A stretch of 34,987 nucleotides of DNA from Helicobacteraceae bacterium. Lineage in GTDB: Bacteria; Campylobacterota; Campylobacteria; Campylobacterales; Sulfurimonadaceae. Below the pieces are notes generated by a model, which saw only the letters and a program-made list of their open reading frames with translations, did no database searches and was not told the origin of the DNA. The stretch lies in the NCBI GenBank assembly GCA_013138865.1, contig WTBY01000076.1:1-34987 (forward strand), written 5' to 3'. A program made the translations under genes and the position numbers. This document shows positions 1-34,987 of this stretch, one piece after another; the first letter of the stretch is position 1, and every line of letters begins with the position of its first letter.

Positions 1-32
1 AAGCTGAAATTAAAAAAATAGTGGAGCAATAG
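1..32 (+). CDS. 3' end of Rz1-like o-spanin gene (duplicate of 34861-34892)
   Basis: This stretch encodes the last residues and stop codon of the outer-membrane spanin gene whose full copy lies at 34623-34892. It is present twice only because of the terminal repeat. The stop codon ends at base 32 and the next gene starts at base 33, so the late operon is continuous across the join. Confidence 0.85.
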   Translation, partial: AEIKKIVEQ

Positions 33-127
33 ATGGCACTTTCAGAATTTAAAAATAATTATATAGAATTATATAAGACTCTAGTAGATACGACTAAAGA
101 TACAGCATTTTACAAAGATATGATTAA
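1..127. repeat. Left copy of 127-bp terminal direct repeat
   Basis: Bases 1-127 are identical to 34861-34987. The length of 127 equals a common assembler k-mer, so this is most simply the overlap left when a circular or circularly permuted genome is written as a line. It carries the last 32 bases of the o-spanin gene and the first 95 bases of the next gene. Treat it as one copy in the real molecule. Confidence 0.95.
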
Positions 128-488
128 AAATATTACGGATGCTGTTGATGAGTCTAGTATACGTGAAGATGAGAAACTAGCATATATTATACAAGCTCAA
201 GTCGGCATAGTTAACTCTACTACTCAAAATGCTATGCAGACCGCTTTGTCTGTTATAGAAAAAGAAGAGACTATAGAACTAGATTTAGAACTTTTACAGA
301 GTAGTATTGACCTCAAGGATGCGAGTGTAGGTCTTGCAAACAGACAAAAAACTGCTCTTGATGATGCTAGAAATGTTAAAAAAGCTGAAACACTAGGTAA
401 TACTATTGCACTTATTGAGAGTGGTGGTTCTAACGCTCCAGCAGAAACTTGGACGAAATACAATAGTGCAATTATGCTAATAGGTTAA
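33..488 (+). CDS. Hypothetical late virion-associated protein, 151 aa
   Basis: This gene starts immediately after the o-spanin stop codon, so it is translationally linked to the lysis cassette. The product is mostly helical and acidic, with heptad-like patterns through residues 40-110 and a small glycine/serine-rich segment near 128-133. It has no signal peptide, membrane segment or catalytic motif that I recognise. Its place between the lysis genes and a run of probable internal virion proteins suggests a structural or ejection-related role, which is inference from position only. A second partial copy of its first 95 bases lies at 34893-34987. Confidence 0.75.
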   Translation: MALSEFKNNYIELYKTLVDTTKDTAFYKDMIKNITDAVDESSIREDEKLAYIIQAQVGIVNSTTQNAMQTALSVIEKEETIELDLELLQSSIDLKDASVGLANRQKTALDDARNVKKAETLGNTIALIESGGSNAPAETWTKYNSAIMLIG

Positions 489-492
489 GCCT

Positions 493-2274
493 ATGGCTAA
501 GATAAGATACCTTATAAACAATAATCCTTACCTCTCAATGGTATCGGCTATAAAGAGTGAGAATATTGTTTATAGTGCATTTTATAATAAGTTTAAAGAG
601 TTATGGGGTCGCTTAAGCACTAACACTTTTAGCGATGAGTGGAGTCACGATATGGCTCTAAATATTGTTGATGGCATAGAGGTTTTTGGTGCAAGTAGAG
701 TCTATCTGTTTAATGATGGTGAAGTTGATTATAAGTACACAAAAGAGATATGCAAAGTTATTGGCGCATCTTATGACTCTTTACTTTCAAGTCGTGGCGA
801 TGTTGAGTCTCTATATTTAGATCTAAGCGGACTAACTAAAAACCTTGACTTTAGCGATGAGCTATTAATTGAGAACGCTATGAGTAATATGGTTGAGATT
901 ATAGAGCCTTATGATGTAGATAGCCTCTCACTCTCTTTTGTTGTTGATAGCGAGTTTGACCCACTCATTAATGAGAACTTTACTCTCTCACAACTGAGAG
1001 GACTATCTTTAGCTATTGATGATAACACTGCTGATTATATAGCTGACTTAGACCTCACACCCTCAATTAAGTATTTTACTCTTCCTACTGCCCTCTCCTC
1101 TTTAAATGAGACTACACAAGAGACTACCTATTCTAAAGTTAATGGTGCAGAGATTAATATTGACTCTAGTGAGCTTTATGCTCTACTTGGTACTATGGGT
1201 CGCTATAGTGACAATATGGATGCTATGTTTAATAGTATAGCTGTTAGTTGTGAAATACTTAGTGATAGAGTTATTGTAAATCAGTATACAGAAGATGTTA
1301 CATATAAAAGGTACAAATATACTATAGAGTTTAATTTTGAAAGTAGTGTATCTAGTGTTGATGGTAGTGTTAATAGTTTAATTAATTGGGATTATTTAGC
1401 CTCTACATCTTTTTCGACTCCATTTGCTCAAGAGTACAACACTCATAAAACATGGTACGAGCAGAATACTCAAGAGGACTCATTTGGATCGTACAACACT
1501 TTTTCACTCAGCAATAGACCTTACAAAGAGTTTCTAATTTGGAGTGCAATAGTCTCTTACCTTGATGCGTTTGATGATGTAGACAATATTTTTTACAACA
1601 AGCGTGAGAGTGGGTTTATGTTTAAAAGAACTACAACCTATTTACGTTTTGATAGGCTCTCTAATATTTCAAATAAAGAGTTTACAGACCTACTTGTTAT
1701 GAGTGTTTATGTTGGTTATGTTTCTAAAGATAGTGGTGGTTGGTTTGGTGGTGGTTTTTTAGGAAACTTGCTTGAGGTAGTCTTTGTCATGGTTGTAGTT
1801 GTTGTTGGTATAGTCCTCTCTATTTTATTTTGGAACCCTACCCCTTTAGCTATTGCAATAGGTATTTTAATAGTTGCTTCTAAATATACTAACATGAGTG
1901 CAAGAGGTCAAGGCTTCGCTGGTTTTGGTATAAAAGTTCTTGGTGTTGCTGGTACGGTTATGGGTCTTTATGACGTTTATACTATTGCTTATGACTTAGC
2001 TATTGAAGAGGCTGGAGCTGAGTTAGTTGCTCAAGGTATGAGTGACGTAGCAGTTGAAGAGGTGGCATATAGTGAGCTAGTTATGAATGTATCTTTAGAG
2101 AGTGCGCTAAAAATTGGTAACGAACTTTATGGTGCTTTTAACCTACTTGCTCCAGTTAATGACAAAGTAGCAGATGTTGATAGTGTAGAATATGAACAGA
2201 GTGAAGATAGTGCTATTTATAGAGTAAATAGCTCGTATGATTTTTATGATGATGTATATAATATTTATGGTTAA
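493..2274 (+). CDS. Large late protein with C-terminal membrane segments, 593 aa
   Basis: I do not recognise a family. Residues 1-410 are soluble, rich in Ser, Asp, Tyr and Asn, and look like beta-rich structural sequence. From about residue 415 there is a glycine-rich patch (GGWFGGGF) followed by a strongly hydrophobic Val/Ile stretch at roughly 425-450, a second at about 452-465 and a Gly/Val-rich one at about 475-500. The last 90 residues are soluble and acidic. It follows the 151-aa gene by 4 bases and precedes two small genes. Among short-tailed phages, proteins of this build are often internal proteins that enter the host envelope with the DNA. That role is inference. Confidence 0.75.
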   Translation: MAKIRYLINNNPYLSMVSAIKSENIVYSAFYNKFKELWGRLSTNTFSDEWSHDMALNIVDGIEVFGASRVYLFNDGEVDYKYTKEICKVIGASYDSLLSSRGDVESLYLDLSGLTKNLDFSDELLIENAMSNMVEIIEPYDVDSLSLSFVVDSEFDPLINENFTLSQLRGLSLAIDDNTADYIADLDLTPSIKYFTLPTALSSLNETTQETTYSKVNGAEINIDSSELYALLGTMGRYSDNMDAMFNSIAVSCEILSDRVIVNQYTEDVTYKRYKYTIEFNFESSVSSVDGSVNSLINWDYLASTSFSTPFAQEYNTHKTWYEQNTQEDSFGSYNTFSLSNRPYKEFLIWSAIVSYLDAFDDVDNIFYNKRESGFMFKRTTTYLRFDRLSNISNKEFTDLLVMSVYVGYVSKDSGGWFGGGFLGNLLEVVFVMVVVVVGIVLSILFWNPTPLAIAIGILIVASKYTNMSARGQGFAGFGIKVLGVAGTVMGLYDVYTIAYDLAIEEAGAELVAQGMSDVAVEEVAYSELVMNVSLESALKIGNELYGAFNLLAPVNDKVADVDSVEYEQSEDSAIYRVNSSYDFYDDVYNIYG

Positions 2275-2285
2275 GGAGTTTAACA

Positions 2286-2537
2286 ATGGCAGATAGTACA
2301 TGGGGTTGGTTAAAACCAGCTACGGAGTTTATGGGAAGTGATGCTTTTAAAAATATAGCCTCTATCACTGGTAGTGGTCTTTCTGCGTATGGAAATTACA
2401 AGAGTGCGCAGAACCAAAAAAAACAGTTTGAGGCTATGTTTGATTTGGATAAGGCTCAGTTAGCACGTGATAATAAGAAAGAAGATGATAGACAAGATAC
2501 TATTAATAGTATTTATGCTCCTAAATTAAAAATATAA
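2286..2537 (+). CDS. Small late protein, 83 aa
   Basis: An AAGGAG ribosome binding site lies directly upstream. The N-terminal half is glycine/serine-rich and weakly hydrophobic (around residues 24-40), and the C-terminal half is highly charged, with Lys, Asp and Gln in helical spacing. It looks like a small internal virion or tail-adaptor protein, but I recognise no domain. It lies 11 bases after the 593-aa gene and 10 before the next gene, in the same late operon. Confidence 0.7.
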   Translation: MADSTWGWLKPATEFMGSDAFKNIASITGSGLSAYGNYKSAQNQKKQFEAMFDLDKAQLARDNKKEDDRQDTINSIYAPKLKI

Positions 2538-2547
2538 GGTTGAAGAT

Positions 2548-3198
2548 ATGAGTTATAAAAAACGATGGAGACCTCACTACGCTGGACTTACTTTTGCTGG
2601 TGGTGGTAATGTTGCTAATATAGGTGGTGACATGATAGAAGGTGGACTACTACAAGATAGTAAAAATCAAGCTCTTAATGCAAAAACAAAAGCTTTAAAG
2701 CTAGATGACAGTAGAGTAAAACTTAGTGAAAATATGTATAAAGATGCACAACTAAAACTAGATAAAGATGATGCTCAACTAAAAGCTAATAGAAATGCAA
2801 AGATAGCATCTACTAGAAAGTTTTTTAAAGATGAGTATAAAATAGACACATCTAAAATGAGCGATGAAGATATTTATTTTAATAGTGATCGCCTTGAGAA
2901 TGTTTATAAAGACAAAACCTCTCGTAATGCTCCTAAGTTTTTCTCAACACCTGATGGAATAGTTGCTGGTTACTTTGACAAAGATGGTAAGCCAGTTACT
3001 TCGTTAGCTTTTAAACCCTCTTCTAAAGAAGATAAGAAATTTGTTAAAGAGAGAGAAAATTATATAAAAGTTGATGACTCTAAAGAGTGGAATAAATATG
3101 AAAAAGGTATTAACTTTTCAGATGGTTACTATGTTGATAAAGATGAATATGCAAAAAGAGAAGAGAGTAAAAAAATACTTAATGATGATGTGAAATAA
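2548..3198 (+). CDS. Late hypothetical protein, 216 aa
   Basis: This is the last gene of the late operon before the terminator at 3212-3231. Residues 1-37 are glycine-rich (GLTFAGGGNVANIGG). Residues 40-90 form a lysine/aspartate-rich helical stretch with coiled-coil character, and the remainder is hydrophilic. A Gly-rich N-terminus followed by charged helices resembles the small internal proteins upstream of it. No catalytic motif is visible, so the function is unassigned. Confidence 0.72.
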   Translation: MSYKKRWRPHYAGLTFAGGGNVANIGGDMIEGGLLQDSKNQALNAKTKALKLDDSRVKLSENMYKDAQLKLDKDDAQLKANRNAKIASTRKFFKDEYKIDTSKMSDEDIYFNSDRLENVYKDKTSRNAPKFFSTPDGIVAGYFDKDGKPVTSLAFKPSSKEDKKFVKERENYIKVDDSKEWNKYEKGINFSDGYYVDKDEYAKREESKKILNDDVK

Positions 3199-3202
3199 CT
3201 AG

Positions 3203-3236
3203 GCTACAAATAAGCTTCCTAAGGCTTTTTTGTAGC
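3203..3236 (+). terminator. Late-operon intrinsic terminator in a larger hairpin
   Basis: The core is AAGCTT (3212-3217), loop CCTA, AGGCTT (3222-3227), with one G-U pair, followed by a T run. An outer perfect 8-bp stem, GCTACAAA (3203-3210) with TTTGTAGC (3229-3236), can enclose it. It lies 5 bases after the stop codon of the 216-aa gene, which fits the end of the late transcript. Confidence 0.75.
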
Positions 3237-3249
3237 TTCGCGCTCAGAA

Positions 3250-3336
3250 TTATGTAAGGTAAATGATAAGTTCACCAAATAAAAATTCTAAACATTGATA
3301 GCACTTCATAAACATGAACAATATTTTAAAACTCAT
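3250..3336 (-). CDS. Possible 28-aa hydrophobic peptide downstream of 5S-like RNA
   Basis: On the minus strand, AAAGGA is followed 6 bases later by ATG and 28 codons. The product is hydrophobic, rich in Phe, Leu and Ile (begins MSFKILFMFMK), and could be one membrane helix. It begins 22 bases after the 3' end of the 5S-like domain, so the two could share a transcript. The good ribosome binding site is the main support; short open frames with such spacing also arise by chance in AT-rich DNA. Confidence 0.35.
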   Translation of the reverse strand: MSFKILFMFMKCYQCLEFLFGELIIYLT

Positions 3337-3358
3337 TTGTTTTCCTTTCACAACAGAC

Positions 3359-3476
3359 TCGTATCAACCTACGTTTCCATATTTGAAAAATACAGTATTA
3401 TCAGCGATATGTGTTTTCACTTCTTGGTTCGGAATGGTTCAAGGTGTTCAGTTGCATCCACACTCTATAGTTACGA
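3359..3476 (-). rRNA. Phage-borne 5S rRNA-like RNA (about 118 nt)
   Basis: Read on the minus strand, this segment has the full order of 5S rRNA elements. The loop C block CCATTCCGAACC is followed by AAGAAGTGAAAAC, close to the E. coli block. The loop E arms GCTGATAATACTG and GGAAACGTAGG are both present. Pairings visible by eye are helix I TCGTA with TACGA, plus a C-G pair after an A-A mismatch; helix II GTGTG with CACAT; helix III CTTG with CAAG; and the terminal hairpin TATTT with AAATA. Several helices use base pairs unlike the usual ones yet still pair, which suggests selection on structure rather than a copied or decaying host gene. It differs from canonical 5S in a loop B region about 7 bases longer and in AT-rich helices I and V. 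An intrinsic terminator lies immediately upstream on the same strand, so how it is transcribed is unclear. Confidence 0.8.
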
Positions 3477-3477
3477 C

Positions 3478-3510
3478 AAAAAAAAACCCCCACTAAATTA
3501 ATAGTGGAGG
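3478..3510 (-). terminator. Strong intrinsic terminator, minus strand
   Basis: The minus strand has a GC-rich 9-bp stem with one G-U pair, a 6-base loop (TTAATT) and a run of nine T. It ends 1-2 bases before the 5S-like domain begins. The plus strand has no T run after the stem, so the direction is clear. Confidence 0.85.
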
Positions 3511-3543
3511 TAAAGGAGAGTTGAAATAGGAATTGACAACTCT
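3478..3543 (-). ncRNA. Predicted small RNA ending in an intrinsic terminator
   Basis: On the minus strand, hairpin 1 is AGAGTTG (3543-3537) with CAACTCT (3523-3517). A C-rich linker (3511-3516) follows. Hairpin 2 has a 9-bp stem, CCTCCACTA (3510-3502) with TAGTGGGGG (3495-3487), and then nine T. The linker region reads CTCCTTTACCTCC, which is complementary to Shine-Dalgarno-like sequence. A TACAAT -10-like box lies upstream at 3561-3556. This is the build of a bacterial regulatory small RNA, but both transcription and target are inference. Confidence 0.5.
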
Positions 3544-3560
3544 ATAAGTTAAAATATTGT
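3533..3560 (+). promoter_or_regulatory. Sigma-70-type promoter upstream of the polyvalent operon
   Basis: A perfect -35 TTGACA (3533-3538), a 16-base spacer and a TATTGT -10 (3555-3560) are visible. It faces the 10-codon micro-ORF and the 1778-residue gene. The -35 lies within the arm and loop of the minus-strand small-RNA hairpin, so the two transcription directions would compete here. Confidence 0.5.
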
Positions 3561-3595
3561 AATCATTATCTGTGCTATCAAATAAAGGATATACA

Positions 3596-3628
3596 ATGAA
3601 AGTCAAAGAACTAATTTGGCTTCATTAG
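3596..3628 (+). CDS. Possible 10-aa leader peptide (MKVKELIWLH)
   Basis: AAAGGA is followed 5-6 bases later by ATG and ten codons ending in TAG. It lies between the two plus-strand promoters ahead of the polyvalent gene. It could be a leader peptide or a chance short frame. No terminator/antiterminator pair is obvious after it. Confidence 0.25.
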   Translation: MKVKELIWLH

Positions 3629-3691
3629 GCGTAGTATAACATCTAAATCTTAATTTTAACTGGGGAAATTGGGGGTTTAGCCTTTACATCA

Positions 3692-3721
3692 TTGACATTT
3701 TAGCAACTAAAACCTTATAGA
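3692..3721 (+). promoter_or_regulatory. Promoter directly upstream of the 1778-residue gene
   Basis: TTGACA (3692-3697) and TATAGA (3716-3721), 18 bases apart, lie just before the GTG start at 3753; TTATAG with a 17-base spacer is an alternative -10. A leader of about 25 bases carrying AAAGG would result. This is the best candidate for independent expression of the polyvalent genes. Confidence 0.55.
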
Positions 3722-3752
3722 ATAAGTACAATTATTTATAAAGGTTGCAGTT

Positions 3753-6700
3753 GTGAAAGTTGGAGATATATTCTCACAAGATGAGATTTTAGCATTACAA
3801 GCAGAGGGTCACGATAGAAAAGCTATTAATAAATTAGCGTCACAACAACATCGTACAAACATTAAAGCAACATCACAACAACCTCAAACTAAACCCACCC
3901 CTATTAAAGATTATATTTTAAACTCTGATGATACTGCTGCTAAAGTTGCACGTGGTCTTGGTACTACTGGTTTAAGAACTGTCTCAATGCTAGACTTTGG
4001 AGCTGAGAAACTTGGCTTTGATTTGAGTGACGATAAAAAAGTTGATACGCTTTTACAAAAGTTAGATGATAAAAAGGAGTCTACATCAAGAGCCACACTA
4101 CCCTCTGATCGTTTAGTTGAATTGGAACAACTAGATAGTGAGTCACAAAAAGCATCAAGCGTTTGGGATAATGTAAAAGCTGGTGCTAATAAGATGATAG
4201 ATGTTGCAACTCATCCGAGCGAGTGGACTACTCAAGGAGTCGTAGAGGGTACAACCGATCCACTTAACTTAGTTAGTTTTGGTGCTGGTAGTGTTGCTGC
4301 TAAATTTGGTACCACCCTACTCTCTAAAGTTGCATTTGGTGGTGGAGCTGGAGCTATTGAGGGTGCTGTTGTTAATAGTGCTGGTGAGTATGCAGTTGAG
4401 CGTGGTCGTGGTAAGAGTGAAGATGAAGCTACAAAGGTAGCTATTCAGTCTGCTAGTGGTGGTGCTGTTGCTGGTGCTTCTTTTGGTTCAATGGGTGGTG
4501 CATGGAATGGAGTTAATAAAACATCACAACAAAACCAAAACAATGTTAAAGAGACATCACAACAAAGTCAAGACGATATTTTAAGTAATCCCCTACTCCA
4601 TACAGATGAGCAACTAAATAACTCTATTGAAGATGGAATTATAAATGATCCTTTTTCAAAAGCTACACCAAAAGTAGATCCAAAGTTTGCTAAAGATGTA
4701 GTTTTTGAAGCTGAACCAAAAGAGCCTAACTTTACTTTAGTGCATGAAAATTTACCAGCAGTTTTAAATGAGTTGGTAAATGCTGAAATAGTAGAGGTAG
4801 AAGTTGCAAAAGCTATAGAAGCAAAACACACTATGCTTTTAGAGAATGATGCTCATGTTATGGACTTAAAAGGTTGGAGTGAGTCAATAGGTCAAGATGT
4901 AATCGATGCTATGAACTCACAAGCTATAAATAGAGTCAATGCAGTAGAGAAAGAAGCTAGAGAGTTTAAGGCTCGTGAGTCTCAACTTTTACAAGAGTTA
5001 GTATCTCAAGGGGCAAAACCTAGTGAAGTCAAAGAGCAGATTAATAACATACTTACTCCTAGTGAGAATGAGGCAAAAGTTACTCTTATTATTAATGATG
5101 GTAACGCTATAGAGAATAAATTTGCTGGTTGGAGACTTGGGGAGTATTTAGACGAGTCTATTAAGAACCCTCGTTTTGAAAAAGAGGAGTTTAACAACAT
5201 TCTAACTCAAGCTGGAGCTAGTGAGAACTTAGCAAAAGTTGCAAGTGATAGTTATGCTTCTAAAAATATTACACTCTTTGATGATTATGTAGCTAATGAG
5301 TTAGCTCATGCACAAGCCTTAGACAATGATGTGACTATGACTAATGTAAAAGGTGCTTTAGCCATTGATGATATTGAAACAACATCTAAACAATATCGTA
5401 ATAGTGTCGATACAATGTTAAAGCAACATCAAGAACATAAACAGTATAATGATTTATTGGACTTTACTAGAGAGCTTGAATATAGTGATACTCTCTATAA
5501 ACAAAATGAGGTAAGTGCTGGTAAGCTAGACGGAATTGACAACTATATAGATCCAACTTATGAGCCTAATTATGCTCATGGCTTTTCGCTTAGTAAAGCA
5601 AAAGTAAAAAGGATTGAAGAGGGTAGGGCAACACTTGAAGATTTGAATGATTTAAAAAACGACTTAGCTATAATGGAGCAAGATAAAAATTTCAACCCTC
5701 CTGAGCTAGAGAGTTTTGATGAGTTAGTAGCTAGACTAAATAAAGAGAGTCCAGCAAACAGTGAAGAGGCATTAAGCCTATTCGGAAATGAGGAGATATT
5801 AAATGACACAAATACCATACACAACTTGGAAAGAGATCGCACAGACTCAAGAGCTAATGACACCATTTATGATAGCAATGTTAAAGATGGAACAGCAGAG
5901 CTTTTTGACAACGATCGACTTAATATCAGAGGCTCTAATGAGCGAGTTGAAGATAGAGCAAAAAGTAGTGATAGCGTACCTAGAAGTGATACCTCTTCTA
6001 TTGGAGAGAGAAGCGATAACGAGTTACATCAACAAAACGAAACAGATGGATCTACGCAAGGTGCTAGTGGAAGTGAACACAGCGCAAGAAGCGATAGAGC
6101 TGATGAGACTAGAACATCGTTTAAGCGAGGAGCAGAGCAACCAGCTAACGAGAATGTTAACAAACGAGAAAGTAGTAAAAGCGATACGAGTAGTGATACA
6201 GATGGTATTAAGCAAGGTGGTAGTGGGTTAGACTTTGAACAGAAGTTAAAACTACAAGAGTTAGCCGATGAAATAGAGGTTAGCTTTGGTGATGAAGCTA
6301 ACATAGCTCGTACACTCCCTATACAACTCCCACACCAACACACAAATACACTCAAAGCTGAGAAGCGTTTTTTTCAAGATGGTAAAAAAGGCATGATGTT
6401 CACTGATGGCACTGGTACTGGAAAAACTTACACTGGTGCTGGAATAGCTAAGCGTTTTTTTAATGCAGACAAGAAAAACATACTTATTGTTACACCTACA
6501 GACATAAAAGTAAAAGACTGGATAGCAGACTCAAAAAACCTACAACTACCAATTACACAACTAAAAGGTATTAGCGATGCTGGAAGTGATGTTGTAGCTA
6601 CTACATACGCAAACTTTAGAGACAACAACGCACTACTAAAAAGAGATTTTGATTTGATAGTTTATGATGAGTCTCACTACATCATGCAAGATGGAAAAGG

Positions 6701-9089
6701 AAAAAGTACCTCTACAACTCAGCAACATTTACGTATTAGTAATGGTGGTGAGTTTCCTATTACTCAAAGAGCAGAGAGAAGAGTTATACCTGATGAGATA
6801 CTAGATGATCTTAGTAGTATAAATAAAGATATGAGTGATGAGAGAGTAGAGCAGATACGTTCACGCTACTGGGATGCTAAAAAAGAGTTGAGTGATGAGA
6901 TAGATGCTGAGATAGTTAAGATAAAAGAGAATGATGTAAAAGTTGTTTTTTTAAGTGCTACACCATTTAAAGGTCACTTCAATCTTGATTATGCGATGGG
7001 TTATCTTTTTGATGTTGGTGCAGAAGATGGCACAAGCTATAACAGTGGAAATGGACGTGATCGCTTTTACATAGAGAACTTTGGTTACAAGATGCGTTAC
7101 AACAAGCTTACTCGTCCTGATGCAGAAGTTAATGTTGCAGTTATGGAGCAACGCTTTAGTGACAAGCTAAAAGAGAGCGGTGCTATGAGTGGTTACACTA
7201 TGGATATACCTCAAGACTATTCACGTGAGTTTGTTAAGATAGGTTTAGATGATACCGATCGCATGAGTGAAGCTTTAGAGTCTGTTATGAATTATGATAA
7301 TAAAAAGTATGAAGATTTTAGAAAATTTGTAAATCATAGATTTTGGGATTATTTAGAGTCTAATCAGATGTATGAGGGTATGAAAGCTAAGTACTCTATA
7401 CCTCTAATTAAAAAACATTTAGACTCATCTAAGCAGATTATTATATTTCATAGGTATAACTCAGAGGCTACTACTGCACCCTTTAATTTTGCTAACTACT
7501 CGTATGTATCACGCTCAATGAATGGCAAAGAGAGCTTAGTTAGAATGGCTGATGATGACAAAGCTCTTGCTCAATATCAAGAGTTTAAAAAAGAGTTTAG
7601 TGATGTTGTTGGTATGGATGGCTTTGATACTGTTCAAGCTTCTATTAAAAAAGAGTTTGGTGATGATGTAGTTCTGTTTAATGGAAAAGTGCCTAAAGCT
7701 ACACGTGCTAAAAATGTTAAAGCATTTAATAGTGGTGCTAAAAAAATAATAATCATTCAAGAACAAGCTGGTAAAGAGGGTATAAGTCTGCATGACATAG
7801 ATGCTACAGCTCAAAGAGTGTTAATGAATTTTGCTCTACCTTATGATCCTATTGCTGGAATACAGATAGAGGGTCGTTCTTACAGACTTGGAACTAAGAG
7901 TGATGCAATATACCAGTACCCTATACTTGGCTTTAAGATAGAAGAGTATCAATTTGGCTCTATAATAAATAAGCGTTTAGGAACTACTGAAAATTTAGCA
8001 CTTGGAACTCAAGCAAGGGCTTTAGCTGATAGTTTCAAAGAGAGTTTTATGAACTCTATTGATGAGAGTGTAGCGCACTTGTCTCTTGGTAAAGGTGGTA
8101 AAGCACTTGACCGCAATAGAGTAGAGCTTAGTCAATGGGATCTAGCTATTAGTGACTACTTTACTAATGCTAAAAAAACATCTAAAAATAAAGCAAGTGA
8201 GGGAGCTGACTACTTCGCTACACCTGAGCCACTTGGTTTTAAAATGGTAGAGTGGGCTGACATTAAAAAAGGAAATGAAGTTTTAGAGCCTAGTGCTGGT
8301 CATGGTGCTATTGCTCGTTACTTTCCTGATGATACAACAAACAGAATGATAGAGCCTAGTAGCTCACTTGTAGGTAAACTAACTATGAGAGCTAGTGGTG
8401 ACATAGTTAATTCATCTTTTGAGTCTCATAACATTATTAATAAATATGACACTATTGTTATGAACCCTCCGTTTGGTACTGCTGGTAAAACAGCAATGGA
8501 TCATCTATCAAAAGCATACCAGCATCTAAAAGAGGGTGGACGTGTTGTTGCGATCATACCTGATGGTAACTCAATGAGAAAGCGTTTAGATAAGTGGCTC
8601 TATGCAGAGGATGAAAAAGGTAAGTTAACAAATAGTGCCTCTTTTGTTGCAGAGGTATTACTACCAGCTTCAACATTTGAGAGAGCTGGAACTAAAGTAA
8701 TAGGACGTGTTGTTATTATAGACAAGGCTGAGGCTGAATATACTAAAACTATAGACCTTAGAGATATTCAAAACAATAAAGAGTTATTTGAGCGTTTAGA
8801 GAATATGGAGTTACCAGCTAGAAAAATAATAGAAAAAGATGCTGAGTTAGATCTAGTTAAATTAGACCAGGCACTTAATGATGAACGTATTGAAATTGTT
8901 AGTGATGTTGACACACGTGATAACTCTACTCTTTATCTTGCAAAACTAAAAGAGCAGCTAGAACGTGCAGACTTTAACAGAGCAAGAGCTAAGGCTAAAG
9001 AGTTTGGTGGCTACTGGAGTAGTTTTAAAGAAGCGTTTATATTTAAAGATGAGAGTGCTGCTAATAAGTTTAAAAGTGAGGGTTGTTAA
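3753..9089 (+). CDS. DarB-like giant polyvalent protein: SF2 helicase plus N6-adenine DNA methyltransferase, 1778 aa
   Basis: The start is GTG with AAAGG 8 bases upstream. Domains in order: residues 1-35, a short module (VKVGDIFSQDE... DRKAI.KLAS) shared with the FliL-like protein at 14442-14942; about 165-250, a Gly/Ala-rich hydrophobic region; 260-680, helical, partly coiled coil; 684-826, a hydrophilic Ser/Asp/Arg/Asn-rich linker; 880-1450, a SNF2/SF2-type helicase with Walker A GTGTGKT (886-892), DESH (972-975), LSATPFKG and the late motif EGRSYRLG; 1490-1640, a methyltransferase with LEPSAGHG (from residue 1511) and NPPFG (1571-1575). Helicase-methyltransferase polyvalent proteins such as P1 DarB are packaged and enter the host with the DNA to blunt restriction. 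That family knowledge, plus the hydrophobic segment, suggests the same role here. Specificity cannot be read from sequence. A possible overprinted gene lies within the linker. Confidence 0.88.
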   Translation: MKVGDIFSQDEILALQAEGHDRKAINKLASQQHRTNIKATSQQPQTKPTPIKDYILNSDDTAAKVARGLGTTGLRTVSMLDFGAEKLGFDLSDDKKVDTLLQKLDDKKESTSRATLPSDRLVELEQLDSESQKASSVWDNVKAGANKMIDVATHPSEWTTQGVVEGTTDPLNLVSFGAGSVAAKFGTTLLSKVAFGGGAGAIEGAVVNSAGEYAVERGRGKSEDEATKVAIQSASGGAVAGASFGSMGGAWNGVNKTSQQNQNNVKETSQQSQDDILSNPLLHTDEQLNNSIEDGIINDPFSKATPKVDPKFAKDVVFEAEPKEPNFTLVHENLPAVLNELVNAEIVEVEVAKAIEAKHTMLLENDAHVMDLKGWSESIGQDVIDAMNSQAINRVNAVEKEAREFKARESQLLQELVSQGAKPSEVKEQINNILTPSENEAKVTLIINDGNAIENKFAGWRLGEYLDESIKNPRFEKEEFNNILTQAGASENLAKVASDSYASKNITLFDDYVANELAHAQALDNDVTMTNVKGALAIDDIETTSKQYRNSVDTMLKQHQEHKQYNDLLDFTRELEYSDTLYKQNEVSAGKLDGIDNYIDPTYEPNYAHGFSLSKAKVKRIEEGRATLEDLNDLKNDLAIMEQDKNFNPPELESFDELVARLNKESPANSEEALSLFGNEEILNDTNTIHNLERDRTDSRANDTIYDSNVKDGTAELFDNDRLNIRGSNERVEDRAKSSDSVPRSDTSSIGERSDNELHQQNETDGSTQGASGSEHSARSDRADETRTSFKRGAEQPANENVNKRESSKSDTSSDTDGIKQGGSGLDFEQKLKLQELADEIEVSFGDEANIARTLPIQLPHQHTNTLKAEKRFFQDGKKGMMFTDGTGTGKTYTGAGIAKRFFNADKKNILIVTPTDIKVKDWIADSKNLQLPITQLKGISDAGSDVVATTYANFRDNNALLKRDFDLIVYDESHYIMQDGKGKSTSTTQQHLRISNGGEFPITQRAERRVIPDEILDDLSSINKDMSDERVEQIRSRYWDAKKELSDEIDAEIVKIKENDVKVVFLSATPFKGHFNLDYAMGYLFDVGAEDGTSYNSGNGRDRFYIENFGYKMRYNKLTRPDAEVNVAVMEQRFSDKLKESGAMSGYTMDIPQDYSREFVKIGLDDTDRMSEALESVMNYDNKKYEDFRKFVNHRFWDYLESNQMYEGMKAKYSIPLIKKHLDSSKQIIIFHRYNSEATTAPFNFANYSYVSRSMNGKESLVRMADDDKALAQYQEFKKEFSDVVGMDGFDTVQASIKKEFGDDVVLFNGKVPKATRAKNVKAFNSGAKKIIIIQEQAGKEGISLHDIDATAQRVLMNFALPYDPIAGIQIEGRSYRLGTKSDAIYQYPILGFKIEEYQFGSIINKRLGTTENLALGTQARALADSFKESFMNSIDESVAHLSLGKGGKALDRNRVELSQWDLAISDYFTNAKKTSKNKASEGADYFATPEPLGFKMVEWADIKKGNEVLEPSAGHGAIARYFPDDTTNRMIEPSSSLVGKLTMRASGDIVNSSFESHNIINKYDTIVMNPPFGTAGKTAMDHLSKAYQHLKEGGRVVAIIPDGNSMRKRLDKWLYAEDEKGKLTNSASFVAEVLLPASTFERAGTKVIGRVVIIDKAEAEYTKTIDLRDIQNNKELFERLENMELPARKIIEKDAELDLVKLDQALNDERIEIVSDVDTRDNSTLYLAKLKEQLERADFNRARAKAKEFGGYWSSFKEAFIFKDESAANKFKSEGC
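5803..6231 (+). CDS. Candidate overprinted 142-aa gene inside the polyvalent linker
   Basis: A GAGGAG motif lies 7 bases before ATG at 5803. The frame, offset from the host gene, stays open for 142 codons and gives a helical, Leu/Met/Ile/Glu-rich protein (starts MTQIPYTTWKEIAQ) with a normal mix of residues. Its limits match residues 684-826 of the polyvalent protein, the only long low-complexity Ser/Asp/Arg stretch there. That is the pattern expected when one frame constrains another. Against it, third positions in this frame are purine-rich rather than A/T-rich, so the polyvalent frame still looks primary. I see no other same-strand overlapping frame of this length in the 5.3-kb gene. Confidence 0.35.
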   Translation: MTQIPYTTWKEIAQTQELMTPFMIAMLKMEQQSFLTTIDLISEALMSELKIEQKVVIAYLEVIPLLLEREAITSYINKTKQMDLRKVLVEVNTAQEAIELMRLEHRLSEEQSNQLTRMLTNEKVVKAIRVVIQMVLSKVVVG

Positions 9090-9091
9090 TT

Positions 9092-11812
9092 ATGGCTAGA
9101 TGTAAGAGCAAGAAGTTAGAAGAGTTTTTAGATGATGAGTTAGCGCACCTAAAGAAGAACCCTTTTAATGGTGTAAAGTTTACTAAAGAGGATAGAGCAA
9201 AAATATTAAACTCTCTAAGAGTTCAGTTAGAACGCCCATTAAGTAAAGAAGAGTTAAACATCTTTAATGTTTCAGTTGGTGAAAAGAAGAGTGCTGAGAT
9301 TAAAACATCTACTTTAGATGGTCTTAGAATACTTTTACGAGAGGGAACTCGTGATGATGGAATGAAGCATATCATCAAAAGACACTTTGGAGAAAATGGT
9401 GACAAGAATGGTGGACGTATAGACTATATAGATATTATTAAGATAGGTGACATTATTAGAAGTAGTGAACCTACACTTCAAAATAATGGTCGCTATAAGT
9501 TTAGTATGGTTTTAGATGCTAAGAAGTATTTGGTAATTGTAGATAAAAGCGAAAATATGGGTTTTGTATATACTCTTTATACAGATGATAAATTCGATGT
9601 AAATGAAGTTGGCGATCTCAATGATACTACCCTAAAGACCGACCAATTTGTCGACTCCGATACCACACTAGATAGTGGTACTTCAACTTCATCTACTTCT
9701 AGTAAAGGTAGTATGACACGAAAAGGCTTTGTTAATTCTGATATTTTTAACTTACCTTATGCTAAATATAAAGAGTGGATTGAGTCAAATGTTGATAGAG
9801 GGTTTGACTTTTTAAGTGAGAAACTAGAGGTGCTTAATGAAAAGTTTGACTCTCATAATATGCTCACAACGTCTAAAGCTCAAAAGGATCTACACAACAT
9901 AGTTAAAGAGTATGAGATAGAGTCTAACAACATCTACACTCAAGCTGGTGAACTTAAAAGCTCACTAGAGGGCTTACATAAAGATGATGGTGAAAACATA
10001 GTACGTGCTTTAAATGGTGACTTAGATCCTTTTGAGTTGAGTGATAATCATAAGGCTATTTACGATCGCTTTAGAGACGTAATAGACAAAAATGCTGATG
10101 AGCTTGTAGAAGCTGGGGCATTGAATGAGAAGAGTAGGGTACAAGACTATGTTAAACGCTACTATGAGAAGCACTTAGAGACTCAAAGTTTAGTAAGTAA
10201 GATGTTTACACATAAGCGTTTTGAAAAGCGTAAGAACCTCACTTATGATGAGAGAATAGCTTTAGGTATGGTAGAAGATGCAAGTTTTGTTATTCCTAAA
10301 ACAATAGCAGAGCAAAAAGCACAACTACTAAAAGCAAACACACTCAAGTCTATAGCTGATCGCTTTGCAAAAGATGAAGAGTTTGAGGGTAGTGTACTTG
10401 TGAGCAATGAGAGTGTTGGTGGTGGTATTTTCAAGTATGGCGCACTTGCTGGTAAGTATGTAAGAGCTGATATTTTTAAGAGTGTTAATGAGGCTCAACT
10501 TGCTGGTGATGTTATGAGTGGGTTTGGTCGTGCATGGTTTCAACTAATAGATCATATAAAAGTAAATGTTACTGTTAAGAACCCTGTTACACATCTTTAC
10601 AACATAGGTTCTAATGTTCTACTAGCTGGACTCAATGGTGACTTAGTTCACTTAGCTAAAGTTATGCACATGGCTAAGTCTGATAAAAAAGGTTTTAATG
10701 ATCTACTTACAAAAGCTAATAAGCATGGTTTAAATAGCTCTCGTGATGATTATGAGGGTTTGGGTGCTGTTCTTGATAACGAGAAGCCTAACGTGCTTAA
10801 AACTATTATGAGTAACCTTTATTTAACTCAAAGCTCTAAAGCTGGTAAAGGTGTTAGAAAACTTTATGACTGGGAAGATAAGATTTTCAAACTTGCATCT
10901 ATGAAGAGACACTTAGACGATGGAAAGAGTGAACTTGATGCTTACAACTTAGCGAGTGAAGTCTATGTTGATTACTCTACACCACTACCTACTGCTGTAA
11001 AGATGGTTGACAAGAGTGGAGTTATGCCATTTTTACACTATGTATGGAAGTCAACACCAGCAACAACAAAGGTGATCGCAAAAAACCCTATTAAATATAT
11101 TGTTATGCAGAGTGCTATGGTTACGCTTGGAGCTAGTGCATTGTTTAATGAGAATGATGATGATTATAAACCTAAGTGGGCTGAGGATAAAGCTAACCTA
11201 TTTGGAACTAAAGAGTGGGTTAACTTAGGTAATGGGTACTACTTAAATGCTGGACGTATGATACCAGCTATGAAGTTTGGAGGCTTAGACCTTAGTTTTG
11301 ATACTGGTTTTGGTTTTGTTGGTGGCGCTGTAAATATTGCTCAAGGTAAAACTCCACTTGGCTATGATATTGCTGGTAAGTACGATAGTGGTTTAGAGAA
11401 GCTTACTAAAAAATCTCTTGCACTTATGGAAAACTATCTACCTCCTTTAACATTTGGTCGTTATGGTCAACGTACTGCTCAAGTAGCATTAAGTGAAGCT
11501 GGAGTTTTAGACAAGCCCAAAAAGAACTATTATGATGAAGACATGAGTATTGCAGAGATAGCTCAAAGAGGTGTAGGTGTTAGACGTTTTAATGAAGAAA
11601 AAGAGTTACAAGAAAAAGCAACTGAGGCTAATACAGTTAGAAAGTACAAGAATAAAACAGAGCCTAAAGCTAAAAGGGTAACTGAAAAAGCGTACAGAGA
11701 AACTATGAGTAAACTCAAAACGTCTGCTCGTCAAAAAGGTAAAAAGTTAGTTGATAAAAAGAAGAAAAAATCTACTGGAAGAGTCTCAATTAAACCTCGT
11801 TTTAACATTTAA
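9092..11812 (+). CDS. Large polyvalent protein with PBECR nuclease-like and LPD38-like regions, 906 aa
   Basis: I chose ATG at 9092 because GAGGG lies 9 bases upstream; a TTG at 9083 is possible. Residues about 70-170, with GMKHIIKRHF and a following IIKIGDII, resemble the phage Barnase-EndoU-ColicinE5/D-RelE (PBECR) nuclease-like domain of polyvalent proteins. Residues about 485-650 (NPVTHLYNIGSN, LYDWEDKIFKLASM, PFLHYVWKST) match my memory of the LPD38 domain of podovirus internal proteins. The C-terminus, from about 850, is very basic (KKLVDKKKKKSTGR) and may bind DNA. It starts 3 bases after the helicase-methyltransferase and probably shares its transcript and packaging. The domain names are recall, not a search. 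Confidence 0.8.
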   Translation: MARCKSKKLEEFLDDELAHLKKNPFNGVKFTKEDRAKILNSLRVQLERPLSKEELNIFNVSVGEKKSAEIKTSTLDGLRILLREGTRDDGMKHIIKRHFGENGDKNGGRIDYIDIIKIGDIIRSSEPTLQNNGRYKFSMVLDAKKYLVIVDKSENMGFVYTLYTDDKFDVNEVGDLNDTTLKTDQFVDSDTTLDSGTSTSSTSSKGSMTRKGFVNSDIFNLPYAKYKEWIESNVDRGFDFLSEKLEVLNEKFDSHNMLTTSKAQKDLHNIVKEYEIESNNIYTQAGELKSSLEGLHKDDGENIVRALNGDLDPFELSDNHKAIYDRFRDVIDKNADELVEAGALNEKSRVQDYVKRYYEKHLETQSLVSKMFTHKRFEKRKNLTYDERIALGMVEDASFVIPKTIAEQKAQLLKANTLKSIADRFAKDEEFEGSVLVSNESVGGGIFKYGALAGKYVRADIFKSVNEAQLAGDVMSGFGRAWFQLIDHIKVNVTVKNPVTHLYNIGSNVLLAGLNGDLVHLAKVMHMAKSDKKGFNDLLTKANKHGLNSSRDDYEGLGAVLDNEKPNVLKTIMSNLYLTQSSKAGKGVRKLYDWEDKIFKLASMKRHLDDGKSELDAYNLASEVYVDYSTPLPTAVKMVDKSGVMPFLHYVWKSTPATTKVIAKNPIKYIVMQSAMVTLGASALFNENDDDYKPKWAEDKANLFGTKEWVNLGNGYYLNAGRMIPAMKFGGLDLSFDTGFGFVGGAVNIAQGKTPLGYDIAGKYDSGLEKLTKKSLALMENYLPPLTFGRYGQRTAQVALSEAGVLDKPKKNYYDEDMSIAEIAQRGVGVRRFNEEKELQEKATEANTVRKYKNKTEPKAKRVTEKAYRETMSKLKTSARQKGKKLVDKKKKKSTGRVSIKPRFNI

Positions 11813-11831
11813 GTGATGTTATAACGAGGTT
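11793..11831. terminator. Long inverted repeat between convergent genes
   Basis: AACCTCGTT (11793-11801) pairs with AACGAGGTT (11823-11831), and after a T-T mismatch TAAC pairs with GTTA inside. The left arm overlaps the end of the 906-aa gene, and the right arm lies just before the stop of the convergent 86-aa gene. It lacks a strong T run, so it may be a weak bidirectional terminator or a stabilising hairpin. Confidence 0.5.
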
Positions 11832-11838
11832 ATAAACT

Positions 11839-12099
11839 CTATGTATCATAAATATCTTTGTGAAGTTTGGGGTTAATATCCATTATTAGATCATCTAGCT
11901 CATGTATGTGATCTAAGATTTTTTTAATGGTCTCTGTTTCTACTCTATATGTAATATCTTTTAGTGTTACGTCTGTCTTGAAGCCTAAGCACGACATTAA
12001 AAAATATGCAACATCTGTTTCACCACTTGAAGCACCGCTGTGCAAACTTGCTACTAATATTAATCCAACTATATCATTATCAATTTGTGTTCTATCCAT
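11839..12099 (-). CDS. Hypothetical protein, 86 aa, coupled to the recombinase
   Basis: Its ATG overlaps the recombinase stop codon as TAATG, so translation is coupled. The product is acidic, with helices around residues 10-40 and a charged C-terminal helix (ETIKKILDHIHELDDLI). No known domain is recognised. Its tight link to the recombinase suggests an accessory or regulatory role, which is inference. Confidence 0.6.
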   Translation of the reverse strand: MDRTQIDNDIVGLILVASLHSGASSGETDVAYFLMSCLGFKTDVTLKDITYRVETETIKKILDHIHELDDLIMDINPKLHKDIYDT

Positions 12100-12683
12100 T
12101 ATATGACCTTTCCTAGTGCTTCATAAATATCTTCATTAGATGCTTTAATGTAGCCTAATGTAGTTTTAACTGAACTATGACCAGCGATTGCTTGAGCTAT
12201 TTTTACATTACCAGTTGCTCTAACTGCATCTGTAATAAGTCCAGCTCTAAAAGAGTGTGTTGTATATAACTCACCTAATACTTTTGCTAACTGCTCATTT
12301 AAAGTTCTAGTAAAAACTGCAACGCTCATGCTAGAACTAGAAGCATTTTTATAAAACAACTTATTAGTAACATCACTTACCTCTAAGTTCTTAATCATCA
12401 TTAAACCATTTTCACTAAAGCGCAGCAACCTTGCACTATTTGTTTTGTTGTTGTTGTCTAGTGAAATGTTTGTATGCTTCAAAATATGTTTTAAATCATC
12501 AAGTGTGAACTCTATGATCTCACTAATTCTACAACCAGTCAAACGTAAAAGAGTAAATGCTCTTAAAAGTTTTAGTTTTGTTGAACGCTGGAGCTTTTTG
12601 TCTCTAAGTGTGATCTCCATGAGTCTTTTAAACTCATTCGCTCCTAGAGGCTGTCTATCTTTTGTTGAGTGTTTAGGTCTCAT
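12099..12683 (-). CDS. Tyrosine recombinase, catalytic domain only, 194 aa
   Basis: The catalytic residues of the lambda integrase/Cre/Xer family are all visible: Arg52 in TGCRISE, His143 and Arg146 in THSFRAG, His169 in GHSS and nucleophile Tyr178 in LGYIK. The protein begins almost at the catalytic domain and lacks the usual N-terminal core-binding domain and arm-binding domain, so it is much shorter than typical integrases (300-400 aa). Such small enzymes often act as resolvases or invertases. With RepL and ParA in the same genome, multimer resolution or genome circularisation at the inverted repeat at 15278-15312 is plausible; chromosomal integration is not excluded. It is the fourth gene of a minus-strand cluster starting at 13361. 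Confidence 0.88.
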   Translation of the reverse strand: MRPKHSTKDRQPLGANEFKRLMEITLRDKKLQRSTKLKLLRAFTLLRLTGCRISEIIEFTLDDLKHILKHTNISLDNNNKTNSARLLRFSENGLMMIKNLEVSDVTNKLFYKNASSSSMSVAVFTRTLNEQLAKVLGELYTTHSFRAGLITDAVRATGNVKIAQAIAGHSSVKTTLGYIKASNEDIYEALGKVI

Positions 12684-12716
12684 TGGTCTCTCCTAATTAT
12701 GATACTAAGCAAAATT

Positions 12717-12726
12717 AATACCTTTT
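12717..12726 (+). repeat. AATACCTTTT copy upstream of the recombinase gene
   Basis: This copy of the ten-base core AATACCTTTT lies just upstream of the recombinase start. The same core occurs at 13488-13497 and at both arms of the lox-like repeat at 15278-15312. It is flanked by AAGCAAA and TTTGCTT in inverted order. It may be a single recombinase half-site used for autoregulation, or chance in AT-rich DNA. Confidence 0.35.
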
Positions 12727-12769
12727 AACTTTGCTTTTAAAACAGTTTGCTAAACTTAGCACTTAGTTT

Positions 12770-12853
12770 TTATAGAACTATCTCAGCTAGTCTCTCTAAT
12801 GAACGCTCAAATTTATCGAAGAGACTATCTGTTTTTTCAAACAACTTTTTCAT
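12770..12853 (-). CDS. Small charged helical protein, 27 aa
   Basis: An ideal AAGGAGG ribosome binding site lies 6 bases before ATG. The product (starts MKKLFEKTDSLFDKFERSL) is an amphipathic charged helix. It lies between the 53-aa gene and the recombinase in the same minus-strand cluster. The strong start signal makes a real microprotein likely; its function is unknown. Confidence 0.6.
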   Translation of the reverse strand: MKKLFEKTDSLFDKFERSLERLAEIVL

Positions 12854-12884
12854 AACTTACCTCCTTTTTAGATTACTGTAACGA

Positions 12885-13046
12885 TCATCTGCAAACCACC
12901 TTTAATCTAAATCCATCTACATAACCTATAAGTACCAAGCGTTTAGTAAGAGCACTCCTTTTAGGTTGTTGATCTTTTGTACACTCTATTTGAATGAGAG
13001 CTTTAATATCTTGTTTTAGGATTTCTTTTCTAGTTATTGTGCTCAT
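12885..13046 (-). CDS. Small basic protein with GYVDGF motif, 53 aa
   Basis: GGAG lies 9 bases before the ATG at 13046. The product is basic, and its C-terminus (KRLVLIGYVDGFRLKVV.R) closely resembles that of the 67-aa protein at 22905-23108 (KRIKLVGYVNGFEIIEVFR). The two are probably paralogues or share a module. It follows the 102-aa gene by 6 bases. No function is known; small basic proteins in this position are often DNA-binding regulators. Confidence 0.6.
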   Translation of the reverse strand: MSTITRKEILKQDIKALIQIECTKDQQPKRSALTKRLVLIGYVDGFRLKVVCR

Positions 13047-13052
13047 ATTTTC

Positions 13053-13361
13053 TTACTCCATTAAATAAGAAATTGCACAAAATGTTTCTATACACTCTCT
13101 ATTTTCAGCTTTAGTTTTTAGAATATCCCAATATTCTAAAGCTTTTAATATCTCTATGAAACATTTGCTATAAGTCTCTTGCTCGTTACCAATGCAACCA
13201 AACAAACCATCAAAACTAATAGGAGATATTGTATTTGTCAATACGACTCTCTTGTGTTTATATATTCCTTGAGCCTCTACCTGAAACCACTGTTCTGATA
13301 AATTGGCATTGTTTTTTAAATACCATCCTTTAACCTTTTTTTCAAATTCTGTTATTTCCAT
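13053..13361 (-). CDS. Hypothetical protein, 102 aa, first gene of recombinase cluster
   Basis: AAGGAG lies 6 bases before ATG. The sequence is a mixed alpha/beta soluble protein, with aromatic residues near the N-terminus (GWYLKN, EQWFQVEA) and three cysteines in the C-terminal half. No family is recognised. It starts a minus-strand cluster (102, 53, 27, 194 and 86 aa) that diverges from parA, so the TAACAT array at 13415-13551 may control both directions. Confidence 0.62.
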   Translation of the reverse strand: MEITEFEKKVKGWYLKNNANLSEQWFQVEAQGIYKHKRVVLTNTISPISFDGLFGCIGNEQETYSKCFIEILKALEYWDILKTKAENRECIETFCAISYLME

Positions 13362-13414
13362 TTGCTACTCCTTTTTATTAACTTTAAAATGGTAACTTCT
13401 ATTGTCTTAATCTA

Positions 13415-13551
13415 ATGTTAAAATAACACTAAATTAACATTAAAGCAACATCACTATAACATTTAAAGAACATCATATTAACTTATTAATACCTTTTTAG
13501 GTAAAGTTAATATAATGTTATTAAAATACCGATATAACATCATATTAACAT
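13415..13551. promoter_or_regulatory. TAACAT repeat array upstream of parA (candidate parS/operator)
   Basis: Six TAACAT/ATGTTA boxes occur here: ATGTTA at 13415 and 13515; TAACAT at 13435, 13457, 13535 and 13546. Two copies of the same inverted pair (ATGTTA, 14 bases, TAACAT) lie exactly 100 bases apart at 13415-13440 and 13515-13540. The extra boxes are 22 and 11 bases from their neighbours, near whole helical turns. This is the arrangement expected for an RHH centromere-binding protein. An AATACCTTTT copy at 13488-13497 lies between the two sets. Confidence 0.55.
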
Positions 13552-13563
13552 CAAAGGAGTTTT

Positions 13564-14232
13564 ATGAGTGTAAATACATGGAAACATTTACGCACGTGGC
13601 GATATGTAATTGCGATCGCACATAAAAAAGGTGGTAGTGGTAAAACTACAGTAGCTTGTAACTTAGCTGCTGAATTATCAAAAGAGTTTAAGACTACTAT
13701 TATAGATGCAGACTCGCAACAACATCTAACAAAGTTTAACAACAGAAGAGAGACACCTATAAACTTAGTTGAGTGTAAGAGTGCTGATGAACTGGTTAAG
13801 TTTTTAAAGAGTGATGATGGTTTAGTTGTAATAGATTTAGGTGGTTATGATAGTGATCTATCACGTGCCATTTTAACTTATGCTGATTTAGTGATCACAC
13901 CTATGAGCAATACTGCAAATGACCAAGAGGGTTTAGCAGAATTTTTACCTATTATGAAACAAGTCAAAGATATTAGGTCTGATATAGAGTCTTACATATT
14001 AATCAATAGAGTTCATTTTGCAGACAAAGGTACTCTAAAGTTTTTAAAAGGCTTTTGTGAGAAGAGTGATATATTTAACGTGTTTAATACAGTCATACCA
14101 TCACGTAAGCAACACGAACAAATATTGGCAACTGGTAAGAGTGTTGTAGAGAGTGAGCCATTTAGTAAAGCTTCGCTTGAGATACAAGAGTTAGTTAAAG
14201 AGATAAAAGAAAAGGTTGGAAGCAATGGGTAA
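13564..14232 (+). CDS. parA: ParA-family partition ATPase, 222 aa
   Basis: AAAGGAG lies 4 bases before ATG. The deviant Walker A motif KKGGSGKTT (residues 21-29) with signature Lys22, the A' motif IIDADSQQ (46-53) and a Walker B-like VVIDLGG near residue 95 identify the small ParA type (about 200-220 aa, without N-terminal HTH). Such ATPases move plasmid copies apart by dynamic binding to the nucleoid, and pair with a small RHH ParB. The overlapping gene at 14225 fits that partner. Because the protein lacks its own HTH, autoregulation would rest on the partner binding the upstream repeat array. Presence in a phage genome points to an extrachromosomal prophage. Confidence 0.9.
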   Translation: MSVNTWKHLRTWRYVIAIAHKKGGSGKTTVACNLAAELSKEFKTTIIDADSQQHLTKFNNRRETPINLVECKSADELVKFLKSDDGLVVIDLGGYDSDLSRAILTYADLVITPMSNTANDQEGLAEFLPIMKQVKDIRSDIESYILINRVHFADKGTLKFLKGFCEKSDIFNVFNTVIPSRKQHEQILATGKSVVESEPFSKASLEIQELVKEIKEKVGSNG

Positions 14233-14449
14233 AGATAAATTTGCAGTATTAGAAGAGTCGCAAGTTAAAGATGAGTTTGTAGAGGGTTCTGCTCTTAAAG
14301 AGACAAAAACAAAAGCAGCAAAAAAAACTATTCAGATACATGGAATGAATGTTGAGTTAGCAGATGCGATCGTAGCAAGTGGTGAAAGCTTTAGCAACTT
14401 TGCAAAAAGAGCTATTCGTAAACTAGCTCTTGAAGAGGGAATTATTTAA
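14225..14449 (+). CDS. Ribbon-helix-helix ParB-like centromere-binding protein, 74 aa
   Basis: I prefer ATG at 14225, which overlaps the parA stop by 8 bases; a TTG at 14216 is in frame. Residues 1-30 are charged and flexible. Residues 33-74 look like a ribbon-helix-helix fold: strand KKTIQIHGM, helix VELADAIVASG, then SFSNFAKRAIRKLALEEG. This matches the small partners of short ParA proteins, in which the flexible N-terminus stimulates the ATPase and the RHH dimer binds repeated parS boxes. The likely target is the TAACAT array upstream of parA. Confidence 0.75.
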   Translation: MGKDKFAVLEESQVKDEFVEGSALKETKTKAAKKTIQIHGMNVELADAIVASGESFSNFAKRAIRKLALEEGII

Positions 14450-14453
14450 TTCC
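14438..14453. terminator. Small hairpin overlapping two convergent stop codons
   Basis: GGAATTA (14438-14444) and TAATTCC (14447-14453) form a 7-bp stem over the stops of the RHH gene and the convergent FliL-like gene, extendable past a bulge by AGAG/CTCT. The loop is only 2 bases in a strict fold and no T run follows, so its role as a terminator is uncertain. Confidence 0.35.
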
Positions 14454-14942
14454 TCTCCTATCTAGCTCTTCATTAACAGCTTCACGTATTTCCTCACTTA
14501 TACTTTTTACGATTAAAAAATGAGTTATGTATATATTGGTATCAAGCTTCAACGAATTTCTTATTTGAGCTTTTAGTTTAGCCTTGCCCTTAGTTGTTGA
14601 AATCTCCTCTATTGACTTTGAACTTAATAATCTCAATAGTGTATCTTTTGCTATTGCAGCAGGAACTTTTGCATCTATAGAGAAACATGAGTCAAGTTGT
14701 TGCTTTTTGTAACTGGATATGTTTACAGACAAACAAATATCTTGTAAATTATTTGCTTCTTTTAGTAGTGGACTAGTTGATTTTTTATGACTTCGATGTT
14801 TAATAGATGCTAACTTACCTATTGCTTTACGATCATAGCCTTGCTCTTGTAGTTCTATTATTTCATCTTCTGAAAATATATCACCTACTTTAACTGCGAA
14901 CAACAAAGAACTTGCAAATAGAATACTTATTATATATTTCAT
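14442..14942 (-). CDS. Exported FliL-like protein, 166 aa (probable moron)
   Basis: Residues 1-16 are a signal peptide (MKYIISILFASSLLFA). Residues 17-46, VKVGDIFSEDEIIEL... DRKAIGKLAS, match the N-terminus of the 1778-residue polyvalent protein. Residues about 66-147 resemble the periplasmic domain of flagellar FliL: DTLLRLLSSKSIEEI, then GKAKLK, then ITHFLIVKS, in the same order and spacing. FliL is a membrane-anchored partner of flagellar stators; here the anchor is replaced by a cleavable-looking signal and a phage module. The gene stands alone against its neighbours with its own TATAAT promoter, as in lysogenic-conversion genes. An effect on host motility or on superinfection is inference. 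Confidence 0.72.
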   Translation of the reverse strand: MKYIISILFASSLLFAVKVGDIFSEDEIIELQEQGYDRKAIGKLASIKHRSHKKSTSPLLKEANNLQDICLSVNISSYKKQQLDSCFSIDAKVPAAIAKDTLLRLLSSKSIEEISTTKGKAKLKAQIRNSLKLDTNIYITHFLIVKSISEEIREAVNEELDRRGIK

Positions 14943-14966
14943 ACTTTCACCTTTTTTTTACTTGAC

Positions 14967-14972
14967 ATTATA
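14967..14972 (-). promoter_or_regulatory. TATAAT -10 box of the FliL-like gene
   Basis: A perfect TATAAT on the minus strand lies about 25 bases before the ATG at 14942, giving a leader of roughly 18 bases with AAAGG as ribosome binding site. No clear -35 is seen, which is common in Campylobacterota promoters. It would allow expression in the lysogen independently of phage operons. Confidence 0.6.
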
Positions 14973-15200
14973 CTCAATTAGTTAAAATCAGACCATAAGC
15001 GCAAACACTAGAGCCGAGCGAAAGCAAGGCATACCACATGAGCCAAACACGCCACAGCGAGTTCGTGCGAGTTATTTTAACTCTAATGCGATGCTATAAG
15101 AACGAATACTAATAAATCTTTAGCGATTATTGGCTCAGAAACTACGGAGTGGGTCGGTTGATGGGTTGTTTTTGATTTTTCGTCTCGTCTCGCTGTTTAT

Positions 15201-15399
15201 TTAAGGTTTGAGAAGTGTAGCTCTAAACTTAAGAGGTTGATGTGAATGATATGTTTGCTTAAACTTTAGGAATTATAAAAAGGTATTAAAATAGATTAGT
15301 TTAATACCTTTTGTTTAAGTTTAAAGTGTGTTTACTTAAGTATTAGTGTTGGTTTAAGGTTGGAGTCACTATTTAGTGGTTTATGGCTTAAGGTTAGAG
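15201..15399 (+). repeat. Three iteron-like TTAAGGTTNGAG repeats
   Basis: Copies lie at 15201-15212 (N=T), 15354-15365 (N=G) and 15388-15399 (N=A). They share orientation and lie on both sides of the inverted repeat at 15278-15312. Spacing is irregular, so they could be replication iterons, accessory sites for recombination or regulator sites. No other copies were noticed. Confidence 0.45.
15278..15312. repeat. lox-like perfect inverted repeat (13-9-13)
   Basis: Left arm AAAAGGTATTAAA (15278-15290), spacer ATAGATTAG (15291-15299) and right arm TTTAATACCTTTT (15300-15312); the arms are exact reverse complements. Tyrosine recombinase core sites have arms of 11-13 bp around a 6-9 bp asymmetric spacer (loxP is 13-8-13), so this is a good candidate target for the recombinase at 12099-12683. 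The arms have only two G/C pairs each, making a terminator less likely. Confidence 0.55.
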
Positions 15400-15513
15400 T
15401 GAAAAAGTCATATTTAAGCATCTGTTCTCAAAAATAGTTAGTGCGATCGTAAATGTAAACTTAATCAGCTAAAAGGTGTATCTACTCAAAACTTTTCACT
15501 TTAGAAATAGGGG

Positions 15514-15531
15514 AGGGGGTGATCCCCTTTT
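15514..15531 (+). terminator. Possible weak intrinsic terminator
   Basis: AGGGG (15514-15518), loop GTGAT and CCCCT (15524-15528) are followed by a few T. It would end a plus-strand transcript from the non-coding region, for which no gene is known. Confidence 0.3.
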
Positions 15532-15671
15532 GTATTTCATCCATATACTACGTTGGAGTGTCTATAATTTTATTTTTTAATTTTTTTAGCTTTTTATGTT
15601 TTTTGTCTTTAAGAAATGAAAAAACTTAATAAATAATTGCTTGAGGTTTGATGTCTTAGGTCTTAGAGCTA

Positions 15672-15779
15672 TTAATACTCTTGATGTAGCTCTTTGAGTA
15701 TTTTCACAATTCTTTCTTTCTCTTCAACAGTTAAACACGTTGCTTTTTTTGTGTAGTTGATTATCTCTTCTTGGCTCAT
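15672..15779 (-). CDS. Small helical protein, 35 aa, end of early operon
   Basis: Its ATG overlaps the previous stop codon as ATGA, so it is coupled to the 59-aa gene. The product (starts MSQEEIINYTKKATCL, then VEEKERIVKILKEL) is a charged helical microprotein. It is the last gene of the long minus operon before the non-coding region. Its function is unknown. Confidence 0.5.
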   Translation of the reverse strand: MSQEEIINYTKKATCLTVEEKERIVKILKELHQEY

Positions 15780-15955
15780 ATTGCTATGCTCACTTGTTTA
15801 TTATTTTGGAACTCTGCTCCATAATAAAAGCTCTCTATTAATAGAGCTTTTATTGCTTTATTTACTATGACATTTTTACTCTCAAGCTTTTTGAGTTCAT
15901 TCGTAATAACGAACTCAAAATCTCGAACACTTGTGATTAATACTTTGCTACTCAT
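15776..15955 (-). CDS. Small protein, 59 aa, coupled to the SSB-like gene
   Basis: Its ATG shares bases with the SSB-like stop as TAATG, a junction used repeatedly in this genome. The product has an N-terminal strand-rich part (SSKVLITSVRDFEFVIT) and a helix (KAIKALLIESFYYG). Its coding sequence contains a perfect 12-bp inverted repeat at 15823-15854, which could also act in the transcript. Its function is unknown. Confidence 0.55.
   Translation of the reverse strand: MSSKVLITSVRDFEFVITNELKKLESKNVIVNKAIKALLIESFYYGAEFQNNKQVSIAI
15823..15854. repeat. 12-bp inverted repeat inside the 59-aa gene
   Basis: AATAAAAGCTCT (15823-15834) and AGAGCTTTTATT (15843-15854) are exact reverse complements around an 8-base loop. 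It would form a stable mRNA hairpin about 100 bases after the SSB-like stop and might set relative gene expression or mRNA decay in the early operon. Confidence 0.5.
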
Positions 15956-16458
15956 TAGAATGGTATCTCATCTTCATCTATGTCAATAGTTGGTATTGAG
16001 TTAGTACTTGGCATATTAGTTGTACCCTGTGTTTGAGCTTGTGAATGCTTTTGTTGTTCATTGTTTTGGTTTAATTGTGGTGGACTCCACACTACATCGT
16101 GTCTATGTGTTAGAGGTGTATTCTCATCAATTGGCTTTGCTTCAAAAATAGCTATATGAATTTTACCATTTTGAAAAATTGGTGACTCTATAACTCCACT
16201 TTTATACTCAGTTTGGCCATTATCACTCACTTTATCCCATATTGCACCAGCCCTTACTCTTGGAAACTTCTCATTTTTTCTATTGAAAGAGTAGTTAATA
16301 TAGTAGTCAGGCTCATTTTCTGCTTTTTGCTCATTAGTGTTCTTTGTGATTGTAAAAGTTGCACTCTCCATAAATGGAGGTCTTACGCTCATCTGTAAGT
16401 AAGTTGTTTTATTCTCACCTTGTCCTATTGTTTGAACTGTTGTAATACCTATTTTCAT
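15955..16458 (-). CDS. Single-stranded DNA-binding-like protein (DUF736-like), 167 aa
   Basis: The C-terminus ends DIDEDEIPF, the acidic tip with terminal Pro-Phe that bacterial SSB proteins use to recruit repair and replication partners. The core (PDYYINYSF, VRAGAIWDK, YKSGVIESP, KIHIAIFEAKP) resembles DUF736-type OB-fold proteins of mobile elements rather than classical SSB. Residues 125-157 form a Gln/Asn/Thr-rich linker, again as in SSB. It is coupled to the 263-aa gene upstream (overlap of 4 bases) and to the 59-aa gene downstream. A role in replication with the primase-helicase of the same operon is likely. Confidence 0.75.
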   Translation of the reverse strand: MKIGITTVQTIGQGENKTTYLQMSVRPPFMESATFTITKNTNEQKAENEPDYYINYSFNRKNEKFPRVRAGAIWDKVSDNGQTEYKSGVIESPIFQNGKIHIAIFEAKPIDENTPLTHRHDVVWSPPQLNQNNEQQKHSQAQTQGTTNMPSTNSIPTIDIDEDEIPF

Positions 16459-17246
16459 GCTTTTTCCTTTTGTTTTTTGTAGCCATCACAAATAATTACA
16501 TTGTCATTATTAAATGTACCAAATATTACATCTTTGTATGTACACGTTGGAAATAGATAGGTACAACTACTACATAGATTTACTTGAAAACAACCACAAA
16601 CATAATCTTCATCAACAATAGTTTGTGGTATCTTACTTGCACATAACCCACACCCTTTTTCTTCGACTTCATCTTCTGCATACGAAGTACAATCAATACA
16701 GTTTGAAGATATTATTTTTTTTGTATCTTCTTTAAACTTCTTACTAATCTCTACATTGGCAAGAAGATTTTGCAACTTATAAGTTTCTTGCCAGTCCAAC
16801 ATTTTTACTAACTCATCTTTTTTAGCCTCACGTGGTGCATTATTTGAAAAAACATATGATATTCCTTGTTCATCTTCTAATATTTGAGGATAAATTATAT
16901 TATTTATTTCGCTCTTCTTATATTGATCACAACCATGAGAGAACTCATCTGCTGGTGTTCCTGTGTGAGTACAATGCTCTTTTAAAAAGTCGCAACCGCT
17001 GCATCTATCTTTATAGCCACCTAGTGTCTCATATAATTTTTCACATAAGTTTGCTAAATCTGCACAATATTCTAAAGGAGCAGCATTAGCACCGGTTTTT
17101 ACTGTCATGTGTAGTTGTGCTACTTTATTATAAATTTTATATAAACACTCTTCTTTAGTTGGCTTATACTCTTTCCATTCCCCTTTGTGAGTATTATCAT
17201 TCAACTCCTGATCCATTCTTTTAAGAAATAATTCTTTTCCACTCAT
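16455..17246 (-). CDS. Cysteine-rich early protein, 263 aa
   Basis: GGGAG lies 8 bases upstream of ATG. Residues 28-80 (ECLYKIYNKVAQLHM, then LEYCADLANLCEKLYE) form an acidic helical region like those found at the ends of some phage Ea-type early proteins. Three Cys clusters follow: CSGCDFLKEHC (about 82-92), CIDC with CGLC (about 180-200) and CGC...CSSC...C (about 215-235). Paired cysteines suggest zinc binding. No catalytic domain is recognised. The gene lies between the 26-aa membrane peptide and the SSB-like gene in the early operon. Confidence 0.65.
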   Translation of the reverse strand: MSGKELFLKRMDQELNDNTHKGEWKEYKPTKEECLYKIYNKVAQLHMTVKTGANAAPLEYCADLANLCEKLYETLGGYKDRCSGCDFLKEHCTHTGTPADEFSHGCDQYKKSEINNIIYPQILEDEQGISYVFSNNAPREAKKDELVKMLDWQETYKLQNLLANVEISKKFKEDTKKIISSNCIDCTSYAEDEVEEKGCGLCASKIPQTIVDEDYVCGCFQVNLCSSCTYLFPTCTYKDVIFGTFNNDNVIICDGYKKQKEKA

Positions 17247-17257
17247 CTATTTTCTCC

Positions 17258-17338
17258 CTATCTTCTTTTTTTAAATATTAATGGTCTTACTAACGCAACA
17301 ATTGCGATCGCCACTACTAAAATTACTGTATTTACCAT
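17258..17338 (-). CDS. Single-pass membrane microprotein, 26 aa
   Basis: Its ATG overlaps the terminase stop (ATGGTAA), so it is translationally coupled to terL. Residues 3-17 are a hydrophobic helix (TVILVVAIAIVALV), followed by a basic tail ending KKRR. That is the build of a tiny inner-membrane peptide. Its function is unknown; a position after terL is odd for a holin because the real lysis cassette lies elsewhere. Confidence 0.6.
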   Translation of the reverse strand: MVNTVILVVAIAIVALVRPLIFKKRR

Positions 17339-18897
17339 GTTGACTCTTCGTCCTCTTCCTCGTCCTCTTCAAAGGTGCGATCGACTATGAAATGTAGTTG
17401 GTAGGCTAGTGTGTCCATTAAGTCATCATGTAGTGACTCAACATCTATATCAAAGCCACTAAGTTGTGCTTCTAGTTCTGCTACATTTATGTCACTATCA
17501 TTAAAAAATATTTTGTTAGTTAAAAATAGTGGGTGTAAGTTTGAGATACGAATATTTTTATTTACTCCACCATGACGTAACTCTTCAACTGGTATACGTA
17601 CACCACTCTCTTTTTGTGCTACATCAATAGTATAAAAAAAGTCGTTTTGCGCTCCAGCTTTTTCAATACCAAAACGGATCGGATTAAATTCACGTTGAAC
17701 ACGTATTGCATTGAGAGACTTTTCATACGGAGTCCAGTGACCAGCACTTATATCTATAACGTACATATTCCCATTAGTGTCGTATGCAGACGTTATGATT
17801 ACACTTTTGTCTGCACCATCACTAGCTAAGTCCATAGTTGAATATATTACACAACTACTCAGAGGTATTTTTTCACCACTTTTTAAAACTATATTTTTAG
17901 GTTCACGTATAGCTACTCTTTGAGTCTCTTTAGCATTAGCAAATTCCATATATTCAACTTTGTCACTAAACTCTAGGTGTGAAAAGTAGTTAAAGTATTC
18001 GCGCTTGAAGAGTGTTTTCTCTTCGGCTTGAGCAACACATAGGTACTCTTGATAAAATAAGTTATGTTGTCCTTGTTCAAAGAGTCCTCTTTTAATAGAC
18101 TCAATTGACTCTATCTCTATTACTTTGCCATGAGTCTCAAAATATTCTCTCTCTTTTGCTCTTGCTGCATCATCACTTAATGGAAAGCGATCGGACCAGG
18201 CAGATTTATTATCTATAATGATAGGTATGATGAGTTTAGACCACTTTTTGATTTTTAGTATTTTAGATATTAGACTATCTGCGTGTAAGATTGTTCCTAT
18301 CACTCTAGCTTTACCAACAATAGGGTCGAGTGCTGGTAAACAGTCTCCAGTAAACCACTCCCACAATTTTTTTCTATTTTCTCGTGAGCGTATAGCGTAT
18401 TGACCTACTTTTGACTCAATATCATCAAAAGTTTGTTTTGTTGGTCTCATAAAGTTAAATGAACCACCACGAGGATCTTGACCAGCTCCTAATGCTTCAA
18501 CATAACACTTGTACTTACCATCAACAATTATTTCAATTTCAGTATCGCTCCATACACTACCTTTTTCAATGTGATAGCCTTTCGCAATAGCATTTACAAG
18601 CATAGTTTTAACGTCTTTTAAAAACTTCTTAGCTTTTTTTTCTGTCGATGAAAAGATTTGATGATATGGTTCATGCTCATATAATATGTCAGAGAAAGCA
18701 TCTATTTTATTTACAACCGTAGTTTTACCAGCACCACGAAAAATAGTAGCTACTTTGAACTTTGCTGCATCATCTAAGAAGTCTAATATATCAGCGTGAA
18801 ATTTAGGTGATTTATTTGTAAAAATTTGAGGTGCAACATGTTTAGCTGTTTTTAGTTTCAATATGGCATTTTTAGACACTGGAGGTAAGCTACTCAA
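17332..18897 (-). CDS. terL: Terminase large subunit, 521 aa
   Basis: This is the ATP-driven motor and nuclease that packages DNA into the prohead. Walker A is FRGAGKTT (residues 53-60), with a Walker B-like TFDDIE at about 156-161. The RNase H-like nuclease domain shows Asp356 in TMDLASDG, Glu412 in GIEKAG and Asp491/Asp492 in HDDLMDTLAY. Length and motif style resemble podovirus terminases such as the T7 type. Its start overlaps the small subunit gene by 8 bases. The acidic C-terminal tail (EEDEEEDEE) is unusual. It lies in the minus-strand early operon, far from the portal gene on the opposite strand. Confidence 0.9.
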   Translation of the reverse strand: MSSLPPVSKNAILKLKTAKHVAPQIFTNKSPKFHADILDFLDDAAKFKVATIFRGAGKTTVVNKIDAFSDILYEHEPYHQIFSSTEKKAKKFLKDVKTMLVNAIAKGYHIEKGSVWSDTEIEIIVDGKYKCYVEALGAGQDPRGGSFNFMRPTKQTFDDIESKVGQYAIRSRENRKKLWEWFTGDCLPALDPIVGKARVIGTILHADSLISKILKIKKWSKLIIPIIIDNKSAWSDRFPLSDDAARAKEREYFETHGKVIEIESIESIKRGLFEQGQHNLFYQEYLCVAQAEEKTLFKREYFNYFSHLEFSDKVEYMEFANAKETQRVAIREPKNIVLKSGEKIPLSSCVIYSTMDLASDGADKSVIITSAYDTNGNMYVIDISAGHWTPYEKSLNAIRVQREFNPIRFGIEKAGAQNDFFYTIDVAQKESGVRIPVEELRHGGVNKNIRISNLHPLFLTNKIFFNDSDINVAELEAQLSGFDIDVESLHDDLMDTLAYQLHFIVDRTFEEDEEEDEESTW

Positions 18898-19411
18898 ATT
18901 CTACCTCTATTACATCAAACTCTTTTTTCAACTCTTCTGAGCTAATACGATCGGCACCAGCACCAGCAAGACGATCAAGCATTTTATCTTCTCTACCAGT
19001 TACTAGAACTGCTATATCTTTTGCTAGTTTTATATCATCACGTTTAAAAACACCTCTAGCTATGTCTGCTTTTACTCTCTCTATAAAAGCTTCTAAGACT
19101 TCGTACGTATCACCAATAAGTTCGGAGTTTCGCTTTACATCTACTTCACTTTTTTTATCTAGTGCAACTAGAGCTTTTGCTTGTATAGAGTCATTACCAC
19201 CAATAGCTATAACTGCTTCTTGTCTTTTTAAGTGTAATTTTGCTTCCCACTCGTATTTTTTAGCCCATCTTCCGATCGCAGACTTTGAACCAGTGTACTC
19301 TTCATCGTCTAACTTCTCAGCAATACGAGCATAAGAGAGTGGTGTAAAATTATTTTCAAAAGTTGCAGACTCAAGATATATTATTAATGCTCTCTCTTCA
19401 TTATTTAACAT
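18890..19411 (-). CDS. terS: Terminase small subunit, 173 aa
   Basis: Residues 20-60 form an HTH of the small-terminase type (YARIAEKLDD, then SKSAIGRWAKKYEWEAK), used to recognise the packaging site. The central region (about 75-125) is a long helical stretch for oligomerisation, and the acidic C-terminus would contact the large subunit. Placement just before terL with an 8-base overlap supports the call. It overlaps the 75-aa gene by 11 bases. Confidence 0.82.
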   Translation of the reverse strand: MLNNEERALIIYLESATFENNFTPLSYARIAEKLDDEEYTGSKSAIGRWAKKYEWEAKLHLKRQEAVIAIGGNDSIQAKALVALDKKSEVDVKRNSELIGDTYEVLEAFIERVKADIARGVFKRDDIKLAKDIAVLVTGREDKMLDRLAGAGADRISSEELKKEFDVIEVEFE

Positions 19412-19628
19412 TTGAGTCTCCCATCGAACCTAAATATTCTCTTGCGTACTCTTGAGCCTCTTTTTGTGTATCAAAAGTTTCGATGCTTTGAGAACCATCT
19501 TTAAAGAATATTGTTACTTTTGTATTTAGCCACATTTTTCTTCTTGTCTCTTTTGTTACTCCTATGACTAAAGGCTGAAAAGTAACTGCTTTTACTTTTT
19601 TAGGTGACTTAACTTCAACATTTACCAT
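19401..19628 (-). CDS. Small hypothetical protein, 75 aa
   Basis: Its ATG lies in the motif ATGGTAA, overlapping the stop of a possible frame upstream (19622-19954), and its end overlaps terS. The product is small and beta-rich with basic residues (VEVKSPKKVKAVTF; MWLNTKVTIFFKDG) and a short C-terminal helix. No family is recognised. Its position suggests a packaging or replication accessory protein. Confidence 0.6.
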   Translation of the reverse strand: MVNVEVKSPKKVKAVTFQPLVIGVTKETRRKMWLNTKVTIFFKDGSQSIETFDTQKEAQEYAREYLGSMGDSNVK

Positions 19629-19954
19629 GTGACACCCTCAAACTCCCTAAACGTAACTATTTCAACTAAGTTGGCTCTTGGAGTTGTCATATGTAAAATA
19701 TTTTTACGTGTGACAAAAAGAAAGCCCTCTACAAGGAGCTTAAAAGATACTCTTTTGTTTAGTGTCTTAATGTCACAAGGGTTTCTATGAAATTTTAAAA
19801 AAAAATTTAAAAAAAATAAAAAACTTTTGTAGAGTGAATATGTAGAGTTTTTGCTTGTGACATTGAGACAAGCCGTGACAAGTCCTAAATTGTGGGTTTT
19901 TGCTGTCTTAGACAATGGCTTATGAGTTGGTTTCACTTGTGCCACCCTCTTCAA
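19622..19954 (-). CDS. Doubtful 110-aa frame after the primase-helicase
   Basis: This frame overlaps the 3' end of the primase-helicase gene and ends in an ATGGTAA junction with the 75-aa gene, the same junction type as at the end of terL. Against it, the starts are TTG or GTG, and the middle is driven by an A/T homopolymer region (FLFFLNFFLKF). The segment 19629-19919 also holds five GTGACA/TGTCAC hexamers (19629, 19710, 19771, 19857, 19875). It may instead be a non-coding spacer or a decayed tail of the upstream gene. Confidence 0.3.
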   Translation of the reverse strand: MKRVAQVKPTHKPLSKTAKTHNLGLVTACLNVTSKNSTYSLYKSFLFFLNFFLKFHRNPCDIKTLNKRVSFKLLVEGFLFVTRKNILHMTTPRANLVEIVTFREFEGVTW

Positions 19955-22814
19955 ATATTATAATTTCACGCGTATTTATGTCTATATTGAGTAAATTTGT
20001 TGCTATTGATTTTGAGTTAAATGTAAAAGATGTGAACTCATTTGAGATAATTGAAATACCCTCAATACATCTAGGTCTATCCGTTCCTATGTACTCAGTT
20101 TTGTAACGGACTTGTTTACCAGTTGTGTCAATTGTTGGTATTTCATCTTTAACTTTTTTCCAAAAGTTAGCTTCACTAAAAGGTTTAAAACCTTTCTCAC
20201 TCGCCCACTCTTTATAAAAATTGTAAGCTAATATTTTAGGCACCATAGACTCTACGTCTAGTTTAATGTTTTCAGTCACAAAGGTACGAATAGGATTAAT
20301 TTCATCTTTGTAAGCTTCAATTTCGCCTTGCATTTTTTTACTCTTAGTGAACTTTCCATTTGCTACTAAAGTTTGCATAGCTCTTAATGAGAGGTTTAAA
20401 ATACCGCCCATTTCATCTTTAAAGCGTTCACTTAAGTCACGTATTTTTTCATCATCTTTAATTTCAGCATCAAAGTTAAGTAGTAACATTCTTCTAAATA
20501 CTGCACTATCAACATCATTACCTTTTGGTTTATCATTACCAGCGAATACTAGCTTTGGCTTCTCATCAGGTTTTAGTTGGTAAGGGTCTCTATTTTTAGG
20601 ATTAATTTGAATAGCATCTTTTGGTGAGACTAAAGCTTTTAGAGTTGAGAACTGCCCTTTATCCATCCCTTTAGTATCTATTTCAGAACCTATATTGATA
20701 AGTTTATTTTGCAGCGAACTTAGTTGGTGATCAAAAAATTGCTGTAGTTGTAAAGAGCTTGTATTGTCTTCACCAAAAAACGAGCGAATAATATCAAGTA
20801 TAACCGACTTACCATTTGCACCACTTTTACCATATAGAAATAAAAATGCTTCATAGTTATGACTTGGTAAGAAACAGTAGCCTATAAATTCCATTAATGT
20901 TTGCTGGTCTGCTTTATCGGGTAAAACTCTATTTAGAAACTTACTCCATTTTGGAGCTTTTGCATTTTCATCATAATTAAATTTTAGAATATTTGTTGCA
21001 CAATCTTTTTTAGTATGCTCTTTTGTAAAAGTTATTTTTGATCGTTTTGAAATTTTAAGAGTTCCATTGAGTAGGTTCATAACTCGTCTATCCTCATAGC
21101 GTCTAACTTCATCAATATTACTAGCTTTTGAAGTTATATTTTCAACTATTTCATCAATGTTTCTTTTGGTCTGTTTTTTGATGTCAAACTTAGCATGATA
21201 AAACCATGTATTATGGATCCATGTTGTTAAGTCCTCTAGTTTGTCAATTGCTTGGTAGTGAGTACCAGTCCATATATATAAAATATTTTGGTATTTAGCA
21301 AATGTGTTTCCAGTAGTTGAAGCCATTTTTAAAAATGCTCTTAGTGCATCTACTATGTGAGTTTGTCTGTAGTTTGTGAGTAGAACTTTTTTAATGCTCA
21401 TAAGACGATCAAAAGTTTTCTCCATGTTTTCCATAGCATCGTCTTTTTCATCACGACCTACTAAAACACTCTTTATCATTACGTCTCTAAAGTCTTGATA
21501 TGAGTTTGCGTTTTTAGTGCCTTTAGAGCGTTTTAAATCTTCTAAAAAATCGTCTACCTCTTTATCATCAAGCTCACCAACTATTTTGAAGATGTTGTAA
21601 GCTTCTCCCTCTTTGTTTGTTTTACTCCATACTGCTTTGATATCTCTAAAGTCTTGGTATGGTGCTATTAGGTGATATTTTTTAAAGTCTAAATCGCAAA
21701 ATTCAGCTATATCATCTATTAGTTCATTTGTAAGTTTATACGTGGAGTATGCGATCGCGTGAAAAATCTCTGATTTATTTTTAAATGCCTGGTCTTTAAA
21801 GAAGTCTGAAACATCATACCCTTTTGGTAGAGCTGGGTCTATGTGATAGAATAGAACTATACGAACATCACTTGCAATACCCTCTAACTCCATAGCTTTT
21901 TTAATGCTATTTTCATAACCAGCTTTGTCGTTGTCAAACCAAATGTAGACTATTTTATCTCTTAATAGCTCTTTGTAGTTTTCCCACGAATTAGAGACAC
22001 CGCCTAAAGTTATGTTGTTAATGTCATAAGCAATAGCGTTGATACAATCTTTTTCACCCTCAAGTAGTAGAACTGCATCACTTTCATGTTGTTGAAAATA
22101 CTCTAATGGGAATGGTGCAACGCTTCCTTTGTAGTGTCCTATCCATTTACCATTGTACATATTTCCATTATGATCTCTTTTAGTTCTATGCTTTATGTTG
22201 AATATCTCATCGCCAACTCTATTTATAGTTACTAAACTATTTTGCTCTAAATCATAACCAATATAATACTCACTCCATTTATAAAAAACTTCATTTTGAA
22301 ATGGGAATAGTTCTCTTAAAAGTGGAGCAACAATAGCATAGTGGTCTTTGTAGTTTTGTAGAAAGTTAGGTGATAGTGCTAACATTTTACCTTTAGCTTT
22401 ATCTCTTAGTTTTTGCTCAGCTTTACCCTCTTTAGCTTTTCTTTTCTCTAGCTCATTTACTCTTTTTTGATGTGTCTCTTCACGCTCTGCTTTTTCTTCA
22501 TCACTCAACTCTTCAACGTCTCGTGCATCAAAACTAATGTTCTCTAATTCGCACACTCTTTTTGAAGCTTCATAGTTTGATATATTTTCAAACTTCTCTA
22601 CAAAGCCTATTGCATCTAGTCCGATACCACAGCCAAAACAGTGTACATAATTAACTTTTTTATTATATGTAAATGAAGCAGATTTATCAGCATGAAAAGG
22701 ACAACACGCTTTATTTGCTTTGAACTCAATACCACTGTAATGAGTCTCTATAAAATCTTTAACATTAATTCCACGCTCATTAATAACTGCGTATGTTTCT
22801 CTATTTTGACTCAT
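19920..22814 (-). CDS. Primase-helicase (CHC2 zinc finger, Toprim, D5_N, SF3 helicase), 964 aa
   Basis: The protein primes and unwinds DNA for phage replication. Residues 37-62 form a CHC2-type zinc finger (CCPFH, CFGC). The Toprim domain lies about 245-310, with LLLEGEKD (Glu252) and Asp294/Asp296 in WFDNDKAG. A charged coiled linker lies at 100-145. A D5_N-like region precedes the superfamily 3 helicase, which has Walker A GKSGANGKS (662-670), Walker B-like KLINIGSEID (704-713) and sensor KLVFAGNDKP (754-763). This single-chain P4-alpha-like build is common in temperate phages and plasmids. The start overlaps a 19-aa frame as TAATG. It is the core gene of the early operon and probably works with the RepL initiator and the SSB-like protein. 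Confidence 0.9.
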   Translation of the reverse strand: MSQNRETYAVINERGINVKDFIETHYSGIEFKANKACCPFHADKSASFTYNKKVNYVHCFGCGIGLDAIGFVEKFENISNYEASKRVCELENISFDARDVEELSDEEKAEREETHQKRVNELEKRKAKEGKAEQKLRDKAKGKMLALSPNFLQNYKDHYAIVAPLLRELFPFQNEVFYKWSEYYIGYDLEQNSLVTINRVGDEIFNIKHRTKRDHNGNMYNGKWIGHYKGSVAPFPLEYFQQHESDAVLLLEGEKDCINAIAYDINNITLGGVSNSWENYKELLRDKIVYIWFDNDKAGYENSIKKAMELEGIASDVRIVLFYHIDPALPKGYDVSDFFKDQAFKNKSEIFHAIAYSTYKLTNELIDDIAEFCDLDFKKYHLIAPYQDFRDIKAVWSKTNKEGEAYNIFKIVGELDDKEVDDFLEDLKRSKGTKNANSYQDFRDVMIKSVLVGRDEKDDAMENMEKTFDRLMSIKKVLLTNYRQTHIVDALRAFLKMASTTGNTFAKYQNILYIWTGTHYQAIDKLEDLTTWIHNTWFYHAKFDIKKQTKRNIDEIVENITSKASNIDEVRRYEDRRVMNLLNGTLKISKRSKITFTKEHTKKDCATNILKFNYDENAKAPKWSKFLNRVLPDKADQQTLMEFIGYCFLPSHNYEAFLFLYGKSGANGKSVILDIIRSFFGEDNTSSLQLQQFFDHQLSSLQNKLINIGSEIDTKGMDKGQFSTLKALVSPKDAIQINPKNRDPYQLKPDEKPKLVFAGNDKPKGNDVDSAVFRRMLLLNFDAEIKDDEKIRDLSERFKDEMGGILNLSLRAMQTLVANGKFTKSKKMQGEIEAYKDEINPIRTFVTENIKLDVESMVPKILAYNFYKEWASEKGFKPFSEANFWKKVKDEIPTIDTTGKQVRYKTEYIGTDRPRCIEGISIISNEFTSFTFNSKSIATNLLNIDINTREIIIFEEGGTSETNS

Positions 22815-22873
22815 TATCTAACACCTCTATATCTTTTATAAAACTCTTCTGCTTCGTCGTATAAACTTAACAT
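22814..22873 (-). CDS. Possible 19-aa coupling peptide before the primase
   Basis: AAGGA lies 6 bases before ATG, and the 19-codon frame (MLSLYDEAEEFYKRYRGVR) ends in TAATG, giving the primase start. It may serve to deliver ribosomes to the primase start codon, or be a true acidic/basic microprotein. Confidence 0.4.
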   Translation of the reverse strand: MLSLYDEAEEFYKRYRGVR

Positions 22874-22904
22874 TCAATATCCTTGTATTTTTGTGTAGTA
22901 CGCA

Positions 22905-23108
22905 TCATCTAAAAACCTCTATTATTTCAAAACCATTTACATAGCCAACTAGTTTTATTCTTTTTTGTGAAGCATAATTAATAATTTGTGTAATTTCAGG
23001 AGTTACAAAAAAATCTTGGTCTGAGTCAATATTTAACTTTTCACAAATATTTCTAAAATAAAAAGGGTTTATTTTAGTTAGGATAATGGCTTCTATTCGA
23101 GTTTTCAT
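22905..23108 (-). CDS. Small protein with GYVNGF motif, 67 aa
   Basis: I chose ATG at 23108, which overlaps the preceding stop as TAATG; a GTG at 23117 is also in frame. Residues 1-40 include a helix-rich segment (INPFYFRNICEKLNID). The C-terminus (KRIKLVGYVNGFEIIEVFR) matches the 53-aa protein at 12885-13046. The two lie in different minus-strand clusters, so they may be co-regulated relatives or antagonists. No family is recognised. Confidence 0.6.
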   Translation of the reverse strand: MKTRIEAIILTKINPFYFRNICEKLNIDSDQDFFVTPEITQIINYASQKRIKLVGYVNGFEIIEVFR

Positions 23109-23536
23109 TATAGACACGCTTCGAAAAGATTGTTTTGTTTTATGAAAGTTTGAAGTAGCTCTTTTATTTCTAAAGCGTGTTCTACTTGTACGAATGTAAA
23201 ACGATGTAAATATCTATAGAGAGTATCTTTTTTAATAGGTCTATTTTGTTTAATAGTTAATTTATAAATTTCATTTGCTAGTGAACTTGCTGTAGGAGTT
23301 GACTCTAATGCTTTAAAATAAAGAGTTTGCAACTCTTCTTGCATTGGTGTTTTATAGTTTGTATTAATTAGTAGTTTTCCATCTTTATCGGTTTTAAAAC
23401 GTAGATGATTACCAGCAGTTTGCTTATATGTTAATGTACGTAACGAACTTGGAGCTATATCTTTTTGGTATGCTAAAACATCAATTGGTACAAACATTAA
23501 ACTACTCACAAATAATAAGATTTTGGTCTCTCTCAT
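23108..23536 (-). CDS. First gene of the early operon, possible DNA-binding regulator, 142 aa
   Basis: AAAGGA lies 8 bases before ATG. The middle of the N-terminal half (VPIDVLAYQKDIAPSSLR, then HLRFKTDKDGKLLIN) resembles the short winged or excisionase-like HTH of phage regulators. The first 22 residues are hydrophobic enough to mimic a signal peptide (ILLFVSSLMFVPIDVLA), so an exported protein cannot be excluded. As the first gene divergent from the CI-like repressor it occupies the Cro/early-regulator position. Its start codon is embedded in a 14-bp inverted repeat with the leader. Confidence 0.6.
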   Translation of the reverse strand: MRETKILLFVSSLMFVPIDVLAYQKDIAPSSLRTLTYKQTAGNHLRFKTDKDGKLLINTNYKTPMQEELQTLYFKALESTPTASSLANEIYKLTIKQNRPIKKDTLYRYLHRFTFVQVEHALEIKELLQTFIKQNNLFEACL

Positions 23537-23610
23537 TAGGGTTCCTTTAATTAAAACTATGTAGAGAAATCAAGCGAGAGAGACCAAAAACCACTTAATT
23601 GCTCTACATA
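23521..23610 (-). promoter_or_regulatory. Interleaved inverted repeats at the start of the early operon
   Basis: Repeat B: TTTTGGTCTCTCTC (23521-23534, covering part of the start codon and first codons) is the exact complement of GAGAGAGACCAAAA (23576-23589). Repeat A: TATGTAGAG (23558-23566) pairs with CTCTACATA (23602-23610). The arms alternate (A, B, A, B), so the RNA can form a pseudoknot or two exclusive hairpins, one of which would hide the start codon. Confidence 0.6.
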
Positions 23611-23646
23611 ATTCTAAATATTTATTTAAAAATGTACGATAATTGT

Positions 23647-23652
23647 TATAAT
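23647..23652 (+). promoter_or_regulatory. TATAAT -10 box of the CI-like repressor gene
   Basis: A perfect TATAAT lies 80 bases before the repressor ATG, placing both operators in the leader or just downstream of the start point. On the other strand, TATAAC and TATAAG boxes just left of the operators could serve the early operon. Confidence 0.45.
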
Positions 23653-23675
23653 GTACTTATATATATGCTAACTAA

Positions 23676-23704
23676 GTCATTATGACACATTACAGTCATA
23701 ATGA
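23676..23704. promoter_or_regulatory. Paired palindromic operators of the CI-like repressor
   Basis: GTCATTATGAC (23676-23686) is a perfect palindrome around a central T. GTCATAATGAT (23695-23705) is a near-perfect second copy, and together they form 10-bp inverted arms 8 bases apart. They lie between the divergent repressor and early operon. A third copy with one change, GCCATTATGAC, lies at 25029-25039. Confidence 0.65.
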
Positions 23705-23731
23705 TTAATTTATTATTAAAAGGTATTTATA

Positions 23732-24097
23732 ATGAATGATAATACAGAATTAGTGTTTTTAAGATTGAAAGATATTTTAAATATTAAAAGCGATAAAGAT
23801 TTAGCTACATTCTTAGGATTAAAAAGCATTAGTAACTATAAAAAGCGTAACTATCTACCTTATGATGAGATTATTCAAAAGGCTGAGATAGGGCTTTACC
23901 ATTTAGACTATGTATTTTTAGGTGTTGGAAAAAAGCAGTATGACAAGGCTAAATTAAATTTGGATGAGTCAGAGCAAGATGTAAGTAATGCGAGGCTAGA
24001 GCTTTTACAAAAAATACTAAAGTATGGAAACGAGGCTCTTTTTAAACAGATTGATGAGAGACTAGATAAGTTGAAAGATATTAGTGAACTTAAATAA
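23732..24097 (+). CDS. CI-like repressor, 121 aa
   Basis: AAAAGG lies 10 bases before ATG. Residues 9-50 match the phage CI repressor HTH domain: LKDILNIKSDKDLATFLGLK, then ISNYKKRNYLPYDEII, and a following LDYVFLGVG. The rest is a short helical region for dimerisation, without the peptidase domain of LexA-type repressors, so induction would need an antirepressor or other signal rather than self-cleavage. It diverges from the early operon across the palindromic operators. This gene supports a temperate lifestyle. Confidence 0.78.
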   Translation: MNDNTELVFLRLKDILNIKSDKDLATFLGLKSISNYKKRNYLPYDEIIQKAEIGLYHLDYVFLGVGKKQYDKAKLNLDESEQDVSNARLELLQKILKYGNEALFKQIDERLDKLKDISELK

Positions 24098-24155
24098 GAT
24101 AATATGCTTCTTTTATGCACACGATTTTATACAAATTGATTATAGAGGTAAGTTT

Positions 24156-24197
24156 ATGTGTAGGTGTTGTTATGATGTTAAAAAGAGGTTAAAGTAA
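24156..24197 (+). CDS. Possible 13-aa cysteine-rich peptide
   Basis: GAGG lies 7 bases before ATG and the frame reads MCRCCYDVKKRLK. Its 3' half runs into the terminator after the repressor gene. The ribosome binding site is good, but the frame is too short to judge. Confidence 0.25.
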   Translation: MCRCCYDVKKRLK

Positions 24198-24209
24198 CCC
24201 CTCTTTTTT
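24180..24209. terminator. Bidirectional intrinsic terminator between repressor and repL
   Basis: AAAAAGAGG (24180-24188) pairs with CCTCTTTTT (24200-24208) with an 11-base loop, giving a T run in both directions. The stop codon of the convergent repL gene lies in the loop. Confidence 0.7.
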
Positions 24210-24926
24210 CATCTCTAATTTTAATTTCATCTCTTGAATAGCTAACTCTTTACTTTTATTTTGTGCATTTAATATGTCTAGTTCACTATGTTGTGGAGAT
24301 GGTGGAGTTATTTTTGGTTCTTCAAATGTCATTACTGCTTGTTTTTCATTCTCTTCTACCAATATCTCTTGAACATTTACACCATTTTCAACTGTTTGAG
24401 TTGCTTCTATAACTTTATGTTCATTCATATCAAACTCTTTGTCTGTTATAGTGATAACTTTTCTAGTCTCTACTTTTTCCATTGTTTGAAAATCAAAGTC
24501 GTAAGCTATCTCATGTCTAAGTTTTTCTACTTCATCCCAGTTCCCTTTACCAAAGAGGTGAGGGTTTAGGTACGAGAGTCCGTTGTCATCTTTTATAATT
24601 ACCTCTTTTGCACTTAATCCTTTAATAGCTTTATTTACATAAGATTTATCTACATCAAGTTTTTTAGTTATGGTTGCTCTTATAGCTGGTGACATATTAA
24701 GTAAATTTTCTACTCCTACATATTTAGCTAGTATTTCGGCTAATACTACTGTCTCACCTTTTGTTAAGTGTTCTAAAAAAGCTACGTGTTTAGAGAACAA
24801 CATAACAAAGTCAGGAGTTCTTGAAGCTTTTGATAATCTTCTACTAGATGTTGTTGTTATCTCACCAGTTTGCTGGTCTACAGTTTTTACATCTTCTCTG
24901 TATACAACATTACGATCATTTTTCAT
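24189..24926 (-). CDS. repL: RepL-family plasmid replication initiator, 245 aa
   Basis: AAAGGG lies 5-6 bases before ATG. The order of motifs matches the RepL family: an early TGEI, TPDFVMLFSKHVAFLEHL (38-55), an HTH at about 78-105 (MSPAIRATITKKL, SYVNKAIKGL) and the hallmark NPHLFGKGNW (121-130) followed by EKLR. RepL initiates replication of small Gram-positive plasmids and drives lytic replication in phage P1. Residues 140-245 are extra: an acidic region and a Lys/Glu-rich C-terminal helix not needed in the core family. The origin usually lies in or near the gene. The gene has its own upstream region, with an operator-like GCCATTATGAC. Confidence 0.82.
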   Translation of the reverse strand: MKNDRNVVYREDVKTVDQQTGEITTTSSRRLSKASRTPDFVMLFSKHVAFLEHLTKGETVVLAEILAKYVGVENLLNMSPAIRATITKKLDVDKSYVNKAIKGLSAKEVIIKDDNGLSYLNPHLFGKGNWDEVEKLRHEIAYDFDFQTMEKVETRKVITITDKEFDMNEHKVIEATQTVENGVNVQEILVEENEKQAVMTFEEPKITPPSPQHSELDILNAQNKSKELAIQEMKLKLEMKKEGLL

Positions 24927-25002
24927 TTTAGCCCTTTATGAGGATATTAAAGTCCTTAAATTTATAGTGACAGTTTACAAAAAAGGATTTTAATTTCCTC
25001 TT

Positions 25003-25022
25003 AAAGGAAAGATATTTCCTTT
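25003..25022. repeat. 8-bp palindrome upstream of repL
   Basis: AAAGGAAA (25003-25010) and TTTCCTTT (25015-25022) surround GATA. Similar AAAAGGA and TTTCCTC pieces lie just left of it at about 24980-25000. It lies 77 bases before the repL start and may be an operator or part of an origin. Confidence 0.4.
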
Positions 25023-25028
25023 CAATGA

Positions 25029-25039
25029 GCCATTATGAC
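25029..25039. promoter_or_regulatory. Third CI-type operator copy, upstream of repL
   Basis: GCCATTATGAC differs by one base from the perfect palindrome GTCATTATGAC at 23676-23686. Its place upstream of repL suggests that the repressor also controls the initiator, tying replication mode to lysogeny. Confidence 0.45.
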
Positions 25040-25199
25040 TCTTTAATGAGTGAGAATGATTACTTAAAGGGGTGAAAATGGCTCATTTTAAAACTGCTTT
25101 AAAAGCCTATATTTAGGGGTTAAGTGTATATTTGTACGTAAAAACTCTATATTATATTAATAGAGATTACTTACACATTAACTTTTCATATTTAAGGAG

Positions 25200-25220
25200 G
25201 GAGCTAAAGCGCTCCTTTTA
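25200..25220 (+). terminator. Intrinsic terminator upstream of the portal promoter
   Basis: GGAGC (25200-25204), loop TAAAGC and GCTCC (25211-25215) are followed by a T-rich tract. It would insulate the late operon from plus-strand transcription of the region before it, or end a small RNA from there. Confidence 0.65.
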
Positions 25221-25253
25221 TTTTACTCTTGACAACTTCCAGTCGTAAAGAGG

Positions 25254-25293
25254 TTGGTTTTTATTTCGACCCCCTGAAGGGGACAAAAACCAA
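25254..25293. other. Strong two-tier hairpin before the late promoter
   Basis: The outer stem TTGGTTTTT (25254-25262) pairs with AAAAACCAA (25285-25293), and the inner stem CCCC (25271-25274) with GGGG (25279-25282) closes a TGAA loop. It has no T run on the plus strand beyond the stem. It could be a structured RNA element, a replication signal or a transcription pause site. Confidence 0.5.
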
Positions 25294-25308
25294 TAGTGCA
25301 AATTAATA

Positions 25309-25338
25309 TTGACAAACTAGCAATAAATATACCTTAAT
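25309..25338 (+). promoter_or_regulatory. Candidate late promoter upstream of portal
   Basis: TTGACA (25309-25314) and CTTAAT (25333-25338) are 18 bases apart, about 30 bases before the portal ATG. The -35 lies in the 13-base direct repeat TGACAAACTAGCA (25310-25322), which recurs at 26949-26961 before the next gene. Confidence 0.45.
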
Positions 25339-25366
25339 CTATGATAATTAAATAAAGTAGGTTTTT

Positions 25367-26950
25367 ATGGATAAGAATAAAGATAGCGACTTAACACTTA
25401 TAGAAAAAGCGTTTGATAAACTTGAGCCTTACAAAGAGATATGGTTAGAGCATGAACTATATTATAGGTCTAGGCATAGTACTAAACAGTTAAAGAAATT
25501 AGAAAAAAGAGGTAGATCTAAACTCTTTATATCTACTACAAGAAATACAGTGAACATAGTACGCTCAATTTTCTCTAATAGTTTTTTCTCTCAGGGTTGT
25601 CCTATTGAGATTATTAATATTAATAATAAAGGTGGTGAGCGTGAGCGAAATATTACTAAAATTATTAAATATTATTATGAGAAGAAAAAACCACGCAAAG
25701 AGTTAAACAAAGCATTTTTAAGTGCTTTACTTTACAACATGGGAATAGTGATTACTTACTGGGATGATATAAAAAAAAGAGTTGCTACTTTTCATGTTCC
25801 AATTACGGATATTGCTTTTGATGCTGATGCTAGAAATATTGATGATGTTGAGTATGTAGCTTATAGGTTTAATGAGTCAATGTCTCAAATTAAGTCAAAA
25901 ATCAAAAGTAATATTTATGATAAAGCTACTGCAAAAGAGCTTTTTAGTGAAGAGCAATTAAATGGTAGTAGTCTTAGAAGATACGAGGTAAAAGAGATTT
26001 ACAAACGCTCAGGCAATAGGTGGGTTTATAAAACTTTTTGTAATGGAAAACTTATACGTAAATCTAAAGTTAAAAAAATACCTTTTAATTATGGAATTGC
26101 TTTAGAGAGCATAGCTTCTATTGATGATGCAGAGAGAGCAGAACAGATACTTGTATATGGTGAGAGTTTAGTTAATCAGATAAAACATTTGAATGATGAG
26201 ATAAATCAAAAACGTAACCAAAAAAATGACATACAAGAAGAAATGATTAATCCATCTGTCATGGTTGGTGACAAGTCTCAAGTTAATCCAAATGATTTAA
26301 AAAAAGGTGCTGGTAAAAGAATAAGAGTTAAAGGTAGTCTTAGTGAGATAAAGTTTGTGCCTACTCCTAATGACTATCCTATTAATTCAGATTTAGCATT
26401 TTTAGACAAAGACTTGGGTGAGGCTAGTGGTGTTAACTCTATTCAAAATGGTAACACTAGCTCAAGCGATAGGCGCTCAGGTGAAGCGTTAGCAATTGTT
26501 AACTCTAACTCTACTACACGTATTGCTGACATGATTGACTTAATTAATGAGACTCTTTTTGAACACTGGGCTAAAGATTTTGTTAGGCTAGTTATGGCTA
26601 ATGCAGACGATAGGGTTATAGACAAAATTACTGGTGAAGTCAACTATTTTGGTGCAAAAGGTAGACGTGATGAGTTTGAGTTTGAGTTAAAAATAAACTT
26701 CGGTATGACACTTGATAAAGAGAAGCGTATATCTGACTTGATAAATATACTACTTCCTATTACACAAAACCAAAATATTAATCCAAAAATTGCAGAGAGA
26801 GTTCTTAAAGAGGCACTATCTATACGTTTTGGTGATGCTGAATTTCTTGATGATATGGCAAATACTAATAGTGAGGAGGTTCCACCACTAGATGAAAATG
26901 AAAAAAGAGTTGCAAAAGAGCTAAATATGCTTGGGTCTCAAAAAGTATGA
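25367..26950 (+). CDS. Portal protein, 527 aa
   Basis: It forms the ring at the head vertex through which DNA passes. The evidence is size, position at the head of the late operon just before the scaffold and capsid genes, and portal-like sequence: an N-terminal helical region (YKEIWLEHELYYRSR), the central segment with ITDIAFDADARNIDDVEYV, long helices around residues 260-300 (VNQIKHLNDEINQKRNQK) and RRSGEALAIVNSNSTTRIADMI at about 370-390. It resembles podovirus head-tail connectors. The terminase genes that must dock on it lie about 6 kb away on the opposite strand. Confidence 0.82.
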   Translation: MDKNKDSDLTLIEKAFDKLEPYKEIWLEHELYYRSRHSTKQLKKLEKRGRSKLFISTTRNTVNIVRSIFSNSFFSQGCPIEIININNKGGERERNITKIIKYYYEKKKPRKELNKAFLSALLYNMGIVITYWDDIKKRVATFHVPITDIAFDADARNIDDVEYVAYRFNESMSQIKSKIKSNIYDKATAKELFSEEQLNGSSLRRYEVKEIYKRSGNRWVYKTFCNGKLIRKSKVKKIPFNYGIALESIASIDDAERAEQILVYGESLVNQIKHLNDEINQKRNQKNDIQEEMINPSVMVGDKSQVNPNDLKKGAGKRIRVKGSLSEIKFVPTPNDYPINSDLAFLDKDLGEASGVNSIQNGNTSSSDRRSGEALAIVNSNSTTRIADMIDLINETLFEHWAKDFVRLVMANADDRVIDKITGEVNYFGAKGRRDEFEFELKINFGMTLDKEKRISDLINILLPITQNQNINPKIAERVLKEALSIRFGDAEFLDDMANTNSEEVPPLDENEKRVAKELNMLGSQKV

Positions 26951-26961
26951 CAAACTAGCAT
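26949..26961 (+). repeat. Second copy of TGACAAACTAGCA, after the portal gene
   Basis: This exact 13-base copy of the element at 25310-25322 starts at the portal stop codon and lies 44 bases before the next ATG. A promoter with a weak -10 (TAAAAT, spacing too long) is possible, as is a site for a late regulator. Confidence 0.4.
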
Positions 26962-27004
26962 TTTTGTATTAGTAAAATTAATAAATAAAATTTAGGAGCT
27001 AAAT

Positions 27005-27364
27005 ATGGCAAAGGAAAAAACTGAAATTGCACTTGGCAAAGTAGTTAGTATTAGTGATAGTGGTATCTGTGTTACAGATAAAAATAAGAGAACATTTGTT
27101 GATGCAAAAATAGGCGATGTTCTTATTATGGATAAGATTAGTCGTAAGGTGTCTATTAAGTGTGTTGAAAAAGATACACCTACTGTTGGTACTGGTGAAG
27201 ATGGTGAACTTGAGAAAACTAAAGTAGAGTTAGAAAAGGCTAAAACTGAACTTGGTACTTTGAAAACTCAGGTTGCAGACCTTAGCAAAGTTGTTGAGTC
27301 TTTAAAAGCACAAACAGATAATGACAAAGCTGGTGATAAAACAGAGGGTGCTGGTGATGCGTAG
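27005..27364 (+). CDS. Hypothetical capsid-region protein, 119 aa
   Basis: AGGAG lies 7 bases before ATG. Residues 1-55 form a beta-rich domain (GKVVSISDSGICVTD, IGDVLIMDKISRKVSI), and residues 65-105 are an acidic coiled coil (ELEKTKVELEKAKTEL). The position between portal and scaffold-like genes suggests a head accessory or assembly factor. Its end overlaps the next gene by 8 bases. Confidence 0.65.
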   Translation: MAKEKTEIALGKVVSISDSGICVTDKNKRTFVDAKIGDVLIMDKISRKVSIKCVEKDTPTVGTGEDGELEKTKVELEKAKTELGTLKTQVADLSKVVESLKAQTDNDKAGDKTEGAGDA

Positions 27365-27905
27365 TTTCTCATTTCTATCATTTTTATTTTCATTTATGAT
27401 TTTAAAAATTGTTGATGGTGATGGAGGTGGTAGTGGTGATGGTATTGCTGATGAGAATACCACTGATGCAAATGTTGACAAAAAAGACGCTGATGAAAAT
27501 ACTGATGATAAAAAAGATGTAAAAGATGATGAGCTTGAAGATAGTACTAATGAACGTATAGCAGAGCTTGAAAAAATAGTTAATGATAGTGAGAATGAAA
27601 AAGCTGTTGCATTTATTGTTGCAGATATTCAAACTCGTTATGCTGATTTTGATGAGAGTAAAATTACTGCTCATTTGAAAGAGCTAAAAAAGAGTGATCC
27701 AGCTGAAGCTAAGAGAATGAATAACCCTCTTGGTTGGGAGCTTTTACATCAACGTAATTTCGCTGAAAAAGCTGTTGATAATGACTATGTTGGTCATGGT
27801 AGAGGTGGTGAGTCGGTTGATCGAACTGATGAGATTTTGGAAAAAGTCCAAAAAGGTAGAGTTTCACTTGATGATGAAGCTCAAGTCCTTAAAAAATTTA
27901 TGTAG
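27357..27905 (+). CDS. Scaffolding-like acidic protein, 182 aa
   Basis: I chose ATG at 27357, which overlaps the preceding stop. The first 20 residues are unusually hydrophobic (MRSFSFLSFLFSFMILKIV), then comes a very acidic low-complexity region (about 21-70, Asp/Glu/Asn/Lys) and helices to the end. Scaffold proteins in this position, directly before the major capsid gene, are acidic and helical with a C-terminal capsid-binding helix. The hydrophobic start is atypical and could mean a membrane-linked assembly site or an upstream frame shift of function. Confidence 0.6.
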   Translation: MRSFSFLSFLFSFMILKIVDGDGGGSGDGIADENTTDANVDKKDADENTDDKKDVKDDELEDSTNERIAELEKIVNDSENEKAVAFIVADIQTRYADFDESKITAHLKELKKSDPAEAKRMNNPLGWELLHQRNFAEKAVDNDYVGHGRGGESVDRTDEILEKVQKGRVSLDDEAQVLKKFM

Positions 27906-27914
27906 GAGAATACA

Positions 27915-28823
27915 ATGATAGGTATTAACAGTGTAGAAAATTTTATTGGTGGTGATGCTGATTTAGTGAAAGCAATATCAAAGCTGGGGTATAACGATAC
28001 TCCTTTTTTTAATGCAGTTATGAAAGCTACTCCAGCGAAAAGTGCTGAGAGTTGGAAAGGTCACGCATGGAGATATGAGACTTCACCAGACGGTGATGAT
28101 AGTAATGCACACGTAGAGGGTTCTGCTCCAGCTGCTGCAACAAGTAGTGATTTAAGTAGTAGTTTAAATCATTTCCAAATTATAAAGCACACTTATGGTG
28201 TTACTGGTTCAATGGAAGATAAAGAGCGTAGTGATGGAACTAGTGAGTTAACTAATGAGGGTGCACGTTCAAGTATTGCACATCGTAAAACTATAGAAAA
28301 AGCTATTTTTGGTACACAAGCACCAGTTCAAGGTGTTAAGTCAACTTCAACAGCTGGTGTTATGGGAGGACTACAGAATTGGTTAACAGTTGATAATACA
28401 CTTGATCTTGCTGGAGATTTGTCAATGTCACTTATTAGAGAGCTATTAAAACTTAGCTATTTAAATGGTCAAACGTGTACTCACCTTTATATGGGTGACA
28501 AACAAAAAGATGCTCTGGACGATCTTCTTTCTGCAAAAGTGAATGTTAATGTTGGTGCTACTACTTTAGAGGGTACGAACTATATGACACTTAAAAATAT
28601 GGTTTATGCACAAAATGTAAAAGTTGTGCTTTCACCTTTTGTTGCAAGTGATGAAATTCTTTCTGTTAACCATGCTGACTTAGCTTTAGTGTACCAACGC
28701 TTAAGTAAAACAGAAGAGATCGCAAGAACTAAAGATGCAATAGAAAAGGAGTTAATTTCAGAGCTTACGCTTCGTGTTAATAACCCTTTTACAGTAGGTA
28801 AACTTTCAGGGCTGAGCGTTTAA
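27915..28823 (+). CDS. Major capsid protein, SU10/DUF5309-like, 302 aa
   Basis: AGGAG lies 6 bases before ATG. The protein has the length and layout of the HK97-fold capsid family typified by phage SU10: an N-terminal GYNDTPFFNAV, a central AHRKTIEKAIFG, the hallmark CTHLYMGDKQKDALDDLL, and VKVVLSPFVASDEILSVN near residue 235. It forms the icosahedral shell. It directly follows the scaffold-like gene, and the first connector gene follows it by 2 bases. Confidence 0.85.
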   Translation: MIGINSVENFIGGDADLVKAISKLGYNDTPFFNAVMKATPAKSAESWKGHAWRYETSPDGDDSNAHVEGSAPAAATSSDLSSSLNHFQIIKHTYGVTGSMEDKERSDGTSELTNEGARSSIAHRKTIEKAIFGTQAPVQGVKSTSTAGVMGGLQNWLTVDNTLDLAGDLSMSLIRELLKLSYLNGQTCTHLYMGDKQKDALDDLLSAKVNVNVGATTLEGTNYMTLKNMVYAQNVKVVLSPFVASDEILSVNHADLALVYQRLSKTEEIARTKDAIEKELISELTLRVNNPFTVGKLSGLSV

Positions 28824-28825
28824 TT

Positions 28826-29215
28826 ATGACTTACTTGGAACTTAAAAATCATGTAGAGGGCTTACTACTTGGTGACAAGAAGATACCAAAACATGATCTT
28901 CTTGTTCCACTAATTAAACAAGGTATAGAGCATATAGCTAATGAGTGTACTCCTCTTAGCCTTATGACCTCTGACGTTGAAGATGATATTTTAATTGTAC
29001 TAAATGTGCATGGTCAATTTATTAGAAAACCAGTGTTACCAGTTGAGGACACTGACGAAATTGATTTAGATAATTCACTTTTGAGTGCATTATCTAATTT
29101 GGTTGCGTTTTACATATCTAAAAACCCTACTTTAGAGATTAGTGCTAACACTTATATGTGTGACTATAAGTGGGTTCTATATAGAGCGATGGAGGCTAAT
29201 GATTATGATGTTTGA
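28826..29215 (+). CDS. Head-tail connector-like protein, 129 aa
   Basis: The gene directly follows the capsid gene. The product is helical at the N-terminus (LKNHVEGLLLGDKKIPKHDLL) and ends in another helix that includes VAFYISKNPTLEI and YKWVLYRAMEAND. That is typical of adaptor proteins that bind beneath the portal. No hallmark motif is certain. Confidence 0.65.
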   Translation: MTYLELKNHVEGLLLGDKKIPKHDLLVPLIKQGIEHIANECTPLSLMTSDVEDDILIVLNVHGQFIRKPVLPVEDTDEIDLDNSLLSALSNLVAFYISKNPTLEISANTYMCDYKWVLYRAMEANDYDV

Positions 29216-29486
29216 TGAAAAAAATGTAAACCCTATGCTCTCAATTATGGGTTATAAAATACCTTACTCTATTACTTACTCTTTGGAGTCTAAAGATTTA
29301 ACTTTTGAGAATGATTTTATACTTATTTTGGATCGTTACCTCTCTAATGAGAAAGAGCTTATTTTAAATAAGAGTCAAAAAAAGTTTATAGATGGGTATA
29401 TCGCTTTTGCAGATAGTGGAGTTGACAATGACAAAGACAAAGCGTTTAGTTCACTTGATAATTATTTAGCAACAATAGGAGTTTAA
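29205..29486 (+). CDS. Small connector or stopper-like protein, 93 aa
   Basis: I chose ATG at 29205 because GGAGG lies 9 bases upstream; ATG at 29199 and 29208 are also in frame. It overlaps the preceding gene. The product is acidic with an N-terminal MMFDEKNVNPML, a beta segment (IPYSITYSLESKDLTF) and a helical C-terminus. Position suggests a second adaptor below the portal. Confidence 0.6.
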   Translation: MMFDEKNVNPMLSIMGYKIPYSITYSLESKDLTFENDFILILDRYLSNEKELILNKSQKKFIDGYIAFADSGVDNDKDKAFSSLDNYLATIGV

Positions 29487-29487
29487 A

Positions 29488-32349
29488 ATGAATGGAAGTT
29501 TTGTAAGTAATATAAATGCGATAGCTTCAAATATGGAGTTAGTTGAGTCTCTTAACTTAAAGTTATCAGAGTTAAGTAGTGTTAAAGAGGTACTAGCGTT
29601 TATTAATTCTGCTATTGACTTAGGTGATGTTTCACTTGACTTAGCAAAAGGTAACTACTTAGGTAAAAGACAAATTAAAATAAATGCAGATGGTGACTCT
29701 CTTATTAAAAAAATAGAGTTTAACCTTGAGAGTGGCGCAGTTGTTCCGTTTGTTATAGACAACACTAATACGAGTGCTGATATTGTTGCTACTATTAAGT
29801 TAGATAGTGCATATATTTCTCAAGTTAATAATGCAAATGTAACTACAGTAACAGCTGATACGACAACATTTATAATTTATGACTTAGATGGCTTAGTCTC
29901 AAATATTCATAGTGTAACTATTACTAGAGTTGATGAGAGTGTATTAACTACAACATGGAGTGACACGACAAGCTCATTACAAAACATCATAGGTAACTCA
30001 AAAGCATTTATAGATATTGGCGAGAGTTTATCGACTATTAAGGCTCTTAATCTTATTAAAGATGTGCTATTAGCTGTTAATGATAATGAAGCAAATATCA
30101 ATATAGTTAGCTCAAGGGCAGACTCTATTGATGAAGTTTCTCAAAATATTGTAGCTGTACAAAATTCTAGTGAGAACGCAACAATAGCTAGTAACTCCGC
30201 TCAAACTGCTAAAGGTTACAGAGACGAGTTAGTGGGCTTAAGTGTTGTTTCATTATCACTTACAAGTGATCAAAGTGCGAGTGCTTCGTATGACTCATCA
30301 CTAGGAAAGCTAACTATTGGTATTCCTAAAGGTCTTAAAGGTGACAAGGGTGATCCTTTTAATGTTAATGCTCAAGGTACTATAGCTCAGCGTAGCTCTT
30401 ATGATGCACAAAGCAGTGGCTTCTCTTTTCTATCTTTAGATGAAGATATGATCTACTTTAGAGTTGGTGACACAGCTGGAGCATGGAGTAGTGGTTCGCC
30501 TTTTGGTAAAGGCGACAAGGGTGACATAGGTGTTGGAATTACAGATATTTCTAAAACTTCAACTGTTGGACTTGTTGACACATACACTATTACTTATGCA
30601 GACACAACTACAAGCACGTTTAATATTACAAATGGTCAAGATGGTGGTGTTCTTAGTGTAGCTGGTAGAAGTGGCGATGTAACTTTAACAATTTCAGATA
30701 TAGCAACTCTTGAAGCAGAGCTAAATAATCGTTACACAAAAGCTCAAACAGATGCAAAGATAGATGAAAAAATAGCACTTATAGACTTTAGTAGTACGAG
30801 AGTTAATGATCCTATTTTAACTTTAGGAAATCTTGCAATAGAGGGTGAAGCATTATTAATTATTAAGAGTAACTTTTCTGTAGATCTTGAAGATGTGATC
30901 GTATCAGATGGCTGTAGTGTCGTGATGATAAATGAAGAGATAACTGTAACAGATCCTACAGTTGCTAACCCTAGCTTTACAATTCGGTCATCTCACCCAG
31001 ACTGGTTAGACTCAGAAAGTAATATAATTACTAAAAACCTAACAACAAAACTAGCTAAACCTACGCTAAGTAGTCCTGATAATACACTACCTCATACAGA
31101 TGTAACATATACAATAGGTAACTTAAAAGTTACATCTACTAAAATAATTTTTGATATTCAAAGTGCTGATTTTATAATAGTGAGTGCATCTAGTGGCAGT
31201 GCACTGAAGGTTGGGAACACTATAGAAATTACTGGCTATAGTGGAGCTTCACTTGATTTAGTTTTACAATATAGTGCAGAGGCTACATATAACAATAGAT
31301 GTAAAGTTCAAGCTGCTAACTATACGGATAGTGCTTATAGTGACATTGATAGTATTAACACATTATCCATATCTGTATCTACAGAGATAGCACTATATGT
31401 TGGTAATGCTTCACTTCAAACAGTAACTCTTATAGATGTTAATAACAATATAGGTAAGTTAGTTATGTTAAAAGAAAGAAACAATGCAAGAGCATGGCGA
31501 TGGTACGACTCTCTAAGAGGTGCTACTAAATTGTTAGACTCTTCAGCTACATCAGCAGAACAATTGGACGCTGATGGGTTGGTTGCTTTTAATACAGATG
31601 GCTTTGATTTAGGTGCAGATAGCTCAACTAATGGAGGTGGAAATAGTTATGTTGCATTTATATTTGATTTTCATACTCATAATCCTACTAACAATGATGG
31701 CAGTATTCAGTCGAATGTTATGAATAATGACTATATGAGTATTGGTAGTTATGAGAGTACAGGTGCTGGTGTAATTACAATTGGTCATGGATTAATTACA
31801 AAGCCCCAGTTATTTATAGAAAAAGCGAAGGAAAAAATAGGTTCATGGTGGACATATCATGAAGCAATAGGCGCAACTAAGTATCTAAGATTAAACTTAA
31901 CCGATGCAGAAGTAACCAACTCTGGTCTATGGAATGATACTGAGCCAGATAATAATATAGTTACGATAGGTACTGGAATTAATGACACATCAGACTCTAG
32001 AGTTTTTTATGCTTTCACATCAGTATTAGGTAAATGTAAAGTAGGTAGTTATAGTGGTACTGGAGCTAGTGGCAATGCAATAGATTGTGGATTTACAACT
32101 GGTACACAATGGCTTATGGTTAAAAAAGCTAATGGTGCAGGTGAGTGGTTAATTTTTGACAACAAACGCCCTCTTGGTGGTTTAGGTGTTGCAGTTTCTC
32201 TTGCAATAAATAATACTATAGCTGAACGTACTTATGCAACACTATCTATGGAGTTTGCTGCAACTGGCTTTATTGTTGGATCAACAGAAAATTATGTAAA
32301 TGCTTTAGGCGGTAGTTATATCTTTGTAGCAATAGCAGTAGGAGCATAA
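29488..32349 (+). CDS. Tail fibre/adhesin with collagen-like blocks and DUF7483-like repeats, 953 aa
   Basis: This is the likely receptor-binding protein. Residues 1-240 include helical and beta segments for virion attachment. Short collagen-like triplets lie at about 280-290 (GLKGDKGDP) and 338-348 (GKGDKGDIG). A coiled region near 405-430 ends in YTKAQTDAKIDEKIA. The C-terminal third has three related units: NARAWRWYDSLRGATK (about 660), SWWTYHEAIGATK (about 785) and GEWLIFDNKRPLGG (about 885), which match DUF7483-type units of phage tail fibres. The following gene encodes a DUF4376-like partner. Confidence 0.82.
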   Translation: MNGSFVSNINAIASNMELVESLNLKLSELSSVKEVLAFINSAIDLGDVSLDLAKGNYLGKRQIKINADGDSLIKKIEFNLESGAVVPFVIDNTNTSADIVATIKLDSAYISQVNNANVTTVTADTTTFIIYDLDGLVSNIHSVTITRVDESVLTTTWSDTTSSLQNIIGNSKAFIDIGESLSTIKALNLIKDVLLAVNDNEANINIVSSRADSIDEVSQNIVAVQNSSENATIASNSAQTAKGYRDELVGLSVVSLSLTSDQSASASYDSSLGKLTIGIPKGLKGDKGDPFNVNAQGTIAQRSSYDAQSSGFSFLSLDEDMIYFRVGDTAGAWSSGSPFGKGDKGDIGVGITDISKTSTVGLVDTYTITYADTTTSTFNITNGQDGGVLSVAGRSGDVTLTISDIATLEAELNNRYTKAQTDAKIDEKIALIDFSSTRVNDPILTLGNLAIEGEALLIIKSNFSVDLEDVIVSDGCSVVMINEEITVTDPTVANPSFTIRSSHPDWLDSESNIITKNLTTKLAKPTLSSPDNTLPHTDVTYTIGNLKVTSTKIIFDIQSADFIIVSASSGSALKVGNTIEITGYSGASLDLVLQYSAEATYNNRCKVQAANYTDSAYSDIDSINTLSISVSTEIALYVGNASLQTVTLIDVNNNIGKLVMLKERNNARAWRWYDSLRGATKLLDSSATSAEQLDADGLVAFNTDGFDLGADSSTNGGGNSYVAFIFDFHTHNPTNNDGSIQSNVMNNDYMSIGSYESTGAGVITIGHGLITKPQLFIEKAKEKIGSWWTYHEAIGATKYLRLNLTDAEVTNSGLWNDTEPDNNIVTIGTGINDTSDSRVFYAFTSVLGKCKVGSYSGTGASGNAIDCGFTTGTQWLMVKKANGAGEWLIFDNKRPLGGLGVAVSLAINNTIAERTYATLSMEFAATGFIVGSTENYVNALGGSYIFVAIAVGA

Positions 32350-32350
32350 G

Positions 32351-32797
32351 ATGATTTTAGAATTAGATCAAAATGAAATAATGAACATTCCTAAAGGTGG
32401 TTGTTTTTGGCTGCCTATTAAAAGACTTAAAAATACACATCAAGTTATTTGGGTAGAAGATGGAGCCGACTTAGGTACTCTTGATTATGAGCTTCACACT
32501 TATAAAGATGAGAATGGTGATGTTCAACCAGTTGATATGAGTGCTCAAGTAAAAGTTGCTAAAAATAACTACATAAAGAGCATGACTATTACTACTAATA
32601 GTGGTAAACAGTTTGATGCACATTTAGAAGCTCGTATCAATATGCTAACAGCAATAGAAGCTAGTAAGTTAAATAACTTAACATCTACTAAATGGAAACT
32701 AGCAACTGGTGAAAGTGTAGAAGTCACACTAGATGAGCTTAAAGAAGCTTCACTATTGGCTCTTACTCGCTTTGCAGAGTTGAAAGGGATTAGCTAA
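32351..32797 (+). CDS. DUF4376-like tail fibre accessory protein, 148 aa
   Basis: Residues 80-145 read as DUF4376: TITTNSGKQFDAHLEARINM, then TSTKWKLATGESVEVTLDEL and a final helix ASLLALTRFAELKG. This domain is common in fibre-assembly or fibre-associated proteins directly downstream of tail fibres, as here (1-base gap). The N-terminal 75 residues probably contact the fibre. It overlaps the next gene by 1 base. Confidence 0.72.
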   Translation: MILELDQNEIMNIPKGGCFWLPIKRLKNTHQVIWVEDGADLGTLDYELHTYKDENGDVQPVDMSAQVKVAKNNYIKSMTITTNSGKQFDAHLEARINMLTAIEASKLNNLTSTKWKLATGESVEVTLDELKEASLLALTRFAELKGIS

Positions 32798-33240
32798 TGA
32801 GTAAAACTATAAATATCTTTTTTTACAAAGGTAAGGGTGACATAACAGATAAGCTTATTCGTTGGTGGACTAAGAGTGAGTACTCTCATGTGGAGTTAGC
32901 AATAGGTGATCTTTTTTACTCTACAAGTCCACGTGACTTAAAAGTACGCTCAAAAAGAATTACTCCTAAATTTGAGAGCTGGGACTATGTAACTATTAAT
33001 GTTACCAATGAACAGTTAGAAGATATAAAGCTTTTCTATAAAGAGACATCAAACTGTAAGTATGATTGGTTAGGAATATTCTTTTCTCAATTTATAAAAG
33101 TTGGTGTTCATCATAAAGATAGATGGTTCTGTAGTGAGTGGGTTACTGCATCACTCAAAAGAGCAAAAATATTAGAAGTTGAGTACCCTCACAACTACTC
33201 ACCACAAGATTTAAAGATGTTAATAAGTGGGAGTAAGTAG
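32797..33240 (+). CDS. Permuted NlpC/P60-like cysteine hydrolase, 147 aa
   Basis: His31 in YSHVELAIG and Cys112 in RWFCSEWVTASL, in the order His before Cys, match the permuted papain-like (YiiX/LRAT-like) hydrolases. KYDWLGIFF at about 88-96 is the usual aromatic segment before the active site. Substrates in this group include peptide or acyl bonds of cell-wall fragments. Its place at the head of the lysis cassette suggests a peptidoglycan endopeptidase, complementary to the transglycosylase at 33777. No signal peptide is visible, so export would need the holin or another route. Confidence 0.7.
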   Translation: MSKTINIFFYKGKGDITDKLIRWWTKSEYSHVELAIGDLFYSTSPRDLKVRSKRITPKFESWDYVTINVTNEQLEDIKLFYKETSNCKYDWLGIFFSQFIKVGVHHKDRWFCSEWVTASLKRAKILEVEYPHNYSPQDLKMLISGSK

Positions 33241-33242
33241 AA

Positions 33243-33611
33243 ATGGTTGTGACATATATTTTAGCATTGGTCCAGGTGGTCTTTATGATTGGTGGTGCTT
33301 TTGCAGTATTTTTATATATTAAATGGCAAACGTCAGAGAACACTAAACGTATAAAAAAGTTAGAAGATGAGAATGAGAAAATAAGTCAGAAGTTAATAGC
33401 TTTAGAGCAAGAAGATAAAAATATTGCTTCGGCTCTTGAGCGAACCTTTGCAACTGAAGATTTTGTAAGAGAACACTGCATGAGTATGAAAGAGCATGAC
33501 AAGGACTTTAATATTCTTAGAGAAGATATTAAACAAGGTCTAAATCGTATTAATGAAGACTTAGCAAAGACTTCACCATGTAGAGTCCAAACAAAAAAAG
33601 GAGAACACTAA
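33243..33611 (+). CDS. Membrane-anchored coiled-coil protein, 122 aa
   Basis: One N-terminal transmembrane segment (residues about 4-26) is followed by a charged coiled coil (32-60, RIKKLEDENEKISQKLIALE) and a second helical region to 108. This build resembles DUF2730-type membrane proteins next to phage lysis genes. It may act as an antiholin, pinholin partner or scaffold for lysis proteins. Its stop overlaps the next start by 1 base. Confidence 0.6.
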   Translation: MVVTYILALVQVVFMIGGAFAVFLYIKWQTSENTKRIKKLEDENEKISQKLIALEQEDKNIASALERTFATEDFVREHCMSMKEHDKDFNILREDIKQGLNRINEDLAKTSPCRVQTKKGEH

Positions 33612-33847
33612 TGTTTGAAATTGGAAATGTAGCAGAGTTTACACTGCTAGACACTTTAATACGTGTAGGTTTGGTAATCATAGCCTCAACAATGCTTTTT
33701 ATGTCACTTCGTATTCGTGACAGAATAGCTAAAATTGACTTTCAAGAGTCATTTAAAATTATGCAAGGAGATCCTATTGCGCTTAGTATTTATTATTCTA
33801 CTTGGGTGTTCGGTTTATGCATCATCACTGCCACTCTCTTCGCTTAA
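33611..33847 (+). CDS. Holin-like two-pass membrane protein, 78 aa
   Basis: Two hydrophobic segments, residues about 14-34 and 60-77, are separated by a charged loop (RIRDRIAKIDFQESFK). AAGGAG precedes ATG. Size, topology and position before the transglycosylase suit a holin. The start of the next gene lies inside this gene. Confidence 0.65.
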   Translation: MFEIGNVAEFTLLDTLIRVGLVIIASTMLFMSLRIRDRIAKIDFQESFKIMQGDPIALSIYYSTWVFGLCIITATLFA

Positions 33848-34322
33848 GTATGACCTATACATAAAAAAGTCAGTCAAACACTACTGGGTATTTGATGATT
33901 GGAAGTACTGGAAAGCTCAACTATATCAAGAGAGTAGATTTAAAACAGATGCACTTTCACCAGTTGGTGCAAGTGGACTAGCTCAGTTCATGCCACGTAC
34001 ATGGAGAGCAGTTGCAAAACGCTTGAACTATGAAAAATACTCTCCTAAAATTCCAAAGTATGCAATTTATGCTGGAGCTTTTTACATGAGACAACAATGG
34101 AATATGTGGAGTTCGCCACGTCCACAACTTGATCGCCTTTTTTTAGCTCAAGCAAGTTATAACGCTGGAGCTGGAAACATAATAAAAGCTCAAAAAGAGT
34201 GCAACATGGCTTCTACTTACGAGGGCATTATAGAGTGTTTACCTAAAGTGACAGGACATCACTCAAAAGAGACTATAACTTACACGAAAAGGATAAAGCG
34301 ATGGCGTTTATTACTAGATTAA
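33777..34322 (+). CDS. Lytic transglycosylase (SLT/lysozyme-like), 181 aa, TTG start
   Basis: I chose TTG at 33777 because AAGGAG lies 6 bases upstream, inside the holin-like gene; a further TTG at 33735 has no such site. The N-terminus is a signal-like segment (MRLVFIILLGCSVYASS) with a possible lipobox LLGC or a signal-release sequence VYA-S. The SLT domain shows the catalytic Glu52 in YQESRF, then GASGLAQFMP and ASYNAGAG. It cleaves the glycan strands of peptidoglycan. It overlaps the holin-like gene by 71 bases and the Rz gene by 22. Confidence 0.82.
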   Translation: MRLVFIILLGCSVYASSLPLSSLKYDLYIKKSVKHYWVFDDWKYWKAQLYQESRFKTDALSPVGASGLAQFMPRTWRAVAKRLNYEKYSPKIPKYAIYAGAFYMRQQWNMWSSPRPQLDRLFLAQASYNAGAGNIIKAQKECNMASTYEGIIECLPKVTGHHSKETITYTKRIKRWRLLLD

Positions 34323-34711
34323 TTGGGACTAGTATGTTTAAATATATAGCGATAGGTTTAGCATCGTTAAGTGTGATAGCACTTGTAGCTTTTCAGAACT
34401 ACCAAATAAACTCTCTTGAGAATGATCTAAAAGAGACAAAAAAAGAGTTAAGCTCAGTTCAACTACAACACCAAAATGCAGTTAATACAGCCAATAAAAA
34501 CGCTGATAAGTTTAGTACTTTTAAAGCAACTCACAAACAGACACTTGAGAGCTTGGCACTTAAACATATTCAAGAACTTCAACAAATAAAAAACGTAACT
34601 AAAATCAAAGAGAGGATCGCTTATGTTAAAGACAATGAAGATGGTGCTATTGCTCCTATTCTCAACACTACTCTTAACAGCTTGTACAACCACCAAAACT
34701 CTAACAATTAA
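34301..34711 (+). CDS. Rz-like inner-membrane spanin, 136 aa
   Basis: AAGGA lies 7 bases before ATG. A single transmembrane segment (about 13-31) is followed by a long periplasmic coiled coil (35-115) and the Rz-like end DGAIAPILNTTLNSLY. i-Spanins connect to an outer-membrane lipoprotein to fuse the membranes at the end of lysis. The o-spanin gene is nested in its 3' end in another frame, as in many phages of Gram-negative hosts. Confidence 0.75.
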   Translation: MAFITRLIGTSMFKYIAIGLASLSVIALVAFQNYQINSLENDLKETKKELSSVQLQHQNAVNTANKNADKFSTFKATHKQTLESLALKHIQELQQIKNVTKIKERIAYVKDNEDGAIAPILNTTLNSLYNHQNSNN

Positions 34712-34892
34712 AGAGGTTGTAGTAGTTAAACAAGAGATACCAAGTGAGCTACTGGTTAGTTCTGAACTACCAGCTGTTCCAACTACTGCAACTAAACAGA
34801 GTGAAGTCGCTGCTTATTTGGTGGACGTGTGGAATGTTGCAGTTGAGTGCAAGAGCGCTCAAGCTGAAATTAAAAAAATAGTGGAGCAATAG
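34623..34892 (+). CDS. Rz1-like outer-membrane lipoprotein spanin, 89 aa
   Basis: A lipoprotein signal (MLKTMKMVLLLLFSTLLLTAC) ends in the lipobox LTAC with Cys21. A Thr/Val-rich segment, a Pro-containing stretch (SSELPAVPTTATK) and a helical C-terminus follow. The gene starts inside the Rz gene in another frame and runs 181 bases past it. GAGAGG lies 8 bases before ATG. Its end lies in the terminal repeat, and its stop is followed directly by the 151-aa gene. Confidence 0.78.
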   Translation: MLKTMKMVLLLLFSTLLLTACTTTKTLTIKEVVVVKQEIPSELLVSSELPAVPTTATKQSEVAAYLVDVWNVAVECKSAQAEIKKIVEQ

Positions 34893-34987
34893 ATGGCACT
34901 TTCAGAATTTAAAAATAATTATATAGAATTATATAAGACTCTAGTAGATACGACTAAAGATACAGCATTTTACAAAGATATGATTAA
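34861..34987. repeat. Right copy of 127-bp terminal direct repeat
   Basis: This segment is identical to 1-127. Joining the two copies gives a 34,860-bp circle in which the o-spanin gene and the 151-aa gene are both intact and adjacent. Confidence 0.95.
34893..34987 (+). CDS. 5' end of the 151-aa late gene (duplicate of 33-127)
   Basis: This partial copy is cut by the end of the window. It encodes the first 31 residues of the protein whose full gene is at 33-488 and exists only because of the terminal repeat. Confidence 0.85.
   Translation, partial: MALSEFKNNYIELYKTLVDTTKDTAFYKDMI

What the first reader, a model, noticed from the sequence alone, without database searches (positions are those of the whole stretch)
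3359..3476. A 5S rRNA-like RNA encoded by a phage
Seen in sequence: on the minus strand the segment carries the loop C block CCATTCCGAACC with AAGAAGTGAAAAC, and both loop E arms (GCTGATAATACTG, GGAAACGTAGG), in 5S order and at 5S length (about 118 nt). All expected helices can pair. Helices I, III and V pair with base choices unlike those I recall for bacterial 5S, as if compensatory changes had occurred. Loop B is about 7 bases longer than usual. Knowledge: phages carry tRNAs and some carry ribosomal protein genes, but I know of no established class of phage 5S rRNA. Inference: it may replace or compete with host 5S in ribosomes, titrate L5/L18/L25, or act as a decoy. It may also be a diverged relic of an attachment site.
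Basis: partly seen in the sequence, partly recalled or inferred. Interest (0 to 1): 0.92.

Follow-up and report, generated by a model that had tools for sequence, protein, structure and literature searches.

The report
Phage 5S-rRNA mimic in peptide leader
A phage of Campylobacterota bacteria carries a faithful imitation of the shape of 5S ribosomal RNA, not as a ribosome gene but built into the control region of a tiny membrane-peptide gene, and at least eleven other phages and prophages of the same bacterial order carry the same arrangement, which appears to be undescribed.

Summary
In detail: window 3356-3478 (minus) is a 5S-shaped RNA (Rfam RF00001, 41.6 bits; 64.8 bits with a Campylobacterales 5S model). 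The window is a circular 34.9-kb phage, probably of an Arcobacteraceae host. But this is not a stand-alone 5S gene. On the same strand it lies between an intrinsic terminator abutting its 5' end (hairpin + exactly nine T) and a Shine-Dalgarno (SD) plus 28-aa hydrophobic ORF. The same order (promoter-like box, leader, terminator-T9, 5S-like domain, SD, 23-40-aa hydrophobic peptide) occurs in 12 independent phage/prophage loci of Campylobacterales, including complete genomes that also have normal 5S genes. Across the 12 the 5S fold is kept by compensatory change (24 of 36 pairs changed on both sides; 90% of cells paired), loops C and E are nearly invariant, and the leader next to the terminator tends to pair with the SD region (combined p ~1e-9). 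Best reading: a phage-borne regulatory leader using a 5S mimic, probably bound by 5S-binding ribosomal proteins, to gate translation of a toxin-like membrane peptide. Anatomy is well supported; protein binding, termination and toxicity are untested. Free-standing phage 5S genes also exist (LoVEphage, Vibrio PE003).

The parts
3633..3641 (-). Putative extended -10 promoter box TGTTATACT, 121 nt upstream of the terminator hairpin
   Evidence: Sequence; -10-like boxes lie 80-180 nt upstream of the hairpin in all 12 elements. Consensus match only, not tested.
3512..3632 (-). Leader RNA region, about 115 nt, ending next to the terminator
   Evidence: Position between promoter-like box and hairpin
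3512..3517 (-). Anti-SD strand UCCUUU of the enclosing helix (P1 5' strand)
   Evidence: Pairs with AAAGGA at 3348-3343 in the centroid fold. For the window alone the leader/SD duplex test is weak (p 0.12); for 12 elements combined p 1.4e-9
3478..3511 (-). Intrinsic terminator: hairpin ACCUCCACUAUUAAUUUAGUGGGGGUU, then a run of exactly nine T (3486-3478) abutting the 5S-like domain
   Evidence: dG about -15 kcal/mol; the T-run is 9 in all 12 elements
3356..3478 (-). 5S rRNA-like domain, 123 nt, with a 7-nt insertion in loop B
   Evidence: RF00001 41.6 bits; R1 64.8 bits; covariation across 12 elements
3343..3348 (-). Shine-Dalgarno AAAGGA of the peptide ORF, 6 nt before the start codon
   Evidence: Sequence
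3250..3336 (-). 28-aa hydrophobic ORF MSFKILFMFMKCYQCLEFLFGELIIYLT (GRAVY 1.23)
   Evidence: SD plus 23-40-aa ORF with GRAVY at least 1.0 at this spacing in 12 of 12 elements, against 0.9% of random positions in the same phage DNA. Ten of the peptides scanned, no significant Pfam match.

Best explanation
The 5S-shaped RNA is one domain of a phage-borne regulatory leader that controls a tiny membrane peptide. A promoter makes a leader of roughly 100-180 nt. Most transcription probably stops at the terminator (inferred from a strong hairpin and T9). Read-through adds the 5S mimic, the SD and the ORF. A helix between the leader strand next to the terminator and the segment around the SD encloses terminator and 5S mimic and in many members covers the SD, so the peptide is silent by default (pairing shown statistically over the family, silencing inferred). 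The conserved surface of the mimic (helix III, loop C, helix IV, loop E) matches the known binding sites of uL5, uL18 and bL25, so the most likely trigger is binding of free 5S-binding ribosomal proteins (or docking as a 5S-like RNP), which would rise when rRNA synthesis or ribosome assembly fails, for example during host shut-off by another phage or at prophage induction. Binding would remodel the enclosing helix and release the peptide, a type-I-toxin-like membrane effector. Shown: anatomy, fold conservation, loop conservation, ORF, phage context. Inferred: transcription, termination, protein binding, direction of the switch, toxicity.
For: Same architecture in 12 loci of several Campylobacterales families; 12 of 12 with SD + hydrophobic short ORF vs 0.9% of random positions; exactly T9 after a hairpin in all 12. 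5S fold under selection: 90.2% of cells paired vs 69.2% in shuffles, 24/36 pairs with both sides changed, covariation 0.662 vs 0.227, 0/500. G210 element vs its own host 5S: 61% identical, 14 compensated pairs, 1 broken. Most loop C and loop E positions conserved in 11-12 of 12, while loop A C106 and helix I sequence drift. The unusual loop E base of G087's own host 5S (GCTCATAATACTG) recurs in its element, as if matched to the host's binding protein. Leader/SD-region pairing, Fisher p 1.4e-9. Phage genes around 11 of 12, only unknown phage families around the twelfth. Precedents: plant TFIIIA pre-mRNA 5S mimic bound by L5 (PMC5972288); SD sequestration in an H. pylori type I toxin mRNA (PMC6733600).
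Against: No expression, binding or toxicity data. The terminator precedes the 5S domain, so the 5S domain cannot control that terminator in the usual riboswitch order. In unconstrained folds the SD pairs fully with the leader in only 4 of 12; the pairing test is not significant for the window alone. No antisense antitoxin was identified. The peptides are short and as a set only loosely alike. The window RNA is not unusually stable (z -0.44).
Confidence: 0.45

Rival explanations
1. A genuine alternative 5S rRNA: the domain is cut out of the transcript and built into host ribosomes, replacing or competing with host 5S.
For: Full-length fold, Rfam gathering score met, loops C and E conserved. Other phages (LoVEphage, Vibrio PE003) do carry free-standing 5S genes with their own terminator.
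Against: No downstream terminator directly after the domain; embedded before an SD and ORF in 12 of 12; an intrinsic terminator sits immediately upstream; helix I sequence, loop A and loop B drift (the window has a 7-nt loop B insertion).
Confidence: 0.1
2. A trans-acting decoy or sponge: read-through RNA titrates 5S-binding ribosomal proteins, or a phage or host factor that binds 5S; the peptide is a passenger.
For: Presumed protein-binding surface conserved; phage protein PhiKZ014 clamps the free end of 5S on the 50S (PMC10914614), so 5S is a real target in phage biology.
Against: A sponge needs abundance, yet the terminator is placed so as to keep read-through low; the constant linkage to SD + peptide is unexplained.
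Confidence: 0.12
3. An RNA-processing or stability device: the 5S fold recruits 5S maturation nucleases or protects the mRNA, separating leader RNA from peptide mRNA, in a type-I-toxin-like system in which the terminated leader acts as antisense to the SD.
For: The leader strand is complementary to the SD region and would be free in the terminated leader RNA; control of type I toxin mRNAs by processing is known (general knowledge).
Against: Does not by itself explain strict conservation of loops C and E, which are known as protein-contact sites rather than nuclease sites.
Confidence: 0.18
4. A captured host 5S fragment or attachment-site relic without function.
For: Sporadic presence: relatives of the window phage (L053, L054, G074:C19, L105, L107-L109) lack it.
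Against: Strong covariation and loop conservation across 12 elements, shared architecture, most elements apart from host genes in the tree.
Confidence: 0.03

Closest known systems
5S ribosomal RNA (Rfam RF00001)
   Same: Length, five helices, loop C and loop E sequence; gathering score met
   Different: Part of an apparent mRNA leader; directly after a terminator, directly before SD + ORF; diverged helices; not in an rrn operon
Plant TFIIIA pre-mRNA 5S mimic (Hammond et al. 2009, as cited in PMC5972288)
   Same: A 5S rRNA mimic inside an mRNA used for regulation, bound by ribosomal protein L5
   Different: Eukaryotic and acts on splicing; here a bacterial phage, near-complete 5S fold, next to a short peptide ORF
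Ribosomal-protein autoregulatory leaders of bacteria
   Same: mRNA leader that imitates an rRNA binding site
   Different: The downstream gene is a tiny hydrophobic peptide, not a ribosomal protein
Type I toxin-antitoxin mRNAs, e.g. aapA3 of Helicobacter pylori (PMC6733600)
   Same: Campylobacterota; short hydrophobic peptide; SD hidden by RNA structure
   Different: No antisense RNA gene found; leader contains a terminator and a 5S domain; no toxicity shown
Phage-borne free-standing 5S genes (Bacteroides LoVEphage, Vibrio PE003)
   Same: 5S-like RNA in a phage genome
   Different: They end in their own terminator and have no peptide ORF attached

Membership tests
5S rRNA (RF00001) | Reaches the curated Rfam score over the full model | tested here: met
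   41.6 bits, 1-120/120; all 12 elements 40.8-79.7 bits
5S rRNA (RF00001) | Five-helix fold kept by compensatory change | tested here: met
   against own host
5S rRNA (RF00001) | Encoded as an rRNA gene (rrn operon, or own promoter and downstream terminator) | tested here: not met
   No 23S nearby, terminator upstream and SD/ORF downstream in 12 of 12
5S rRNA (RF00001) | Incorporated in the 50S subunit | not testable with these tools
   Needs ribosome purification
Type I toxin-antitoxin system | Short hydrophobic peptide ORF with SD | tested here: met
   12 of 12, GRAVY 1.03-2.17
Type I toxin-antitoxin system | SD hidden by mRNA pairing | tested here: inconclusive
   Combined p 1.4e-9, but weak in several single cases including the window
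Type I toxin-antitoxin system | Separate antisense RNA antitoxin | not tested
   No antisense promoter search made; the leader itself is complementary to the SD region
Type I toxin-antitoxin system | Peptide is toxic | not testable with these tools
   Needs an expression experiment
Ribosomal-protein autoregulatory leader | rRNA-like binding site in an mRNA leader | tested here: met
   Loops C and E and the five helices conserved; binding itself not tested
Ribosomal-protein autoregulatory leader | Downstream gene encodes the bound ribosomal protein | tested here: not met
   Downstream ORF is a 23-40-aa hydrophobic peptide; ten scanned, no Pfam match
Attenuator or riboswitch | Sensor precedes and competes with the terminator | tested here: not met
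   The 5S domain lies downstream of the terminator in all 12; whether the leader is itself a sensor was not tested

The most novel reading that the evidence does not exclude
Campylobacterota phages carry a family of sensor RNAs that use a complete 5S rRNA mimic to read the pool of free 5S-binding ribosomal proteins, and so the state of ribosome assembly, and release a membrane-active peptide when host ribosome production collapses, e.g. as an anti-phage or prophage-exit alarm.
Probability: 0.3. Interest if true: 0.94.

Novelty: categorically new. Interest (0 to 1): 0.86.

Why it matters
No class of phage RNA built on the 5S rRNA fold was found in the paper library searched, and Rfam knows these loci only as '5S rRNA', so annotation pipelines would misname them. 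If the mimic binds uL5, uL18 or bL25, it links phage or prophage behaviour to ribosome assembly through RNA mimicry and gives a simple genetic handle on the still unclear role of 5S rRNA and its proteins. It also adds a family of very short membrane peptides to phage biology.

Tried and rejected
Att-site relic, assembly artefact and recent host capture: rejected by the circular contig, covariation and divergence. Host 5S of the window's own genome: not available, the assembly lacks both another 5S and 23S. DNA similarity of the segment to phage and plasmid records: none. Paenibacillus phage Pd_22F 5S: part of a 23S-5S stretch of host type in the record, rejected. Most other INPHARED 5S hits are bacterial contigs or host DNA at record ends. 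L052 20-mer and L166/L167: chance in other sequence. L169, L170, L171: ordinary host rrn 5S with T7 in the spacer. IMG/VR G240 and G264 are host rRNA/tRNA flanks; G244 and G247 contexts unclear. L011 (G008) was first used as a host 5S and turned out to be an element. An automatic pairing test with wrong hairpin limits was replaced. A control with ordinary 5S genes was too small to be useful (0 of 5). A last, stricter viral pattern scan found nothing.

Full report
Observation. Rfam RF00001 matches window 3478-3356 on the minus strand over its full length, 41.6 bits against a gathering score of 38, and nothing else in the window reaches a gathering score. A covariance model built here from ten Campylobacterales host 5S genes gives 64.8 bits, E 1.6e-15. 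The window is a whole contig with a 127-bp terminal overlap: a circular 34,860-bp genome with terminase large subunit, portal-type head-tail adaptor, major head protein, primase, ParA and a tyrosine recombinase. Relatives of its proteins lie in Arcobacteraceae and other Campylobacterota, so the host is most likely of the family Arcobacteraceae. The rest of the host assembly has no other 5S and no 23S, the usual loss of rRNA operons in short-read assemblies, so the host's own 5S could not be compared.

Context missed at first. Reading the minus strand around the hit shows a terminator hairpin followed by nine T directly before the 5S-like domain, and directly behind it an SD (AAAGGA) and a 28-codon hydrophobic ORF. 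The same was seen in an IMG/VR siphophage fragment (L110) and in extra, low-scoring, full-length 5S hits in Arcobacteraceae genomes, which stood out because complete genomes such as G210 also hold normal 5S genes at 92.5 bits.

A family of elements. A DNA pattern for 'T-run then loop C' found eight Arcobacteraceae genomes of 228 (reversed-pattern control: one) and, after removal of ordinary rrn copies, three more in other families of the order. With L110 this makes twelve elements. All twelve have a hairpin ending in exactly nine T, a 5S-like domain and, 101-146 nt after the start of loop C, an SD and an ORF of 23-40 codons with GRAVY 1.03-2.17. By the same rule only 0.9% of random positions in the same phage DNA and 0.7% of shuffled downstream sequences give such a hydrophobic ORF. 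Some peptides are clearly alike (G189/G233, G210/G123, L110/G008). A -10-like box lies 80-180 nt upstream of the hairpin (consensus only).

Phage association. Neighbouring genes are phage genes in eleven of the twelve: window, L110 (tape measure, antirepressor), G008, G189 and G509 (CI-like repressor, with replication or integrase genes in G008 and G509), G233 (portal, antirepressor), G138 (portal and major head protein of the same families as the window), G441 (terminase, integrase), G613 (replisome organiser, endolysin), G087 (O-like replication protein), G210 (integrase, transposases). G123 has only phage families of unknown function.

The 5S fold is under selection. Aligned to the model (A5), 90.2% of 429 base-pair cells are standard pairs against 69.2% in shuffles, 24 of 36 pairs show changes on both sides, and the covariation score is 0.662 against 0.227, with no shuffle reaching any of the five measures; slid structures fall to 34-43%. 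The alignment was fitted to the structure, which leans towards it, but host 5S genes give the same kind of figures (95.0%, 0.520), and direct comparison with the element's own host gives, for G210, 61% identity with 14 compensated pairs and one broken, for G613 eleven and one. Loops C and E are conserved in 11-12 of 12 at most positions that hosts conserve, whereas C106 of loop A is kept in 5 of 12. Paired positions match the host consensus at 46-74%, unpaired ones at 77-93%. From general knowledge of ribosome structure, loop C/helix III and loop E/helix IV are contact sites of uL5, uL18 and bL25. G087's host 5S has an unusual base in loop E (GCTCATAATACTG) that its element shares, which fits either matching to a host protein or capture from that host. 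A small tree places most elements apart from host 5S genes, with modest support.

Leader pairing. The 35 nt before the hairpin pair with the segment between the 5S end and the start codon better than shuffles, combined p 1.4e-9; it is individually clear (p below 0.01) in L110, G210, G008, G087 and G509, and in many members covers the SD. In the window the centroid fold pairs UCCUUU (3517-3512) with the SD AAAGGA (3348-3343), enclosing terminator and 5S domain, but the window's own statistic is not significant. Free folding shows full leader pairing of the SD in four of twelve.

Interpretation. The constant order promoter-like box, leader, terminator, 5S mimic, SD, peptide says that the domain is part of a regulatory mRNA leader. 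I favour a switch in which the peptide is kept off by termination and SD pairing and turned on when 5S-binding ribosomal proteins, or a 5S-like RNP, engage the mimic. The first half rests on sequence evidence; the trigger and the direction are inference. The plant TFIIIA exon with a 5S mimic bound by L5 (PMC5972288) shows that such mimicry is possible, an H. pylori type I toxin mRNA shows SD hiding in the same phylum (PMC6733600), and PhiKZ014 shows that a phage protein can target 5S (PMC10914614). Searches for phage-encoded or 5S-mimic RNAs in the open library found no description of such elements; absence there is not proof.

A second kind. Bacteroides LoVEphage and two Vibrio cyclitrophicus phages hold internal, free-standing 5S genes (76.4 and 89.8 bits) followed by their own terminators and without the peptide module. 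A text search of the LoVEphage paper shows no mention of 5S or rRNA.

Limits. No expression or binding data; hosts outside Campylobacterales were not surveyed for the full architecture; relatives of the window phage lack the element, so it looks like mobile or often-lost cargo.

Noticed in passing
L101 6000-6110 (Bacteroides LoVEphage OY731433; MW660583 36339-36445): A free-standing 5S rRNA gene (76.4 bits) in a 71-kb gut phage, followed by a terminator-like hairpin; annotated by barrnap in one record, overlaid by a 'DUF2724' ORF in the other.
   Followed up: partly
L103 10681-10796 (Vibrio phages 10N.237.312.G08_PE003 and 1F53_PE003): Unannotated free-standing 5S gene (89.8 bits) with a strong terminator in a 32-kb P2-like phage; no 23S match in the stretch.
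   Followed up: partly
L053 3981-4600: In a relative of the window phage the orthologous gap has no 5S domain but holds an SD and a short hydrophobic ORF MELFILIVNFIWSIAQIIVYFTK.
   Followed up: no
window 14442-14942 (-): A protein with a FliL-like (flagellar basal body) domain encoded in a phage genome.
   Followed up: no
window 3753-9089 and 9083-11812 (+): Very large proteins (1778 aa with helicase and methyltransferase-like domains, 909 aa) conserved in related phages; possibly injected or DNA-protection proteins.
   Followed up: no
MZ092003 (Paenibacillus phage Pd_22F), about 82-85 kb: The record contains a complete 23S and a 5S next to phage genes, so it is probably a chimaera with host rRNA operon DNA.
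   Followed up: partly
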